This document shows, in pieces, positions 1 to 64,000 of a stretch of 64,000 nt of DNA. Every line of letters begins with the position of its first letter. The stretch's first letter is position 1. The notes under the pieces are model-generated. The model was not told where the DNA came from, did no database searches, and was given only the letters and a program-made list of their open reading frames with translations. Source of the stretch: Bacteroidales bacterium (GTDB lineage: Bacteria; Bacteroidota; Bacteroidia; Bacteroidales; GCA-2748055); contig JAGLOO010000012.1 of assembly GCA_023138875.1 (NCBI GenBank), forward strand, positions 1-64,000, given 5' to 3'. The position numbers were made by a program, and so were the translations under genes.

Positions 1-56
1 ATTAACATTTATAACGAACTATTGTTAAGATAAATCTAAGAATAAAGCTTAACAGA

Positions 57-1283
57 TTGGAAGAATGGCAGCAAATGTTTGAGGAAGCATGGAGGTATGA
101 ACGCGATTATTTCTATGATCCGGATCTGCATGGCCGGGATTGGGATGTAGTATATGACCGCTATGCACCACTTGTTCCTTACATAAAACACCGAACTGAT
201 CTTACCTATATCCTTGACCAGGTTAATGGTGAACTATCGGTCGGACATAGTTTTGTTTTTGGAGGTGATTTTCCTGAAGTTGAAAAATCCTTGGCTGGTC
301 TTCTTGGTGCAGATATGGTGGCTGATAATGAGCATTGGAAAATTCAAAGAATATACACGACTGAAAGCTGGAATCCTGAATTATCAAGTCCATTGGACAG
401 ACCAGGGGTAAAGATCCAGGAAGGTTATTACCTCGTAGGTGTTAACGGGAAAGAGCTGACAGATACTGATAATCCATTTCAGTTTCTGGATGGTACTTCC
501 GGACGGCAGACAACGCTCCATATCAATAAGAAACCAGAATTTGAAGGAGCATGGAAAGAGATCGTAAAACCAATCAGAAGTGAAAATGCTTTGCGTCAGA
601 GGGCCTGGGTTGAAGACAACAGGCGCCTCGTTGACAGTTTATCTGATGGCAGACTGGCCTATGTATGGGTGCCCAATACAGGAACCCCGGGTTTAGTCTC
701 ATTTAATCGATACTATTTTGCTCAACAGGATAAAGAAGGTGCTGTAATTGATGAACGCTTTAATGGAGGCGGATTACTGGACGATTACATGGTTGACCTG
801 ATGACCCGCAGTCTAAGGGCAGGAATTACCAATGAAGTTCCCAACGGTAAAGCAATGAAGCTCCCGGCAGGAATATTAGGCCCGAAAGTATTACTGATTA
901 ATGAATTATCAGGATCAGGAGGTGACTTCTTCCCCTGGGTGTTCAGACAACAAAAAATCGGTCCACTCATCGGAACCACAACATGGGGAGGCCTGGTAAA
1001 ATCATCTGTTCACTATAGTCTGGTTGATGGCGGAGCACTTACTGCACCTGATAATGCAGTATTTGATCCTGCCAACAATAGGTGGATCGCAGAAAACATA
1101 GGAGTAGCCCCTGATATTGAGGTGCGACAGGATGCAATCTCTCTCTCCAGGGGAATCGATCCTCAACTGGAACGCGCTGTTAAGGAAGCTTTAATATTGC
1201 TCAAGGAACAGGGAGAACTTGAAGTTACACCTCCACCTTTCCCTACTCCAACCAGGCAGAAGACCGGACCGCAGGGGGATTGA
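57..1283 (+). CDS. Tricorn-type S41 protease, C-terminal half only (5'-truncated)
   Basis: This matches the C1-PDZ-C2 half of tricorn protease-like proteins, which are periplasmic or secreted serine peptidases that degrade peptides. The HGRDW region (25-29) opens the C1 domain. His64 in SVGHSFVFGG matches the catalytic His, and SGSGGD (285-290) matches the nucleophile Ser and oxyanion region; IDERFNGGG (231-239) is typical of the family. A complete homologue is about 1,050-1,100 residues with N-terminal beta-propellers; here only 408 remain. Reading upstream in frame reaches a stop at 12-14, and the few residues between it and the TTG at 57 still look family-like, so the upstream part is either lost or lies in another frame. 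There is no signal peptide. It may be a pseudogene remnant or a split gene. The family call is firm; functionality is doubtful. Confidence 0.8.
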   Translation: MEEWQQMFEEAWRYERDYFYDPDLHGRDWDVVYDRYAPLVPYIKHRTDLTYILDQVNGELSVGHSFVFGGDFPEVEKSLAGLLGADMVADNEHWKIQRIYTTESWNPELSSPLDRPGVKIQEGYYLVGVNGKELTDTDNPFQFLDGTSGRQTTLHINKKPEFEGAWKEIVKPIRSENALRQRAWVEDNRRLVDSLSDGRLAYVWVPNTGTPGLVSFNRYYFAQQDKEGAVIDERFNGGGLLDDYMVDLMTRSLRAGITNEVPNGKAMKLPAGILGPKVLLINELSGSGGDFFPWVFRQQKIGPLIGTTTWGGLVKSSVHYSLVDGGALTAPDNAVFDPANNRWIAENIGVAPDIEVRQDAISLSRGIDPQLERAVKEALILLKEQGELEVTPPPFPTPTRQKTGPQGD

Positions 1284-1305
1284 ACAGATCAAAATGAAAA
1301 AGTAA

Positions 1306-1336
1306 AGGGCCACAATGTAGCTTCCATTGTGGCCCT
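1306..1336 (+). terminator. Perfect 12-bp hairpin terminator between convergent genes
   Basis: The arms 1306-1317 and 1325-1336 are perfectly complementary (12 bp) around a 7-nt loop. The hairpin lies 22 bases after the tricorn-like stop and 28 bases before the 3' end of the opposing gene. No long T run follows on either strand, so it is probably a bidirectional, hairpin-dominated terminator. Confidence 0.75.
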
Positions 1337-1364
1337 AAAGCTAAAGTAGTAGCGAGTTTAGAGT

Positions 1365-1922
1365 TTAAAGCTTAAAGCTAACACCCAGGGTCAGGTAGGC
1401 AATTCCATATCCCAATTGGGCAAAGGCTGCAAAGTTGTCAGAGAAAAAGTAGCGCGCTCCGACAAATCCTGAGAAGACAAATCCGCCTGAGGAAGCTGAA
1501 TAGTCCCAGCCAATGGAAGAAGTACCGAATTCATTTGCAGAGACAATCCGATAACCAAGCAATACGCCCGCATAGGTATCCAGTTTATCCAGGACCGGGT
1601 AATGGAATGTTCCACCTCCACCAAATATAATGTTTGAATACTTGTAACCCCAACCAAGGTAATCATACTTGTAGGAGGTATAACCCAAATATCCAACAAT
1701 GCCAATGACTCCCTTTTCAAGGACATCGTCCTTCACACCTTGTTCATAAGCGATTGATACAGGTGGAAAACCCCTGGAATAGTACGATCCGGAATAGAGG
1801 GTTGTACCCAGTCCGAGACCAAGGCTAACCACTTTGTCTCCTAAATTGAACATGTTCTCCTGAGCCTGAAGCATCGGGATTGAGAACAACGCTACCAGGG
1901 TTAATGCAAATAATTTTTTCAT
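1365..1922 (-). CDS. Small outer-membrane beta-barrel protein
   Basis: This is a 185-residue protein that starts with a clear signal peptide (MKKLFALTLVALF, cleavage after LQAQ). The rest alternates short amphipathic strands rich in Gly, Tyr and aromatic residues and ends in a hydrophobic C-terminal strand (TLGVSFKL), as in small OmpW/OprB-like beta-barrels of Bacteroidota. I chose the ATG at 1922 because it places the signal peptide at the N-terminus; an in-frame ATG at 1943 would add seven residues before it. It stands alone, convergent with the tricorn-like gene. No substrate can be deduced. Confidence 0.7.
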   Translation of the reverse strand: MKKLFALTLVALFSIPMLQAQENMFNLGDKVVSLGLGLGTTLYSGSYYSRGFPPVSIAYEQGVKDDVLEKGVIGIVGYLGYTSYKYDYLGWGYKYSNIIFGGGGTFHYPVLDKLDTYAGVLLGYRIVSANEFGTSSIGWDYSASSGGFVFSGFVGARYFFSDNFAAFAQLGYGIAYLTLGVSFKL

Positions 1923-2138
1923 TGTTATAGGTTTAAGGTTCATGATTGTGCAATGCGTGATGATTGGTTTTCTAAATATAAACCTTATTCGTAATGGATT
2001 TATTTAAACCACATCAAATTTTGGCTAAAAGTGAAAAAACAATGACAAATGCCCTTTATCTGTACATTCTCCATGATGAGGACGTTATCGCCAATGCTGT
2101 AAAAGTCGTTTTCCTTGCCGTTAATTCCAAATTGGTGT

Positions 2139-2172
2139 AAAAAAACAATCCTGCCCTTATACAGGGCAGGAT
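2139..2172 (-). terminator. Intrinsic terminator for the minus-strand membrane-protein gene
   Basis: A perfect 10-bp stem (2148-2157 with 2163-2172, 5-nt loop) is followed on the minus strand by a seven-T run interrupted from the stem by one G. It sits just past the stop of the membrane protein at 2194, so it ends the two-gene minus-strand unit 3456-2194. Confidence 0.85.
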
Positions 2173-2193
2173 GTATACGTAAAGTAGAATTAA

Positions 2194-2673
2194 TTACATT
2201 ATTGATCTTATAATAAGCAGACTCAAAATAGTAAGGATTATCAAAAACCAAATGATATAGAAGAGCCTATGGCTTCTCAAATTCTGCACAAGGTCTTGAG
2301 AGCTGTTTATATTGATTCTAAAAATATGAGTAATGTAGAATACCAGTAAGTATAAGAGCAGAGGCAATCCAATATATAAAAATGGAGTCATCTCAACAGT
2401 AAAGCTTTCTGAAAATACCTCTGTTAAATGTAATGCTATTGCAAATGCAATGGTGAATCCGAAAACAGATTTAAATACCTCGGCTCTGATTTGCTCAGTT
2501 AATTCAGATTCAGTCTTCTCCTTTGAAAAAACAATAATGAGTAAACCGATATATAATAGTAACTGATATTGAGGATTCATGAATAAGAATAATCCTAAAC
2601 CGATCAGACATACCAGTAGCCCGAAGTATTTAAAATAATAGTGATACAAAGGTAAATATGTGATTCTCTTCAT
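2194..2673 (-). CDS. Hypothetical multi-pass membrane protein
   Basis: The 159-residue protein is almost entirely hydrophobic, with about four membrane segments (roughly residues 12-30, 33-48, 72-90 and 95-115) and a last one near 138-157; a short charged stretch (KEKTESELTEQ) separates the second and third. I do not recognise a family. The ATG at 2673 is preferred over a TTG six bases upstream. It follows the lipoprotein at 2707 by 33 bases on the same strand and shares its terminator, so the two are probably co-transcribed. Its base composition is clearly more AT-rich than the flanking genes, which suggests acquisition by transfer. Confidence 0.6.
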   Translation of the reverse strand: MKRITYLPLYHYYFKYFGLLVCLIGLGLFLFMNPQYQLLLYIGLLIIVFSKEKTESELTEQIRAEVFKSVFGFTIAFAIALHLTEVFSESFTVEMTPFLYIGLPLLLYLLVFYITHIFRININSSQDLVQNLRSHRLFYIIWFLIILTILSLLIIRSIM

Positions 2674-2706
2674 AATCAAATTCCTAGTGGATTGTTTTTT
2701 ATTTAT

Positions 2707-3456
2707 TTATTTCCTTATTTCCTCATTCGTGGCTACTGAAAACGCAGTTGCTGTGACAATAGATCCAACAGGCCCGAATACCATCCCTATTATAGCACCA
2801 ATTCCATCATTGATAATCACCCAGCTGTTACGTCTCCAGTTAGTGCTTTTTAATTGGGATGCATCCATAGTTTCCCAGAAATCGTATGATCCACTAAATA
2901 TATTAACAAATAATTGTTGAGCAGCTTTGTCTTCATCATCTTCAAAATTAATATTTATAAAGGTAGATTGCACATAATCCCTGACTGTTTGCCTATCATC
3001 ATGGATGTGTGCAAAAGTCAAGACCTTATTTATCTCTTCCAGAAAACACGGACTATACATAGCAGTCTCCGATAATTGCGACATGAAACTTGCAATATTA
3101 ATCGAATAACCATCATCTGTTATACTTTTCAGACACGATATATCAATCTTCCTTTCAATTGAAAGTTTAGTCTCCGGTATATCCTCTGAATCATATCCAT
3201 TTTTATCCAGATATTCCCATGATAGATCCAGTACTTCAGATAACATATCTTCAGAAGAAGCACTCTCACTCATCCGATTAGAGTAATAGTAAGAAATCAT
3301 TTCGTTGTGAATTTTACCGGCATTTGTTAAAATTTCATCACTGTCCATTTGATTTGGAACAGGATTCATTTCTTGTTGACAAGCAACGATGAAGATCATT
3401 GTACACAATGCTAATCCAGATAGGATTTTCCCCAATAGATTCTTTTTTGGTTTCAT
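2707..3456 (-). CDS. Hypothetical lipoprotein with C-terminal glycine-rich hydrophobic segment
   Basis: The 249-residue protein has a lipoprotein signal (hydrophobic LSGLALCTMIFIVAC, lipobox IVAC) followed by CQQEMNP. The middle is acidic and mostly helical. Near the C-terminus lies a Gly-rich hydrophobic stretch (GIGAIIGMVFGPVGS) with GxxxG-like spacing, before a short charged tail. I do not recognise the family. The start at 3456 puts the signal peptide at the N-terminus; a longer reading to 3567 would run into the neighbouring gene. The gene is AT-rich and pairs with the membrane protein downstream. The Gly-zipper tail is reminiscent of small membrane-active peptides, but no function should be assigned from that. 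Confidence 0.6.
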   Translation of the reverse strand: MKPKKNLLGKILSGLALCTMIFIVACQQEMNPVPNQMDSDEILTNAGKIHNEMISYYYSNRMSESASSEDMLSEVLDLSWEYLDKNGYDSEDIPETKLSIERKIDISCLKSITDDGYSINIASFMSQLSETAMYSPCFLEEINKVLTFAHIHDDRQTVRDYVQSTFININFEDDEDKAAQQLFVNIFSGSYDFWETMDASQLKSTNWRRNSWVIINDGIGAIIGMVFGPVGSIVTATAFSVATNEEIRK

Positions 3457-3550
3457 AATTTTTTTGTTTTTGTTGAATAAATCATAACACTTGTTAATGT
3501 GCCGGGGGACCAGAAATCGGTCAGTGAAAAGTGCTTTTGTTTGTGGAGGG

Positions 3551-4633
3551 TTATTCGATCCAGACAACGCAAGGACGGTTCATATCCCGTCTGTCCCGGG
3601 AGGGATCCCGGCCTTCTTGCTTTTTTAAAACCAGAATACCCTGCCGGTCAAATAGTTCTATTACCCTTGCAGGCAGGATTTCATTGGCTTGAACCGCATT
3701 GTAATCCTTTTCCTCAAAGAGGCTCAGGATCTCTTCATCAGTCAGACTGGTGAACTGGTTAAGTACCGACTTATCGGCAATGGCAGGAACAATGGTGTCG
3801 GTGTTGATGATCAAAACAGAATCGTTAAACACTATGTTCCTGATTCCAAAGTTGGAAGAAACCAGTTCTCCCTGTGTTCTTCCTTTCTCGACCAGTTGTA
3901 GCTGCAGGTGGTAAAGTTCGGGGTGATGGGGTGACCAGTGCCTGGGATCACTAATGGTCTGGTCGAATATGACCTCAACCTCCTGCCGGAAAGCCATTGG
4001 AAAATCCAGCACCCTCGTTTGATCGCAAATGGTTTCACCCGAGGGATCTGAAATGGTCATGGTCAGTATCCTGCCCCTGTTCTGTTCGGTCAGGTAACTT
4101 TTTATAAAAAGATGTACCCTTACCAGTGTTTCTGGTGACCCTGCCTGGGTGTAATCAGTTACCAGGAAATCCCTCACGTGGACTGGATTCCTGACAATCA
4201 TGGATATTTGATGAGCATCCTGATCCCTCTGGCTATCTGTCGGCTGAAGCTCTACCCTAAGCGTGTTCTTTTCTGGATTCAGGAACGGAGTAACGTTGAA
4301 CTCCACCGGTATTCCCAGACCTTCACCGGAACCATATTTGAAGCTGTTGATCCAAAGGTGAAAGGGTGATTGCATGCCTGATAGCCTGATAAACAACTGC
4401 TTGCCTTTCCATTCAGGCAGGAATTGGAAATCATGGTGGGATGTCATTTGTCCGGATTCATCCCGGTTCAGGGGCATGTTGATCTCTCTTCCATTGCCAA
4501 CCAGAAAATGCGCATGTGAGGGTTCAGCGTTGGTCACGAAAGGCGGTTCAACAGATTCTTGCTGGCCATTCAGGGTGAATGGAAGCAGAAAAATAATGCA
4601 GAATACGCCGGTTATATAAAGTTTGCCATTCAT
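3551..4633 (-). CDS. Secreted GH2-like protein: sugar-binding and Ig-like domains without catalytic barrel
   Basis: This 360-residue exported protein has a signal peptide (ITGVFCIIFLLPFTLNGQ). Residues about 45-150 resemble the GH2 N-terminal jelly roll (for example GKQLFIRLSGMQSPFHLWING-like and VPVEFNVTPFLNPEKNTLRVEL-like runs), and about 155-270 resemble the GH2 Ig-like domain (HWSPHHPELYHLQL). The TIM barrel with its two catalytic Glu residues, normally next, is absent; a short unrelated C-terminal segment replaces it. The ATG at 4633 sits at the signal peptide. It is divergent from galM, which fits a role in beta-galactoside handling, but it cannot be a hydrolase by the GH2 mechanism as it stands. 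Domain assignment is by eye. Confidence 0.6.
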   Translation of the reverse strand: MNGKLYITGVFCIIFLLPFTLNGQQESVEPPFVTNAEPSHAHFLVGNGREINMPLNRDESGQMTSHHDFQFLPEWKGKQLFIRLSGMQSPFHLWINSFKYGSGEGLGIPVEFNVTPFLNPEKNTLRVELQPTDSQRDQDAHQISMIVRNPVHVRDFLVTDYTQAGSPETLVRVHLFIKSYLTEQNRGRILTMTISDPSGETICDQTRVLDFPMAFRQEVEVIFDQTISDPRHWSPHHPELYHLQLQLVEKGRTQGELVSSNFGIRNIVFNDSVLIINTDTIVPAIADKSVLNQFTSLTDEEILSLFEEKDYNAVQANEILPARVIELFDRQGILVLKKQEGRDPSRDRRDMNRPCVVWIE

Positions 4634-4720
4634 AGCGAAAAAATTAAGACAAAAGGTAAATATATGATTTACTGGTGTAATAATTTCTATCTTTATTTTC
4701 ACAATTAAAACAACATCTCA

Positions 4721-5752
4721 ATGAACATAGAGAAGCAGCTTTTTGGCACCATTCCCGGAGGGAAGGAAGTCTATAAATTTATCCTGAAAAACCATCATGG
4801 TATGGAGGTGCATGTGATCAATTATGGGGCGATCATTACTGCCATACAGGTTCCCGACAAGGACAATGAACCCGGTGATGTGGTACTTGGATTTGACAGC
4901 CTTGATGAGTACCTGGGGGAGCATCCCTATTTCGGAGCCATGGTAGGCAGGGTTTGCAACCGGGTGGGAAAATCACGGTTTGAGATGGATGGTAAGGTGT
5001 TTCACATTACTGCCAATGAGGGCAAAAATCACCTTCATGGCGGAACCAGGGGATTTGACAAACAGGTGTGGACGGCCTGCAGTGATAAAACTTCTGACCA
5101 GGTTAGCCTTAAACTGGGTTATGAGAGTCGGGATGGAGAAGAGGGTTACCCGGGTACCCTGCTGGTGGAGGTAGAGTATTCCTTAAATGACCAAAATGAA
5201 CTGGGTATCAGTTGCAGGGCGAAAACAGACAAACCCACCCATGTGAACCTGACCAACCATAGTTACTTCAATCTGAATAATTGCCGTGGATCCATTCATC
5301 AGCATGAACTATTTATTGACGGAAACCAATATACGGAGTTGGACGGGGAGAGCATACCCACAGGCAGGATCCTTCCGGTTCAAACTACCCCGTATGATTT
5401 CAGACTGACAAGGCTCATCGGAGAAAAAATCGCAGAGGTGGAACCTGGATTTGATATTAACTATGTGCTGGATATGAAGTCCCGTGAACTGACCAGGGTA
5501 GCAGCCTTGCATGATCCTGAGTCGGGAAGGTCCATGGAGGTGCTGACCACCCTTCCGGGAATTCAGTTGTATACTACCAATCATGTGGATGGAATCAGGG
5601 GAAAAGAAGGACTCATGTACGAGAAACATTGTGCTGTCTGTCTTGAAACGCAGTATTTTCCCGATGCTGCAAATCAACAATCTTTCCCATCCACTGTTTT
5701 ATTACCCGGAGAAGAGTATTCAGCTGTGACAGTTTACAGGTTCAGTAAATAG
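4721..5752 (+). CDS. galM: Aldose 1-epimerase (galactose mutarotase)
   Basis: GalM interconverts the alpha and beta anomers of galactose and glucose and feeds beta-sugar products into the Leloir pathway. The 343-residue length matches the family (about 345). The catalytic set is visible: NHLHGG with His106, HVNLTNHSYFNL with His180, and CLETQYFPD with Glu309 as the base. The beginning INYGAIITAIQVPD and the NRVG motif are also typical. There is no signal peptide, so it is probably cytoplasmic. The next gene starts one base after its stop, so they are probably co-transcribed. galK lies about 5 kb downstream on the other strand. Confidence 0.95.
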   Translation: MNIEKQLFGTIPGGKEVYKFILKNHHGMEVHVINYGAIITAIQVPDKDNEPGDVVLGFDSLDEYLGEHPYFGAMVGRVCNRVGKSRFEMDGKVFHITANEGKNHLHGGTRGFDKQVWTACSDKTSDQVSLKLGYESRDGEEGYPGTLLVEVEYSLNDQNELGISCRAKTDKPTHVNLTNHSYFNLNNCRGSIHQHELFIDGNQYTELDGESIPTGRILPVQTTPYDFRLTRLIGEKIAEVEPGFDINYVLDMKSRELTRVAALHDPESGRSMEVLTTLPGIQLYTTNHVDGIRGKEGLMYEKHCAVCLETQYFPDAANQQSFPSTVLLPGEEYSAVTVYRFSK

Positions 5753-5753
5753 C

Positions 5754-7712
5754 ATGCGGGGAGTAGTCTCATACCTGTTTATTATTTCTATCTGCTTATC
5801 AGCGGGAGCTCAGGTATACCATACATGTCCGTTGCATGGTCATGAGCAACCCGGTTATGAGAATCCATTGTATGATCGTTGGCTCTCTGCCTATGATATA
5901 AAGTTCTATGACCTATATCTTTCCGTATCCAATAAGAGTACAAAGATCAATGGTGTTGCCACCATTCTGGTAGAACCGGTCAGGGAGATGGATACGGTGG
6001 TCCTTGAACTTCAGGATGCACTTGATGTCACAAAAGTTGGTCTGTCGGATGAATCAATCAGCCCGGTTTTTGATTACCGTGATGACTACGAACATACCGG
6101 TGATGCAATATATATCCCGCTGGACAAAACACGACCGGAAGGGGAGAGGTTTTATGTATCCATTGAATATGCCGGGGAGGCAGGTCAGAACAGGGGTTTC
6201 TTTGCAGGCATTACAACAGCAACCGATCCTGATTATGGGTTTGATGTAACCTACACCCTGTCGGAGCCCCATAACGCAAGAGACTGGTTCCCTGTGAAGC
6301 AGGTACTTGAGGATAAAATCGATTCGGCATGGATCAAGATTAACTGTGATAACCACCTTATGGCTGCATCCAATGGAGTGCTGGTGGAGGTAGAAGAAGG
6401 AGAAAAGAATACACATACATTTAAATGGCGCACCAGGTATCCAATGGCCTACTATCTGCTCTCGTTTGCAGTGGCCGATTACAGGGATTATTCTTTCAAA
6501 GCTGCACTTTCCAAGGAGGGTGATTCGGTGCTTGTGCAGAATTATATTTACAATTCAGACGATGCGCTAACTGACTGGAAAGAGGGGATCCTGGAGACAG
6601 GTCCCATGATCTCCGTCTTCTCCAGGCTACTGATGGATTATCCATTTGCCGGAGAAAAATATGGTCATGCCATGGCACCCATGGGAGGGGGGATGGAACA
6701 CCAGACCATGACTACCATTAACGATTTCGGTTTTTACCTTGTAGCCCACGAACTGGCACATCAATGGTTCGGTAATTATATCACCTGTGGGAACTGGCAG
6801 GACATCTGGATCAATGAAGGGTTTGCTTCCTATATGGAATATGTGGCAGCACAGCAACTACGCGGTCAGGAGGCAGCCGATAGTTGGATGTCACACGCCA
6901 TTTCCATTGCTCTGGGAGAAACATCCGGATCCGTATTTGTTCCGGAGGATAAGGTGGAAGATAAATACCGTCTGTTTGATTACGGACTCAGTTATAAGAA
7001 AGGGGCCATCCTGTTGCATATGATCAGGTATCGTCTCGGTGATGATGATCTTTTTTTCAGGGTGCTTCGGACCTACCTGGATAAGTTTGGCTATGGACAT
7101 GCCACCGGTGAAGAATTCAGGGGGATCCTGGAATCAGAAAGTGGTGTGGATTTCTCATGTTTCTTTGACCAGTGGTATTACGGTGAGGGATTCCCCAGGT
7201 TTAGTGTATTCTGGGTTCAACAGGGGGATTCTCTGAACATTCGAAGTGAACAGACATCAACATCCCCGGTCATTACTCCTTTTTTTGAGACTCCGTTTGA
7301 TATAGAGATCAGGTTCACTGATGGCCAGATGGAGCGTATGCAGTTGATGCAGGATGAACAGGTGGAAGAATTCGGTATTGTTGTGGAGGGCCTGGTGCAG
7401 GATGTTATTTTTGATCCCGACAATAAACTGCTGAAAACAGCCAGTGTGATCCACCAGATCCCATTCGACAAGTTTTATATTTTCGGTCCAAATCCGGTGA
7501 CCGATGAACTTTATATCCGGTTTAAGAATACAAGTCATATTGATGAAATCTTGATTACCAGCATGAACGGGAAGGAGGTGCTCAGGCACTCCGATGCTGA
7601 AAATCCTGTGATGATGAACCTGTCCACACTGGCTGATGGACCTTATCTGCTTGTATTGTATGATGCTGACAGAACATATATGGAACGCATTGTCAAAGTC
7701 TCCAGCAATTAA
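5754..7712 (+). CDS. Secreted M1-family aminopeptidase with T9SS sorting domain
   Basis: This is a zinc aminopeptidase of the gluzincin M1 family. A signal peptide (residues 1-20, ending SAGAQ) precedes the N-terminal beta domain. The substrate-recognition loop reads GGGMEHQTM (about 311-319; usual GxMEN), and zinc binding is by HELAH (332-336) with Glu355 in NEGFASY. From about 572 a T9SS type A C-terminal domain follows (FGPNPVTDELYIRF ... GPYLLVLYD), so the protein should be exported by the type IX system and released or anchored at the surface. It follows galM by one base, an odd partnership that may reflect simple co-transcription. Confidence 0.9.
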   Translation: MRGVVSYLFIISICLSAGAQVYHTCPLHGHEQPGYENPLYDRWLSAYDIKFYDLYLSVSNKSTKINGVATILVEPVREMDTVVLELQDALDVTKVGLSDESISPVFDYRDDYEHTGDAIYIPLDKTRPEGERFYVSIEYAGEAGQNRGFFAGITTATDPDYGFDVTYTLSEPHNARDWFPVKQVLEDKIDSAWIKINCDNHLMAASNGVLVEVEEGEKNTHTFKWRTRYPMAYYLLSFAVADYRDYSFKAALSKEGDSVLVQNYIYNSDDALTDWKEGILETGPMISVFSRLLMDYPFAGEKYGHAMAPMGGGMEHQTMTTINDFGFYLVAHELAHQWFGNYITCGNWQDIWINEGFASYMEYVAAQQLRGQEAADSWMSHAISIALGETSGSVFVPEDKVEDKYRLFDYGLSYKKGAILLHMIRYRLGDDDLFFRVLRTYLDKFGYGHATGEEFRGILESESGVDFSCFFDQWYYGEGFPRFSVFWVQQGDSLNIRSEQTSTSPVITPFFETPFDIEIRFTDGQMERMQLMQDEQVEEFGIVVEGLVQDVIFDPDNKLLKTASVIHQIPFDKFYIFGPNPVTDELYIRFKNTSHIDEILITSMNGKEVLRHSDAENPVMMNLSTLADGPYLLVLYDADRTYMERIVKVSSN

Positions 7713-7761
7713 ATGATTATTTGAGTCCTAACATTCTTCCTAAACTTCTAACTTATTTACC

Positions 7762-10365
7762 ATGAAATTCTTCGTCCTGCTCACAATTTCTTTACTGGGC
7801 ATACTTGTGTCCTGCCATGCCCCGATCAAAAATCCCTATCAAAATACGAAACTTGATTTTGAGATGAGAGTGGATGATCTGGTTTCGAGGATGACCCTCG
7901 AAGAAAAGGTGAGTCAGCTCACCCATTATGCAGATCAAGTTGAACACCTGGGTATTCCTCAATATAACTGGTGGAATGAATGCCTGCATGGGGTTGCCAG
8001 GGCTGGAAAGGCCACGGTGTTTCCCCAATCCATCGGCATGGCTGCCTCCTTTGACAGGGATATGATGTTCCGGATGGCAGACGTTACCTCCACTGAAGCC
8101 AGGGCAAAGTACAACGATTTTGTTTCCAGGGACAAACGGGGTATGTACCAGGGACTTACTTTCTGGTCCCCCAACATCAACATTTTCAGGGACCCCAGAT
8201 GGGGAAGGGGACACGAGACTTATGGTGAGGATCCCTACCTGACCGGTGAAATGGGGGTACAGTTTATCAGGGGATTGCAGGGAGAAGATCCCCGTTACCT
8301 GAAGGTGGTTGCAACCTCTAAACATTATGCGGTGCACAGCGGGCCTGAACCGCTCAGGCATGAGTTTGATGCAGTGATTGGAGAACGGGATTTTCGTGAT
8401 ACCTACCTGCCAGCCTTCAAAAAAACGGTGGAAAAAGCGAATGTGTACTCGGTGATGTGTGCCTACAACCGGTATATGGGTGAGCCTTGCTGTGGCAGTA
8501 TACCACTGCAGGAAGAACTGCTGCGGGGAGAACTTGGTTTTGAGGGATACATTGTTTCGGATTGTGGAGCCATCCGGGATTTCCATACCGGACACGATGT
8601 GGTAAGCACCAGTGAAGAGGCAGCTGCCCTCGGAGTATTATCAGGGACAGATCTTAATTGTGGAAACCAGTATCCTGCTCTGGTGGCTGCCGTTGAACAG
8701 GGTCTCATTGCCAGGGAAGAGATTGACGTAGCGGTGAAAAGACTGATGCTGGCCAGGATGAAATTGGGCATGTTTGATCCTGATGAAATGGTTCCTTGGT
8801 CAGGAATCCCCATCGATGTGGTTGCAAGCAAGCCGCATAGGGAAGTGGCACGGGAAATGGCCCGGAAATCAATTGTGTTATTGAAAAACGACGAATCTAC
8901 ACTGCCCCTGGGTAAAGAACTAAAAAAGATAGCGGTAATCGGTCCCAATGCTCACAACGTATATGTGCAGAACGGAAATTACAACGGATCACCGGTAGAC
9001 CCGGTGAGTGTTTATGAAGGGATCAAAGACAAACTGGGCGGTGGAGCTGAGGTACGCTATGCCCTTGGCTCGCCCCATCACGAAGGATTGCCCTACCTGG
9101 TTCCGGTACCGGGGGATGTGCTCTTTGCAGATCAGAACCTCTCCCAATCCGGATTGCATGCCCGTTACTATTCTAACCTGGATTGTGAGGGGGAACCGGA
9201 ACTGGAGAAAAATGATCCGATGGTTGATTTTTACTGGTGGGACGGAGAACCACCCTTGGATGGATTCATTGACGATGACTATTCAGTTGAATGGAGCGGA
9301 TACCTGGTACCCCGGAATAGCGGTACCCATGCCATAGGTGTGGAAGGGAAATACTTCCAGTTCATCTTTGAAGGGGATACCCTGATCACCCACAATGTGA
9401 TCCACCATCCCAATAAGATCTATCGAAAATTAGAACTTAAGGCTGGGGAGTCATACAAGATCAAAGTGCTCATGCGCGATCGTCATGGGGATGCCAGTTG
9501 CACATTGCATTGGGAAGAACCGGACCAGCCTCTTGTGTGGGAGGCAGTCCAGGCATCTGCATGGGCCGATCATGTGGTCCTGGTTATGGGTTTAACGGCT
9601 CGGCTTGAAGGTGAAGAAATGAGGGGACTGGAGCTGGAGGGATTTAACCGCGGGGACCGCACATCCCTCAATCTGCCAGATGTTCAGCGCCGGCTGATCC
9701 GCAGGATCGCTGCCACTGGGAAGCCGGTTACCCTGGTGCTCATGACCGGTTCGGCGGTTTCTGTCAACTGGGAAAACGATCACATTCCTGCCATTATTCA
9801 AGCCTGGTACGGGGGCGAAGCCACCGGTACAGCTGTGTCAGATGTTCTCTTCGGTGACTACAATCCTGCCGGCAGGTTGCCAGTGACATTTTATAAATCG
9901 GTGGAAGATCTTCCAGACTTTGAGAACTATGATATGATTGGAAGAACCTACAGGTATTTTGACGGGGAGGTGCTGTATCCATTTGGACATGGCATGAGCT
10001 ATACCACCTTTTCTTATGAAAACCTTATCCTGGAAAAGAATAGAATCTATGGATTGGAATCATTGATTGTCAGCGTGGATGTGACCAATACAGGAACGCT
10101 GGATGGGGAAGAAGTGGTACAGATGTATATTCGCGATGTGGAATCAAAAGTGGTCAGACCCATGAAAGACCTACGTGGATTTGAACGGGTTTATATTAAA
10201 GCCGGACAGACCATTGTGGTCACCATGAGCCTTGGTCCCGATGAACTGGAATATTATGATCAGGATAAAGGAGACTATGTGGTGGAACCCGGATGGTTCG
10301 AAATCATGGTTGGTCCCTCATCGGATGAAACATATCTCCAGGTAACAACTCTTCAGGTCAGATAA
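7762..10365 (+). CDS. GH3 beta-glycosidase lipoprotein with PA14 insertion (beta-xylosidase/glucosidase type)
   Basis: The 867-residue GH3 enzyme begins with a lipoprotein signal (LLGILVSC, Cys18), so it is probably anchored in the periplasm or outer membrane. The N-terminal barrel has NWWNECLHGVARAG (69-82), typical of the xylosidase-like GH3 branch, SKHYAVHSGPE, and the nucleophile Asp267 in GYIVSDCGA. The second GH3 domain is interrupted by a PA14 module (about 465-600, LHARYYSNLDCEG), and a fibronectin-III-like domain ends the protein (about 770-860). Substrate cannot be fixed from sequence. Its stop lies two bases from the 3' end of galK on the opposite strand. Confidence 0.92.
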   Translation: MKFFVLLTISLLGILVSCHAPIKNPYQNTKLDFEMRVDDLVSRMTLEEKVSQLTHYADQVEHLGIPQYNWWNECLHGVARAGKATVFPQSIGMAASFDRDMMFRMADVTSTEARAKYNDFVSRDKRGMYQGLTFWSPNINIFRDPRWGRGHETYGEDPYLTGEMGVQFIRGLQGEDPRYLKVVATSKHYAVHSGPEPLRHEFDAVIGERDFRDTYLPAFKKTVEKANVYSVMCAYNRYMGEPCCGSIPLQEELLRGELGFEGYIVSDCGAIRDFHTGHDVVSTSEEAAALGVLSGTDLNCGNQYPALVAAVEQGLIAREEIDVAVKRLMLARMKLGMFDPDEMVPWSGIPIDVVASKPHREVAREMARKSIVLLKNDESTLPLGKELKKIAVIGPNAHNVYVQNGNYNGSPVDPVSVYEGIKDKLGGGAEVRYALGSPHHEGLPYLVPVPGDVLFADQNLSQSGLHARYYSNLDCEGEPELEKNDPMVDFYWWDGEPPLDGFIDDDYSVEWSGYLVPRNSGTHAIGVEGKYFQFIFEGDTLITHNVIHHPNKIYRKLELKAGESYKIKVLMRDRHGDASCTLHWEEPDQPLVWEAVQASAWADHVVLVMGLTARLEGEEMRGLELEGFNRGDRTSLNLPDVQRRLIRRIAATGKPVTLVLMTGSAVSVNWENDHIPAIIQAWYGGEATGTAVSDVLFGDYNPAGRLPVTFYKSVEDLPDFENYDMIGRTYRYFDGEVLYPFGHGMSYTTFSYENLILEKNRIYGLESLIVSVDVTNTGTLDGEEVVQMYIRDVESKVVRPMKDLRGFERVYIKAGQTIVVTMSLGPDELEYYDQDKGDYVVEPGWFEIMVGPSSDETYLQVTTLQVR

Positions 10366-10367
10366 AC

Positions 10368-11531
10368 TTAGAGGATCTCTTTTGATCCGTCCCCGATTTC
10401 AGCCACATAGAAATCGGCAATCAGGCCGGTTTTCTCATTGTAACCTTTACCTACCTCGCGGATGAAATCTTCCACTGCATCCTCTTTGACGATGCTAACT
10501 GTACAGCCGCCAAATCCGGCACCGGTCATTCTGCTGCCCAGGGTCCCGTCAATCTTTCTGGCTTCATCCACCAGGGTATCCAACTCTGAGCCGGTGACTT
10601 CATAATCATCCCTCAGGGAATCATGAGACTGGTTCATCAGCTGGCCAAAGAATTCAATTTTCCCCTTGTTCAGAGCATCGATAGCTGAGAGGGTACGGCC
10701 GTTTTCTGAGATGACATGCTTTGCCCTTTTCTTCTCGACTTCGTCGGGAATCAAATGGGACAGGGCGTTGAACTCATCCAGGTTCAAATCGCTAAGATGT
10801 CTGATGTTTTTTTCCTTGCGAATGGCCTCAACCGATGACTCACATTGCGCTCTTCGCTCATTGTATTTTGAATCAGCCAATCCCCTTCTTTTATTGGTGT
10901 TGGCGATTACGATCTTCATTCCGTCAAGCTTAAGAGGTACCCGTTCAAAATCGAGGGTATCACAGTTCAGGAAAAGGGCATGATCGGCTACACCCATTGC
11001 CGAGGCAAACTGATCCATGATCCCACAGTTCACGCCCACGAACAGGTTCTCAGCTTTCTGCGAAAGCTTGACCAGTTCCATGCGATCCAATCCAAAGCCA
11101 AACAACTGGTTCATGGCAAATGCAGTTACCATCTCAATCGATGCAGAGGATGAGAGTCCTGCACCGTTGGGTATATCACCGGAATATAAAAGGTCAACAC
11201 CTTCAATCTCCTTTGTACTTTTCCGAAACTCGTTCAGAACTCCCACAGGATAGTTGATCCAGGATTTGCCTTCTTTTTCGAATGACTCATCCAGGTTTAC
11301 CTCCCCCCTGTGGTCAAAATTAGTGGTAGCAAAATGTACCAGCCGACTCTGATTTTTCCTGACCAGGAGGTAGGTACCAAATGAAAGGGCACAGGGGAAG
11401 ACATACCCTCCATTATAATCGGTATGTTCACCGATCAGGTTGACTCTTCCAGGTGAGAAATATACATGAATATCATCTCCTGTCTCTTCATATAAACTGA
11501 TAAATGATTCTTTCAATTCGTTAATGTTCAT
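10368..11531 (-). CDS. galK: Galactokinase
   Basis: GalK phosphorylates alpha-D-galactose to galactose-1-phosphate with ATP. The 387 residues fit the family. GHMP-kinase motifs are intact: the substrate signature GRVNLIGEHTDYNGG, the ATP-binding GAGLSSSASIE, and the C-terminal GAGFGGCTVS. I use the ATG at 11531; reading further upstream would cross the promoter at 11556-11583 and run into the opposite gene. It converges with the GH3 gene and diverges from the PAP2 gene. With galM and the GH2-like gene it forms a dispersed galactose-use neighbourhood; galT and galE are not in the window. Confidence 0.95.
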   Translation of the reverse strand: MNINELKESFISLYEETGDDIHVYFSPGRVNLIGEHTDYNGGYVFPCALSFGTYLLVRKNQSRLVHFATTNFDHRGEVNLDESFEKEGKSWINYPVGVLNEFRKSTKEIEGVDLLYSGDIPNGAGLSSSASIEMVTAFAMNQLFGFGLDRMELVKLSQKAENLFVGVNCGIMDQFASAMGVADHALFLNCDTLDFERVPLKLDGMKIVIANTNKRRGLADSKYNERRAQCESSVEAIRKEKNIRHLSDLNLDEFNALSHLIPDEVEKKRAKHVISENGRTLSAIDALNKGKIEFFGQLMNQSHDSLRDDYEVTGSELDTLVDEARKIDGTLGSRMTGAGFGGCTVSIVKEDAVEDFIREVGKGYNEKTGLIADFYVAEIGDGSKEIL

Positions 11532-11555
11532 TGGGTCTTTATTATGTTTGACTGC

Positions 11556-11583
11556 CAAATGTAGAAAAAAAAATCCGATACAA
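11556..11583 (-). promoter_or_regulatory. Bacteroidota-type promoter for galK
   Basis: On the minus strand TACATTTG (11563-11556) matches the TAnnTTTG -7 element exactly, with a TTG 16 bases upstream as a -33 element. Transcription would begin about 10-20 bases before the galK ATG at 11531. Confidence 0.6.
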
Positions 11584-11658
11584 TTTCTGTAAACCAATTT
11601 TAGTACATTTAGAAGATATTGTTCTCCCGGCAACATTGCCAGGGTGAATACCAGTATT

Positions 11659-12309
11659 ATGAAACATAGATTTACCGGCTGGTTTCTTGTCCCATCTTTA
11701 TTGGTGTTGCTGATAACATGCATCATCAGTATCGCCTTTCCCCGGGAACTGATCCATATGGAAATCAACAGGTGGCATACCCCTTTCCTTGATCAATTGT
11801 TCAAACTCTGGACCTTGCTGGGTGATGGATGGGTGGTCCTGATATTGGTGCTGATACCCCTGACGATCAAGATCCGTTATAGCCTGGTGTTGTTTTCAGG
11901 ATATATTATTTCAGGACTTTCGGCACAGCTGATAAAACGATTGTTTTTCGGTGGAGCAGCCAGACCGGCCAAATATTTCGAATTGTACGGTATTGATTAT
12001 GATCTCTACCTGGTTCCCGGAGTGGATCTGCATACCTGGTACAGTTTTCCATCGGGCCATACTGCCACAGCGTTTGGAGTCTTTTGCGGATTATCGCTAA
12101 TTTTGAGATCCGGATGGGGTCAGCTTATGGCATTTATTATGGCCGCTGGTGTCGCTTATTCAAGAATGTATCTTTCCCAGCATTTTTTAATGGATGTGAC
12201 TGCCGGAGCAATTGTCGGGCTGGTGGGAGGATACATCGGGTGGTGGTGGATTAACCGTTATGAGAAGGATTGGCTCAATTTATCTTTACCAAAGTTGTTG
12301 ATCAGATGA
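11659..12309 (+). CDS. PAP2-family membrane phosphatase
   Basis: This 216-residue integral membrane phosphatase shows the three PAP2 signature motifs: KRLFFGGAARP (K93 to P103), PSGHT (131-135) and SRMYLSQHFLMD (Arg169, His175, Asp179 relay). About five or six membrane helices surround them. Such enzymes dephosphorylate lipid phosphates such as undecaprenyl diphosphate or phosphatidylglycerol phosphate. I prefer the ATG at 11659 over a GTG at 11644. Its stop overlaps the start of the next gene (ATGA), which with the GT2 gene after that implies translational coupling in one lipid-linked sugar pathway. Confidence 0.88.
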   Translation: MKHRFTGWFLVPSLLVLLITCIISIAFPRELIHMEINRWHTPFLDQLFKLWTLLGDGWVVLILVLIPLTIKIRYSLVLFSGYIISGLSAQLIKRLFFGGAARPAKYFELYGIDYDLYLVPGVDLHTWYSFPSGHTATAFGVFCGLSLILRSGWGQLMAFIMAAGVAYSRMYLSQHFLMDVTAGAIVGLVGGYIGWWWINRYEKDWLNLSLPKLLIR

Positions 12310-13979
12310 GGACTTCATACAGAACCATATTCGTATACCTGGGAATTATTGCTTTTGCAGTATTATTTCTCTTGCCTTTCCTGGGATCTGTTCATCTGTT
12401 TGACTGGGATGAGATCAATTTTGCTGAATCAGCGAGGGAAATGATCATCACAGGCGATTATATTACGGTTCAGATCGATTTTGAACCGTTCTGGGAGAAA
12501 CCACCTTTGTTTTTCTGGTTGCAGGTTCTTTCCATGAAAATGTTTGGCATCAATGAATTTGCTGCGCGTTTCCCCAATTTTTTATGTGGGATTGCGTCCC
12601 TGGTTATGCTTTATTATCTGGGAAGGCGTATCTATGGCAACCGGTTCGGACTACTGTGGATCCTTTCCTATGGCTCTGCCATCCTGCCGTTCTTCTATTT
12701 TAAATCCGGGATTATCGATCCCTGGTTTAACCTGTTTATTTTTATGGGTATTGCCTGGTTTATCTTTTACCAGGACCCGGAAAGAAAGAGATCAAGGATC
12801 TTCAATATAGTTTTATCAGCATTCTTTTTCGGGTTGGCAATTCTTACCAAGGGCCCGGTAGCCATACTCATATTTGTAGTATGTTTCATGGTTTTCCTGG
12901 CTATAAAACGTTTCAGGCTTTCTACTTCGGCCGGACACGTGGGGCTCTTCATCCTTGTACTGGCACTCACCGGGGGAACCTGGTTCTTTCTTCAGGTGCT
13001 GAATGGAAACAGTCACATCATGAAGGATTTCATTGACTACCAGCTCCGCCTGTTATCTACTGAAGATGCCGGACACAGCGGTTTTTTTGGATACCACTTT
13101 GTTGTGGTCCTCCTGGGCGTATTTCCAGCCTCGGTGATTGCCATGAAAAGCTTTACAAAGAAGACCGAGAATACAGAGCTGCAACGGCTCTTCAGACAGT
13201 GGATGTATATCATGTTCTGGGTGGTTATCATTCTGTTTACCGTAGTAAAAACAAAGATTTTACACTACAGTTCTCTGACCTATTTCCCTTTGACATTCCT
13301 GGCGGCGTGGGTATGGGAAAAATGGATTGACAGAAAAATTGAGATCTCGGGCTGGCAGGTGGTACTGATCCTGATCATAGCACTGATTCATGCCGGACTG
13401 GTCATTGCAGTGTCCCTTATGGCCACGCATCCAGACTGGTTGCTTGCAAAAGACTTTGCATTTCTGGATTCTTTCGCCAGGGGCGCTCTGGAAGCAGGAG
13501 TACACTGGAGCGGATATGAATGGTTCATCGGTGTATTCATGATCCTGGGTGTAGCATTTGCTGCCATTCAGATCCTGCGGCGAAATCCTGCCGGGATGCT
13601 CATCCTGCACCTGGTTACATTGTTGTTTGTAGCGGCATCCATATACATATTTACTTCGCGCATTGAAGGATACTCCCAGCGGACAGCTATTAAATTTTAT
13701 AAAGGACTGCGGGGGCAGGATGTGTATGTCAATACCCTGGGCTATAAGAGTTACGCACAACTATTCTATTTTGATAAGCAACCTGGTGATGAGGGATTTG
13801 ATGATAGTGTTGACCGGTTGATGACCATTGACCTTGACAGGGATGCATATTTTGTGATCAAAGTGAATAATAAAGACAGATATCTTGAAAGGTACCCTGA
13901 ACTGGAGGTGCTTGACGAGAAAAACGGTTTTGTATTTACAGTAAAAAGAGCGGTATTGAGAGATGATAAACGGGAATAG
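12306..13979 (+). CDS. ArnT/PMT-like GT-C glycosyltransferase
   Basis: The 557-residue protein has about 11-12 membrane helices and the first periplasmic loop typical of ArnT/PMT-type GT-C enzymes: FDWDEINFAESAREM with the acidic DE pair, then FEPFWEKPPLFFW. These enzymes use a polyprenyl-phosphate sugar donor to glycosylate lipid A, proteins or polysaccharides at the periplasmic face. The start ATG at 12306 overlaps the PAP2 stop by four bases, and its 3' end overlaps the GT2 gene by 17 bases. The order PAP2-GT-C-GT2 suggests a three-step module: GT2 makes the donor, GT-C uses it, and PAP2 recycles or trims a lipid phosphate. The acceptor is unknown. Confidence 0.85.
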   Translation: MRTSYRTIFVYLGIIAFAVLFLLPFLGSVHLFDWDEINFAESAREMIITGDYITVQIDFEPFWEKPPLFFWLQVLSMKMFGINEFAARFPNFLCGIASLVMLYYLGRRIYGNRFGLLWILSYGSAILPFFYFKSGIIDPWFNLFIFMGIAWFIFYQDPERKRSRIFNIVLSAFFFGLAILTKGPVAILIFVVCFMVFLAIKRFRLSTSAGHVGLFILVLALTGGTWFFLQVLNGNSHIMKDFIDYQLRLLSTEDAGHSGFFGYHFVVVLLGVFPASVIAMKSFTKKTENTELQRLFRQWMYIMFWVVIILFTVVKTKILHYSSLTYFPLTFLAAWVWEKWIDRKIEISGWQVVLILIIALIHAGLVIAVSLMATHPDWLLAKDFAFLDSFARGALEAGVHWSGYEWFIGVFMILGVAFAAIQILRRNPAGMLILHLVTLLFVAASIYIFTSRIEGYSQRTAIKFYKGLRGQDVYVNTLGYKSYAQLFYFDKQPGDEGFDDSVDRLMTIDLDRDAYFVIKVNNKDRYLERYPELEVLDEKNGFVFTVKRAVLRDDKRE

Positions 13980-14739
13980 GGTTACGGTAGTATTACCCGC
14001 ATATAATGCAGCAAAAACACTTGAACAAACCTACAGGGAGATCCCTTTTGATATTGTAGACCACGTGATCCTGGTGGATGACCTCAGCAGTGACGATACC
14101 TTACATGTTGCCGAAGAGCTGGGGATCAGTCATATCATCAGGCACAGGGAGAACCTGGGCTATGGAGGCAACCAGAAAAGCTGCTACAATAAAGCGTTGG
14201 AACTGGAATCCGATATTGTGGTCATGCTCCATCCCGATTATCAGTACACTCCGCGGCTGATCCATTCCATGTGTTATCTCATTGCCAATGGGGTCTATGA
14301 AGTAGCCCTTGGTTCACGAATCCTGGGAAAGGGAGCCCTGAAAGGTGGTATGCCCTTTTACAAATATGTGGCTAATCGGATACTGACCCTGACCCAGAAC
14401 ATTCTCATGAACCAGAAGTTGTCGGAATACCATACCGGATTCCGGGCCTTTTCGGGCCGGGTTCTTAAATCAATTAATTATAATCTCAATTCCGACGATT
14501 TTATTTTCGACAACCAGATGCTGGCACAGATCTTTTATAAGGGATTTGACATTGCTGAAATCACCTGTCCGACACGCTACTTTGAAGAAGCTTCTTCAAT
14601 CGACCTGAAGCGGAGTATGGTATATGGATTGGGAGTGATGAAAGTATCCCTGCAATATATGCTGCAGAGACTTAAATTAAGTAAGTTTGAGATATTCGAG
14701 AAACAAGTAGATCCCAACTCGGAATTCTTCAAAGATTGA
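13963..14739 (+). CDS. GT2 glycosyltransferase, polyprenyl-phosphate sugar synthase-like
   Basis: The 258-residue GT-A enzyme has VTVVLPAYNAAKTLEQT at the N-terminus, VDDLSSDDT (Asp39/40) for nucleotide-sugar binding and the HPDYQYTP segment (Asp92) at the metal-binding position; GFRAFSGRVL follows. This arrangement is typical of dolichol/undecaprenyl-phosphate mannose or glucose synthases, but the membrane-spanning C-terminal helices of some relatives are missing. It overlaps the preceding GT-C gene by 17 bases. Its stop overlaps the 3' end of the opposing oxidoreductase gene by 11 bases. The sugar and lipid specificities are not readable. Confidence 0.87.
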   Translation: MINGNRVTVVLPAYNAAKTLEQTYREIPFDIVDHVILVDDLSSDDTLHVAEELGISHIIRHRENLGYGGNQKSCYNKALELESDIVVMLHPDYQYTPRLIHSMCYLIANGVYEVALGSRILGKGALKGGMPFYKYVANRILTLTQNILMNQKLSEYHTGFRAFSGRVLKSINYNLNSDDFIFDNQMLAQIFYKGFDIAEITCPTRYFEEASSIDLKRSMVYGLGVMKVSLQYMLQRLKLSKFEIFEKQVDPNSEFFKD

Positions 14740-15766
14740 CCACTTTTCCCTGCTGGCTGCTTTCATAGGCAGCTTCGATGATCCGGATTACATCCCGGGC
14801 CTGTTCAGGTGTTACCTGGAGCGGGCTCCCCAGGCGGATGGCTTCATATACATTGTCGTAGAATACCATATAATTTCCCGGTTGGGTCGGATAGGCGCCT
14901 TCAAGGCGATTTCCATTGAAGTTTGAATTGATCTTTCCCCAGGCAGATTCAGGTTCTTCACCCCACGCTTTAGAATCAGGAAATTTTCCCGATTTCAAGG
15001 CCTCCTCCTGGGGATCATTCCCCCATTTCAAATAACTGCCTTCGGTTCCGTGCAGGATAAAACGAGGTCCTGGTTCCCTTACAAGGTAACTGCTGCGTAA
15101 CAAACATTTGAATGCCGGGTAGTGGAGGAAAAGATCATAACTGTCATCCGTTCTGGCCCCGTCACGAAGCATGCGGCTATCGCAGAACAACCTGTCAGGC
15201 ATTCCAAACAGCTGGAGAGCCTGGTCCACCAGGTGTGATCCCAGGTTATACAGGACTCCGGTTCCAGTAGATTGTTCTTTCCAGGACTCCTGGATATAAT
15301 TTCGATAGCGGTCGAAGTGAGATTCAAACTCCACCAGTCTGCCCAGCTTCCCGGTTTCAATGATCTCTTTGACCGTTAGGAATCCACCATCCCAGCGCCT
15401 GTTCTGGAAAACGGTAAGCAGGACACTTTTTTTTCCTGCCAGCCGGATCAGTTCATCGGCATGAGCAGACCTGAGTGTAAAAGGTTTTTCAACAACAACA
15501 TGCTTTCCTGCGTTTATGACCTTCGCGACCATTTCATAATGCAGGTGATCCGGAGTATTTACCACCACAAGTTCAATATCCGGATCATGCAGGATGGAAT
15601 CAAAATTCCGCACTAAAATCGATTCCGGATGCTTTCCATCCGAATCTTTCCTGTTCCTTTCAAGGATCTTTGTAATTTTATATCCCGGATGTGTTTCGAG
15701 CAACGGACCATGAAATACCAGTCCTGACATGCCGTAGGAGGATAGAGCAACGTTTATTTTCTGCAT
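14729..15766 (-). CDS. Gfo/Idh/MocA-family oxidoreductase
   Basis: This 345-residue NAD(P)-dependent dehydrogenase has an N-terminal Rossmann fold with a slightly unusual glycine loop (SSYGMSGLVFHGPLL), then VVVNTPDHLHYE and the conserved EKPFT (Glu93-Lys94-Pro95) whose Lys assists catalysis. The C-terminal alpha/beta domain carries GVLYNLGSHLVDQALQLFG, a common family motif. Family members oxidise or reduce sugars, inositols or sugar nucleotides; the substrate here is unknown. There is no signal peptide. It is convergent with the GT2 gene and its start lies about 100 bases from queE on the other strand. Confidence 0.88.
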   Translation of the reverse strand: MQKINVALSSYGMSGLVFHGPLLETHPGYKITKILERNRKDSDGKHPESILVRNFDSILHDPDIELVVVNTPDHLHYEMVAKVINAGKHVVVEKPFTLRSAHADELIRLAGKKSVLLTVFQNRRWDGGFLTVKEIIETGKLGRLVEFESHFDRYRNYIQESWKEQSTGTGVLYNLGSHLVDQALQLFGMPDRLFCDSRMLRDGARTDDSYDLFLHYPAFKCLLRSSYLVREPGPRFILHGTEGSYLKWGNDPQEEALKSGKFPDSKAWGEEPESAWGKINSNFNGNRLEGAYPTQPGNYMVFYDNVYEAIRLGSPLQVTPEQARDVIRIIEAAYESSQQGKVVNL

Positions 15767-15822
15767 GGTGTGAGGAATTATACCGGCAATTTAGAAAAAA
15801 AAATGATCCGAATTTTGTTCAT

Positions 15823-15830
15823 TACCTTTG
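15823..15830 (+). promoter_or_regulatory. -7 promoter element for queE
   Basis: TACCTTTG matches TAnnTTTG exactly and lies 34 bases before the queE ATG at 15865. No clear -33 TTG at normal spacing is visible. Its position argues against any start upstream of 15865. Confidence 0.45.
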
Positions 15831-15864
15831 CAATGATTTTATAAAACGGACGAAGCACGATTCA

Positions 15865-16494
15865 ATGGGGGAGGAACACAAATTATTTGAAGGCGGAAGA
15901 AAATTACCCCTGGTGGAGGAATTCTATACCATCCAGGGCGAAGGATTCCATACCGGGAAAGCAGCCTATTTCATAAGAGTCGGAGGATGTGATGTGGGCT
16001 GCAGTTGGTGCGATACCAAGTTTTCTTGGGATCCGTCCCTGCATCCTGTGGTTCCAGCTGAACAGATCGTGGAGCATGTCTTATCGCATCCGGCTGCAGC
16101 TGTGGTGGTTACAGGGGGTGAGCCATTGATGGTCAACCTGGATTACCTGACCACGCTGTTGAAAAAGAATGGAATTGAGACATTCCTGGAAACCAGCGGA
16201 GTTTATCCGCTGAGCGGTTCGTGGGACTGGATATGCCTTTCTCCCAAAAGAAACTTCCGTCCGGTTGAAGAGATCTTTGACAGGGCTCATGAATTGAAGG
16301 TCATCATTACTTCGGAGGAGGATTTTAGCTGGGCCCTTGAAAATGGTTCCCGGGTGAATGCAGGGTGTAAACTATTTCTCCAGCCGGAATGGAGTCAACG
16401 GGATTCCATCCTTCCTGCTATTATTGAATTTGTGAAAACAAATCCACGCTGGATGATCTCCCTCCAGGCCCACAAATACATGAAGATCCCCTAA
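15865..16494 (+). CDS. queE: 7-carboxy-7-deazaguanine synthase
   Basis: QueE is a radical-SAM enzyme that converts 6-carboxytetrahydropterin to 7-carboxy-7-deazaguanine in queuosine/preQ0 synthesis. The 209-residue protein has the QGEG motif (24-27) and the [4Fe-4S] cluster cysteines Cys42, Cys46 and Cys49 in CDVGCSWCDTKFSW, the family's CxxxCxxC. VVTGGEPLM and LETSG follow as expected. I use the ATG at 15865; a longer in-frame reading starts inside the divergent gene and lacks family sequence. The PorE-like gene follows 10 bases after the stop. No other queuosine genes are in the window. Confidence 0.93.
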   Translation: MGEEHKLFEGGRKLPLVEEFYTIQGEGFHTGKAAYFIRVGGCDVGCSWCDTKFSWDPSLHPVVPAEQIVEHVLSHPAAAVVVTGGEPLMVNLDYLTTLLKKNGIETFLETSGVYPLSGSWDWICLSPKRNFRPVEEIFDRAHELKVIITSEEDFSWALENGSRVNAGCKLFLQPEWSQRDSILPAIIEFVKTNPRWMISLQAHKYMKIP

Positions 16495-16504
16495 TCCGCA
16501 TGGT

Positions 16505-18448
16505 ATGAAACACGTATGGCTGATCATTATTCTTCTGGCATTTGCAGGGTGTTCCATTGCCCAGCAGTATAGCTCCGGTTCAAAAAAAGCGGTCAAAAGG
16601 TTTGAAGAGGCCCGGACATATTTTCAGGATAGGGATGATGTCAATGCCGAAGAAGCGCTTTTAAAGGCCATCAATGCCGACCGGGATTTTGTGGAGGCTT
16701 ACCAACTACTGGCCCAGATTTGCTACGATCATGGCCGGATTGAGGATGCCATAGGGTATTATACGACATCGCTGGAGATCGATCCCAGTGGAAATCCTGA
16801 CGGATACCGATTGCTTGCGGGACTCACCATCAGGGCAGGAGATTATCACCGGACCCTGGAGCTCGTAGAAACATTCCTGTCATTTCCACCGGAGGAAGTC
16901 AGGATGCGGGAAGCGGGTGTAGTATTAAAAGAAAAATGCCATTTCGCACTGGATGCCATTGAAAAACCGGTGCCATTTCAGCCCGAGAACCTGGGCGATT
17001 CTGTAAACTCAGCTTATAATGAATACTGGCCTTCCCTGTCTGTGGATGAAAACATGATAATGTTTACTGTGATGTTGCCGGGAAATCCGGAGGCAGGGGA
17101 ATCACCTTTAAACCTGCACGAGGATTTCTTCTATTCCCGACGGACTGAAAATAAGTGGAATGGAAGAATAAATGCCGGGGCTCCCCTGAATACACCTGAT
17201 AATGAGGGAGCACATACAATGACAGCAGATGGCAGATTGCTCTATTTTACCGCCTGTAACCGCCGGGATGGAAAGGGCAAATGTGATCTGTATGTATCCA
17301 GGTGGGAGGATGGAAGCTGGGGTGTCCCTGCAAACCTTGGTTCGCCTGTGAATTCCAGGTACAGTGAAAAGCATCCTACCATTTCTGCTGATGGGAGAGT
17401 GTTGTATTTCACTTCCAACCGGCCCCGGGGGAAGGGATCTTATGACATTTGGCTTTCAGTAAAAAGCGGGAATAAATGGAATGATCCGATCAACCTGGGA
17501 GATTCTATCAATTCACCGGGGATGGAGCAATCCCCGTTCATTCATCCGGATCAGCAGACGCTGTTTTTCTCATCCACGGGCTGGCCGGGCATGGGACAGG
17601 GTGATCTGTTCCTGTCCAGGCTGACCCCGGAGCGCACGTGGTCCGAACCGGTGAACCTTGGCTACCCCATCAATACCTATAACGATGAGATCGGCCTTAC
17701 CGTCAATGCCAGGGGAGACCGTGCCTACTTTGCATCTGACAGGCAATCGGGAAGGGATACAGATATCTATACGTTTGAGTTGCCACCGGAAGCAAGACCG
17801 GTACTGGTCTCTTACATGAGGGGCAGGGTCTATGATTCCCGCAATATGAAGGGACTAAAAGCCGTATTACAGCTCATTGATCTGGAAACGGAAGAGACTG
17901 TGATGGAAGTGGAGTCTGTTCCCGGGGAAGGAGATTACCTTATTTCCCTGCCTACTGACAGGGATTATGCACTGAATGTTTCTGCGGATGGTTACCTCTT
18001 TTATTCGGATCATTTTACTTTTTCAGGACTGCATAGCAGGAAGGATCCATTCCGTCGGGATATCCCGTTGGATCGGATCATCGTGGGAAGCAGGGTGGTA
18101 TTGCATAATGTCTTTTTTGATACCGATTCCCACGAATTACAGCCGGCTTCCATTGCCGAGTTGAATAAAGTGCAAGAGTTTCTTGATCTCAATCCATCCA
18201 TCGCCGTGGAAATCAGTGGTCATACCGACAATACCGGGACCACCGGGCACAATCAGAAGCTCTCGGAGCAAAGGGCACATGCAGTGGTTAATTTCCTGAT
18301 GAATAAGGGGATCAATGTTGAAAATCTGAAGCCTGCTGGCTATGGGGACCGCGAACCGGTGGCTGACAACACAACGGAAGAGGGACGCGCGCAGAACCGG
18401 AGAACCGAACTGAAGATCATACGCATTCATCCTGCATCGGTCGAATAA
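16505..18448 (+). CDS. PorE-like OmpA lipoprotein (TPR, PD40 propeller, CRD, OmpA-C)
   Basis: The 647-residue lipoprotein (lipobox LAFAGC, Cys16) has TPR-like helices (about 35-140), a beta-propeller of PD40 repeats (about 150-430; repeated TMTADGRLLYF, TISADGRVLYFTSNRP, IHPDQQTLFFSS), a carboxypeptidase-regulatory-like domain (about 435-520) and an OmpA C-terminal peptidoglycan-binding domain (about 535-645, ISGHTDNTG ... LSEQRA). This is the domain order of PorE, a periplasmic component of the type IX secretion system that links the machinery to peptidoglycan. Several paralogues with this layout exist in Bacteroidota, so T9SS membership is likely but not proven. The M1 aminopeptidase in this window carries a T9SS signal. 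Confidence 0.85.
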   Translation: MKHVWLIIILLAFAGCSIAQQYSSGSKKAVKRFEEARTYFQDRDDVNAEEALLKAINADRDFVEAYQLLAQICYDHGRIEDAIGYYTTSLEIDPSGNPDGYRLLAGLTIRAGDYHRTLELVETFLSFPPEEVRMREAGVVLKEKCHFALDAIEKPVPFQPENLGDSVNSAYNEYWPSLSVDENMIMFTVMLPGNPEAGESPLNLHEDFFYSRRTENKWNGRINAGAPLNTPDNEGAHTMTADGRLLYFTACNRRDGKGKCDLYVSRWEDGSWGVPANLGSPVNSRYSEKHPTISADGRVLYFTSNRPRGKGSYDIWLSVKSGNKWNDPINLGDSINSPGMEQSPFIHPDQQTLFFSSTGWPGMGQGDLFLSRLTPERTWSEPVNLGYPINTYNDEIGLTVNARGDRAYFASDRQSGRDTDIYTFELPPEARPVLVSYMRGRVYDSRNMKGLKAVLQLIDLETEETVMEVESVPGEGDYLISLPTDRDYALNVSADGYLFYSDHFTFSGLHSRKDPFRRDIPLDRIIVGSRVVLHNVFFDTDSHELQPASIAELNKVQEFLDLNPSIAVEISGHTDNTGTTGHNQKLSEQRAHAVVNFLMNKGINVENLKPAGYGDREPVADNTTEEGRAQNRRTELKIIRIHPASVE

Positions 18449-18464
18449 AATATTTGAGAAAAGT

Positions 18465-18472
18465 TATCTTTG
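18465..18472 (+). promoter_or_regulatory. -7 promoter element for the LytTR gene
   Basis: TATCTTTG matches TAnnTTTG exactly. A transcript starting a few bases downstream would exclude a TTG start at 18470 and favours the ATG at 18491. No convincing -33 element is seen. Confidence 0.45.
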
Positions 18473-18490
18473 ATTGCTGTATTAGGAAAG

Positions 18491-19342
18491 ATGAAGGTTT
18501 TACTGCGAGAAATACCTGATTATCTGAAAGATAGATCGACAATCATCACACAGGTGATGTTTGTGTCCATATTTGCACTGGTATTTATAAATATCTATTC
18601 TCCCTTCAATGCATCTTCGTGGTTTGAAGTAGGCAGGATTGAATTCTTCTTTTATTCCAGTGCATTCATCCTTTCAGGTATGCTGATCATTGTACTCAGC
18701 AAATTGATCTTTATCCTGCTCACGGGAAGGATCCGGTTTACCTACCTCCTGTTTGGGATCTGGCACCTGATGGAAATAGTTTTGCTGGCTGTGGGTTACC
18801 TGATTGTGGACCTCTCCCTGCTGAAATCGGGAGCAGAACTGGTGGAGCGGTTTACCGGGCTGCTATTTATTACCCTGCTGGTCCTCGCCATTCCATACTC
18901 TCTATCCTGGTTAGGGCTTTCATTGAAGGATAAACGGATAAAACTTGCAGGCCTGATGGAGAATACATCCCAGGAATTCAGAGAAAGAAAAATGGTCACA
19001 TTCAGGGATGAAACTGAAAAACTACGCTTCTCCATCAAGTCCAGGGACATCCTTTTTGTGGAATCTACGGATAACTATGTGACAGTTCACACCAATGAGA
19101 AGGGAAAACTCAGGAAGATCATGTTACGGAATACCATGAAAAGGCTGGAGAAAGAGCTCGAGGGTACCATGATTCAACGCTGCCACCGATCGTTTATGGT
19201 CAATTTCGAAAACATTAAGCTGGTGAAACTGATCAGTACAAACCTGTACATCTACATAGATTTCCCGGAGGAGATCCGCATTCCTGTGTCCAGAACCTAT
19301 GCAGAGCATGTCCATGAATTCCTGAACCGGGTTTCCCTTTGA
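18491..19342 (+). CDS. Membrane-anchored LytTR transcriptional regulator
   Basis: The 283-residue protein has four predicted membrane helices in the first 150 residues (near 18-40, 50-75, 82-108 and 120-145) and a C-terminal LytTR DNA-binding domain (about 175-280: DILFVESTDNYVTVHT, then MLRNTMKRLEKEL, then IQRCHRSFMVNFENI). It lacks a receiver domain, so a membrane-located signal input is likely rather than phosphotransfer. It follows the PorE-like gene by 42 bases but seems to have its own -7 element. Target genes are unknown. Confidence 0.88.
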   Translation: MKVLLREIPDYLKDRSTIITQVMFVSIFALVFINIYSPFNASSWFEVGRIEFFFYSSAFILSGMLIIVLSKLIFILLTGRIRFTYLLFGIWHLMEIVLLAVGYLIVDLSLLKSGAELVERFTGLLFITLLVLAIPYSLSWLGLSLKDKRIKLAGLMENTSQEFRERKMVTFRDETEKLRFSIKSRDILFVESTDNYVTVHTNEKGKLRKIMLRNTMKRLEKELEGTMIQRCHRSFMVNFENIKLVKLISTNLYIYIDFPEEIRIPVSRTYAEHVHEFLNRVSL

Positions 19343-19443
19343 TCTGTACCGGTGTCCTGACATAACAGGAAACAAGCTTCTACAACAGGTTATTCATATC
19401 ATTCGGGTTTATTTTATAAATTCATGATTTCATCCTGACAAAT

Positions 19444-20613
19444 ATGAAGAATCGCACAACGCACATGGCAATTTTACTGGCAGGTGTTATGGTTATGGGC
19501 CTCAGACTGACCGGCCAGGAAAATCAGAAGGAAACGCCTGAAGGATACCAGTTTACCATTGACAAAAACATCCCCGTTACATCCATCAAAGACCAGCACC
19601 GTTCAAGGACCTGCTGGAGCTTTGCTTCGGTCAGTTTCCTTGAAGCTGAATTGTTGAGGACCGGACAGGGAGTATTTGACCTCTCCGAAATGTATTTTGT
19701 TCGCCAGGCATATATGGAAAAAGCAGAGAAGTATGTGCGGATGCATGGCAAGAACAATTTTGGAAGTGGAGGACTTGCAATGGATATGATTCATACCTGG
19801 AAAACTCACGGGATGGTTCCGGAAGCAGCGTTCACCTGTCTTACCATCGGAGATTCTCTTCCGGTACACAACGAAATGGACGCTGTCCTTAAAGGCTATA
19901 TTAACCAGGTCATCAAAAATCCTAACCGGACCCTGACCCCAGTATGGAAAGAGGGATTCAAGGGTATCCAGGATGCTTATCTGGGACCTGAACCCACTGA
20001 ATTTAATTATCAGGGAACATCATACACACCACGTTCATTTGCTGACGGACTTGGACTGGATCCGGATGATTACGTGGTAGTGGGATCTTATACCCATCAT
20101 CCATTCTACGAGGAGTTCATTCTTGAAATACCGGATAATTGGAACTGGAGTTCCATTGAAAATGTTACGCTGAATGAGATGATGGATGTACTGGACCATG
20201 CACTTGACATTGGGTATACAGTCTGCTGGGATGCCGATATAGGTGAGAAAGGTTTTGACTGGAAGGGTGGTATTGCATTGATCCCTTCAATGGAGATCGA
20301 GGACCTGAGCGGACTGGAACGTGCCAGATGGGATGAACTTTCAGAGAGAGAAAAAGTGATCACCCAGGAGATACGCCAGGAGGCTTTTGATAATTACCAG
20401 ACCACCGATGACCATCTGATGCATATTACGGGTACGGCCAGGGATCAGCAAGGGAACAGGTACTACCTGGTGAAGAATTCCTGGGGTACCGGCAATCACA
20501 TTTACGATGGGTACCTCTATGTATCAGAGGCTTATATGAGGGCCAAGACCATTTTTTTCATGGTCCACAGGGATGCGGTCCCATTGTCAATTGCAGACAA
20601 ACTGGAACGTTAG
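19444..20613 (+). CDS. Secreted C1-family (bleomycin hydrolase-like) cysteine peptidase
   Basis: The 389-residue papain-fold peptidase of the PepC/bleomycin hydrolase branch has the catalytic residues Cys57 in RSRTCWSFA, His327 in LMHITGTA and Asn345 in YLVKNSWGTG. Unlike cytoplasmic PepC it starts with a signal peptide (residues about 1-25, ending LTGQ), so it acts in the envelope or outside. Such secreted PepC-like proteins are common in Bacteroidota. It converges with the small DUF6485 gene, with one base between the stops. Confidence 0.9.
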   Translation: MKNRTTHMAILLAGVMVMGLRLTGQENQKETPEGYQFTIDKNIPVTSIKDQHRSRTCWSFASVSFLEAELLRTGQGVFDLSEMYFVRQAYMEKAEKYVRMHGKNNFGSGGLAMDMIHTWKTHGMVPEAAFTCLTIGDSLPVHNEMDAVLKGYINQVIKNPNRTLTPVWKEGFKGIQDAYLGPEPTEFNYQGTSYTPRSFADGLGLDPDDYVVVGSYTHHPFYEEFILEIPDNWNWSSIENVTLNEMMDVLDHALDIGYTVCWDADIGEKGFDWKGGIALIPSMEIEDLSGLERARWDELSEREKVITQEIRQEAFDNYQTTDDHLMHITGTARDQQGNRYYLVKNSWGTGNHIYDGYLYVSEAYMRAKTIFFMVHRDAVPLSIADKLER

Positions 20614-20614
20614 G

Positions 20615-20824
20615 TCAGTTCCAGCAGATGCCCTGTTCACGATAGATACGGATAAAATTATCTACTGAACGGTCATATCCCGCTTCGATGTCGTTCGGGA
20701 AATAGCATGCTGGTAGTTCTCCTACCCGCCTGTGAGATGCGATGCAATCGCAACAGATCCCCTTTTTTCCGCAAGGATAGCTGCAGTTGCAATGTACCAG
20801 GTTCTGGTCCTTTTTACATTCCAT
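20615..20824 (-). CDS. Cys-rich DUF6485-family protein
   Basis: This 69-residue protein has nine cysteines (3, 12, 14, 18, 24, 25, 27, 40 and 67). The pattern CNCSYPC ... [22 protein letters not shown], followed by YDRS, matches my memory of the DUF6485 family found in anaerobic bacteria. A metal-binding role is plausible from the Cys/His pattern, but no function is established. It is a single gene, convergent with the C1 peptidase and divergent from the GH3-beta-lactamase gene. Confidence 0.8.
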
Positions 20825-20903
20825 GATCTTAATGTGCTGATGTCATATACAGATTATTCGGAAATCAAAATAAGCAATTTTTTCATCGCACCGCTGTTAA
20901 TAA

Positions 20904-20939
20904 TTTGATTTTTCTGATCACTCCATCCGTATAACTTTG
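20904..20939 (+). promoter_or_regulatory. Promoter for the GH3-beta-lactamase gene
   Basis: TAACTTTG (20932-20939) matches TAnnTTTG exactly. A TTTG at 20904-20907 may be the -33 element, though the 24-base spacer is slightly long. The start codon lies at 20990. Confidence 0.5.
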
Positions 20940-20989
20940 TATGCAGTAGCACCCATAGACGATTTCACTTCGTGAAGAGATGAACGAAC

Positions 20990-23900
20990 ATGAATAATAA
21001 CCTGTTACAGATAACGGTCCTGGCTCTCTTTTTGCTTGTTTACAGCTATTCCTGGCCCGGCAATCAAAACCCGCTATCTCACTTTGATCCGGCTTTCCCG
21101 GAATCGCCACCCTTTCTTGAATCCGATGCTGTATGGGTCGATTCCATCATGGATAAGCTGACACTGGAAGAGCGGATTGCCCAGATGATCATGGTACAGG
21201 CTTATTCCAATAAAAGCGAAGAACATGTCAGGGCTGTTACCAGGCTTATTACACGCTACCATGTGGGAGGTGTGCTCTTTTTTCAGGGTGAGCCTGTTTC
21301 CCAGGCCAGGCTGACCAACAGTTTTCAGGCAAGTTCCAGGATCCCTTTACTAATTGCCATTGATGGAGAGAACGGATTGGGGATGAGACTTGACAATACG
21401 ATCACATATCCACCCCAGATGGCGCTGGGTGCCATCTCAGACAACAGGTTGATCTATCAGATGGGCCGGGATATGGCCAGCCAGATGAAACGTGTGGGGA
21501 TTCATATGAATTTTGCCCCTGTGGCCGATATCAATAACAATCCTGCTAATCCTGTAATCAATACCCGTTCCTTTGGTGAAGAGCGCAGGAATGTGGCAGA
21601 CAAGGTCGTTGCCCTGATGAAGGGAATGCAGGAGAATGGTTTACTGGTTGCAGCCAAGCATTTTCCCGGACATGGCGATACGGATAGTGATTCGCATCAT
21701 ACATTGCCTGTGATATCCCATGACAGAAGCCGGCTTGATTCCATCGAACTCTATCCTTTCAGGAAAGCCATTCAGAGGGGATTGACGGGTGTCATGGTTG
21801 CTCATTTGCATGTACCGGTACTGGATAACAGGGAGAACAGGGCCACCACCCTGTCCCGTGCGACAATCACCGGCCTGCTTAAGGAACAGATGGACTTTCG
21901 GGGACTGGTCATCACGGATGCGCTGAATATGAAAGGGCTCAGCAATTATTTTGAACCGGGAGTACGGGAAGTTGAGGCGGTGAAAGCAGGAAATGATATC
22001 CTTCTGATGCCATCGGATGTGGGCAGGGCCATTGCAGCCGTAAAGCGGGCTGTAAGAAGGGGAGAGATCCCCGAGGAGGAGATCAATGCCAGTTGTCGCA
22101 AGATCCTTCAGGCAAAGTTCTGGGCCGGTTTGCATACTGTTGATCCGGTCAGGACCGACTCCCTGCTGGAGGATTTGAACAGGCCTGATTATTCCCGGCT
22201 CTACCGGGAACTGGTAGCGCATACCCTGACAGTGGTTAAGAACAGGGGACCGGTGCTGCCACTTAAAGATCTGCAGAAAATAAAACTGGCAACCGTAACC
22301 ATCAGCAAAAAAGCGGAGCGGGATTTTGGAGCAACCACAGATCTTTACCTGGAGGGGGCACATTTCACCCTTCCATCTTCAGCAGGCTATCCTGGCAGGT
22401 CGGAGTTGCTGACCAAACTGGAAAATTTTAACACCATTATTATCAATATACTGAATACCAGCTCCTATGCGTTTAGAGACTATGGTATTACCGAAGAAAC
22501 CATCAGTTTTATTGAACAGCTGGATACAGCAGCAAACCTGATCCTGAATGTGGCTGGATACCCCTATGTCCTGAGCAGGTTTTCCAGCCTGGATCATATG
22601 GACGCCATTATTCTATCTTACGATGATGATCTCCTCAACCAGGAACTGACCGCACAGGGGATATTTGGAGGCGTATCATTTACGGGCCGGCTTCCTGTAA
22701 CTGCCGGATCGGTTGCTTCTGCAGGTGAGGGCATTTCTTCCGGTGAGGCCATCCGCCTGGGTTACACCGATCCCATACAGGTGGGACTCAATGTGGATAC
22801 CCTCAGGAAGATGGAGGACATTATAGATGACGCCATTCGGCAAAAAGCCATGCCGGGGTGCCAGGTGCTTGTGGCCCGGAACGGTAAAGTTGTCTGGCAT
22901 AAAGCGTATGGACACCATACATATCAAAGAAGGAGGCCGGTAAAGCTGTCAGATATTTATGATCTGGCATCCATCACCAAAATAGCAGCTACGCTGCCTG
23001 CGCTGATGCGTCTGCGGGATATGGACAGATTCCATGAGGACTCGTTGCTGGGAGCCTACCGCCCTATACCGGATACAAGCAATAAGGCTGACCTGTTGAT
23101 CAGTGATGTACTTACCCACCAAGCCGGACTGGTGGCATGGATCCCCTTTTATTATTCCACGCTGGAGCCTCTGGATACATCGCAGAGCCTTATCAGCACG
23201 AATTGGTCCCATACCCACCCGTTACAGATTGGTGCTGAAGCATATGCAAACCGCAATGTGAAATACATTGACAGCATATACACAAATACTTATACTCCCC
23301 GTTTTCCGATCCAGGTGGCAAAAGATCTGTACATGCGGAAGGATATAAGGGATTCGGTTTACCATTGGATCTACAATTCTGAACTGGTGTCGACAGAATA
23401 CCAGTACAGTGGTCTCGGGTTTTACATGTTTCAACAGGTAATTGAAAGCGTTTCCGATACCATGCTTTATCCCTATGTGTGGTATAACTTCTATGCTCCG
23501 CTGGGCGCCCGAACCATGGGTTACCTTCCTTTGAACAGGTTTCCGCAGGAAAGGATTGTTCCCACAGAAAATGATCTCTTCTTCAGGCGCCAGCTCCTTC
23601 AGGGTTATGTCCATGATCCTGGTGCTGCCATGCTGGGAGGGATATCTGGCAATGCAGGACTTTTTGCCTGCGCCAACGACCTGGCAAAGATGATGCAGAT
23701 GTACCTGAACAGAGGCTGGTATGGTGAGAGGAGGTACATTGATTCAGCCACACTGGCCACCTACAGCTCCTGTTTTAACTGTGACGATGAAAATCGCCGT
23801 GGTCTGGGATTTGACCGTTCCGTAACTGATGAATCTGATGCCGGACCGGCATGCGATGATGCTTCGCCACTGAGTTTTGGACATTCGGGTTTTACAGGTA

Positions 23901-24046
23901 CTATCGCCTGGGTGGATCCTGCATATAATCTGGTCTATGTTTTCCTGTCCAACAGGGTCCATCCCGACCAGGGAAATAACAGACTGATCGACATGAACGT
24001 GAGAACAAAGGTCCAGCAGGTGATTTATGATGCCCTGGAAGAATAG
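20990..24046 (+). CDS. GH3 beta-N-acetylglucosaminidase fused to a beta-lactamase-like serine hydrolase
   Basis: The 1,018-residue exported protein (signal peptide about 1-25) joins two enzymes. Residues about 45-590 are a NagZ-like GH3 domain with KHFPGHGDTDSDSHH (223-237) and nucleophile Asp310 in VITDALNMKG; the His in the D-S-H-H loop is the NagZ acid-base feature. Residues about 610-1010 are a class C beta-lactamase/esterase-type domain with SITK (Ser661-Lys664), YSG where YxN is usual, and HSGFTGT near the end. Such fusions are known in Bacteroidota and are thought to serve cell-wall fragment turnover. Periplasmic action on muropeptides is inferred. Confidence 0.9.
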   Translation: MNNNLLQITVLALFLLVYSYSWPGNQNPLSHFDPAFPESPPFLESDAVWVDSIMDKLTLEERIAQMIMVQAYSNKSEEHVRAVTRLITRYHVGGVLFFQGEPVSQARLTNSFQASSRIPLLIAIDGENGLGMRLDNTITYPPQMALGAISDNRLIYQMGRDMASQMKRVGIHMNFAPVADINNNPANPVINTRSFGEERRNVADKVVALMKGMQENGLLVAAKHFPGHGDTDSDSHHTLPVISHDRSRLDSIELYPFRKAIQRGLTGVMVAHLHVPVLDNRENRATTLSRATITGLLKEQMDFRGLVITDALNMKGLSNYFEPGVREVEAVKAGNDILLMPSDVGRAIAAVKRAVRRGEIPEEEINASCRKILQAKFWAGLHTVDPVRTDSLLEDLNRPDYSRLYRELVAHTLTVVKNRGPVLPLKDLQKIKLATVTISKKAERDFGATTDLYLEGAHFTLPSSAGYPGRSELLTKLENFNTIIINILNTSSYAFRDYGITEETISFIEQLDTAANLILNVAGYPYVLSRFSSLDHMDAIILSYDDDLLNQELTAQGIFGGVSFTGRLPVTAGSVASAGEGISSGEAIRLGYTDPIQVGLNVDTLRKMEDIIDDAIRQKAMPGCQVLVARNGKVVWHKAYGHHTYQRRRPVKLSDIYDLASITKIAATLPALMRLRDMDRFHEDSLLGAYRPIPDTSNKADLLISDVLTHQAGLVAWIPFYYSTLEPLDTSQSLISTNWSHTHPLQIGAEAYANRNVKYIDSIYTNTYTPRFPIQVAKDLYMRKDIRDSVYHWIYNSELVSTEYQYSGLGFYMFQQVIESVSDTMLYPYVWYNFYAPLGARTMGYLPLNRFPQERIVPTENDLFFRRQLLQGYVHDPGAAMLGGISGNAGLFACANDLAKMMQMYLNRGWYGERRYIDSATLATYSSCFNCDDENRRGLGFDRSVTDESDAGPACDDASPLSFGHSGFTGTIAWVDPAYNLVYVFLSNRVHPDQGNNRLIDMNVRTKVQQVIYDALEE

Positions 24047-24057
24047 CTGTTCGATAA

Positions 24058-24075
24058 CACACCGTTCCCGGTGTG
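24058..24075 (+). terminator. Weak hairpin after the GH3-beta-lactamase gene
   Basis: A perfect 7-bp stem (24058-24064 with 24069-24075, 4-nt loop) starts 12 bases after the stop at 24046. No T run follows, so termination is only a possibility. Confidence 0.35.
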
Positions 24076-24152
24076 AGGATTTGATAATTATCATGCCTTA
24101 TCCGTCATTGAATGCTTAATTTTAACTGATTAATATAACTGAACACGAATAT

Positions 24153-24557
24153 ATGAAACCAACATACATTGAACACATTGGGATTGCGGTAACCAACCTG
24201 GATGATTCCATAGGTTACTATGAAAAGGTCCTCGGCCTTGAGTGTTACGCCATTGAGGAGGTCCCGGATCAGAAAGTCAGGACCGCCTTCTTCCGTGTAG
24301 GAGATACGAAAATCGAGCTGCTGGAAAGTACTGATCCGGAAGGTCCCATCGGAAAGTTCATTGAAAAGAAGGGACCGGGTATCCATCACCTTGCCTTTGC
24401 CATGGATGATGTGGCTGAATCTTTAAAGCATGCGGCTGATCAGGGCATCAGACTCATTGATGAGACGCCCCGTAAGGGTGCAGAAGGGTTGAAGATAGGT
24501 TTTCTGCATCCAAAATCCACGTTTGGTGTATTAACTGAATTCTGCGGAGATGAATAG
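24153..24557 (+). CDS. mce: Methylmalonyl-CoA epimerase
   Basis: The enzyme converts (R)- and (S)-methylmalonyl-CoA, linking the mutase product to the decarboxylase. The 134-residue vicinal-oxygen-chelate protein has paired beta-alpha-beta units with metal-ligand candidates His8 (IEHIGIAV), His78/79 (GIHHLAF) and Glu129 (LTEFCG). Length and ends match the family. Its stop lies inside the start of the next gene, so the two are translationally coupled. The mutase itself is not in the window. Confidence 0.95.
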
Positions 24558-26109
24558 CCAGGATAAAATCAAACAACTTATCGATCTGCGCGAACGTGCC
24601 AGGAAAGGGGGAGGAGAGAAGCGGATTAAGGTTCAACATTCCAAAGGCAAACATACAGCCCGGGAACGTATTCAAATCCTGCTGGATGAGGGTAGCTTTG
24701 AAGAGTATGATATGTTTGTCACTCACCGTTCCCATGATTTTGGCCTGGAGCAACAACAATATCTGGCTGATGGGGTAGTGACCGGTCATGGAACCATCGA
24801 TGGGCGCATCGTTTATCTGTATTCACAGGACTTCACTGTGTTCGGGGGTTCCCTTTCTGAGACCCATGCTGCTAAGATTTGCAAGATAATGGACCAGGCC
24901 ATGAAGGTGGGTGCTCCCGTTATTGGTATCAATGACAGCGGAGGAGCACGAATACAGGAGGGAGTCAGGAGCCTTGCCGGGTATGCAGAGATCTTTGAAA
25001 GGAACATCCTTGCCTCGGGGGTGATCCCGCAGATATCGGCGATTTTCGGACCCTGTGCCGGAGGGGCGGTGTATTCCCCTGCACTGACCGATTTTATCCT
25101 CATGAGCGACCAGACATCCTACATGTTTGTTACGGGTCCTAAGGTGACCAAAACGGTAACCGGGGAAACCATTTCCACGGAAGCATTGGGAGGGGCACAG
25201 ATGCATGCCAGTCGTTCAGGGGTAGCACACCTGGTGGCCGGAGATGAGGAAGAGGGTTTGCTTATGATCAGAAAACTGATCAGTTACATGCCTCAGAATA
25301 ATGTGGAAGATCCTCCGATCACTGAATGCAGCGATCCCATTGACAGACTTGAAGACTCGTTGAATGATGCAATTCCTGATAATCCCAATGAACCTTATGA
25401 TGTGAAGGATGTGATTTTTGCCATTGTGGATCATAACGAATTTTTCGAAATTCATCGCCAGTATGCCATGAACATTGTGGTTGGTTTTGCAAAATTCAAC
25501 GGAATGCCGGTGGGGATCGTGGCAAATCAGCCCAATCACATGGCAGGGGTTCTCGATATCGAGGCATCCAGGAAAGCTGCCAGGTTTGTGAGGTTCTGTG
25601 ATTGTTTCAACCTGCCGATTGTTACCCTGGTGGATGTTCCTGGATTTCTTCCGGGCAGCGCACAGGAGCATGGCGGGATTATCCTGCACGGAGCTAAGCT
25701 GATGTTTGCTTATGGTGAGGCCACAGTTCCAAAAATTACCATTACCCTGAAAAAATCATATGGGGGGGCCCACGATGTAATGAGTTCCAAGCAGTTAAGG
25801 GGAGATATTAACTATGCCTGGCCCACGGCTGAGATAGCTGTAATGGGGCCGAAAGGTGCTATTGAGATTCTTGAAGGTAAGACGCTGAAAACCATTCAGG
25901 AAAGGGAAGAGATGTTGCGGTTTGTTCAGGAGAAAGAGAAAGAGTACAAGGAGAAGTTTGCCAATCCCTATGAAGCAGCAAGGTATGGTTACATCGACGA
26001 TGTGATTGAACCCAGGAATACACGGTTCAGGATCGTACGTGCATTGCAGACCCTGGCCTCAAAAAAGGATATGAATCCACCCAAGAAGCATTCCAATATT
26101 CCATTATAA
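24550..26109 (+). CDS. mmdA: Methylmalonyl-CoA decarboxylase / acyl-CoA carboxyltransferase alpha subunit
   Basis: This 519-residue subunit transfers carboxylate between (S)-methylmalonyl-CoA and the biotin carrier. The two crotonase-like halves carry the family markers [25 protein letters not shown], and [18 protein letters not shown]. The same fold serves propionyl-CoA carboxylase beta (PccB), but the adjacent OadG-, biotin carrier- and OadB-like genes, and the lack of a biotin carboxylase here, point to the sodium-translocating decarboxylase. It overlaps mce by eight bases, and its stop overlaps the next ATG (TAATG). Confidence 0.92.
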
Positions 26110-26474
26110 TGTTATTATCGTATGTTTTTTTGAAGAGCAACATTAACCTGGAATCCCTGGTGATTGCTGTTACCGGATACCTCATCGTATTTACCGCACT
26201 GGTATTGCTGTTCTGGTTCTTCAGCATCATTCCCCGGATCATTTCCATGAGAATAAAAAGGAAAGAATTATGGGATGGGAAGAAAGCTGCATCTGATTAC
26301 CAGGATAAAATTTCCGGGGAGGAAACAGCGGCCATTGCCATGGCCCTGCATCTCTACCTGGACGAGTTTCATGATGAAGAGAGCGGAGTATTAACCATTA
26401 AAAGGATTTCCAAAACATATTCTCCATGGAGTTCTAAAATCTATGCTGTCAGGAATCAATTTAACAGGACGTAA
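26109..26474 (+). CDS. OadG-like small membrane subunit of the decarboxylase
   Basis: The 121-residue protein has one membrane helix (about residues 17-42, VIAVTGYLIVFTALVLLFWFF) followed by a basic linker and a cytoplasmic tail. This is the layout of OadG/MmdD, which helps assemble the sodium-pumping decarboxylase. The tail contains ETAAIAMALHLYLDE, similar to the C-terminal motif seen in Bacteroidota OadG homologues. Its place between the carboxyltransferase and the biotin carrier supports the call; sequence identity in this family is low, so context matters most. Confidence 0.85.
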   Translation: MLLSYVFLKSNINLESLVIAVTGYLIVFTALVLLFWFFSIIPRIISMRIKRKELWDGKKAASDYQDKISGEETAAIAMALHLYLDEFHDEESGVLTIKRISKTYSPWSSKIYAVRNQFNRT

Positions 26475-26485
26475 ATAAAACAGGA

Positions 26486-26908
26486 ATGAAGAAATTTAAG
26501 TTTACTATCCATGGCAATGACTATGCGGTTGATGTGCATGGTATCGAAGATAATATCGCCCATCTTGAGGTAAACGGAACTTCGTATGATGTAGAGCTTC
26601 ATCGCAGAATTAAGCCATCCAAAACGCCGACCATTGTAAGGCCGGTGATCAAAGTGCAGGCAATACCCTCCATCCACAAGAAGGAAGGTGGTTCATCGCA
26701 TCCGATCCTTGCACCTCTTCCCGGTAATATTCAGATCCTGAAGGTTGGCAAGGGTGATATTGTGGAGAAGGGACAACTGCTTCTGGTCATGGAAGCCATG
26801 AAAATGGAGAACAGGGTGTTATCGGACAGGGCAGGTGTGGTGGAAACCATCAGGGTACAACCGGGTGATGCTGTGCTTCAGGGTGATACACTTATTGAAA
26901 TAGTGTAA
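26486..26908 (+). CDS. Biotin carboxyl carrier subunit
   Basis: The 140-residue protein ends in a biotinyl domain with the EAMKMEN motif (103-109), biotinylated on Lys106, flanked by LAPLPGNIQ and a hydrophobic C-terminal strand (TLIEIV). The first ~45 residues form a small beta-rich domain seen in Bacteroidota homologues, and a linker joins them. It carries CO2 between the carboxyltransferase and the OadB-like pump. Its last base is shared with the first base of the oadB-like ATG (TAATG). Confidence 0.95.
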   Translation: MKKFKFTIHGNDYAVDVHGIEDNIAHLEVNGTSYDVELHRRIKPSKTPTIVRPVIKVQAIPSIHKKEGGSSHPILAPLPGNIQILKVGKGDIVEKGQLLLVMEAMKMENRVLSDRAGVVETIRVQPGDAVLQGDTLIEIV

Positions 26909-28284
26909 TGATGAGAAGGGTATTTACATTAGCCGGCGTTTTTCTTATCATATTGTTTGCCAGGTGGATTGCGTTTCCGTCACCTGCTGCCGGATATGCA
27001 GCCCTGTCGGGTAGTGGAGACCGGATTGAATTACAGGGCGGTAATGAATTCCAGACCACCAGTAATGGAGACAGTGTTCTTGAACTGGCCGAAAAAGGGC
27101 TTAGGAGATTCATCAGGTATTCAGGATTTCGCAATGCGACGGCGGGACACCTGATCATGATTGGAGTCGGACTGTTTTTCATCTTTCTTGCCATTCGTTA
27201 TGATTATGAGCCTCTGCTCCTGATCCCTATGGGAGCTGGGATCATAATTGGAAACATACCTTTTTTCCAGTCGGATGACCTCAATCTTCAGATTGGTATT
27301 TACCAGGAAGGGAGTGTGCTGAATTACCTCTATTTCGGAGTGCTCAAAGGGGTATACCCACCCTTGATCTTCCTCGGTATCGGGGCCATGACTGATTTTT
27401 CAACCCTCATCAGCAAGCCCAGACTCATATTGCTGGGGGCTGCTGCCCAGGTGGGGATATTTCTTACTTTCCTCGGTGCCCTTGCGCTCGGATTCCATGC
27501 ACAGGAAGCAGGTGCCATAGGGATCATCGGCGGCGCTGACGGACCCACTGCTATTTTCCTCTCTTCCAGGCTGGCCAACGGAGTAAATATTATTGGAACA
27601 GCAGCAAATGGGGATCCCATTTTTGTGAAAAATTTGATCGGGCCGATCGCGATTGCAGCCTATTCGTATATGGCACTGGTTCCGGTTATTCAACCACCCA
27701 TTATGCGCCTGCTTACTACCCGGAAGGAACGATTGATCCGCATGAAACCGCCTCGGGCAGTTTCCAGGCTTGAGAAGATACTTTTTCCATTGATCGGGTT
27801 GCTGTTAACCACTTTCATTTCACCCAATTCCCTCCCATTACTTGGTATGCTGTTTTTTGGAAACCTGCTGAAGGAATCGGGTGTGACCCGGAGACTTGCC
27901 GATACAGCCCGTACCAGCCTGATTGATATTGTTACCATTATGCTGGGATTGACAGTGGGGGCATCCACACAGGCGGATCGGTTCCTGACTACAGATTCGA
28001 TGGTCATATTCGGACTGGGTGCTCTTTCATTTATGGTAGCCACTGCGGGGGGTGTGATTTTTGCCAAAGTCATGAACGTGTTCCTTTCAGAGGAAAATAA
28101 GGTCAATCCGCTGATCGGAGCTGCAGGTGTTTCGGCTGTCCCGGACAGCGCCAGAGTAGTCCAGAATGTAGGACTTCAGGAGGATCCCAGCAATCACCTG
28201 CTTATGCATGCCATGGCCCCGAATGTTGCGGGCGTGATCGGTTCGGCAGTCGCAGCAGGAATTCTTTTAAGCTTTCTTTTGTAA
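26908..28284 (+). CDS. mmdB: Sodium-pumping decarboxylase beta subunit (OadB/MmdB family)
   Basis: This integral membrane subunit decarboxylates carboxybiotin and couples it to Na+ export. The 458-residue protein has about ten membrane helices and the key motif GGADGPTAIF with Asp211, plus NFLG-like and APNVAGVIGSAVAAG segments characteristic of OadB/MmdB. The N-terminal ~90 residues form an extra signal-like and exposed segment that E. coli-type OadB lacks and that is common in Bacteroidota. It ends the mce-mmdA-oadG-BCCP-mmdB unit, which releases propionyl-CoA while building a sodium gradient. Confidence 0.93.
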   Translation: MMRRVFTLAGVFLIILFARWIAFPSPAAGYAALSGSGDRIELQGGNEFQTTSNGDSVLELAEKGLRRFIRYSGFRNATAGHLIMIGVGLFFIFLAIRYDYEPLLLIPMGAGIIIGNIPFFQSDDLNLQIGIYQEGSVLNYLYFGVLKGVYPPLIFLGIGAMTDFSTLISKPRLILLGAAAQVGIFLTFLGALALGFHAQEAGAIGIIGGADGPTAIFLSSRLANGVNIIGTAANGDPIFVKNLIGPIAIAAYSYMALVPVIQPPIMRLLTTRKERLIRMKPPRAVSRLEKILFPLIGLLLTTFISPNSLPLLGMLFFGNLLKESGVTRRLADTARTSLIDIVTIMLGLTVGASTQADRFLTTDSMVIFGLGALSFMVATAGGVIFAKVMNVFLSEENKVNPLIGAAGVSAVPDSARVVQNVGLQEDPSNHLLMHAMAPNVAGVIGSAVAAGILLSFLL

Positions 28285-28331
28285 TTGCTATATAACATAG
28301 CCTGAACAGGTGTATCGTGGGATTGACTGGT

Positions 28332-28339
28332 TAATTTTG
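28332..28339 (+). promoter_or_regulatory. -7 promoter element before citDE
   Basis: TAATTTTG matches TAnnTTTG exactly, 23 bases before the citDE ATG at 28363. No clear -33 is visible. It suggests that the citrate lyase genes can be transcribed independently of the decarboxylase operon. Confidence 0.4.
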
Positions 28340-28362
28340 TTAAAGTTTTAACTGCCACCATT

Positions 28363-29565
28363 ATGAGTCAAATCGCTTCTGCCGGAAACAAAGGGGAAAA
28401 GATCAGGTCCGATTGCTTTGTCCAGATTGAATTAACAAACAGTAGTGGGATCATCGTGAACCTGAAAAGCAAGGTGGATCGCATGTTCGGTAATCAGATC
28501 AGGCAACAGGTCCGGGAAGTGCTGAATACCCTTGGTATTTTAAATGCTTCGGTAGAGGTGGAAGATTCAGGAGCACTTCCCTTTGTGATCGCAGCCCGGA
28601 TTGAAGCAGCAGTAAAACAGTTCCAACCCACAATTCAGCCCTGCATACCACCGCTTATTTCACAAAATCAGTATGAAACAACAAGAGACCGGTTCAGGTT
28701 TTCAAGGTTGTACCTGCCAGGCAACTCTCCCAGTATGATGTTGAATGCAGGGATCCACCATCCAAATGGGATCATCCTGGACCTGGAAGATTCTGTGGCT
28801 CCGGATAAAAAAGCTGAAGCCAGGATACTGGTCCGGAATGCCCTGCGACAGGTTGATTTTTACGGAGCCGAAAGGATGGTGAGGGTGAATCAGTTGCCTG
28901 CGGGACTGGATGACCTGGATGACATCATACCCCATCATGTTCACCTGATCCTGATCCCCAAGTGTGAGCACGGGGCACATGTGAAGCAGGTGGAAGAGCG
29001 GGTCAGGTCCATTCTCAGGGAAGAGAAGCAGGAGAGGGAAATCTTTTTTATGCCCATCATTGAGAGTTGTCTGGGTGTTGAACACGCATTTGAAATTGCC
29101 ACCTCCTCGGATCATGTGGTGGCCATGGCCATCGGGCTGGAAGATTATACGGCTGACCTCGGGGTGAAACGAAGTACCGGAGGTGAGGAGTCATTTTACG
29201 CCCGTACCAGGCTTGTCAACGCCTGCAAGGCAGCTCGTATACAACCCATCGATTCCGTATATTCCGATGTGGCAGATATGGATGGACTGAGAGACAATGT
29301 GAAGCGGTCCAAAGCACTGGGATTTGAAGGGATGGGGTGCATCCATCCCAGGCAGGTTGAGGTCATTCATGAAGGCTTCTCCCCTGAGGAGGAGGAGATA
29401 GTGAAAGCAGAACAGATCATCAAGGCTTTTAAACAGGCAGAAGCCAGGGGGCTTGGGGTAATTGCCCTTGGTACAAAAATGATTGATCCGCCGGTGGTGA
29501 AACGGGCTCAACAGACCATGGAAATGGCTTACCGGTTCCAATTGAGGGAAAGGCCCGACGCATAG
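28363..29565 (+). CDS. Citrate lyase acyl-carrier (CitD-like) and CitE-like fusion protein
   Basis: Residues 1-95 resemble CitD, the acyl-carrier subunit: KSKVDRMFGNQIRQQVREVL and VEDSGALPFVIAARIEAAV match its conserved regions. Residues about 110-400 are a CitE-type lyase of the HpcH/HpaI-citE superfamily (RFRFSRLYLPGNSP, IILDLEDSVAPDKK, GLEDYTADLG, GFEGMGCIHPRQVE). In separate CitD the prosthetic-group Ser lies in an ESSD/ESGD motif; here the site reads KIRSDC with Ser16 directly before Asp17, so the modified residue is shifted or uncertain. The fusion would bring carrier and citryl-CoA lyase together. It is followed by citF at 28 bases. Confidence 0.85.
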   Translation: MSQIASAGNKGEKIRSDCFVQIELTNSSGIIVNLKSKVDRMFGNQIRQQVREVLNTLGILNASVEVEDSGALPFVIAARIEAAVKQFQPTIQPCIPPLISQNQYETTRDRFRFSRLYLPGNSPSMMLNAGIHHPNGIILDLEDSVAPDKKAEARILVRNALRQVDFYGAERMVRVNQLPAGLDDLDDIIPHHVHLILIPKCEHGAHVKQVEERVRSILREEKQEREIFFMPIIESCLGVEHAFEIATSSDHVVAMAIGLEDYTADLGVKRSTGGEESFYARTRLVNACKAARIQPIDSVYSDVADMDGLRDNVKRSKALGFEGMGCIHPRQVEVIHEGFSPEEEEIVKAEQIIKAFKQAEARGLGVIALGTKMIDPPVVKRAQQTMEMAYRFQLRERPDA

Positions 29566-29593
29566 CATTTTCAACTAAATCTATACAGTCGAA

Positions 29594-31153
29594 ATGACCT
29601 ATTTGACCAATGCAGCAGGACGAAGTGTGATCAACGAGATCAATGGAGAACCGTCCATCCTCTTCAAAGGTGTGGGAAAATTCAAGCCGGAAGGCAATAA
29701 ACACGGCCCGTCCATAGCCAGTTGTTCTGATTATCCGTCCGATGGAAATAAACTGGTTAATGACCTGCGGGAAGCGCTGGAGAGAGCGGATTTACGCGAT
29801 GGAATGACCATTTCAACCCACCATCATTTCAGGAACGGAGATTTCCTTGCCAATCTGGTATTTGACATTGCCCATGAGATGGGGGTGAAGGGATTGAGAT
29901 GGTTCCCTTCTGCTTCATTCCCATGCCATGCTCATCTCATACAGTACCTGGAGGATGGGACCATCCAGCGAATTGAGGGGAGCATGAACGGACCACTGGG
30001 TAAATTCGTTTCAGAAGGAGGCATGATGGGTACAGGTGTGCTCAGGTCCCACGGTGGCCGTTACCAGGCCATCCAGGACGGGGAAGTCAAGATCGATATA
30101 GCCGTGATTGGAGCTCCCGCCGCTGATACTTTTGGCAATGCAAATGGTTTGTCCGGTGATTCTGCCTGCGGCTTGCTGGGATTTGCCCTGGCAGATTCAC
30201 AATATGCAGAAAAAGTGATTGTAGCCACCGACAACCTGGTGGAATTCCCGTGCTTTCCGTGGCAGATCCAGGGCAATCTTGTGGATTATGTGGTTGAAGT
30301 TGAGAAACTGGGGGATCCTTCACTGATCATATCGGGTACCACGCAAATAACCAGGTCTCCGGACAGGCTTTTGCTTGCAGAATTAACCGCAAGGTTTTGC
30401 GAGACTGCAGGGATTATCCGTGACGGATTCAGTTTCCAGTCAGGTGCCGGAGGCACATCGCTGGCGGTGGGCGAGTACTTCAAGAACATAATGCGGGAGA
30501 AGGGGATCAAGGCCCGCTTTGCCCGGGGTGGGAGCAACAAATACCTGGTGTCCATACTGGAAGAAGGACTGGTGGACTATATACTTGACGGACAAACATT
30601 CGACCTGGAAGGTGTACGGTCCATGGCTGAAAATCCCGGTCATGTGTGGACCAGTCCGTTTACCAGTTACAACTACCACGGAAAAGGAAATTTTGCCGGG
30701 ATGGTGGATGTGGTGATCCTTGGTGCCACCGAAGTGGACCTGCAGTTTAATGCCAATGTGGTTACCCACTCGGACGGGTATCTGCTGCATGGGATAGGAG
30801 GGTGGCAGAACTGCCTCTTCTCCAAGACAGTAATTCTCCCTATACCACTTTTCAGAGACCGGGTTCCCGTAGTCAGGGATCGGGTCACTACCCTTTGCGG
30901 CCCTGGTGAGCTGATCGATGTGATTGTTACAGAACGCGGTATTGCCATCAATCCGTTAAGGACCGATCTAATTGAATTGACAAAAAGCAGTTACCTGCCC
31001 ATCAAAACAATAGAGGAGCTCAAATCGGAGGCTGACAGGATCTGCGGGATTCCCGATCCACCTGATCTTGAGGAGAGGGTGGTGGCTGCCATTAAGTGGG
31101 TGGACGGTACGGTGATTGATGTGGTGCACCAGGTCAGTGCCCGGCACCGGTAA
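29594..31153 (+). CDS. citF: Citrate lyase alpha subunit (acetyl-ACP:citrate transferase)
   Basis: CitF exchanges acetyl for citryl on the carrier domain, so that the CitE domain can cleave citryl-ACP to oxaloacetate and acetyl-ACP. The 519-residue protein is the usual size. Family features include TISTHHHFRNGD, GSMNGPLG, SFQSGAGGTSLAV, ARGGSNKYLV and GIGGWQNCLFSKT. No signal peptide is present. citC, citX and citG, needed to make and load the prosthetic group, are not in the window, nor is a citrate carrier. A related enzyme, citramalate lyase, cannot be excluded. Its 3' end overlaps the PKD lipoprotein gene by 20 bases. Confidence 0.93.
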   Translation: MTYLTNAAGRSVINEINGEPSILFKGVGKFKPEGNKHGPSIASCSDYPSDGNKLVNDLREALERADLRDGMTISTHHHFRNGDFLANLVFDIAHEMGVKGLRWFPSASFPCHAHLIQYLEDGTIQRIEGSMNGPLGKFVSEGGMMGTGVLRSHGGRYQAIQDGEVKIDIAVIGAPAADTFGNANGLSGDSACGLLGFALADSQYAEKVIVATDNLVEFPCFPWQIQGNLVDYVVEVEKLGDPSLIISGTTQITRSPDRLLLAELTARFCETAGIIRDGFSFQSGAGGTSLAVGEYFKNIMREKGIKARFARGGSNKYLVSILEEGLVDYILDGQTFDLEGVRSMAENPGHVWTSPFTSYNYHGKGNFAGMVDVVILGATEVDLQFNANVVTHSDGYLLHGIGGWQNCLFSKTVILPIPLFRDRVPVVRDRVTTLCGPGELIDVIVTERGIAINPLRTDLIELTKSSYLPIKTIEELKSEADRICGIPDPPDLEERVVAAIKWVDGTVIDVVHQVSARHR

Positions 31154-31814
31154 GTTCTAAGGGGTGCCGCTTAATAGAAAAAGTAGCTTTCTTCTGATTT
31201 TCTACCCAGGTACACGGCACATTAAACATGTTAATCTCATTCTGCTCAAGAGCAGGAGTATATCCTCCAGATATCCAAGTTCCCCCGGTTTCTTGCTTAA
31301 CAGCCCAGATATAAAAAACGATGGGTTCCACATTCGTGAATACTACAATTCCCTCACTGTCAGTTATTCCCGTAATTTGTGGTTCATTCAGGTTTTCCCA
31401 GTCAGATTCGTTATCATACACCCAAACCTCAGCATCTGATAGTGCAATTTTACCTGTGCTGTCAGATACAAAAAAACCCAGGACAGTGGGTTCATTGATG
31501 ATCAGGGACTTGGTTTTTGCCTGGCCGCCTGCTTCGTTAAATGCGGTCAGTTTAACATCATATATTCCTGCCTCTGCGTAAGTATACATAGGATTCTCCT
31601 GACTTGAGGTCCCGCCATCTCCAAATTCCCATTCATAAGTATTTGCGTCGGCGGAACCATTTGTGAACTGGATGGCGTCACCTGCCTCCAGGTTATCCGT
31701 GGGGGTATAACTAAAATCGGGCTCAGGAAATCTTTTACATGATATTACGGTGAGAAGGGCAATGACAATTATTACTGAACTCTGAAATGATCTGAAAAAA
31801 TGTCTGGTTTCCAT
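31134..31814 (-). CDS. Lipoprotein with a PKD domain
   Basis: The 226-residue lipoprotein (lipobox VISC) has a PKD domain at about residues 35-105 (YEWEFGDGGTSSQENP, then AEAGIYDVKLTAFNEAGG). The remaining part starts VLGFFVSDSTGKIALSDAEVWVYD and resembles a small Ig-like or carboxypeptidase-regulatory domain. PKD modules are usually for binding or spacing in surface proteins; nothing here suggests an enzyme. I use the ATG at 31814, which puts the signal at the N-terminus. It converges with citF and diverges from the sigma-factor gene. Confidence 0.8.
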   Translation of the reverse strand: METRHFFRSFQSSVIIVIALLTVISCKRFPEPDFSYTPTDNLEAGDAIQFTNGSADANTYEWEFGDGGTSSQENPMYTYAEAGIYDVKLTAFNEAGGQAKTKSLIINEPTVLGFFVSDSTGKIALSDAEVWVYDNESDWENLNEPQITGITDSEGIVVFTNVEPIVFYIWAVKQETGGTWISGGYTPALEQNEINMFNVPCTWVENQKKATFSIKRHPLELTGAGH

Positions 31815-31948
31815 GTATTTGGGTTTTCTTAATAGAAGAATAAAGGCCCAATTTACAGTATTCCATTTCAATAATCAAGTATAATTTGGGGAAGGATTAT
31901 GGCTTTTTTATATCTTTCGTGCAACATTCCAATAAATCCTTCGTCATT

Positions 31949-32524
31949 GTGGCAAATAAGGAAAGATCCGAAACTTTCAGTCCGAAGCATCAGCAATTGA
32001 TCTGGGCCTGTAAGCGGGGAGATCAAAAAGCGCAGTTTGAAATATACCGGTTGTACCATGTGGCTATGTACAACACAACCCTGAGAATAGTCGGGGATCC
32101 TGATGATGCGGAAGATGTCATGCAGGAAGCGTTCTTAAAGGCATTTACAAAGCTCAAAACCTACAGGGGAGAGGTTAGTTTCGGAGCCTGGTTGAAGCGG
32201 ATCATGATCAACAAAGCACTGGATTTTCTCAGGTTAAAAAGAGAACGGATCTCCCTGGATGAGGTTGGTGAGATCGAGGAATCTCAGGACGACCCTCCTG
32301 AAATGATGGAGACTGAGTATATGGCGGAAACCATAAAAAGAGCCATATATTCCCTTCCTGAAGGTTACAGGATCGTTCTTTCTCTCATTCTGCTTGAAGG
32401 GTATGACCATGAAGAGGTGTCAGGAATTTTGAATATTTCCAATGCCACCTCAAGAACCCAATACCACCGGGCAAAAAAGAAGTTACTTGAGCTGTTAACG
32501 AAAACCGAAGAGGACAATGGTTGA
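31949..32524 (+). CDS. ECF sigma-70 family RNA polymerase sigma factor
   Basis: The protein has region 2 (AMYNTTLRIVGDPDDAEDVMQEAFLKAF, WLKRIMINKALDFLR) and region 4 (LPEGYRIVLSLILLEGYDHEEVSGILNISNATSRTQYHRAKKKL) of a typical Bacteroidota ECF sigma factor. There is no ATG near the start; GTG at 31949 (191 residues) is my choice, but GTG 31919 and TTG 31886 are in frame. Its stop overlaps the next ATG by eight bases. With the anti-sigma-like and the beta-rich protein downstream it forms a three-gene signalling unit. Confidence 0.88.
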   Translation: MANKERSETFSPKHQQLIWACKRGDQKAQFEIYRLYHVAMYNTTLRIVGDPDDAEDVMQEAFLKAFTKLKTYRGEVSFGAWLKRIMINKALDFLRLKRERISLDEVGEIEESQDDPPEMMETEYMAETIKRAIYSLPEGYRIVLSLILLEGYDHEEVSGILNISNATSRTQYHRAKKKLLELLTKTEEDNG

Positions 32525-33053
32525 TCTTGAAAAACATATAAAAGAACAGAGGTTGTTGTTCGATACCGATAAACCCCGGGATGGACACGAAGAAAGGTTC
32601 ATGCAGAAACTGGACTGGCAACCTGTCCGAAGGATTAACTTCAGGCATGTTTTGCAGGTGGCCGCCTCTGTGGCTATTATACTGACGTCCGCTTTTGTTT
32701 TGATCAAACAGAATAAAAGTGGAAGCAAGACTGCCCAGAGGGAAATACCAGCTGCTGTTCTTGAAGCAGATAATTACTTTGCCACTCAGGTAAATGCAAG
32801 GTATGACCAGATCCAGGATTTCAATTTTGAAAGTTCAGAGGAAAAAGCAGTGCTACTTGATGAGCTGAAAGACCTGGATGCCTATCATCAGCAATTGATG
32901 AGTGATCTTAAGGCAAATCCTGATGACGGCCGGGTGATCAACGCATTGATCCGGCAATACCAGATCAAGCTGGAAGTAATGGACCAGATAATATATCAAT
33001 TGAATCTATTTAAAACAAAAACATCTGAGAATCATGAAAAAGAGAGTGTATAA
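32517..33053 (+). CDS. Putative membrane-anchored anti-sigma factor
   Basis: The 178-residue protein has a hydrophilic N-terminus (1-44), one membrane helix (about 45-63, VLQVAASVAIILTSAFVLI) and a periplasmic part with long helices rich in Asp, Glu and Gln. No HxxxCxxC zinc motif is present. It has no clear homology I recognise, but the layout and the eight-base overlap with the sigma gene suggest it restrains that sigma factor. It overlaps the next gene by 20 bases. Confidence 0.7.
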   Translation: MVDLEKHIKEQRLLFDTDKPRDGHEERFMQKLDWQPVRRINFRHVLQVAASVAIILTSAFVLIKQNKSGSKTAQREIPAAVLEADNYFATQVNARYDQIQDFNFESSEEKAVLLDELKDLDAYHQQLMSDLKANPDDGRVINALIRQYQIKLEVMDQIIYQLNLFKTKTSENHEKESV

Positions 33054-34086
33054 ATCAAAAAGTTTGCTCCTGTCACTGCTCCTGATTGTTGTAGTAAGCT
33101 TTACTCTTACTGCCCAGGATGCCAGGAAGGAATACTCCGAGACCTACGACATCAACAAGGGTGTTACCTTGTCTACCGAGACAAAGTATTCTGACATTGA
33201 GTTGTTGACCTGGGATAAAAATGTCCTGGATATCCTCGTGGAGGTGAAAGTGGATGCCTCTTCCAAAAGCAAGGCAGAAGAAACACTAAAAAAGATCCAG
33301 ATATCCATTCAAAAGTCAGGGAATACTATTTCCCTGGAGACTAAAATGGACCAGGGATGGTCAAGAAACGTAAAGACCGAGATCAGCATTACAATCAAGG
33401 CTCCGGCTTATATCAACCTGAATATGGAGAACTCCTATGGAGATCTCTTCATCCAGGAAGTTTCCGGATTGGCTTTGCTGGATTTGAAATACAGCAATAT
33501 CAAAGCGGGAAAACTCTCCAGGGGGAATGAGAAACCTTACAACCAGATTGACCTGGCCTATTCCAATGGAACCATTGATGAAGCGGGATGGATAGAGATG
33601 GAACTTGCCTACTCGGATATGGAGATCAATTCATCTCAGATGCTGTTCGTTGAGAGCAAGTATTCCAAGATGACCGGAGAATCGGCTGGTGGGATCATCA
33701 CCGAAGGTGCTTATAACAAGTATTTCTTTGATGAGATAGATAGTTTCATAGCTGAATTAAAGTACTCCGGGTTGAAGTTCGGGGTATTGAACAAAAAACT
33801 GGACCTGCAATCCACCTACACCAATGCGAAAGTCTTAAAACTCTCAAAGGATTTTGAAAAGGTGGATGCTTCACTATCCTATGGTAATATCTTCATGGAT
33901 GTAGAATCAGGGGCCTCCTTCAAATTTGAAGGTGAATCCAAATACGGAAAGATCAACGTTGCTCCTGAAGGGAAACTGAGCAAATCGAAAGAGGGGATAA
34001 GCATGAAAATCTGGGGTACAGTTGGCTCCAGTCCAAAATCAACCATGCATCTGATCACCAGATATGGCAATATCGATATCGAATAA
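33034..34086 (+). CDS. Exported repeat protein, probable beta-solenoid (DUF4097-like)
   Basis: The 350-residue protein has a signal peptide (about 1-27, ending TLTAQ). After a beta-rich N-terminal domain it carries a repeated Y-S/G-x-I-x-like pattern. Tyr residues at 176, 193, 210, 227 and 244 are exactly 17 apart, with 262, 283 and 304 close after them and 52, 135, 153 and 344 as outliers. A parallel beta-solenoid is the likely fold, as in DUF4097-type proteins. Linked to an ECF sigma and anti-sigma gene, it is probably an envelope stress target. No enzyme motif is seen. Confidence 0.75.
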   Translation: MKKRVYKSKSLLLSLLLIVVVSFTLTAQDARKEYSETYDINKGVTLSTETKYSDIELLTWDKNVLDILVEVKVDASSKSKAEETLKKIQISIQKSGNTISLETKMDQGWSRNVKTEISITIKAPAYINLNMENSYGDLFIQEVSGLALLDLKYSNIKAGKLSRGNEKPYNQIDLAYSNGTIDEAGWIEMELAYSDMEINSSQMLFVESKYSKMTGESAGGIITEGAYNKYFFDEIDSFIAELKYSGLKFGVLNKKLDLQSTYTNAKVLKLSKDFEKVDASLSYGNIFMDVESGASFKFEGESKYGKINVAPEGKLSKSKEGISMKIWGTVGSSPKSTMHLITRYGNIDIE

Positions 34087-34106
34087 GGCAACCATCATAT
34101 AGCATG

Positions 34107-34139
34107 ACAATCCCGGAATTTTTATAATTTCGGGATTGT
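34107..34139 (+). terminator. Hairpin terminator after the sigma-factor operon
   Basis: The arms 34107-34120 and 34126-34139 form a 14-bp stem with one G-T pair and a 5-nt loop, 20 bases past the stop at 34086. The following tract is only moderately T-rich, so efficiency is uncertain. Confidence 0.65.
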
Positions 34140-34176
34140 TGTGTTAAATATCCATGCAATTCATAAATCCTGAAAC

Positions 34177-35181
34177 ATGAACCGTCCGTATTATCCCGTA
34201 TTGGTTATCCTTGTATTGTTGATCGCAGCCTGCAATTCCCAGGCCGATAAATCAAAGATCGCTGAGCATCTGCCTGTTCCCTTTGAGTATGCCCTTGTGT
34301 TGCATGGTGGAGCGGGTTCCATGAACTTCGAAAATTTTCCCGAACCAAGGCAGCAACATTATAAACACTCTCTGGACAGTGCCCTTCAGCTGGGTCTTGA
34401 TGTGTTGGAAAAGGGGGGGGGCAGCATTGATGCTGTGGAGTTGGTGATCCGCTGCATGGAGGACAATTCGTTATTCAATGCCGGAAAGGGGGCGGTATTT
34501 ACCAGTGAAGGTAAAAATGAAATGGATGCATCGATTATGACCGGTGAGGATCTGAATGCAGGTGCAGTAGCAGGAGTGACCAACATTAAAAATCCCATCT
34601 CAGCGGCCAGGGCAGTCATGGAACAATCCAAACATGTGATGCTGGCAGGAGAGGGGGCTTCGGTGTTCGCAGAGGAGGTTGGGTTGGAAATTGTGGATCC
34701 TTCTTACTTCTATACTAAACACAGTTTCGAATCATTCCAGCGTGCTATAGAGAAGGAAAAACATGGAACTGTGGGTTGTGTGGCCCTGGACCGGAATGGA
34801 AACCTGTGTGCAGGGACCTCCACAGGTGGTATGACCAATAAGAAATACGGCCGCATCGGCGATTCACCTATTATCGGCGCTGGCACTTATGCCAACAACC
34901 GGACATGTGGTGTATCGGGAACCGGACATGGAGAGTTCTTTATGAGGTGGATAGTGGCCTATGATATTTCCGCCCTGATGGAATACAAGGGTATGGATGT
35001 GGAAGAAGCAGCACAACTGGTTGTTATGGACAAACTTGTGAAGGCCGGCGGAAGTGGTGGTGTCATCTGTCTGGACCGATACGGAAGACCTGCCATGGTC
35101 ACCAATACCGCTGGTATGTTCCGTGCTTACGGAAATTCAGATGGCGATCGCGTTGTCGCCATCTTCAATTTGATGCGATGA
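34177..35181 (+). CDS. iaaA: Isoaspartyl peptidase / L-asparaginase (Ntn hydrolase), lipoprotein
   Basis: This is a 334-residue Ntn hydrolase of the plant-type asparaginase family. It is made as a precursor cleaved before Thr198 in KHGTVGCVALD, which becomes the nucleophile. Conserved landmarks are VLHGGAGS, LFNAGKGAVF, DASIM and GTGHGEFFMR. It carries a lipoprotein signal (LLIAAC, Cys19), so it is exported to the envelope, unlike cytoplasmic E. coli IaaA. It cleaves isoaspartyl dipeptides and asparagine. Its TGA overlaps the ATG of the patatin gene (ATGA), so they are coupled. Confidence 0.92.
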   Translation: MNRPYYPVLVILVLLIAACNSQADKSKIAEHLPVPFEYALVLHGGAGSMNFENFPEPRQQHYKHSLDSALQLGLDVLEKGGGSIDAVELVIRCMEDNSLFNAGKGAVFTSEGKNEMDASIMTGEDLNAGAVAGVTNIKNPISAARAVMEQSKHVMLAGEGASVFAEEVGLEIVDPSYFYTKHSFESFQRAIEKEKHGTVGCVALDRNGNLCAGTSTGGMTNKKYGRIGDSPIIGAGTYANNRTCGVSGTGHGEFFMRWIVAYDISALMEYKGMDVEEAAQLVVMDKLVKAGGSGGVICLDRYGRPAMVTNTAGMFRAYGNSDGDRVVAIFNLMR

Positions 35182-37370
35182 AAAGGACCATTGCATATTT
35201 GTCAATATCTTTCATGCTCGCGGGCATTGCCATTCCGGTTTCCGCACAGCAGGAAACACCCGGAAGGCCGAAAGTGGGACTCGTACTCAGCGGCGGTGGC
35301 GCCAAGGGCATTGCCCATGTCGGCGTGCTCAAAGTCCTTGAAAAGGCCGGACTGAAGATTGATTACATTGGCGGAACAAGCATGGGGAGTATTGTCAGCG
35401 GCCTGTATGCCATTGGTTACGATGCTGATTCGCTTCATGAAATTGTAGTAACCCGGGACTGGGATAAACTGCTCTCTGACGAAATATCCAGGAGGGATCT
35501 CTCCATCGAGGAAAAACCGGACTATGACCGCTTCTTTGTGTCGTTTCCCCTCCAGGAAAAAAAAGTTAAACTGCCAGCTGGAGTGGTCACCGGGCAGAAC
35601 ATTGAAAATGAGTTTGCCGAATTGTGTTCCCACGTTAATAACATACGGGATTTCAATAAATTCCAAATCCCTTTTTTATGTATTGCGTCAGACGTTGAAA
35701 CCGGTCAGGAACAGGTGTTTCATGAAGGCAATCTCGCTGCCTGCATGCGGGCCAGCATGTCTATCCCATCCGTTTTTAGCCCCTTGGAGATCGATGGAAA
35801 ATATTATATCGATGGCGGAGTGATTAATAACTTCCCTGCCGATCATATTAAAGCCATGGGGGCTGATATCCTGATCGGGGTCGATGTCGGATTCGAGCCC
35901 AAAACAGTCGAAAATGGCTTCAACCTTATTAAGGTGATCGAGCAAACTATTTTCATGGCATCTCACGCGAGAATGGAAGCCAACAAGGAACTTTGTGATA
36001 TCTTGATTAGGCCTGATATAACGGGTTACGGCGTATCGAGCTTTTCCTCCGGAGATTCGCTCATCGCCCGGGGTGAGTGGGCAGCCATGGAATATTTCGA
36101 CCGCTTCAAAGCCCTGGCCGATTCACTGAACAGCATCGAGTATATCCCCTATGAAAAACCTTCCTTCGACCCCCGGGATTCGTTGTTTCTCCGGGAGATA
36201 TATGTTGAAGGAATTGAGCATGTTTCGGGCCGCCTGCTCAGCGGTAAGCTTAACCTGAATGTTCTTAATAAAGTAACTCCAGCCCGGATATCTGAAGCCA
36301 TCAGCAACGTGTATTCAAGTCTTTTCTTCGAAAAAGTAACCTATGAGCTGGAACCCATGACGGATGATCTGCTGGGAGAGGGCGTTAGGCTGAAGATTAA
36401 AGTCAGGGAAAGAACAGGGGGACAACTGAAGGTGGGATTGAATTACAACAGCACCTACAAGGCTTCCATTACATTGAATACAACGTTCCGGAATTTTTTA
36501 TTGAACGGATCAAAATCATCCCTGAACCTTGCCCTTGGCGAAAATCCATACTTCCTTGCAAGATTTGAGAAAAACAATGGGTGGAAACCCGGATTTGTAG
36601 TGGAACTGGGGGCACAGAACTATGATCTCAACCTGTATGACGAAGGATCAAGGGATGCTATCATCGATTACTCGGATATCGTAACTCGAATATATACACA
36701 GTCAATCATTGAAAACTCCTATTCTTTTGGCCTGGGAGGGGAATTTGAAAGAATTGCATTGAGGCCGGAAGTCGGATCTCCCATTCTGGCCAAATTAACG
36801 GAAAACTACTACAATTTTCTGGCCTTCGTGAATCTTGATACCTATGATAACAGGTTTTACCCAAGGAAGGGGACACGGATCGATGGCCTCTTTAAGTTCA
36901 TCAAGAATCCCACAGCTGCCCCGGAATGGTTCCTTCGCTTTAATCTGGAGCAGGCCACCAGTTTCGGCCGTAGGTTTACCTTGATTCCCCGTATCTATGG
37001 TGGCTTCACCTCGGCAGACTCCTCCCTTCTGATCTATCATTTTTATCTTGGAGGTTTAAATAAAACACCGAGGAAAGGTTTTCTGCCTTTTACCGGACTT
37101 AATTTTATGGAAAGATCCGGCCGGAATGCGCTGGCATTCAGCCTGGATCTTCAATATAATTTCTGGGAATCCAATTACCTGATTCTCAAAGCCAATATAG
37201 CTAATACCACATGGCATTTCGGAGACCTTATCCTTTTTGATAATGCTTTCTCGGGATACGGTTTGACCCTTGGAAACATGAGCCTTATCGGTCCCATTGA
37301 ACTCACCCTGATGCGGTCGAACGACCGTAATGAGTTTATCTTTTACGTGAATATCGGGTATTACTTCTAG
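35178..37370 (+). CDS. Patatin-like phospholipase with POTRA and Omp85 barrel
   Basis: The 730-residue protein has a signal peptide (1-24), a patatin lipase domain (about 30-230), a POTRA-like domain (about 330-405, YVEGIEHVSGRLLSG) and a C-terminal Omp85-type beta-barrel (about 410-730, ending NIGYYF). Lipase residues are the oxyanion SGGGAKG (38-44), Ser68 in GTSMGS and Asp212 in DGG, all intact. The design matches type Vd (PlpD/FplA-like) proteins with a periplasmic or surface lipase tethered to an outer-membrane barrel. It is coupled to iaaA by ATGA. Lipid substrate and whether the lipase reaches the surface are unknown. Confidence 0.9.
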   Translation: MKRTIAYLSISFMLAGIAIPVSAQQETPGRPKVGLVLSGGGAKGIAHVGVLKVLEKAGLKIDYIGGTSMGSIVSGLYAIGYDADSLHEIVVTRDWDKLLSDEISRRDLSIEEKPDYDRFFVSFPLQEKKVKLPAGVVTGQNIENEFAELCSHVNNIRDFNKFQIPFLCIASDVETGQEQVFHEGNLAACMRASMSIPSVFSPLEIDGKYYIDGGVINNFPADHIKAMGADILIGVDVGFEPKTVENGFNLIKVIEQTIFMASHARMEANKELCDILIRPDITGYGVSSFSSGDSLIARGEWAAMEYFDRFKALADSLNSIEYIPYEKPSFDPRDSLFLREIYVEGIEHVSGRLLSGKLNLNVLNKVTPARISEAISNVYSSLFFEKVTYELEPMTDDLLGEGVRLKIKVRERTGGQLKVGLNYNSTYKASITLNTTFRNFLLNGSKSSLNLALGENPYFLARFEKNNGWKPGFVVELGAQNYDLNLYDEGSRDAIIDYSDIVTRIYTQSIIENSYSFGLGGEFERIALRPEVGSPILAKLTENYYNFLAFVNLDTYDNRFYPRKGTRIDGLFKFIKNPTAAPEWFLRFNLEQATSFGRRFTLIPRIYGGFTSADSSLLIYHFYLGGLNKTPRKGFLPFTGLNFMERSGRNALAFSLDLQYNFWESNYLILKANIANTTWHFGDLILFDNAFSGYGLTLGNMSLIGPIELTLMRSNDRNEFIFYVNIGYYF

Positions 37371-37383
37371 CAAAGATTCCTTT

Positions 37384-37947
37384 TTACTCTTTCCCGCTTT
37401 TCGACTTAAACGGTAGAAAGGTCATAAAATCTGCATGGTGAACGATGTAGGCCTCGGTGCTGCGTTTAACCATATCTCCCTCCCCGGCATGGGCAGCAAT
37501 AATGTGGCACACCTCGGGGGGGATTCCGCAGCTCTCGGCCAGTGATACGCCGGAAAAGGGATGGCGAAGGTACTTCCCATAGGTACCCTGGATGGCCTTG
37601 CCGTCATCATCCAGTACATATTCCAACAGCTTTCCCACGTCGGCCAGGATAGCGCCTGACAGGAGCACATCCATGTCTACCGGAAGTTCCTTCCCGAAAA
37701 ACTCATTCATTTTGTTACCACTGTCCCTGGCAATATGCACCACAGCACGTTTGTGGTCCATGAAGCTCACCTTCAGGTCGGGTCCGCACAGCAGGGTAAA
37801 GGGGATCCGTTTCAGGTCATCGGGCGACAGGACACTCTTTTCCAGTGCGGTTTCCCAGACCCTGGCTGTCTTTGCCCGCAGATCAGGGTCGCCGATCCAT
37901 TCAATTTCGGGCCAGAGGGCAAGTACCTCTTGATTTATTTTTTCCAT
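37384..37947 (-). CDS. HD-superfamily-like protein with substituted HD motif
   Basis: The 187-residue soluble protein resembles HD-domain phosphohydrolases: KRAVVHIARDSGNKM, GAILADVGKLLEY, LRHPFSGVSLAE, IIAAHAGEGD and VHHADF occur in the order expected. The central His-Asp pair reads Ala102-Asp103, so one metal ligand is missing, while His71, His129, His153, His170/171 and Asp173 are present. It could be catalytically altered or use a different ligand set. It starts 11 bases after the dehydrogenase stop on the same strand, so the two are co-transcribed. The role is unknown. Confidence 0.75.
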   Translation of the reverse strand: MEKINQEVLALWPEIEWIGDPDLRAKTARVWETALEKSVLSPDDLKRIPFTLLCGPDLKVSFMDHKRAVVHIARDSGNKMNEFFGKELPVDMDVLLSGAILADVGKLLEYVLDDDGKAIQGTYGKYLRHPFSGVSLAESCGIPPEVCHIIAAHAGEGDMVKRSTEAYIVHHADFMTFLPFKSKSGKE

Positions 37948-37958
37948 GATACAGTGTA

Positions 37959-39149
37959 TTAGAGGTTTTCAATGATGGCATCGGTCATCTGCATTGTAGA
38001 TGCAGCCCCATGGTTGATTACGTCTGCACTTCCTGTCAACTTCATCATGTCGTAGGTACGCACTTTTCCGTCAAGGATCACCTTTGAGATGGAGCTTCTG
38101 ATCCTTTTTGCAATCTCAGTTTCACCGATATGATCCAGCATCAGGCAGGCCGATTCCATCATGGCGATGGGATTTACTATGCTTACCGGGTAGTCTGCAT
38201 ATTTTGGAGCCGATCCATGGGTGGGTTCAAATACTGCCACTTCCTTGCCCAGGTTGGCACTGCAGGCAAAACCCAGTCCGCCTATCAAACCTGCAAATCC
38301 ATCTGAAACAATATCTCCGAACATATTGCCGGCAACAATCACCCCGTAATTTTCCGGATTCTTGGTGAGCCACATCATCTGGGCATCGATGTTGGTGTTC
38401 CATAGTTCAATTCCTGAAAAATCCGCAGCCTGGATCTCCTGGGCCATCTTGTACATCATACCGGAGGTTTCCCTGATCACATTGGGTTTTTCGCATACTG
38501 TAACACTTTTGTAACCGAATTTACTGGCATACTCAAAGGCAGCCCGGAGAATCCGCTCAGTGGCTTTTTTTGTGAATATCCTGGTAGAGATGGAGAGTTC
38601 CTCCACTGGAACATCTCCAAAGTTCTTTATGAATTTCGGATGGGTGGCCAGACCTTTATACACAATTTCAGGAGGATTACTCCACTCCACTCCGCCATAT
38701 AAGCCTTCAGTATTTTGTCTGAATATGGCCACGTCGATTTCGGGTTCCTCGATGCTGTTTCCCTGGCCACGACGGATGAAATTGAGCGGATTACCCTTGT
38801 ATGTCCTGCAAGGTCTGATGCAAACATCCAGGTTAAAGTGTTGTCTCAAACCCACGATGGGACTGGAATAGACCAATCCTTTTTCATGCAGGGAAGGATC
38901 CAGTTCGGAAGCAGCAGCATCTTTGGGTTTGCTGGTAATGGCGCCAAACAGGCTGATTTTGTGTTGTTCCAGCAGCTGTATCGTTCTTTCCGGCAGGGGA
39001 TTTCCCTCGTGCTTCCAGAACTCCCAGCCAATATCTCCTTCCACATAATCGGCATTAAATCCTGCATTTTCAAGTACCCGGATCGTCTCTTCGAGCACGA
39101 CCCTCCCAATGCCATCACCGGGAAGTGAAACTATGGTTCGTTTTTGCAT
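37959..39149 (-). CDS. NAD(P)-dependent isocitrate/isopropylmalate-family dehydrogenase
   Basis: The 396-residue beta-decarboxylating dehydrogenase begins TIVSLPGDGIG and has RQNTEGLYGG, then CEKPNVIRETSG and GNMFGDIVSDGFAGLIGGLG, the dimer and cofactor-site motifs. The substrate loop reads YSSPIVGLRQHFNLDVCIRPCR, which resembles homoisocitrate- and NAD-isocitrate dehydrogenase variants more than classic isopropylmalate enzymes. Isocitrate is my best guess, because citrate lyase and other anaerobic central metabolism lie nearby, but the substrate is not certain. Start at 39149 (MQKR); an ATG two codons upstream is also possible. Confidence 0.85.
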   Translation of the reverse strand: MQKRTIVSLPGDGIGRVVLEETIRVLENAGFNADYVEGDIGWEFWKHEGNPLPERTIQLLEQHKISLFGAITSKPKDAAASELDPSLHEKGLVYSSPIVGLRQHFNLDVCIRPCRTYKGNPLNFIRRGQGNSIEEPEIDVAIFRQNTEGLYGGVEWSNPPEIVYKGLATHPKFIKNFGDVPVEELSISTRIFTKKATERILRAAFEYASKFGYKSVTVCEKPNVIRETSGMMYKMAQEIQAADFSGIELWNTNIDAQMMWLTKNPENYGVIVAGNMFGDIVSDGFAGLIGGLGFACSANLGKEVAVFEPTHGSAPKYADYPVSIVNPIAMMESACLMLDHIGETEIAKRIRSSISKVILDGKVRTYDMMKLTGSADVINHGAASTMQMTDAIIENL

Positions 39150-39185
39150 GTTCATAAACAGTTTAGAGTGGGATTTCATAATTAT

Positions 39186-39193
39186 TATCTTTG
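39186..39193 (+). promoter_or_regulatory. -7 promoter element for pepD
   Basis: TATCTTTG matches TAnnTTTG exactly in the divergent gap between the dehydrogenase and pepD. It would leave an untranslated leader of roughly 90 bases before the ATG at 39290. No firm -33 is seen. Confidence 0.35.
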
Positions 39194-39289
39194 CTAAAAT
39201 TAGAATTTTATTGTGTTTCAATAATTGTTATAGATCATATTTGGGACAAATATATTGCATAACATAAAGCCATAATATTCAATCTGTAG

Positions 39290-40750
39290 ATGCAAAAAAT
39301 AACTAACCTCCTGCCACAGGAGGTGTGGTCTTATTTTAACGAAATACTGGCCATACCGAGGATTTCCAAAAAAGAAAAAAAAATCATTAACTACCTTGTT
39401 GATTTTGCCCGTAGCAACAAGTTGTCTTACAAAAGAGACAGGGTAGGGAACCTGCTGATTTCCAAACCTGCCACTAAGGGGATGGAGAAGAGGAAAGGTA
39501 TGATCCTTCAGTCGCATGTGGACATGGTGGGTGAAAAGCAGGCCGGGGTGGAACACGATTTTGATAGCGATCCCATTAATGCCTGCATTGAGGATGGATG
39601 GGTGAGGGCAAAGGGGACAACGCTGGGAGCCGATGATAGCGTCGGGATTGCTGCATCACTGGCCATTCTGGCGTCAAAAGAGATCAAGCACGGACCCCTG
39701 GAGTGCCTGTTTACCATTGATGAAGAGAGCGGGATGACAGGTGCACTGGGACTACAACCCGGATTTCTCAAAGGTTCGGTATTGCTGAACCTCGATTCGG
39801 AAGATGAAGGTGAGATCTTTATAGGATGTGCAGGAGGAATGGATACAATAGCCAGTTTGAGGTACAAGAAAAAACGGGTGAACAGGAACAAGATTGCACT
39901 TAGAATCAGTGTAGGTGGATTGCAGGGAGGTCATTCCGGCGACGAGATCCATAAGGGATTGGGGAACTCCATCAAGATACTGAACCGGTTTCTTTGGAAT
40001 GCAGATCAGCGGTTCAAGATCAGGCTTTCCCACCTGGAAGGTGGAAAGGCAAGGAATGCCATTCCAAGAGAAGCAGAAGCGCTGATCACCATACCACCAG
40101 GGAGCCTGGAACTGATCAGGGTCTATTTTGAATCATTCGTAAACATCCTGAAGAAAGAGATGGAGGTGGTTGAAGCTGGATTCCATATGGCATTGGAACT
40201 GGCCGATCCCCCCGAGTTTGTGATGAGCAGGAAGCAACAGAAAAAGCTGTTCAATGCGCTTTATGCATGTCCCCATGGGGTTGTTGCTATGAGCCAGGAG
40301 ATATCCTCTCTTGTGGAAACATCTACCAACCTGGCATCCATCAGGCATACCAGCGAAGATAGACTGGAAATCGTCACCAGCCAGCGAAGCAGTGTTGAGT
40401 CATCAAAGCGGGATATTGCAGACCGGATGGCTTCTCTGTTCAGGCTATTGGGGGCCAGGGTCAAACATTCTGATGGATATCCTGGCTGGAAACCTAACAT
40501 GGCATCTGAGATATTGAACATATCAGAAAAAGTATACCAGGATCTGTTTGGTAGCGAACCGGAAGTAAAAGCGATACATGCAGGATTGGAATGCGGTTTG
40601 TTCCTGCAGAAGTATCCTGACCTGGATATGATTTCATTTGGACCAACCATTAAAGGAGCCCATACACCCGAAGAGCGGATCCGGATTGAAACGGTAGAGA
40701 AATTCTGGAAGTTTCTGCTGGTTATGCTGGAACAGGCACCCCGTTATTGA
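39290..40750 (+). CDS. pepD: Aminoacyl-histidine dipeptidase (M20C)
   Basis: This is a cytoplasmic metallodipeptidase cleaving Xaa-His and other dipeptides. The 486-residue length equals E. coli PepD (485). Zinc-binding and catalytic residues are in place: His76 in QSHVDMV, Asp115 in TLGADDSVG, Glu145/146 in TIDEESG, Asp169 in LNLDSEDE and His458 in GAHTPEERI. The lid domain contains [14 protein letters not shown]. Its 3' end overlaps the rubredoxin gene on the other strand by seven bases. Confidence 0.95.
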
Positions 40751-40905
40751 ATGGGCTCAAATTCTGATTTAGAAACACCACAGACCGGACAGTACCAGTC
40801 TTGAGGTATATCTTCAAACGCAGTCCCCGGGGCAATTCCACTATCGGGATCACCCTCTTCGGGATTGTACACATAACCGCAAATAATACACTGATAATTT
40901 TGCAT
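40744..40905 (-). CDS. Rubredoxin
   Basis: This 53-residue iron protein is easy to miss because of its size. Its two CxxC knuckles are CIICG (Cys6, Cys9) and CPVCG (Cys39, Cys42), with the typical [18 protein letters not shown] between them and an aromatic Trp/Tyr before the second. Four Cys ligands bind one Fe. Rubredoxins carry electrons to superoxide reductase, rubrerythrin or similar enzymes in anaerobes. It starts two bases after the preceding membrane-protein gene, so it is its operon partner, and it ends inside the 3' end of pepD. The call is very secure. Confidence 0.95.
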
Positions 40906-40907
40906 CT

Positions 40908-41759
40908 CTATTTCCTTTTAAGTATGCTATTCCGTCCCAGGAAAACAATAATGCTTCCGGTTATGACCTGTCCCGTTTCGTAATCCAATTCGGATCCATG
41001 CATGCTGTGCGGGATCAGGTATACGGCAAGCATGACCAGTGATGCACCCACGGCCAACCAGCGCGCATAGGACTTCTTCCTGAGGAACCATGCAATCAGG
41101 AATGCAATCAAAGCAAAGAGTACCTTGTTGTCGGTAAGGTCCTCTCCCAGCGGCCACCCGGTCCAGTACTGGCCAAAAGCAAATTTTTGGACTATGGGAC
41201 CGAAAATGAAGCCTCCCAGCAGCAGAAAAATAACTGTCATGCCTACATATCTCCTGAAGACTGGCTGATTGGCAAGGGCGAAAAATATAGTGGCTGTGGA
41301 CCAGATCACGGTCAGGACCATCAGCAGGATATGCGGGATCTGGGCCCAGGCGGGTACGGACCCTTTAAACCTGACAACTACATTTTCCGTATCACCAAGA
41401 TCAATGGTTTTTCCATCAGCCATCAGTTCCAGGTGATACTCAAGTTTTCCGGCAGGAGGCTGGTGGGGCAATGAAGTGGAAAGCAGCCCTTCCTTACGAA
41501 CCAGTGTAATGGTATCCCAGGGATCATTCGTATTAAGTTTCCTCCAGATGATCCTGCCTTCAAATTCTGCAGGTAACTCAATTTCAACCGGACAGTCTGT
41601 GTTGCCACCGTGGGAACGGGGAAGCTCAAATTTATATGCTGCACCCTTGAAGGAGATTTCGTAATCCTTTTCATAGGTGGGACCTGTAAACCTCTGATAA
41701 ACCATTGTTCCCAGGGATATTACAACAGCCAGTATCCAAAAAACAACCTTTTTCTTCAT
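40908..41759 (-). CDS. Conserved membrane protein, function unknown, in operon with rubredoxin
   Basis: The 283-residue protein has an N-terminal helix (about 5-22), an exported beta-rich domain (about 30-135, with [21 protein letters not shown]) and about four more helices between 140 and 255. It ends with a basic tail. I do not recognise a named family, although the layout is familiar from Bacteroidota genomes. It is separated by two bases from rubredoxin, which hints at a redox or oxygen-related role, but this is only context. Confidence 0.65.
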
Positions 41760-41796
41760 TCTTCAAACAATTGGATTTAGATGAACCATCTTAAAA

Positions 41797-43566
41797 TCAA
41801 AGCTGGACAAGGAGATCCAGGTTATCCTCGCCCCGCTTTACAGTAACAACAATACTCATACCTTCTTTCAATTGATCCAGGCGGCTCATATAATCATATA
41901 TATTCCCCACATTTTTTCCTTCAATGGCAACAATGATGTCACCTTTCTGGATTCCGCCCACAGCTGCTGGTTTTCCTTCAGTGACGAACATAACCGGCAT
42001 ACCCTCAGTACCATCATAGTTCATATCGGGCATAAGGCCGAGGGTAATACCGCCCCGACGGCCACGGGAAGATCTGCTTACCTTGGGACCAGCTTCGGTA
42101 TATGCGATCCTCTCCTTTTCATTGGCCAGTGCCTCTGCAATCTCGGCCACGAACTTAACCACTTCCCGGGTACCTTCAAGGTTAATTGCTGAGATGTGAT
42201 CTGCAGGCGTATGGTAATCGGTATGTGCCCCGGTGGAAATAAACAGCACCGGTACATCATGGGCATAAAATGCCGCGTGGTCGGAGGGACCATACCCCTC
42301 GTTTGAGAATTTCAGGTTAAAGTCATAGGACCGGTTCAGGGAGTCTATCAACGTCTTGAATCCTGGTGAAGTCCCTATTCCGCCAATTTGCAGCTGTCGG
42401 TCCTCATTCAAACGACCCACCATATCTATATTGATCATGGCCTGAACCATGGAAAGGTCGATGGGCGAATTTTCGGTGAAATACCTTGATCCCACAAGTC
42501 CCATTTCTTCTGCTCCAAAGGTGACAAAAAGCATGCTGCGGGAAGGAGCCCTTGATACCATGTATTCCGAAATCTCCATGATACCGGCCACACCCGAAGC
42601 ATTGTCATCGGCGCCATAATGTACGGCTATGGTATCCTGTTGCCTGGAAGATGTGCCAGGTCCACCCATACCCAGGTGATCGTGGTGGGCACCCATCACC
42701 ACATATTCTGAACGCAGTGAAGGATCTGCACCTTTTAGTATCGCTACTGTGTTGGCTGTTTCTACTGTCATGGGTTGAAGATCAACGGTGATGCTGACCT
42801 CAAGTCCACTGGCAAATGAGGCGGGTTTCAGGTCTGAGGAGATCCTTGAATCATAGGCCGAAATACTATCGTGTCCGGCTGTTGTAAACAGATCATCTGC
42901 TGCAGAACGGCTTAAATGGATCACAGGGATGGACAATGGATGCTGTTTTCCCTTGAGTTCGACGAGCCTGTCATTCTCGTCAAATCCGGTTCCGGATACA
43001 AAAATTACTCCGGCAGCACCCTGGTCAGCCGCCAGCAATGCTTTGCCGCGGTCTTCGCTGTAGTTTATATAAGGAGAGGTAGCATCCTGCTTTCCAGGTA
43101 CACCCCGCAACAGCATCACCCACTTTCCACTTACATCCAAAGATGCATAATCATCCCATTGAATGTCTGGAGCGTCGATCTGAAATCCATAGCCGGCAAA
43201 TACAACTGCCGCTTCAGCCGATCCGGTGGCACTGAAGGAAAACGGACTGAAATCTGATCCTGGCTCCAATCCTTTTTCCAGGAAAGAAAAGCTGTTGGAT
43301 GGGCCGGATTCAATGTCAGTAACGATATCAAATGGTTGTAATCCCTTCTTATCGTGCAAGAGGAGACCGGCCTGTTTGAACTGGGATGCAATGTATGCTG
43401 AAAGCAATTCATCTTCCGGTGTTCCCGGATACCTGCCTTTCAGTTCATCAGAAGCCAGAAAAGATATATGTTCTTCAATTTCATACACGGTGATCTCCTT
43501 CTCGAACCTGGGCTGGCAGGAGATAAGAACCAGTGTGACTATCAAGAAAAATGTATTGTTTCCCAT
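41797..43566 (-). CDS. M28-family zinc aminopeptidase lipoprotein with PA and PDZ domains
   Basis: The 589-residue lipoprotein (lipobox LISC, Cys17) combines a protease-associated insertion (about 100-250), the M28 catalytic domain (about 255-480) and a C-terminal PDZ domain (about 505-589, KPAAVGGIQKGDIIVAIEG). Likely zinc and catalytic residues are His294/Asp296 (GAHHDHLG), Asp321 (GADDNASG), Glu353/354 (GAEEMG), Asp381 (NIDMVG) and His452 (YHTPADH). It should process peptides in the periplasm. The ATG at 43566 matches the signal; longer readings extend into the divergent promoter region. Confidence 0.92.
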   Translation of the reverse strand: MGNNTFFLIVTLVLISCQPRFEKEITVYEIEEHISFLASDELKGRYPGTPEDELLSAYIASQFKQAGLLLHDKKGLQPFDIVTDIESGPSNSFSFLEKGLEPGSDFSPFSFSATGSAEAAVVFAGYGFQIDAPDIQWDDYASLDVSGKWVMLLRGVPGKQDATSPYINYSEDRGKALLAADQGAAGVIFVSGTGFDENDRLVELKGKQHPLSIPVIHLSRSAADDLFTTAGHDSISAYDSRISSDLKPASFASGLEVSITVDLQPMTVETANTVAILKGADPSLRSEYVVMGAHHDHLGMGGPGTSSRQQDTIAVHYGADDNASGVAGIMEISEYMVSRAPSRSMLFVTFGAEEMGLVGSRYFTENSPIDLSMVQAMINIDMVGRLNEDRQLQIGGIGTSPGFKTLIDSLNRSYDFNLKFSNEGYGPSDHAAFYAHDVPVLFISTGAHTDYHTPADHISAINLEGTREVVKFVAEIAEALANEKERIAYTEAGPKVSRSSRGRRGGITLGLMPDMNYDGTEGMPVMFVTEGKPAAVGGIQKGDIIVAIEGKNVGNIYDYMSRLDQLKEGMSIVVTVKRGEDNLDLLVQL

Positions 43567-43744
43567 TCTTAAATTGCAGTAAATCAATATTATACCTATC
43601 TTATTTATTTTGAGTATAAAGAGCGGCAAGATACAACTTAATTTTTTCCTAAAAAAAACTTGACTTGTGTTGTGAAAGGATTTACATTTACAAGATAGTT
43701 TGACAATAACGTTAAACAACTATGTATAACCATTTCGTTAATAT

Positions 43745-44347
43745 ATGACACTCAACACAGAAACCGAACAGAAAATTGTTGCTTCAGCCGAAAAGCTGTT
43801 TTACCGGAAAGGTAAAGCAGGTACCTCCATGCAGGACATTGCTGATGATGCAGGGATCAACAGAACCCTTCTGAATTACTACTTCAGGAGTAAGGACCAG
43901 TTGTTTGAGGCGGTCTTCAGGAACGCCATGGCAAGCTTTGTACCGAACCTGGCTGCCATGCTGAATTCCGAAATGTCCTTTGAGGATTATGTGCCCAGAA
44001 TGATCGAAACGGTGATTGATGCCATGCTGGAGAATCCCCAGATCCCCATTTTCGTTCTTCAGGAGCTATCCTCTAATCCGGAGCGTATGCCTCAGATTAT
44101 TAAAGAGATGGGCATTGATTCAACTGTTGCTGAGAGGAAAATGAAAGGGGAACAGTGGAAGGAGCTCGGAAACCAACCGGATCCCCGGCAGTTTATGTTG
44201 AACCTGTTGAGTCTGTGCATTTTTCCTTTTGCTGCCCGTCCTGTGGTCACAGAGATCCTCTACAATGGTGACAACGATGCATACATCGAAGCCATGAAAC
44301 AGCGGAAACAGTTGCTCCCGTTGCTCCTTAAAAAATTCATGATTTAA
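43745..44347 (+). CDS. TetR-family transcriptional regulator
   Basis: The 200-residue repressor has the N-terminal TetR helix-turn-helix (IVASAEKLFYRKGKAGTSMQDIADDAGINRTLLNYYFRSKDQLFEAVF) and a ligand-binding C-terminal half. It precedes the TolC-HlyD-ABC-permease genes by 11 bases, so it almost certainly controls that exporter, as CecR does for ybhGFSR in E. coli. The inducer is unknown. The 178-base divergent gap to the M28 gene should hold its operator. Confidence 0.92.
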   Translation: MTLNTETEQKIVASAEKLFYRKGKAGTSMQDIADDAGINRTLLNYYFRSKDQLFEAVFRNAMASFVPNLAAMLNSEMSFEDYVPRMIETVIDAMLENPQIPIFVLQELSSNPERMPQIIKEMGIDSTVAERKMKGEQWKELGNQPDPRQFMLNLLSLCIFPFAARPVVTEILYNGDNDAYIEAMKQRKQLLPLLLKKFMI

Positions 44348-44358
44348 AACAATTCAAT

Positions 44359-45624
44359 ATGAGAACGACGGCAGTTATTCTACTCCTGACGATGACAGGA
44401 TCTCTGGCAGCGCAGGATTCCATTACACTGTTTGATTGCCACTTGCAGGCACTGGAGAATGCACCCAGGCTAAGTGACCGTGAGATCATCCGGCAGATTG
44501 GTGCCCTGAAGGTGGATAATGCCGGAACCAGCTGGTTTCCATCATTGAATTTGAACGGTAAACTCAGTTATCAGTCGGATGTGGTTACAGTTGCACTTAC
44601 AGATCCCACCATTCCGGTCTCTTTTCCGGAAGTGCCACATGACCAGTATGGTCTGAACCTGGATGTTTCACAAAACCTGTATGACGGAGGGATCACCAGG
44701 CAGACAAAAGTCTTTGAAGAGGCCGCCACCGCAGCGGATCTGCAGCAGGTGGAAGTTGACCTTTATGGCCTTAAATCAAAGGTAAACCAGTTCTATTTTG
44801 CCATACTGGTTTTGCAGGAGAACCGGAAGAATCTGGACATTCACATGGATAACCTGATGACCAGGTGTGAAGTGATGAATTCAGCCATTGAACATGGTAC
44901 CATGCTGGAAACGGACCTGAAGGTGGTCGATGTAGAAATACTAAGGGTAAAACAGTCAGTGGTGGAAATTGATGCACGCAGGAAGTCATTTCTTGGTGTT
45001 CTGAATGTATTATGCGGGGAAGAATTCCATGAAGGGATCCACCTGGCAGCACCAATCCTGGATGGTTTAAATGGGGAGCAGAATACCCGGCCCGAATACC
45101 AGTGGTTCGATTTAGAAAATGCCTCCATGGAAGCGGGGAAGGAATTGATGGGCAAAAAACGCATGCCGGTCCTGTATGCGTTTGGCCAGACAGGCTATGG
45201 AAAACCGGGATATAACATGATGAGTGAAGAGTGGGATTTTTATTATATGCTTGGTGCCGGTCTTCGGTGGAATATATGGGATTGGAACAGCAGCAACAGG
45301 GAGAGGCAGGTGATCGAACAGCAGCAGCAGATTCTGAGGAACCGGAGGGCCTCTTTTGACCAGGAGATCGAGTCTCTCATGGTCCAGGAGGAGGCGAAAA
45401 TGGAACAATATAAAAAATCCATGGAGTTGGAAAAGAGGGTGTTAAAGATTCAGACAGAACTGTCAGAAAATGCAGCCATCAAACTTGCCAACGGCACCAT
45501 CACTGCCACCGAGTATATTACGGAACTAAACAAGGAAAACGTGGCCCGGATCAATCTGGCCACACACCAGATACAGCTGATGCAATCATTTGTAAATTTT
45601 TTAACCATTCAAGGAAACCTGTAA
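44359..45624 (+). CDS. TolC-family outer-membrane efflux protein
   Basis: The 421-residue channel protein has a signal peptide (1-18, ending SLAAQ) and the repeated long-helix/beta arrangement of the TolC family (for example LNLDVSQNLYDGG, then LRWNIWDWNSSNRERQV in the second half). It is the outer-membrane partner of the following HlyD and ABC genes. There are 11-base gaps on both sides, in line with one operon. Confidence 0.9.
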   Translation: MRTTAVILLLTMTGSLAAQDSITLFDCHLQALENAPRLSDREIIRQIGALKVDNAGTSWFPSLNLNGKLSYQSDVVTVALTDPTIPVSFPEVPHDQYGLNLDVSQNLYDGGITRQTKVFEEAATAADLQQVEVDLYGLKSKVNQFYFAILVLQENRKNLDIHMDNLMTRCEVMNSAIEHGTMLETDLKVVDVEILRVKQSVVEIDARRKSFLGVLNVLCGEEFHEGIHLAAPILDGLNGEQNTRPEYQWFDLENASMEAGKELMGKKRMPVLYAFGQTGYGKPGYNMMSEEWDFYYMLGAGLRWNIWDWNSSNRERQVIEQQQQILRNRRASFDQEIESLMVQEEAKMEQYKKSMELEKRVLKIQTELSENAAIKLANGTITATEYITELNKENVARINLATHQIQLMQSFVNFLTIQGNL

Positions 45625-45635
45625 AATTCCATATC

Positions 45636-46514
45636 ATGATGAATACAAGACACCTTTTACTGGCACTTTTTTCAACCTTCCTGGCCTGTAACAACAGTGC
45701 TGACCAGGCAGATGCCTATGGTAATTTTGAAGCCATTGAGGTGATTATATCTGCCGAAGCCCAGGGAAGGATCATGGATTTCAAATCCCGTGAAGGGGAA
45801 AAACTTGGAAAGGATCAGGTAATTGCTGTTATTGATTCTGCCCAGCTACATCTTAAAAAGAAACAATTGCAGTCGGGAGAGGCCTCATTGCGCTCAAAGA
45901 TTAAAACACTTGAAGCCATGGTCCATGCAAACCAGGTACAACTGGCAAACCTGGAAAGGGAGAAAGAGCGGATCGATCGACTGTTTGAAGGGGGGGCAGC
46001 CACCCCCAAACAGCAAGACGATATCAATGGGCAGATAGCCCTTCTAAAGGCCCGGACTGCAGCAACAGAATCACAAAAAGCTTCTGTATACGCTGAACGG
46101 AATACACTGGATGTACAGATCCTGCAGGTGGAGGATCAGATCTGGAAATGTGCTGTGAGGTCTCCTATGGATGGCATCTTGCTCACGAAATATAAGGAAG
46201 AAGGTGAAGTTGCATCCCCTGGTCAGCCACTTTATAAAATGGCCAATATGGATGAACTCAACCTCAGGGCCTATGTAACAGGGAACCAGTTATCAGATGT
46301 AAAAACCGGGGATACCGTGAAGATCCGGTTTGACATTTCCGATGGAATGGAAGAGACCACCGGTGTGATTGGCTGGATTTCTCCCCAGGCAGAGTTTACT
46401 CCAAAGATCATTCAGACAAAGGAGGAGAGGGTCAGCCTGGTTTATGCCATCAAGGTAGTGGTGCCCAATGACGGGCGGCTTAAGATCGGAATGCCAGGAG
46501 AAGTTGTTTTTTAA
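45636..46514 (+). CDS. HlyD-type membrane fusion lipoprotein
   Basis: The 292-residue periplasmic adaptor starts with a lipoprotein signal (FSTFLAC). A lipoyl-like half (VIISAEAQGRIMDFKSREGEKL), a coiled-coil hairpin (about 75-160), the second lipoyl half (VRSPMDGILLTKYKEEGEVASPGQPL) and a beta-barrel domain follow. It corresponds to YbhG in E. coli and bridges the ABC permeases and the TolC protein. Confidence 0.9.
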   Translation: MMNTRHLLLALFSTFLACNNSADQADAYGNFEAIEVIISAEAQGRIMDFKSREGEKLGKDQVIAVIDSAQLHLKKKQLQSGEASLRSKIKTLEAMVHANQVQLANLEREKERIDRLFEGGAATPKQQDDINGQIALLKARTAATESQKASVYAERNTLDVQILQVEDQIWKCAVRSPMDGILLTKYKEEGEVASPGQPLYKMANMDELNLRAYVTGNQLSDVKTGDTVKIRFDISDGMEETTGVIGWISPQAEFTPKIIQTKEERVSLVYAIKVVVPNDGRLKIGMPGEVVF

Positions 46515-46528
46515 GAAAAACTCCAGCA

Positions 46529-47437
46529 ATGTCATTGAATGTCAATCATATAGATAAATCATTTGATTTAACCCGGGCCTTGAAACAGGTGGATTTTGAG
46601 GTGAAGGACGGGGAGCTTTTTGGTTTGATCGGACCGGATGGAGCGGGTAAATCTACCCTGTTTCGCATCATGGTTTCACTCCTGATCCCGGATTCGGGCA
46701 GCTGCACTATGAATGGTTATGATGTGGTATCCCAATACAGGGATGTGAGGAAGATCATAGGATACATGCCGGGACGATTTTCGCTCTACATGGACCTTTC
46801 GGTGGAAGAGAACCTGGCTTTCTATGCCAGGGTGTTCGGGACAACGGTAAAGGCGAACTATGATCTGATCAAAGATGTGTATCAGCAGATAGAACCATTT
46901 AAAAAGAGACTGGCTGGAAGACTTTCCGGAGGCATGAAGCAGAAGCTGGCCCTCTCTTGTGCATTGATCCACAGACCTGATGTGTTAATTCTGGATGAAC
47001 CTACAACCGGAGTGGATGCTGTGAGTCGCCGGGAGTTCTGGGATATGCTTAAAAAGATCCAGGGCGAGGGAATTACCATCGTTGTTTCAACTCCCTATAT
47101 GGATGAAGCAGAAATGTGTGACCGTGTTGCCCTGATACAAAAAGGCACCATCCTTGACATTACCAATCCATTAGAGATGGGTGATGATGATGTTCCACTC
47201 TTTGCCCTGAGAAGTGACAGAGGTGTTTATACCCACCTTGATAAGATCAGGAAGCTGGAGGAATGCCGCAGTGCCTGGCTCTTTGGGGATGAGTTGCATG
47301 TGACCCTGAGGTCTCACATTGATGCCTCTGCAGTGGTCTCAACCATTGAATGTTGGAATGATCCCTCCATAAGGTGGACATCCATCACACCTTCCGTTGA
47401 GGACAGATTCATGGGTTTGATACAGGAGGAAAAATGA
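46529..47437 (+). CDS. ABC transporter ATPase 1 of the drug-export system
   Basis: The 302-residue ATPase has a Walker A GPDGAGKST (35-43; Asp in place of the usual Asn), signature LSGGMKQKL (132-140) and Walker B VLILDEPT. It resembles the N-terminal half of E. coli YbhF, whose two ATPase halves are fused; here they are two genes. The last bases overlap the next gene (ATGA). About 60 extra C-terminal residues after the ABC core may contact the partner. Confidence 0.92.
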   Translation: MSLNVNHIDKSFDLTRALKQVDFEVKDGELFGLIGPDGAGKSTLFRIMVSLLIPDSGSCTMNGYDVVSQYRDVRKIIGYMPGRFSLYMDLSVEENLAFYARVFGTTVKANYDLIKDVYQQIEPFKKRLAGRLSGGMKQKLALSCALIHRPDVLILDEPTTGVDAVSRREFWDMLKKIQGEGITIVVSTPYMDEAEMCDRVALIQKGTILDITNPLEMGDDDVPLFALRSDRGVYTHLDKIRKLEECRSAWLFGDELHVTLRSHIDASAVVSTIECWNDPSIRWTSITPSVEDRFMGLIQEEK

Positions 47438-48168
47438 CAGTTGCTTCGGAACATATTATTGAAGTGAAAGACATGGTGAAGAAGTTCGGTTCTTTTGTGG
47501 CCAACGACCGGCTTACATTCCATGTATACAGAGGGGAGATTTTCGGTTTCCTGGGTGCCAACGGGGCAGGAAAGACAACCGCCATCAGGATCCTTTGCGG
47601 CCTCTCTTATCCAACCTCCGGTGAAATCCGGGTGGCCGGACATGATGTGTACCATGAAAGGGAAAAGATCAAGCGGAAAATTGGGTATATGTCCCAGAAG
47701 TTTTCCCTCTATGAGGATCTGACGGTCTCGGAGAACATCAGGCTCTACGCCGGGATCTACCGGTTGAACCGCAAGCAAATCAATCAGAGGGAGGAACAGT
47801 TGCTGGAACGGCTGGGATTGCTGCCTATCAAAAACCGTTTGATCCGGGACATTCCGCTCGGATGGAAGCAAAAACTGGCGTTTTCAGTGGCCATTTTTCA
47901 TAAACCTGACATCGTTTTTCTGGATGAACCTACCGGGGGCGTTGATCCCATCACAAGGAGACAATTCTGGGAGATGATCCATGATGCCACACAGGAGGGA
48001 ATTACTGTTTTTGTAACCACCCACTATATGGATGAAGCTGAGTATTGCGACAGGGTTTCCATTATGGTGGACGGTCGCATTGAAGCACTGGATAAACCAG
48101 CTGTACTGAAGAAGAAGTTTGATTCAAAAGATATGAATGAAGTGTTTCTAAAACTTGCACGAAATTAA
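47434..48168 (+). CDS. ABC transporter ATPase 2 with altered signature motif
   Basis: The 244-residue ATPase has intact Walker A (GANGAGKTT, 41-49) and Walker B (VFLDEP, 161-166) but its signature LSGGQ position reads IPLGWKQ (140-146). The same PLGxxQ variant occurs in the second half of YbhF-type proteins, so this is a subfamily trait and not decay. One of the two ATP sites should thus be asymmetrical. It overlaps ATPase 1 by four bases and permease 1 by one base. Confidence 0.9.
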   Translation: MTVASEHIIEVKDMVKKFGSFVANDRLTFHVYRGEIFGFLGANGAGKTTAIRILCGLSYPTSGEIRVAGHDVYHEREKIKRKIGYMSQKFSLYEDLTVSENIRLYAGIYRLNRKQINQREEQLLERLGLLPIKNRLIRDIPLGWKQKLAFSVAIFHKPDIVFLDEPTGGVDPITRRQFWEMIHDATQEGITVFVTTHYMDEAEYCDRVSIMVDGRIEALDKPAVLKKKFDSKDMNEVFLKLARN

Positions 48169-49274
48169 TGAAGCGGTTTTTTGGATTTGTAAAGAAGGAA
48201 TTTCAGCACATTTTCAGGGATGTGAGAACGCTGGTCATCCTGTTTGGGCTTCCGGTGGTCATGATCATATTGTTCGGATATGTAGTTACCAACGAGATCA
48301 AGGATGTGGATGTTGGGATATGGGACAAGTCCAGGGACCAGGTTTCAACGGAGGCCATCCAAAAGATCCTCTCATCAGGATATTTTGTGCTGGCCGAAAC
48401 CATTGATCATGAAGAGGAGATTGAATCGCTGTTCAAAAGTGGTAAGGCCAAGGTTGTTGTGGTATTTGAGGATAGTTTTGAGAAGCGTCTCTTGCGCGAA
48501 AACCGGGCAGCCATCAAACTGATCACCGATGCTTCTGATGCCAATTCCGCAATGCTTGTTCAGACCTATCTGCAGGGTGTTCTGGCAAATTATTTCAAGT
48601 CAGTGAACCAGGCGGGAACAATCCCCTGGGAGGTGGAGATAAAGTCAAGAATGTTCTATAATGAAGAAATGACGGGGGTATACATGTTTGTACCCGGACT
48701 GATGGCATTGATCCTGATGCTGATATCTGCATTGATGACTTCCGTTACTATTACCCGGGAGAAGGAGTTCGGAACCATGGAACTGTTGCTGGCTTCTCCG
48801 CTCAGACCAAGGGAGATCATCCTGGGAAAGGTAACGCCCTATGTGTTGCTCTCTTTTATCAATGCAATGACCATCATCCTGTTGGGATTCCTGGTTTTTG
48901 ATGTACCTGTGGTTGGTAGCCTGTGGTTGTTGATGCTGGAGTGCATGCTCTATATCACCCTGGCCCTGTCTCTGGGAGTATTGATCTCCACGGTTTCGAA
49001 GACGCAGCAAATGGCCATGGTGTTCAGCATGCTTGGTTTGATGCTCCCAACCATCCTGCTCTCCGGCTTCATTTTCCCCATCGATAATATGCCCGGGATC
49101 CTGCAATGGTTTTCAACCATTATGCCGGCCCGCTGGTTCATAGTGGTAGTGAAGAACATCATGCTGAAGGGAACCGGATTCGCCTTCATTTGGAAGGAAA
49201 CACTTATTCTGCTGGGAATGACACTGTTGTTCATACTTGCAGCAGTGAAAAGGTTTAACATCAGACTGGAATAG
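48168..49274 (+). CDS. ABC-2 type permease 1 (YbhS/YbhR-like)
   Basis: The 368-residue permease has an N-terminal helix (about 22-42), a large exported domain (about 45-165) and five clustered helices (about 170-368), the normal ABC-2 arrangement for drug or lipid exporters. VTITREKEFGTMELLLASPLRPREIILGK is a diagnostic segment. It pairs with the next gene as a heterodimeric pore. Confidence 0.92.
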   Translation: MKRFFGFVKKEFQHIFRDVRTLVILFGLPVVMIILFGYVVTNEIKDVDVGIWDKSRDQVSTEAIQKILSSGYFVLAETIDHEEEIESLFKSGKAKVVVVFEDSFEKRLLRENRAAIKLITDASDANSAMLVQTYLQGVLANYFKSVNQAGTIPWEVEIKSRMFYNEEMTGVYMFVPGLMALILMLISALMTSVTITREKEFGTMELLLASPLRPREIILGKVTPYVLLSFINAMTIILLGFLVFDVPVVGSLWLLMLECMLYITLALSLGVLISTVSKTQQMAMVFSMLGLMLPTILLSGFIFPIDNMPGILQWFSTIMPARWFIVVVKNIMLKGTGFAFIWKETLILLGMTLLFILAAVKRFNIRLE

Positions 49275-49288
49275 AAGAATCAATTAAC

Positions 49289-50407
49289 ATGAACATTTTA
49301 TATACCCTGTTAATAAAAGAGTTTAAGCAGATCTTCAGGAACAGGTTTATGCTCCCGGTCATATTTGTGATCCCGGTGGTCCAGATGATCGTACTCACCT
49401 ATGCAGCCAGTCTTGAGATGAAGGATATCAGGATGGCTGTGGTGGACCAGGATTTTTCAAGTGCTTCACGGTTGCTGATTTCCGAATTTTCGGGATCACC
49501 ATTTTTTGAGATTGAACATCAGACCAGTAACTATGATGAAGCAATGGATATGCTGGGCCGGGACCGGGTGGATGTGATCCTGCATATTCAACATAACTTT
49601 GAGAAGAAGCTCTATATCGAGTATGAAACCGACCTTCAGCTCGTGGTCAATGCCATCAATGCCACGGAGGCCGGATTGGTCAATGCATATTGCAATCAGA
49701 TTATTACAGGGTTTAACAGTCAGATCAGGGCCGATTGGTTTGGTATGGAGCCTTCAGGAACAATTGTCTCACTGGAAATCATACCGGAGTTTTGGTACAA
49801 TCCGTTGCTTGATTATAAAATCTATATGTTCTCGGGTATTCTGGTGATCCTTGTAACCCTGATCGGTATGCTGCTTACTGCATTGAACCTTGTAAGGGAA
49901 AAGGAGATGGGGACTACTGAACAGATCAATGTTACACCCATACGCAAGTATCAGTTCATCATTGCCAAATTACTGCCTTTCTGGGTTATAGCCATCTTTG
50001 AATTGGCGTTCGGATTGCTGGTGGGACGAATCCTGTATGATCTGCCAATGGTGGGGGATCTTGGTCTGCTGTTCCTGTTTGCCAGTATCTATCTTTTCGT
50101 GGTGCTTGGGATCGGACTGTTCCTGTCTACCATTTCCAATACCCAGCAGCAGCTGATGTTTGTGGCTTTTTTCTTTATGATCACTTTCATTCTGATGAGT
50201 GGTGTTTTCACACCTGTTGACAGCATGCCCCGATGGGCACAGCAAATCAATATCATCAACCCTGCAGCCTATTTCATGCGAGTGATCCGTATGATTTTGT
50301 TAAAGGGTTCCGGATTCCAGGACATCAGCCGGGAGTTTTACAGTATGGGCTTCTATGCTGTAATTATACTTACACTGGCTGTGACCAATTACAGAAAGAC
50401 TACCTGA
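49289..50407 (+). CDS. ABC-2 type permease 2 (YbhR/YbhS-like)
   Basis: This 372-residue paralogue of the preceding permease has the same layout. The characteristic segment reads LVREKEMGTTEQINVTPIRKYQFIIAK. It is the last gene of the TetR-led operon. Its 3' end overlaps the opposing tlpA-like gene by eight bases, so no dedicated terminator fits between them. Confidence 0.92.
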   Translation: MNILYTLLIKEFKQIFRNRFMLPVIFVIPVVQMIVLTYAASLEMKDIRMAVVDQDFSSASRLLISEFSGSPFFEIEHQTSNYDEAMDMLGRDRVDVILHIQHNFEKKLYIEYETDLQLVVNAINATEAGLVNAYCNQIITGFNSQIRADWFGMEPSGTIVSLEIIPEFWYNPLLDYKIYMFSGILVILVTLIGMLLTALNLVREKEMGTTEQINVTPIRKYQFIIAKLLPFWVIAIFELAFGLLVGRILYDLPMVGDLGLLFLFASIYLFVVLGIGLFLSTISNTQQQLMFVAFFFMITFILMSGVFTPVDSMPRWAQQINIINPAAYFMRVIRMILLKGSGFQDISREFYSMGFYAVIILTLAVTNYRKTT

Positions 50408-51008
50408 TCAATTCATCAAATATTCTGTCGGCTGCCCTGGAGTCCCAGTTGACAGCACCGCTCTTTTTAGTCACGATTTTCCCATCCCTTGATATGATGA
50501 AGGTAGTGGGGATGGAACCGGCCTCAAATACCCCGGGGACAGGAGTTTCCTGGTAGTAAACCGGCAATTCATATCCGTGTTTATTAAGGAATGTCTGGAC
50601 GATTTCAGGCTCCTGTGCGGTAACAAGCAGGAAGCTTACTTTATTGCCGTGTTTTTTATAGGCTTTCTGTATTTCAGGCAATTCGGCAACGCAGGGAGGG
50701 CACCAGGTAGCCCAGAAATTGAGAAAAACAACCTTTCCCCTGAATGTGTCCAGGTAAACGGGATTGCCCTGGTCGTCCTGTAGCATCCAGTTAAAATCCT
50801 GTTCATTAAGTTGAACCTGTTTGTCGGGCCGGGTAATCCCGGGATTTTTCAGGTGAAGTGCCACCCTGTTCACTGCTGTGGCTATGACCTTTCGGGGACC
50901 AGGAATGATCAGGAGAACCAGCAGTAACCAGAACATTACATCTCCTGCCTTCTGCAGCATTGAACGGGTCTCTTTCCATTTGCTCAGCCGTTCTAAAAGT
51001 GTTGCCAT
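50400..51008 (-). CDS. TlpA-like membrane-anchored thioredoxin-family protein
   Basis: The 202-residue protein has one N-terminal membrane helix (about 22-40) and a periplasmic TlpA/ResA-type thioredoxin domain with FWATWCPPC and the cis-Pro segment IPTTFII. It likely reduces disulfides in the periplasm, for example for cytochrome or other envelope protein maturation, but no partner gene is near. A strong promoter lies 17 bases upstream. Confidence 0.9.
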   Translation of the reverse strand: MATLLERLSKWKETRSMLQKAGDVMFWLLLVLLIIPGPRKVIATAVNRVALHLKNPGITRPDKQVQLNEQDFNWMLQDDQGNPVYLDTFRGKVVFLNFWATWCPPCVAELPEIQKAYKKHGNKVSFLLVTAQEPEIVQTFLNKHGYELPVYYQETPVPGVFEAGSIPTTFIISRDGKIVTKKSGAVNWDSRAADRIFDELIR

Positions 51009-51024
51009 TATAATGAATTTGACG

Positions 51025-51056
51025 CAAAGTTAGTTTTTCCCGTATCCTATGAGCAA
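51025..51056 (-). promoter_or_regulatory. Promoter for the tlpA-like gene
   Basis: On the minus strand TAACTTTG (51032-51025) matches TAnnTTTG, with TTG (51056-51054) 21 bases upstream as the -33 element. The ATG follows at 51008. Confidence 0.65.
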
Positions 51057-51062
51057 GATTTG

Positions 51063-51070
51063 TATATTTG
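51063..51070 (+). promoter_or_regulatory. -7 promoter element for the yihY-like gene
   Basis: TATATTTG matches TAnnTTTG exactly and lies 19 bases before the ATG at 51090, ruling out a start at 51060. It is next to the divergent tlpA promoter, so the two may influence each other. Confidence 0.5.
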
Positions 51071-51089
51071 TTTTGCTAAAGAGAATGGC

Positions 51090-52394
51090 ATGCTAAAAAA
51101 GGTAAAGACCTTCTTTAAGGAGGAGATATGGACACATGATCTCACGTCCAAGTCCCGCCGAAAGGCTTTTTTAATCACACAATCCAGGATCTACATCCTT
51201 GCAATCAAAGGTTTTTTTGAGGACAGGGCTACTGTAAAGGCCGCTTCCCTGACCTATTTTACAATGCTCTCCATCGTTCCCATCTTCGCTATTGCCTTTG
51301 CCGTAGCCCGGAACTTTGGATTTGAGAACCGGCTGCATGAACTCATAAACAACAACATGCAGGGGCAAGGACAGGATGAGATTCTGAAATGGGTCACTGA
51401 CATGGTTGATAATCTCTTGAGCAATACCAAAGGAGGGATCCTGGCGGGAGTTGGTGGGGTGATCCTGTTCTGGTCTGTGATTCAGGTACTAAACAATATC
51501 GAAGCCGCTTTTAATGACATCTGGCAAATAAAGAAGGCCCGGAGTCCCGTAAGAAAATTCAGCGACTATCTGTCCATTATGATTCTTAGTCCGATTGCCA
51601 TCGGGCTTACGGGTAGTATGATGGTGAAGATCCAGTCTACGGCTGAGGAGATGGAGTTGTTTAAAGGCATCATTGTTTTGATGATTAAATCAGTTCCATA
51701 TATCTCTATTTGGCTCCTGTTCACCATTGTATATATTGTCATGCCCAATACCAAGGTGAAATTCAAGTACGCTGTGATAGCGGGTATTTTTGCAGGAACA
51801 GTTGCCATGATCTTTCAGGGTTTATACCAGGATCTTCAGATAGGGGTTTTCAGATTCAATACCCTGTATGGCAGTATAGCAGCTATTCCCCTGTTCCTTC
51901 TATGGCTGCAGATCACATGGCTGATCGTATTGAGTGGTGCTGAGATCTCATTTGCCTACCAGAACATTGAGAATTATGAATTTGAAGAGGATGCCCTGAA
52001 TCTGAGCGACAACAATAAACGGATCCTCACTTTGCTCATCGCATACCACATCATCAAGAATTTCGAGGAGGGCGGTGAGCCATGGAATACAGACATGCTC
52101 AGCCATGAACTGGGCATCCCTATCAGGCTGGTGAACCAACTGGTCTACGATCTCGTTAACGCAGGGATCCTGGCTGAACTTGCCTCGGATAATCCGAAGG
52201 ACCGCTCGTACCAGCCATCTGTGGATATCAGCATCATATCGGTAGACTTTATTTACCGTCAGCTTGAACAGGTAGGTGGCGACACCATGCATGTAACCGA
52301 GTCGGACGAACTGAAACGGATTACCAATATACATGAGCACATATTGCACTCCATTCGGGAATCGCCATCCAATGTTTTACTTAAGGACCTCTAA
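51090..52394 (+). CDS. YihY/virulence factor BrkB-family membrane protein
   Basis: The 434-residue protein belongs to the YihY/UPF0761 family (formerly mis-assigned as RNase BN). It has about six membrane helices; ATVKAASLTYFTMLSIVPIFAIAFAVA and the TLYGSIAAIPLFLLWLQITWLIVLSGAEISFAYQN region are typical. The C-terminal ~140 residues form a soluble domain with a winged-helix-like look (WNTDMLSHELGIPIRLVNQLVYDLVNAGIL). Function of the family is unclear. The next operon (his) is in the same direction but separated by a regulatory region. Confidence 0.87.
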   Translation: MLKKVKTFFKEEIWTHDLTSKSRRKAFLITQSRIYILAIKGFFEDRATVKAASLTYFTMLSIVPIFAIAFAVARNFGFENRLHELINNNMQGQGQDEILKWVTDMVDNLLSNTKGGILAGVGGVILFWSVIQVLNNIEAAFNDIWQIKKARSPVRKFSDYLSIMILSPIAIGLTGSMMVKIQSTAEEMELFKGIIVLMIKSVPYISIWLLFTIVYIVMPNTKVKFKYAVIAGIFAGTVAMIFQGLYQDLQIGVFRFNTLYGSIAAIPLFLLWLQITWLIVLSGAEISFAYQNIENYEFEEDALNLSDNNKRILTLLIAYHIIKNFEEGGEPWNTDMLSHELGIPIRLVNQLVYDLVNAGILAELASDNPKDRSYQPSVDISIISVDFIYRQLEQVGGDTMHVTESDELKRITNIHEHILHSIRESPSNVLLKDL

Positions 52395-52485
52395 CTATCG
52401 ATCTGAAAGCGAATCGTGTCAATAAGCGATAAATTAATCGTGCTATACATTGGTAATTACTAAATTATTATTTAATATTGCAGGA

Positions 52486-52493
52486 TAAATTTG
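52486..52493 (+). promoter_or_regulatory. Candidate -7 element for the his operon
   Basis: TAAATTTG matches TAnnTTTG exactly and ends only five bases before the leader-peptide ATG at 52499, so the transcript could be leaderless or nearly so. No -33 TTG at normal spacing is visible. A weaker candidate is TACATTGG at 52446-52453, which would give a leader of about 40 bases. Confidence 0.4.
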
Positions 52494-52498
52494 TAGAG

Positions 52499-52555
52499 AT
52501 GAGGTTTTACAGCAGGCATCGGGTTCATCATCACCATCACCATTTGAGTGGTTAG
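52499..52555 (+). CDS. hisL: Histidine operon leader peptide
   Basis: The 18-codon open frame ATG to TAG encodes MRFYSRHRVHHHHHHLSG. Seven of its 18 residues are His (7 and 10-15), six in a row using CAT and CAC. It sits between the yihY-like gene and hisG, with a strong terminator between its stop and the hisG start. Starvation for His-tRNA would stall the ribosome on the His run and change RNA folding, as in the enterobacterial hisL. The nearest upstream in-frame stop is 52454-52456, and 52499 is the only ATG. Not homologous in sequence to E. coli HisL beyond the His run. Confidence 0.85.
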   Translation: MRFYSRHRVHHHHHHLSG

Positions 52556-52560
52556 GGTCC

Positions 52561-52624
52561 CTTTGCAGGTAGTTGTATTCCGAATTCGATGTTGATAGGT
52601 TTGCAGATACTGCAGACCTTTTTT
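52561..52624 (+). terminator. his operon attenuator: intrinsic terminator with an upstream competing segment
   Basis: Arms 52597-52606 and 52610-52619 form a 10-bp stem with one G-T pair and a 3-nt loop, and a run of six T (52619-52624) follows at once, 17 bases before the hisG ATG. The heptamer TTTGCAG of the 5' arm (52600-52606) recurs at 52562-52568, so either copy can pair with CTGCAGA in the 3' arm. A longer pairing (52515-52526, leader codons, with 52582-52593) could govern which form occurs. These foldings are by hand. Confidence 0.82.
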
Positions 52625-52641
52625 CGTTTAAAAAAGTGTAT

Positions 52642-53499
52642 ATGGAAAAGCTTAGAATTGCTATTCAGAAATCAGGGCGGCTCAGTGAGAAATCATTGGC
52701 ACTTTTGAAGGAAGCGGGAATTTCTATAAACAATGGTTCTCGTAAACTTCTGTCCGTTGCCCAATCATTTCCTCTTGAGGTGATCTACCTCAGGGATGAT
52801 GATATTCCGCAATATGTGGAAGACGGGGTGGCCCATATTGGTATTGTGGGAGAGAATGAATTTGCAGAGAAAGCATGTGCTGTGGACCTGGTTGAAAGAC
52901 TGGGTTTTTCCAGGTGCCGTCTCTCCATTGCCATTCCTAAGTCGGAATCCTATGGCGGGATTGAAGATATGGATGGCAAGCGCATTGCCACTTCATATCC
53001 TGTGATTCTGGAAAAATACCTGGGCGAACATGGAATTAAAGCCGATCTCCACGTACTCAGTGGATCAGTTGAAATTGCTCCTTCCATTGGTCTGGCCGAT
53101 GCGATATTTGATATTGTAAGCTCGGGCAGTACGTTAATCAGCAATGGACTAAGGGAGGTGGAAACGGTAATGCATTCCGAAGCGGTGGTCATCGCCAACC
53201 GAAATCTGAAAGAGTTGGAACAGGGGCTGTTGACCGACCTGTTGTTCCGCATCCGTAGTGTGATGGCTGCTTCCAATAATAAGTACATCCTGTTGAATGC
53301 TCCCAATGACCGCCTCAAGGAGATCATTGATGTGATACCAGGTATGAAAAGCCCCACTGTGATGCCGCTGGCCGACGAGGGATGGAGTTCGGTCCATTCG
53401 GTGTTGAGTGAAAAGGAGTTCTGGGCGGTCATTGACAGGTTGCGGGAACTGGGTGCCCAAGGGATCCTTGTCATACCCATTGAGAAGATGATCATTTGA
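52642..53499 (+). CDS. hisG: ATP phosphoribosyltransferase, long form
   Basis: HisG catalyses the first step of histidine synthesis, ATP plus PRPP to phosphoribosyl-ATP. The 285-residue protein is the long form with a C-terminal regulatory (ACT-like) domain (about 210-285), so histidine feedback is expected and no HisZ is needed. It begins LRIAIQKSGRLSEKS and has GVAHIGIVGENEF and the PRPP loop DIVSSGSTLISNGL. I use the ATG at 52642: a longer reading would have to start inside the terminator region. Confidence 0.97.
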   Translation: MEKLRIAIQKSGRLSEKSLALLKEAGISINNGSRKLLSVAQSFPLEVIYLRDDDIPQYVEDGVAHIGIVGENEFAEKACAVDLVERLGFSRCRLSIAIPKSESYGGIEDMDGKRIATSYPVILEKYLGEHGIKADLHVLSGSVEIAPSIGLADAIFDIVSSGSTLISNGLREVETVMHSEAVVIANRNLKELEQGLLTDLLFRIRSVMAASNNKYILLNAPNDRLKEIIDVIPGMKSPTVMPLADEGWSSVHSVLSEKEFWAVIDRLRELGAQGILVIPIEKMII

Positions 53500-53542
53500 T
53501 CAATTGAAAGTTTATTATTAACCAAAGAAACATCATTTACAC

Positions 53543-54832
53543 ATGAATATCATACATTACCCCGAACGGGAGAGCTGGTTAACGTTGCTTCAAAGACCGG
53601 AACTGAACTATTCAGTCCTGGAGGACCAGGTGCAACAGATTATTGAAGAAGTTGCCGGCAATGGAGACCGGGCAGTGAGGTCATATACAACGAAATTCGA
53701 CCAGGTTGAACTTAACTCGCTGGAAGTGTCTGAAGATGAAATTCAAGCCGCCAGGAACGAGATCAGTGATGCATTGAAGCGGGCCATTGATGAGGCCCAC
53801 TGGAACATTAAGACCTTTCATAAGAAGCAAATACACCATTCGGAAACGATCGTAACCACTGCAGGTGTACGCTGCTGGCAGAAACCGGTCCCCATCAGCA
53901 AAGTGGGACTCTATATACCTGGTGGATCAGCACCCCTGCTGTCAACTGTACTAATGCTGGGAATACCTGCAAAAATTGCCGGATGTAAGGAGGTTATCCT
54001 GTGTACACCTCCGGATGTTAACGGAAAGATCAGTGCTTCCATTCGATATATTGCCGACCTTCTGGGAATTGACCGGATCTTCCGTGTAGGAGGTGTTCAG
54101 GCCATAGCAGCCATGGCTCATGGTACGGAGAGTATTCCGTCTGTGAATAAAATCTTCGGTCCCGGGAACCAATACGTCACCATGGCAAAACAGATTGTCA
54201 GCCGTGAAACCGTGGCCATTGACATGCTGGCAGGTCCTTCCGAGCTGGCAGTTGTGGCTGATGCCACTTCCAATCCGGCTTTTATTGCATCTGATTTGCT
54301 GTCACAGGCAGAACATGGCCCCGATAGCCAGGTGTTGCTTCTGTCCGATTCCGGTGATCTGATTGATAAGGTTCAGGCTGAACTCAAAGTACAGCTATCC
54401 ACTTTGCCAAGGAAAGATATAGCAGCAGAGGCTTTGAACAACAGCAAGATGATCCTGATGAAAAGCCAGGAGGAGATCATAGATATGATAAATGATTACG
54501 CACCTGAACACCTGATCCTGGTCACAGAGAATTATAAGGAGCTTTCGGAACAGGTAGTCAACGCCGGTTCGGTATTCCTGGGGGATTATACCCCGGAAAG
54601 TGCCGGCGATTATGCTTCGGGGACCAACCATACCCTGCCCACCAATGGCTGGGCGCATGCCTACAGTGGAGTGAACATGGACAGTTTTTATAAAAAGATA
54701 ACCTTCCAGGAAATCAGTAAATACGGACTTTACAATATAGGTGATGCGGTGATGACCATGGCTGAAGCTGAACAACTGCAGGCCCATAGCAATGCGGTGG
54801 CCATCAGGCTTAAATCCAATGGCAATGGATAG
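53543..54832 (+). CDS. hisD: Histidinol dehydrogenase
   Basis: HisD oxidises L-histidinol to L-histidine in two NAD-dependent steps. The 429 residues match the family. Zinc ligands are Gln255 and His258 (SQAEHGPDSQ), Asp356 (SAGDYASGTNH) and His415 (LQAHSNAV). GLYIPGGSAPLLSTVLM and KIFGPGNQYV are signature segments. The start follows hisG by 43 bases, and hisC begins inside its last codons. Confidence 0.97.
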   Translation: MNIIHYPERESWLTLLQRPELNYSVLEDQVQQIIEEVAGNGDRAVRSYTTKFDQVELNSLEVSEDEIQAARNEISDALKRAIDEAHWNIKTFHKKQIHHSETIVTTAGVRCWQKPVPISKVGLYIPGGSAPLLSTVLMLGIPAKIAGCKEVILCTPPDVNGKISASIRYIADLLGIDRIFRVGGVQAIAAMAHGTESIPSVNKIFGPGNQYVTMAKQIVSRETVAIDMLAGPSELAVVADATSNPAFIASDLLSQAEHGPDSQVLLLSDSGDLIDKVQAELKVQLSTLPRKDIAAEALNNSKMILMKSQEEIIDMINDYAPEHLILVTENYKELSEQVVNAGSVFLGDYTPESAGDYASGTNHTLPTNGWAHAYSGVNMDSFYKKITFQEISKYGLYNIGDAVMTMAEAEQLQAHSNAVAIRLKSNGNG

Positions 54833-55883
54833 TTCAATTGAGATAAAGCAGCTGGTCAGGAATAACATCAGGGAACTGGTACCCTATTCTTCTGCAAGGG
54901 ATGAGTATTCAGGTTCTGCCTCGGTTTTCCTGGATGCCAATGAGAATCCCTATAACACTCCACTGAACCGCTATCCGGATCCGAAACAGCTTGAACTGAA
55001 AAAGGTAATTGCCCAAATAAAAGGGCAGCAGGTTGCAAACCTGTTCCTGGGGAATGGAAGCGACGAAGGAATCGACCTTTTGTTCAGGGTGTTATGTGAG
55101 CCAGGGAGGGATAATGTCATTGCCATTGATCCCACCTATGGGATGTACAGTGTGTGTGCAAAGATCAATAACGTGGATCAAAAGCATGTACTACTTGACA
55201 AGGATTTCGGGCTGGATCCCAATCGGGTGCTTGAAGCGGTTGACAACCGGACAAAGATGATTTTCCTCTGCTCACCCAATAATCCCACCTCAAATTCACT
55301 GGAACCGGAGGCCATGGTGAGGATCATTGACGGGGTCAATTGCATGGTGGTGGTGGATGAAGCTTATATTGATTTCAGCCGTGAACAGGGAATACTATCC
55401 CTGGTCCCTGAAAAGAAAAACCTGGTGGTATTGCAAACCCTCTCTAAGGCCTGGGGACTTGCAGGTATCCGCCTGGGGATGGTATTTGCCCATCAGGAAC
55501 TGATCGGTTACCTTTCAGGTGTGAAATATCCCTATAACATCAACTCTCTCTCTCTGGCAGAAGCGATGAAAAGCCTTAGAGATACAGGTGCCAGGGAGAA
55601 TTGGGTGCACCGGATACTGGAAGAACGCAAGAAACTCATTGAACAATTGAAATCACTCGCGTTTGTGAAGAAGGTCTATCCTTCGGATGCCAATTTCCTG
55701 CTGGTGCAGATGGAAAATCCGGGGCAGGTATATTCATATCTTATGGAAAAGGGCATTATCGTGCGAGACCGGTCTTCTGTACCCCTCTGCGATGGATGTC
55801 TCAGGATTACCGTGGGCACAGAAACGGAAAACCGGCAGCTTTGCAATGTGCTTGCAGCGTATGATCAAACACTGGAAAACTGA
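54825..55883 (+). CDS. hisC: Histidinol-phosphate aminotransferase
   Basis: This PLP enzyme converts imidazole-acetol phosphate to histidinol phosphate. The 352-residue protein has the PLP Lys208 in LQTLSKAWGLAGIRLG and the fold-type I motifs LGNGSDEGIDLL, SPNNPTSN and VDEAYIDF. The ATG at 54825 overlaps the hisD stop; an ATG two codons earlier is possible. It is ten bases before hisB. Confidence 0.97.
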   Translation: MDSSIEIKQLVRNNIRELVPYSSARDEYSGSASVFLDANENPYNTPLNRYPDPKQLELKKVIAQIKGQQVANLFLGNGSDEGIDLLFRVLCEPGRDNVIAIDPTYGMYSVCAKINNVDQKHVLLDKDFGLDPNRVLEAVDNRTKMIFLCSPNNPTSNSLEPEAMVRIIDGVNCMVVVDEAYIDFSREQGILSLVPEKKNLVVLQTLSKAWGLAGIRLGMVFAHQELIGYLSGVKYPYNINSLSLAEAMKSLRDTGARENWVHRILEERKKLIEQLKSLAFVKKVYPSDANFLLVQMENPGQVYSYLMEKGIIVRDRSSVPLCDGCLRITVGTETENRQLCNVLAAYDQTLEN

Positions 55884-55892
55884 TAAGAGCTT

Positions 55893-57014
55893 ATGAAAAG
55901 AGTCATTTTTCTTGACCGTGATGGTACATTGATCAAGGAACCACCGGATGATTACCAGGTGGATTCCCTGGAGAAACTGGAATTTCTGCCCGGGGTTTTC
56001 AGGAACCTATATAAATTGAGGCACTTTACCGGCTATGAACTCGTGGTGGTGTCCAACCAGGATGGAATGGGCACTGCTGCTTTTCCAGAGAATGATTTCA
56101 GGCTTCCACATGACAAATTCATCACTGCATTCAGGAATGAGGGGGTGGAATTTGATGCGGTTCACATTGATCCCTCATTACCTGAAGATCAATCTCCCAA
56201 CAGGAAACCCGGAACAGGAATGCTCCGGCAATATACGGAAGGGGATTATGATTTGAAGGGCTCTTTTGTGATCGGGGACCGTGTAACAGACCTGGAACTG
56301 GCAAAAAACCTGGGAGCAAGGAGTATTTTTTATGGTGGGAAGGAGATGCCCGGTTGGAATGAAAAGGGATTTACAGAGCAGGTCGCACTGGTGAGTGATG
56401 ACTGGGACAGTATTTACCGGTTTATCCGGGCAGACATGCGCCGAAGCCGGGTGAAAAGGGAAACGGGCGAAACTGAAATTACCGTGGAGGTTTCACTGGA
56501 TGGAGAAGGCTTAACCAATATATCCACTGGATTGGGCTTTTTCGATCACATGCTGGATCAATTGGGACGTCACGGGGGAATGGATCTTACCGTGAAAGTA
56601 ACCGGGGACCTCCAAGTGGATGAACACCATACCATTGAGGATACGGCCATTGCCCTGGGTGAAGCATTCTCAGAAGCCCTGGGAAATAAACGAGGCATTG
56701 AACGTTATGCTTTTGTGCTTCCCATGGACGATGCCCAGGCCTCAGTGTCACTGGATTTCGGAGGAAGGCCCTGGATTGAATGGAATGTGGAATTTCAGAG
56801 GGAAAAGATCGGTGATGTTCCTACAGAAATGTTCTTCCATTTCTTCAAGAGTTTTTCCGATGCAGCAAAATGCAACCTGAATATTACAGCGACAGGAAAG
56901 AATGAACATCATAAAATCGAATCGGTATTCAAAGGATTCGCAAGGACCATTAAAATGGCGGTAAAACTGGATCCGGAAAGCAATAGTCTGCCTACAACCA
57001 AAGGAAAACTTTAA
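55893..57014 (+). CDS. hisB: Bifunctional histidinol-phosphatase / imidazoleglycerol-phosphate dehydratase
   Basis: The 373-residue protein joins an N-terminal HAD phosphatase (about 1-170; FLDRDGTL, VVVSNQDG, NRKPGTGML, FVIGDRVTDLELA) and a C-terminal IGP dehydratase (about 178-373; FFDHMLDQLGRHGG, DEHHTIEDTAIALGEA, KNEHHKIESVFKGFA). The E. coli-type Cys/His zinc loop between the HAD motifs is absent here (FDAVHIDPSLPEDQ), as in other Bacteroidota HisB. It serves steps 7 and 9 of the pathway. Confidence 0.96.
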   Translation: MKRVIFLDRDGTLIKEPPDDYQVDSLEKLEFLPGVFRNLYKLRHFTGYELVVVSNQDGMGTAAFPENDFRLPHDKFITAFRNEGVEFDAVHIDPSLPEDQSPNRKPGTGMLRQYTEGDYDLKGSFVIGDRVTDLELAKNLGARSIFYGGKEMPGWNEKGFTEQVALVSDDWDSIYRFIRADMRRSRVKRETGETEITVEVSLDGEGLTNISTGLGFFDHMLDQLGRHGGMDLTVKVTGDLQVDEHHTIEDTAIALGEAFSEALGNKRGIERYAFVLPMDDAQASVSLDFGGRPWIEWNVEFQREKIGDVPTEMFFHFFKSFSDAAKCNLNITATGKNEHHKIESVFKGFARTIKMAVKLDPESNSLPTTKGKL

Positions 57015-57026
57015 ATATGCTGTTTG

Positions 57027-57608
57027 ATGAATGTAGCCATTATCAAATACAATGCAGGCAACATCAGGTCGGTGGATTATGCCCTTAAACGGCTGGGAGT
57101 ATCCGCAGAGATTACAGATGATCCGGATGCCATTGTTTCGGCCGATAGAGTGATCTTTCCCGGGGTGGGAGAAGCAGCGACGACCATGAAGTATCTGAAG
57201 GACAGGGAGCTGGATAGACTAATTGCCGGATTATCCCAGCCTGTACTGGGTATATGTCTCGGACAGCAGCTCATGTGCAGCTGGTCGGAAGAGAGGGATA
57301 CAAGTTGCATCGGTATTTTTGATCAGCCGGTCAGGCGTTTCCCCGATGGGCTCAAAGTGCCCCATATGGGATGGAACAGCCTGGATTCTGTAAGTGGCAC
57401 TCTGTTCGATGAGACCCTGAAAGGATCGTATGTCTATTTTGTACATTCCTATTATGTACCGGTATGTGAAGATACAGCAGCCGAAACGGAATATATGGTC
57501 CCATTCAGTGCAGCCATGCAGAAAGATAACTTCTTTGCCACCCAGTTCCACCCGGAAAAAAGTGGTGGCCCGGGTCACAAAATACTCTCAAATTTTATGA
57601 AGTTATGA
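57027..57608 (+). CDS. hisH: Imidazole glycerol phosphate synthase, glutaminase subunit
   Basis: HisH supplies ammonia from glutamine to HisF. The 193-residue class I amidotransferase has the triad Cys77 (GICLGQQ), His175 and Glu177 (FHPEKSG). The ATG at 57027 is preferred to a TTG at 57024. Its stop overlaps the hisA start (ATGA). All three residues of the triad are intact. Confidence 0.97.
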   Translation: MNVAIIKYNAGNIRSVDYALKRLGVSAEITDDPDAIVSADRVIFPGVGEAATTMKYLKDRELDRLIAGLSQPVLGICLGQQLMCSWSEERDTSCIGIFDQPVRRFPDGLKVPHMGWNSLDSVSGTLFDETLKGSYVYFVHSYYVPVCEDTAAETEYMVPFSAAMQKDNFFATQFHPEKSGGPGHKILSNFMKL

Positions 57609-58333
57609 TCGAAATCATTCCGGCCATAGATATCATCGAAGGAAAGTGTGTAAGGCTTACCCAGGGGGATTACCAGCGAAAGCAGGAATACGGTGATCCG
57701 CTTGAAATGGCCATGATGTTCGAGGACCACGGAATAAAAAGGATACACCTGGTGGACCTGGATGGTGCCAGGGAAAAGCGGGTGGTTAATTACCGGGTGC
57801 TTGAGCAGATCGCCACCCGGACAGGTCTGGTGATTGATGTGGGTGGTGGGTTGAGATCCGATGATGATGTGCGAGTTATGTTTGAATCAGGAGCACATAT
57901 GATCACCGGTGGTAGCATTGCAGTGAAGGACCGTCCCGTATTCATGGGGTGGTTGAAACGATACGGTCCCGGCAAGATCATCCTTGGTGCAGATTTCAGG
58001 GAAGAGAAAATTGCAGTTTCGGGATGGTATGAAGAGACTTCCCTTGATCTCATGGATTTTCTCACGGAATACAGCAAACTGGGAATTGAAAAGGCCATCT
58101 GCACCGATATTGCCAGGGACGGGATGCTGGAAGGGCCCTCCCTGGAGGTATATATCCGTATCAAGAAAGAACAGGGCACATTGTATCTTATTGCAAGTGG
58201 CGGGATCAGTGACATGAAAGATATTGAAAAACTGGATAAATCGGGGATCGACGGCGTGATCGTGGGAAAAGCAATTTATGAAAAGAAGATTAGCCTGAAA
58301 ACGCTTGAAGTATATGTTTTATTAAACGGTTGA
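57605..58333 (+). CDS. hisA: ProFAR isomerase (phosphoribosylformimino-AICAR-phosphate isomerase)
   Basis: The 242-residue (beta/alpha)8 enzyme opens the sugar ring of ProFAR. It begins [17 protein letters not shown] with catalytic Asp9, and has [13 protein letters not shown] and the second acidic residue in LGADFRE. The phosphate-binding SGGISDM is also present. It overlaps hisH by four bases and is closely followed by hisF. Confidence 0.97.
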
Positions 58334-58335
58334 AC

Positions 58336-59088
58336 ATGCTGGCTAAAAGGATTATACCCTGCCTGGACATCAGGGACGGGAAAACGGTAAAGGGAATCAA
58401 TTTCGAAAATGTGGTGGATGTTGGAGACCCGGTTGAACTGGGTGCTAAATACGCCCGGGACGGTGCCGACGAACTGGTCTATCTGGATATTACAGCCACC
58501 CATGAGGGCCGGAAGCTCTTTGCGGATCTGGTGAGGCGCATTGCCGGGCACCTGAACATTCCGTTTACTGTTGGCGGAGGGATTAATCATGTGGGTGATG
58601 CGGAAATTCTGCTCTCCGCGGGAGCTGACAAGGTATCCATTAATTCATCGGCGGTTAAGGATCCCGGGGTGATTGACCGGATCGCAGGAGGCTTCGGGAA
58701 CCAGTTTGTGGTGGTGGCCATTGATGCACAGTATGCGGATGACAGGTGGACCGTATATGTGAATGGGGGCAGGATTCCCACTGAAAAAGAGTTATTCAGC
58801 TGGGCAGAAGAAGCCCAGGACAGAGGGGCCGGGGAGATCCTTTTTACTTCCATGAACCACGATGGCACCAAAAATGGTTATGCCTGTGAAGCCCTGAGGG
58901 AACTCTCATCAACGCTTTCCATCCCGGTGATTGCATCCGGGGGAGCAGGGAAGAAGGAGCATTTCGTGGAAGTATTTGACAGGGGGTGTGCCGATGCTGC
59001 CCTAGCAGCCAGTATCTTTCATTACAACGAGATCCCCATACCGGAATTAAAGTCATATTTGAAACAAAACAACATTATCGTCAGATAA
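58336..59088 (+). CDS. hisF: Imidazole glycerol phosphate synthase, cyclase subunit
   Basis: HisF forms IGP and AICAR from PRFAR with ammonia from HisH. The 250-residue barrel has catalytic Asp11 in [15 protein letters not shown] and the second Asp in [20 protein letters not shown] and [13 protein letters not shown] bind the phosphates. I use the ATG at 58336 rather than a TTG six bases before. It is a paralogue of hisA next to it. Confidence 0.97.
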
Positions 59089-59089
59089 C

Positions 59090-59677
59090 ATGGATTTTGA
59101 AAAACTGAACGGAATCATTCCGGCCATTATCCAGGATTCAATAACCGATAAGGTTTTAATGCTTGGATTCATGACTGCGGAAGCGCTGGATAAAACGCGA
59201 AAAGAGGGGAAAGTCACCTTTTTCAGCCGAACTAAAAACAGGCTGTGGACCAAGGGAGAGGAGAGTGGTAATTTCCTTCACGTGGAGGAAATCCTGGAAG
59301 ATTGTGACAATGATACACTGTTGATCAAGGTCAGACCGGAAGGCCCGGTGTGTCATACCGGGAGCGATACCTGTTTTGATGAGCAGAACCAGGGTGATCT
59401 GGTGTTTATATCCAGGCTTCAGGAGCTGATACAAAAGAGGAAAGAGGAGATGCCTGAAAACTCCTATACCACCAGCCTCTTCAAGGCGGGTATCAATAAA
59501 ATTGCACAGAAGGTGGGAGAGGAGGCCGTTGAGCTGGTGATCGAATCAAAGGACGATGATGATGCCCTGTTCCTGAATGAAGCTGCTGACCTGGTGTATC
59601 ACCTGCTGGTACTGCTGTCTGCCCGTGGATATGGCATCAAAGATGTTGCCGGGATACTGGAACAGCGTCATCTATAA
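59090..59677 (+). CDS. hisI: Bifunctional phosphoribosyl-AMP cyclohydrolase / phosphoribosyl-ATP pyrophosphatase
   Basis: The 195-residue protein fuses HisI (about 1-105; VTFFSRTKNRLWTKGEESGN, the zinc Cys in CDND and CHTGSDTCF) with HisE (about 112-195; KIAQKVGEEAVELVIESKD). These are steps 2 and 3 of the pathway. It begins one base after hisF and closes the his operon, which thus contains every gene from hisG to hisIE. Confidence 0.96.
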   Translation: MDFEKLNGIIPAIIQDSITDKVLMLGFMTAEALDKTRKEGKVTFFSRTKNRLWTKGEESGNFLHVEEILEDCDNDTLLIKVRPEGPVCHTGSDTCFDEQNQGDLVFISRLQELIQKRKEEMPENSYTTSLFKAGINKIAQKVGEEAVELVIESKDDDDALFLNEAADLVYHLLVLLSARGYGIKDVAGILEQRHL

Positions 59678-59721
59678 CATAAATTTATTACTTTCGTGGC
59701 TCAAATTAATAATTCAGGAAT

Positions 59722-60159
59722 ATGAAAAAAGCAGAAATACATACCGATAAAGGACTCATGAAATTGGAGTTTTATGAGAATGATGCTCCGGGTACCGTTG
59801 AAAATTTTATTAAACTTTCGAAAGAAGGATTTTACGATGGCCTGACCTTCCACCGTGTACTCCCCGATTTTGTGATCCAGGGTGGATGTCCCGACGGTAC
59901 CGGTATGGGAGGCCCTGGCCATACTATTAAATGTGAATTGGATGGGGATAACCAGTACCACGACAAAGGGGTCCTCTCCATGGCGCATGCGGGCAGGGAT
60001 ACAGGCGGATCCCAGTTCTTCATCTGCCACTCACGCACCAACACCAGTCACCTGGATCGCCAGCACACCTGTTTTGGAAAGGTATATGAAGGGCTGGATT
60101 TAATCGACGAGATCCGCCAGGATGACAAGATCGAAAAAATTGTGATCATCGACGCATAA
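59722..60159 (+). CDS. Cyclophilin-type peptidyl-prolyl isomerase
   Basis: The 145-residue protein is a compact PpiB-like cyclophilin without signal peptide, so it is probably cytoplasmic. It has [15 protein letters not shown] with the catalytic Arg, GGSQFFICH and [10 protein letters not shown]. The gap of 44 bases from hisIE leaves room for a weak promoter (TACTTTCG, one mismatch). Its 3' end overlaps the following opposing gene by 14 bases. Confidence 0.93.
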
Positions 60160-61624
60160 TCTGCTCGATGTCCCTGATCTCTTTAGGAGCATATCTTGAC
60201 AGGTTGATATTCCCTTTTTTCGTGATAAGGATATCGTCCTCGATACGGACACCTATGTTGATGTATTTTTCGTAAACAGGGGCAACCTGTTCAATAAACG
60301 CTGCGATTTCGGTACTATCTGCTTCATTTTCGAAGATTTCAAAAAGTTGTTCGAGACCATTCTCCCTAAAATAGAGCCCCGGCTCGATGGTCAGAACCAT
60401 TCCGGGTTCCATCACCCTGCTCTCCATGGATTCATCGGGTGTGTGCTGCATAAAATATGAAAAACTTTCTCCCATCTCACCCACATCATGTACGTCCAGA
60501 CCCAGGTAATGGGAGGAGGGGTAGAGGATATAGAATTTTATTTGCCAGGGGGATTTAGAGTCTGTCATCAGGCCCAGCTTCTCCAGGCCGTCAACAATCA
60601 CATCCCGTGCAGCCATGTGGCCGTCCATGAACATATTTCCCGGTATCATCTGTTCAATGGCGGCCAGCTGAGCATTCAGCACAAGCTGATAGATGGTCTG
60701 TTGTTCTTTATTGAACCTTCCATTAACCGGAATGGTCCGGGTAATGTCTGCGGTGTAGTATCCATATTCAGCCCCGATATCCATCAGCAACAGCTCACCA
60801 TTTTCCATTTCCCGATTGTTGAGTTCATAATGCAATATGGTACTGTTGGGACCCGATCCGACGATGGAAGGGAATCCGGGCATGGCTGCACCAAATGTGC
60901 GGAATGTTCCTTCGATGACCGATTCCATTTCAAATTCATATTGTCCGGGTGAACACTCTTTCATCACATTGGTAAGTGCCCTTGCTGTAATATTACAGGC
61001 CTTCTGAAGCCGTTCCACCTCCATGGCTTCTTTGATCACGCGCATTTCATCCACCAGTTCGGTCACACTCCTGAATTCAGTGGCACCCTCTTTTCCGGCC
61101 ATTCGCTCAAGCTCCCTGAAAAAGGCCTGGTCCGACCGGTCAATGTATACCGGATCGCCCGTTTTAAGAATGCTGTCAAGCAACACCTGGAAATCATCAT
61201 ATTTGAGCAACCTGTCGGGTCCAAAAAGTTCCTTCACTTCCTCTGCGGACAGATGCCCTCCTTCATAGATCAAAGTTCTAATGCTATGCCGGGGAAGAGA
61301 AAGCGTGAAAGTATGACCACTTTGCTTGTTCAGGATGGCATATGTGTATGGAGCAGCACACCCAGTCAGGTAATAAAAGTAGTTATTGGGACGGAATTCA
61401 TGGCGGTTGTGACTTCTATGGTCTATGGATCGAAGGATCACAAAACCCTCATCCATAGAGGATAGTACCTGATTTCTCCGGATTGGGAAACTTTCCATTT
61501 GGGCCGGCGTATATAAAAGGTCCGACGGATCAATGCTTACCGGGATAATCCAGGACCTGCTTACCGGATTGTTGCAACCGGATAATAATATTAACAGGAG
61601 CAGGAGCGACGCATTTTTTTTCAT
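60146..61624 (-). CDS. M24-family Xaa-Pro aminopeptidase lipoprotein
   Basis: The 492-residue protein begins with a lipoprotein signal (LLLILLSGC, Cys17). An N-terminal AMP_N domain with [19 protein letters not shown] precedes the pita-bread catalytic domain. Metal ligands lie in [18 protein letters not shown] (two Asp), [11 protein letters not shown] (His), LTIEPGLYF (Glu) and VRIEDDIL (Glu), all as in aminopeptidase P. The signal makes it a periplasmic or membrane-attached version. It converges with the cyclophilin gene and lies 24 bases from the divergent regulator. Confidence 0.92.
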
Positions 61625-61648
61625 AAATTGAGGTTTTTAATGCACACC

Positions 61649-64000
61649 ATGCAAGATAGAAAAAGATTCACTCAATTTGTGAAGAGAATAATCATGGGGC
61701 TCTCCTTACTGGTCGTGGTTTCAACAACCTGTCTGGCACAGAAAATACCGCTTGACAATTATACCGGCCAGAACGGATTGCCGCAGAATACGGTATATGA
61801 TATTGACCAGGACTTCGATGGATATATTTGGTTTGCCACCCAGGTAGGAGCTGCCAGGTTTGATGGATATGAATTTGAGTATTTCAATAGCTCCAACGGT
61901 CTGCCTGACGATATTGTCAACTGCCTGATGGTTGACAGGAAGGGCAATGTATGGCTGGGTACTGAAGGGGGGATCGCTGTTTTTGATGGCACCGGATTCT
62001 CAACATACACAGTCATGGATGGATTGGTTGATAACCGGATTGATGGTATTCTTGAAGATCAGAAAGGCAATGTCTGGATCACCACAGTGTACGGACTATC
62101 TGTAATTACAGAAGATGATATTTTGTCTTATGCGCAGGAGAATGCTCTGATCGATAACTCAATCATAGATGTATTTGCTGATTCCAGAGGAAGGGTACAT
62201 GTGGCCACGCTTCCCGGTCTGACCCTTTTTCAGGATCCGCATTCTTTCGAGAAACTCTATGAGGAACAAATCATCAGGGATATTTTGGAGACCACATCAG
62301 GAGAGATCTGGTATGCTACCCAGGGAAATGGGATTATTGTAATTCAGGACGGTATTGAAAGGCGTTTGTGGGAGAATGAAGGATTGTCCGATGGAATTGT
62401 ATTCTCTCTATTGGAGGACCATAAAGGAAGGATATGGTGTGGAACTTACCTTCAGGGATTGTTTCTATACGAGAAAGGGCGTTTTGGCAAGGTATCCAAT
62501 ACATATGGTACGGATCCCATTGCCGCTGAAATATACGAAGATGAGAACCACAGAATCTGGATCCGCACTTTTGAAGATGGAGTCTGGTTATATGATGAAG
62601 GGGATTTCAAGCATATCACTACTCTGAACAACCTGGCCCACAATAATGTGAGGGACATATTTGAGGATAAATTTGATAATATCTGGCTTGGTACACTGAA
62701 TGGTGTTTCAAAATATGGCAGGGTGATCTTTGAGATCTACGATATGGACCTGGGTCTTCCGGATAACAATATTGCATCGGTTTATGTTGACTCCAGGCAA
62801 CGAATTTGGTTTGGAACATACGGTTCGCCGCTGTATAAGGACCACGGTGAAACTTTTATTTTAGATAACAGGAGCGGTTTCCCTGTTGAGGCAATGCCCC
62901 TTTGTTTTGCTGAGGACAGCAATCAAATCATCTATATTGGGACCGATGTTGGATTACACTATTATGATGGCAGAAGTATCAGGCCGGTTGAAATTGAGGG
63001 AGGGAAGGGTGAAAGCAGCATTAACAGTTTGCTCTATACATCTGAGGGAGACCTATGGTGTGCCACTGACTCCGGGATCATTGTTTTGAAGGAGGATGAA
63101 GTATCCATCATAGGTGGCAATGAAGGATTGGTGAATCCTCAGGTCAATTCCATAAAACAGTTTGGGGAGAGGATTTGCTGTGCTACGGAAGGCGGCATCT
63201 CTGTATTTGCACTTTCCGGTAAACATATTGCAACTTATACAACTGACGACGGACTTGCCTCCAATGTATGCATCGATGTGACTTATGACCTTTCAGGGAA
63301 CATATGGGTTGCCACCAACAGGGGGCTTTCCAGAATAGGTGCCGGTCTCTCTTCCGGTATTACAAGTTATAATATCCAAAACGGATTGACCTCCAACACC
63401 ACCTATTTTGTTGAGTTATCTGACAGCGTTTCGTTGTGGATAGGAACCGAGCGTGGAATCAATGTCTTGAATATATCTACAGGTGAGATCGAGTTTTATG
63501 GATACGAAGACGGATTCTATCCGTTGGAAACAAACGCAAGGGCAATATCAAAGGGTCAGGATGGTGAATTATGGATTGGAACGGTAGGCGGCCTGGTCCA
63601 TTACAATCCCAAATACAATATTGTGGACACTACACCGCCTGATCTGATACTTTTCCCACCTATGGTGGATGGGGAATTGTTAAATGAAAAGCATGAGGAG
63701 ATGGGAAAAGATCCTGATGGATCTCAGAAAGAGCCGGTATTGCCATATAATAAAAACTCATTGATTTTCAATTTTACGGGTATCCACACCACCATACCAC
63801 TGCAAAACAGGTTTTCTTACATGCTGGAAGGATTTGATGAAAACTGGTCGCTGCCTGGACCCGAACGGTCGGTTTCCTACAAGAAATTGCCAAACGGCTC
63901 ATATGTATTCAGGGTAAAAGCTTATAATCTTGATGGGATTTCAGCAAAGCAGGAAGCCAGTTTCGCCTTTACCATAATGCCACCCTTTTGGAAAACCATA
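61649..64000 (+). CDS. Two-component regulator with Reg_prop and Y_Y_Y domains (cut by window end)
   Basis: The frame is open from the ATG at 61649 (ATG at 61640 possible) to the last base, giving 784 codons. A signal peptide (about 12-31, ending LAQ) is followed by many Reg_prop propeller repeats such as GLPQNTVYDIDQDFDGYIWFAT and GLPDDIVNCLMVDRKGNVWLGT, and near the end a Y_Y_Y domain (about 700-784; YMLEGFDENWSLPG, and the closing IMPPFWKT). In this family a membrane helix and a histidine kinase (hybrid or LytS-like) or DNA-binding output domain follow outside the window. Likely a periplasmic ligand sensor. Confidence 0.9.
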   Translation, partial: MQDRKRFTQFVKRIIMGLSLLVVVSTTCLAQKIPLDNYTGQNGLPQNTVYDIDQDFDGYIWFATQVGAARFDGYEFEYFNSSNGLPDDIVNCLMVDRKGNVWLGTEGGIAVFDGTGFSTYTVMDGLVDNRIDGILEDQKGNVWITTVYGLSVITEDDILSYAQENALIDNSIIDVFADSRGRVHVATLPGLTLFQDPHSFEKLYEEQIIRDILETTSGEIWYATQGNGIIVIQDGIERRLWENEGLSDGIVFSLLEDHKGRIWCGTYLQGLFLYEKGRFGKVSNTYGTDPIAAEIYEDENHRIWIRTFEDGVWLYDEGDFKHITTLNNLAHNNVRDIFEDKFDNIWLGTLNGVSKYGRVIFEIYDMDLGLPDNNIASVYVDSRQRIWFGTYGSPLYKDHGETFILDNRSGFPVEAMPLCFAEDSNQIIYIGTDVGLHYYDGRSIRPVEIEGGKGESSINSLLYTSEGDLWCATDSGIIVLKEDEVSIIGGNEGLVNPQVNSIKQFGERICCATEGGISVFALSGKHIATYTTDDGLASNVCIDVTYDLSGNIWVATNRGLSRIGAGLSSGITSYNIQNGLTSNTTYFVELSDSVSLWIGTERGINVLNISTGEIEFYGYEDGFYPLETNARAISKGQDGELWIGTVGGLVHYNPKYNIVDTTPPDLILFPPMVDGELLNEKHEEMGKDPDGSQKEPVLPYNKNSLIFNFTGIHTTIPLQNRFSYMLEGFDENWSLPGPERSVSYKKLPNGSYVFRVKAYNLDGISAKQEASFAFTIMPPFWKTI

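Follow-up and report, generated by a model that had tools for sequence, protein, structure and literature searches.

A probable histidine attenuator with a His-rich leader peptide ahead of the his operon of a Bacteroidales bacterium, and its conservation in Bacteroidota

Introduction

How is the histidine operon of a Bacteroidales bacterium controlled, given that a short reading frame with six consecutive His codons and a terminator-like hairpin lie directly ahead of it? The locus belongs to a 64,000-nucleotide stretch of contig JAGLOO010000012.1, referred to here as the window. RNA attenuators of his genes have been named in Proteobacteria, and new ones have been proposed in Firmicutes, in the text accessible to us (PMC9413887). 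In Flavobacterium psychrophilum, which shares its phylum with the window, strong clues for leader-peptide attenuation were described upstream of amino-acid biosynthesis operons; the word 'histidine' does not occur in the main text of that paper, and his may figure in its supplementary tables (PMC9723704). A paper on Bacteroidota his genes mentions attenuation once in its accessible text, for Salmonella and Escherichia coli (PMC8305728).

A search of titles and the beginnings of abstracts returned no publication on a Bacteroidota his leader. Lopatovskaya, Seliverstov and Lyubetsky reportedly carried out a large-scale prediction of attenuators before amino-acid operons (Mol Biol, 2010; cited in PMC4833913), and this survey may list some. 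Leader-peptide attenuation has been suggested in the phylum already; the breadth of His-leader conservation described below was not found in print. Here, we propose that the region is very probably a ribosome-mediated transcription attenuator of hisGDCBHAF-IE, which would permit full transcription only when charged histidyl-tRNA is scarce.

The leader, the terminator and the his operon

The anatomy of the locus can be read directly from the window (Table 1). The leader peptide MRFYSRHRVHHHHHHLSG, encoded at 52499-52555, contains seven His among its 18 residues, six of them consecutive; on re-reading the frame, the coordinates and counts of the original prediction held. Among short ORFs (6-50 aa) on both strands of the 64-kb window, the leader alone has at least five His in six residues, and lowering the threshold to four in six yields two ORFs on the + strand (the leader counted) and one on the - strand. 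Downstream, the operon is complete, as had been claimed, and its order is hisGDCBHAF-IE, all eight genes exceeding their NCBIfam model cut-offs in a profile search. The 10-bp hairpin and six T that the original prediction placed just before hisG were recovered at 52597-52624: AGGTTTGCAG-ATA-CTGCAGACCT (52597-52619) forms 10 pairs, one of them T.G, and the first T of the run (52619-52624) closes the stem. Two hallmarks of an attenuator are accordingly present, a short leader ORF rich in His codons and an intrinsic terminator between it and hisG.

Table 1. Coordinates of the features at the his locus, as positions in the window
Feature	Position	Strand	Basis or remark
YihY/BrkB-type membrane protein gene, upstream of leader	51060..52394	+	104 nt before leader
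Candidate -33 element ATTG (one mismatch to TTTG)	52449..52452	+	20 nt before -7 box
Candidate -7 box TAATATTG	52473..52480	+	consensus TAnnTTTG; predicts start ~52485, 14-nt 5' UTR
Second, perfect -7 box TAAATTTG	52486..52493	+	would leave 1-nt 5' UTR
Leader peptide ORF MRFYSRHRVHHHHHHLSG*	52499..52555	+	sequence, conservation
Segment 1, protector 5' side	52508..52526 (52508-52512, 52516-52521, 52524-52526)	+	genus alignment, RNAalifold, pair counts
Six consecutive His codons (codons 10-15), proposed stall site	52526..52543	+	sequence
3' side of helix 1:2	52555..52577 (52555-52557, 52561-52566, 52573-52577)	+	RNAalifold, pair counts
Segment 2 proper, proposed antiterminator strand (TGTATTCC; mostly TGTAAYCC in genus)	52574..52581	+	7 pairs with arm 3
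Segment 3, terminator 5' arm (AGGTTTGCAG)	52597..52606	+	sequence; invariant in 17/17 genus members
Segment 4, terminator 3' arm (CTGCAGACCT)	52610..52619	+	sequence, genus alignment
T-run of intrinsic terminator	52619..52624	+	sequence
hisG, long form with C-terminal domain	52642..53499	+	TIGR00070 and TIGR03455 over cut-off
hisD	53543..54832	+	TIGR00069
hisC, start uncertain (54792 or 54828)	54828..55883	+	TIGR01141
hisB, bifunctional	55893..57014	+	NF003937
hisH	57024..57608	+	TIGR01855
hisA	57605..58333	+	TIGR00007
hisF	58330..59088	+	TIGR00735
hisIE	59090..59677	+	NF002747

The hairpin has the most pairs among the 10 terminator-like sites between 52000 and 60000. Shuffled versions of that region average 7.4 such sites; a hairpin by itself is thus no proof, and conservation is the better evidence for a terminator. 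Indeed, a terminator score of at least 28 was reached by 54 of the 92 leaders of the phylum sample described below, as against 7 of 1,840 shuffled copies. Folding of the whole leader RNA of the window revealed no unusual stability (z -1.52; 22/200 shuffles fold equally well). The abundance of chance sites also bears on a rival explanation. On this view, the hairpin is the plain terminator of the YihY-like gene, which lies on the same strand and ends 104 nt upstream of the leader, while the His-rich frame would be an accidental or unrelated small ORF.

Conservation of the His leader

HisG was detected in 45 of 61 near genomes, the window's own genome counted. A His-rich leader precedes hisG in 42 of these 45, namely in 17/17 members of the genus, 25/25 of the family and 17/20 of the rest of the order; the criterion was three His in eight residues for these near relatives and three His in six for the phylum sample. 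A second collection comprised loci picked by similarity to the window's HisG. Together, the two collections gave 91 dereplicated upstream regions, 57 of which carry a leader once two false ORFs (L070 and L074) are removed. The leader is absent from the other 34, which include all six Prevotella-titled and all six Paludibacter-titled loci, and in three of the 34 the contig leaves less than 400 nt upstream. The Prevotella-titled loci (L058, L059, L061, L069, L073 and L075) encode HisG proteins 60-64% identical to that of the window, and their lineage may have lost the leader.

In a sample spread over the phylum, HisG was found in 204 of 238 genomes, and 110 of the 204 upstream regions were read: all 53 from the same class, one from the same order, and 56 of 149 others, hand-picked for family spread. 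His leaders occur in 92 of the 110 (same class 53/53, same order 1/1, other classes 38/56); the same reading of the reverse strand returned 4/110. Close sequences inflate these counts, three phylum leaders being identical over their first 80 nt. The original prediction had been made to depend on a His run and terminator shared by relatives, and the near genomes and the phylum regions alike attest to their conservation.

These counts, with a His leader standing beside hisG in every family member and in most phylum regions, weigh against an ordinary terminator of the YihY-like gene. The same holds for a promoter-like box at a near-constant distance from the leader AUG in 23/25 family members (although such boxes also appear in 799/2980 shuffles), and for terminator arms that co-vary with antiterminator strands close to the leader, as described below. 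Taken together, we regard an ordinary terminator beside a chance ORF as highly improbable.

All 17 genus members have identical terminator arms and an identical T-run, and for this reason the genus says nothing on terminator pairing. The invariance does bear on control at the level of translation, in which the RNA structures would mask or unmask the hisG start with no stop in transcription. Attenuators of such a type have been described, according to the accessible text of one survey (PMC9413887), and some of the phylum leaders come without a terminator. In the window, however, the strong hairpin runs into six T that end 17 nt ahead of the hisG start (52642), and these six T are unchanged throughout the genus. 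Control at the level of translation is, in our judgement, very unlikely at this locus.

A protector helix between the leader and the RNA past its stop codon

Analysis of the genus alignment with RNAalifold returned the terminator and a helix joining leader codons 6-10 to the RNA past the stop codon (helix 1:2). Segment 1 thus sits inside the leader ORF, ahead of the His run and reaching into its beginning. A pair-count test was carried out on the RNAalifold helix extended by its UACAG/UUGUA part. In the genus, 91.0% of the cells are paired, compared with 89.3 in shuffles (2/500 as high) and 21.6-58.3% in slid registers, and five cells are altered on both sides, compared with 1.0 in shuffles. 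As counter-evidence, the register slid by -3 has four pairs with two-sided changes to the structure's three; moreover, the pair types in the genus show no excess over shuffles (83/500).

In a swap test, each strand is paired with its own or with another member's partner. Across 25 family members with widely differing leaders, own partners gave -12.65 kcal/mol and swapped partners -10.03, none of 20,000 permutations being as good; when seven close relatives were omitted, 2/20,000 were. In four loci (L043, L009, L011 and L015), the partner stretches depart from the genus norm and are still long mutual complements. The complementarity between own partners in this family is not random, and it supports a helix 1:2 that would block the antiterminator when the leader is vacant. 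The window sequence itself breaks two of the 15 pairs.

The same pairing speaks to the idea that selection acts on the protein sequence of the small His-rich peptide, which would itself be the product and might, for instance, bind metal. The region around RQHSVHHHHHH is indeed well conserved across much of the genus. Beyond the genus, however, little except His richness is kept, and the codons before the His run complement the RNA past the stop codon in a partner-specific manner, for which a peptide function has no need. A functional peptide as the reason for conservation strikes us as exceedingly improbable.

The proposed antiterminator

About 16 nt past the leader stop codon lies a box, UGUAAYCC; in 15/17 genus members, seven of its eight positions complement arm 3. 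Of 119 cells in the genus, 97.5% are paired, with no variation, compared with 16.0-50.4% in slid registers; the window breaks one of the seven pairs (its box being UGUAUUCC), and L092 breaks two. Arm 3 (GGUUUGCAG) is nearly invariant in the window's family, which makes the swap test for helix 2:3 there (z +0.6) uninformative. In this family, the conserved box and arm would form the antiterminator. In several species, the leader opens with the codons AGGUUUUACAG, which resemble arm 3 (AGGUUUGCAG); such a likeness would be expected of two strands that compete for one partner.

Outside the family, the terminator's 5' arm is complementary to the RNA around the leader stop codon, and both stretches co-vary. 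In the swap test, none of 20,000 permutations was as good as the own partners in 27 such leaders. A second set of 53 leaders, none shared with the 27 (one of 54 was dropped, its stretch being too short), gave -13.65 for own and -9.20 for swapped partners (z -11.8; 0/20,000 permutations), and capping it at three per family (25 leaders) left z at -9.2. Own-partner complementarity is thus non-random in other families, which supports an antiterminator 2:3 in these homologous leaders.

Single-leader energetics were computed for 52 leaders. Five loci were left out, L047 and L104, for which no terminator was found, L045 and L048, which have no real terminator, and L019, in which the finder misplaced the hairpin; the same five were excluded from the stall model and from the swap tests on 25 and 27 leaders, the last three of them by our own choice. 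Taken singly, 17 of the 52 antiterminators are better than shuffles (z below -1.64), with a mean z of -0.91 and values near 0 for genus members; the duplex of the window is no better than its shuffles (z -0.7). In an equilibrium stall model of the 52 leaders, the mean probability that arm 3 pairs with upstream RNA is 0.72 with a stalled ribosome, 0.40 with the ribosome at the stop codon and 0.46 with no ribosome, the stalled value exceeding that at the stop codon in 32 leaders and falling below it in three. The model serves as an illustration without a shuffled control, and deleting 5' RNA by itself frees partners. For the window, the values are 0.56 free, 0.63 stalled and 0.65 at the stop codon, which is no useful difference. 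The leader region of the window has drifted and exemplifies the switch only weakly.

The positions of the strands suggest two layouts. In 23/27 leaders outside the family, the best antiterminator strand starts no further downstream than the end of the leader ORF, and a ribosome completing the leader would cover it. The window's family mostly has the strand further downstream, where the codons preceding the His run can pair with it; termination would then be permitted once the ribosome has left and 1:2 has re-formed.

Candidate promoter and translation start of the leader

A transcription map of F. psychrophilum provided the -7 box consensus, TAnnTTTG at -12 to -5 (PMC9723704, as far as its text was accessible). 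A box at a spacing that predicts a 5' UTR of 13-14 nt precedes the leader in 23/25 family members, the window included. An exact TTTG stands 18-21 nt before the -7 box in 15/25 members; the window is not among these. Automated choice favoured the second box of the window (52486-52493), which we rank below the box at 52473-52480 because a second -7 box near the AUG is absent from the 24 remaining family members. A near-leaderless start from the second box is possible. Box detection also fires in 799/2980 shuffled stretches, and the predicted UTR lengths are soft for that reason.

For comparison, the commonest 5' UTR in Bacteroides thetaiotaomicron is 23 nt, by the accessible text of one study (PMC7366714). 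Within 20 nt upstream of the leader AUG, AGGAGG is present in only one of the 25 family members (L099) and a bare AGGA in four others. Bacteroidota largely do without Shine-Dalgarno sequences. The remark in the original prediction that their use is unusual here fits both the rarity of AGGAGG (1/25) and the frequency of a -7 box with a short predicted UTR (23/25). Among 115 leaders with a detected box, the predicted transcription start falls at most about 3 nt from the AUG in 19 (L045, L048 and others, and the window if its box at 52486-52493 is used); these are possibly leaderless leader peptides.

Proposed mechanism and comparison with known systems

From this arrangement, we infer how the locus would work, from an active promoter and a translated leader to ribosome stalling, read-through and regulation. 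Transcription would start near 52485, and a ribosome would initiate at the leader AUG about 14 nt further on, without a clear Shine-Dalgarno sequence. When His is plentiful, the ribosome would pass the six His codons and depart; segment 1 would then pair with segment 2 past the stop codon, segment 3 would be left for segment 4, and the 3:4 hairpin with its T-run would halt transcription ahead of hisG. When His is short, the ribosome would stall on the His codons and mask segment 1, such that segment 2 could pair with segment 3 before segment 4 emerges, and RNA polymerase would continue into hisG. The original prediction had recognised the logic of ribosome-mediated attenuation; conservation and the swap tests lend it support, that for helix 2:3 coming only from outside the window's family.

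The his attenuator of E. coli and Salmonella (RF00514, His_leader) shares with the window a run of His codons in the leader, a terminator before hisG, a complete his operon and competing helices. They differ in that the window has no clear Shine-Dalgarno sequence and a layout of four segments, the first being the leader before the His run; the enterobacterial his leader has six. The RF00514 model scored the leader region at 16.4 bits (E 2) against a gathering score of 49, and membership of that family was rejected. No Rfam family reached its gathering score anywhere in the window. A His-specific T-box riboswitch was likewise rejected, as no covariance model match lies upstream of hisG: none was found at the gathering threshold in the window, and none was among the eight matches up to E 10 in 52400-52700. 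The His-leader attenuators proposed in the Bacillus cereus group, Peptostreptococcaceae and Erysipelotrichales follow the same logic, with a short leader, three to five His codons in a row, and a terminator and antiterminator (PMC9413887). These belong to Firmicutes, and 'Bacteroidetes' has no occurrence in the accessible text of that paper.

With the present locus, His-leader control would reach past the two groups for which the accessible text of that survey names it, Proteobacteria and Firmicutes (PMC9413887); the locus also points to an RNA family missed by the Rfam model. The anatomy stands before hisG in 53/53 of the class members sampled, some of which lack a terminator, and could serve as a natural reporter for transcription-translation coupling in Bacteroidota. 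Classical attenuation requires a ribosome that follows closely behind RNA polymerase and starts reliably on a very short transcript.

Leaders without a terminator

The 149 leaders of the two samples (57 and 92) comprise 104 with a strong terminator, 34 without and 11 intermediate cases. Median values for the strong-terminator leaders are 19 residues, five His and a last His seven codons before the stop; for the terminator-less leaders, they are 26.5 residues, nine His and a last His one codon before the stop. The last His falls within two codons of the stop in 24/34 terminator-less leaders versus 7/104 with a strong terminator, in counts that ignore kinship.

One family is terminator-less throughout, its 18 regions read (L114, L119, L121-L124, L127, L129, L130, L132, L135, L140, L191, L204, L211, L215, L218 and L219) having 18 leaders and no strong terminator; further leaders without a strong intrinsic terminator are L113, L133, L136, L118, L045, L047 and L048. 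In the gap between leader and hisG of the 18-region family, the fractions of C and G are 0.246 and 0.086, compared with 0.174 and 0.146 before the leader. A C-rich, G-poor gap is as expected of a Rho-loading site, and the terminator-less His leaders may represent a Rho-dependent variant; a TnaC-like arrangement in them is a guess.

Tentatively, and with more doubt than confidence, a wider history can be sketched. Across much of the phylum, a His-sensing leader might be an old means of controlling the his operon, with ribosomes starting near the 5' end without a Shine-Dalgarno sequence, and it might have been re-wired more than once. In some lineages, the terminator would have been lost, the peptide lengthened and the His codons shifted up to the stop, with control passing, for example, to Rho; a ribosome at the last His codons would then cover the Rho-loading stretch.

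Other leaders in the same genome

A search for leaders ahead of the trpE-like, leuA-like and thrA genes in the window's own genome gave none that convinced in the stretches examined, some of which stop short of the operon starts. On contig C17 of this genome, an Ile/Leu/Val-rich leader, MTKSILHIILVVVVLVLIPGAT, lies upstream of ilvD (L141:1240-1308) and is followed, ahead of that gene, by a hairpin (AAGCCATTCTC...GAGGATGGCTT) and a T-run. It is likely a second attenuator in the same genome, for branched-chain amino acids.
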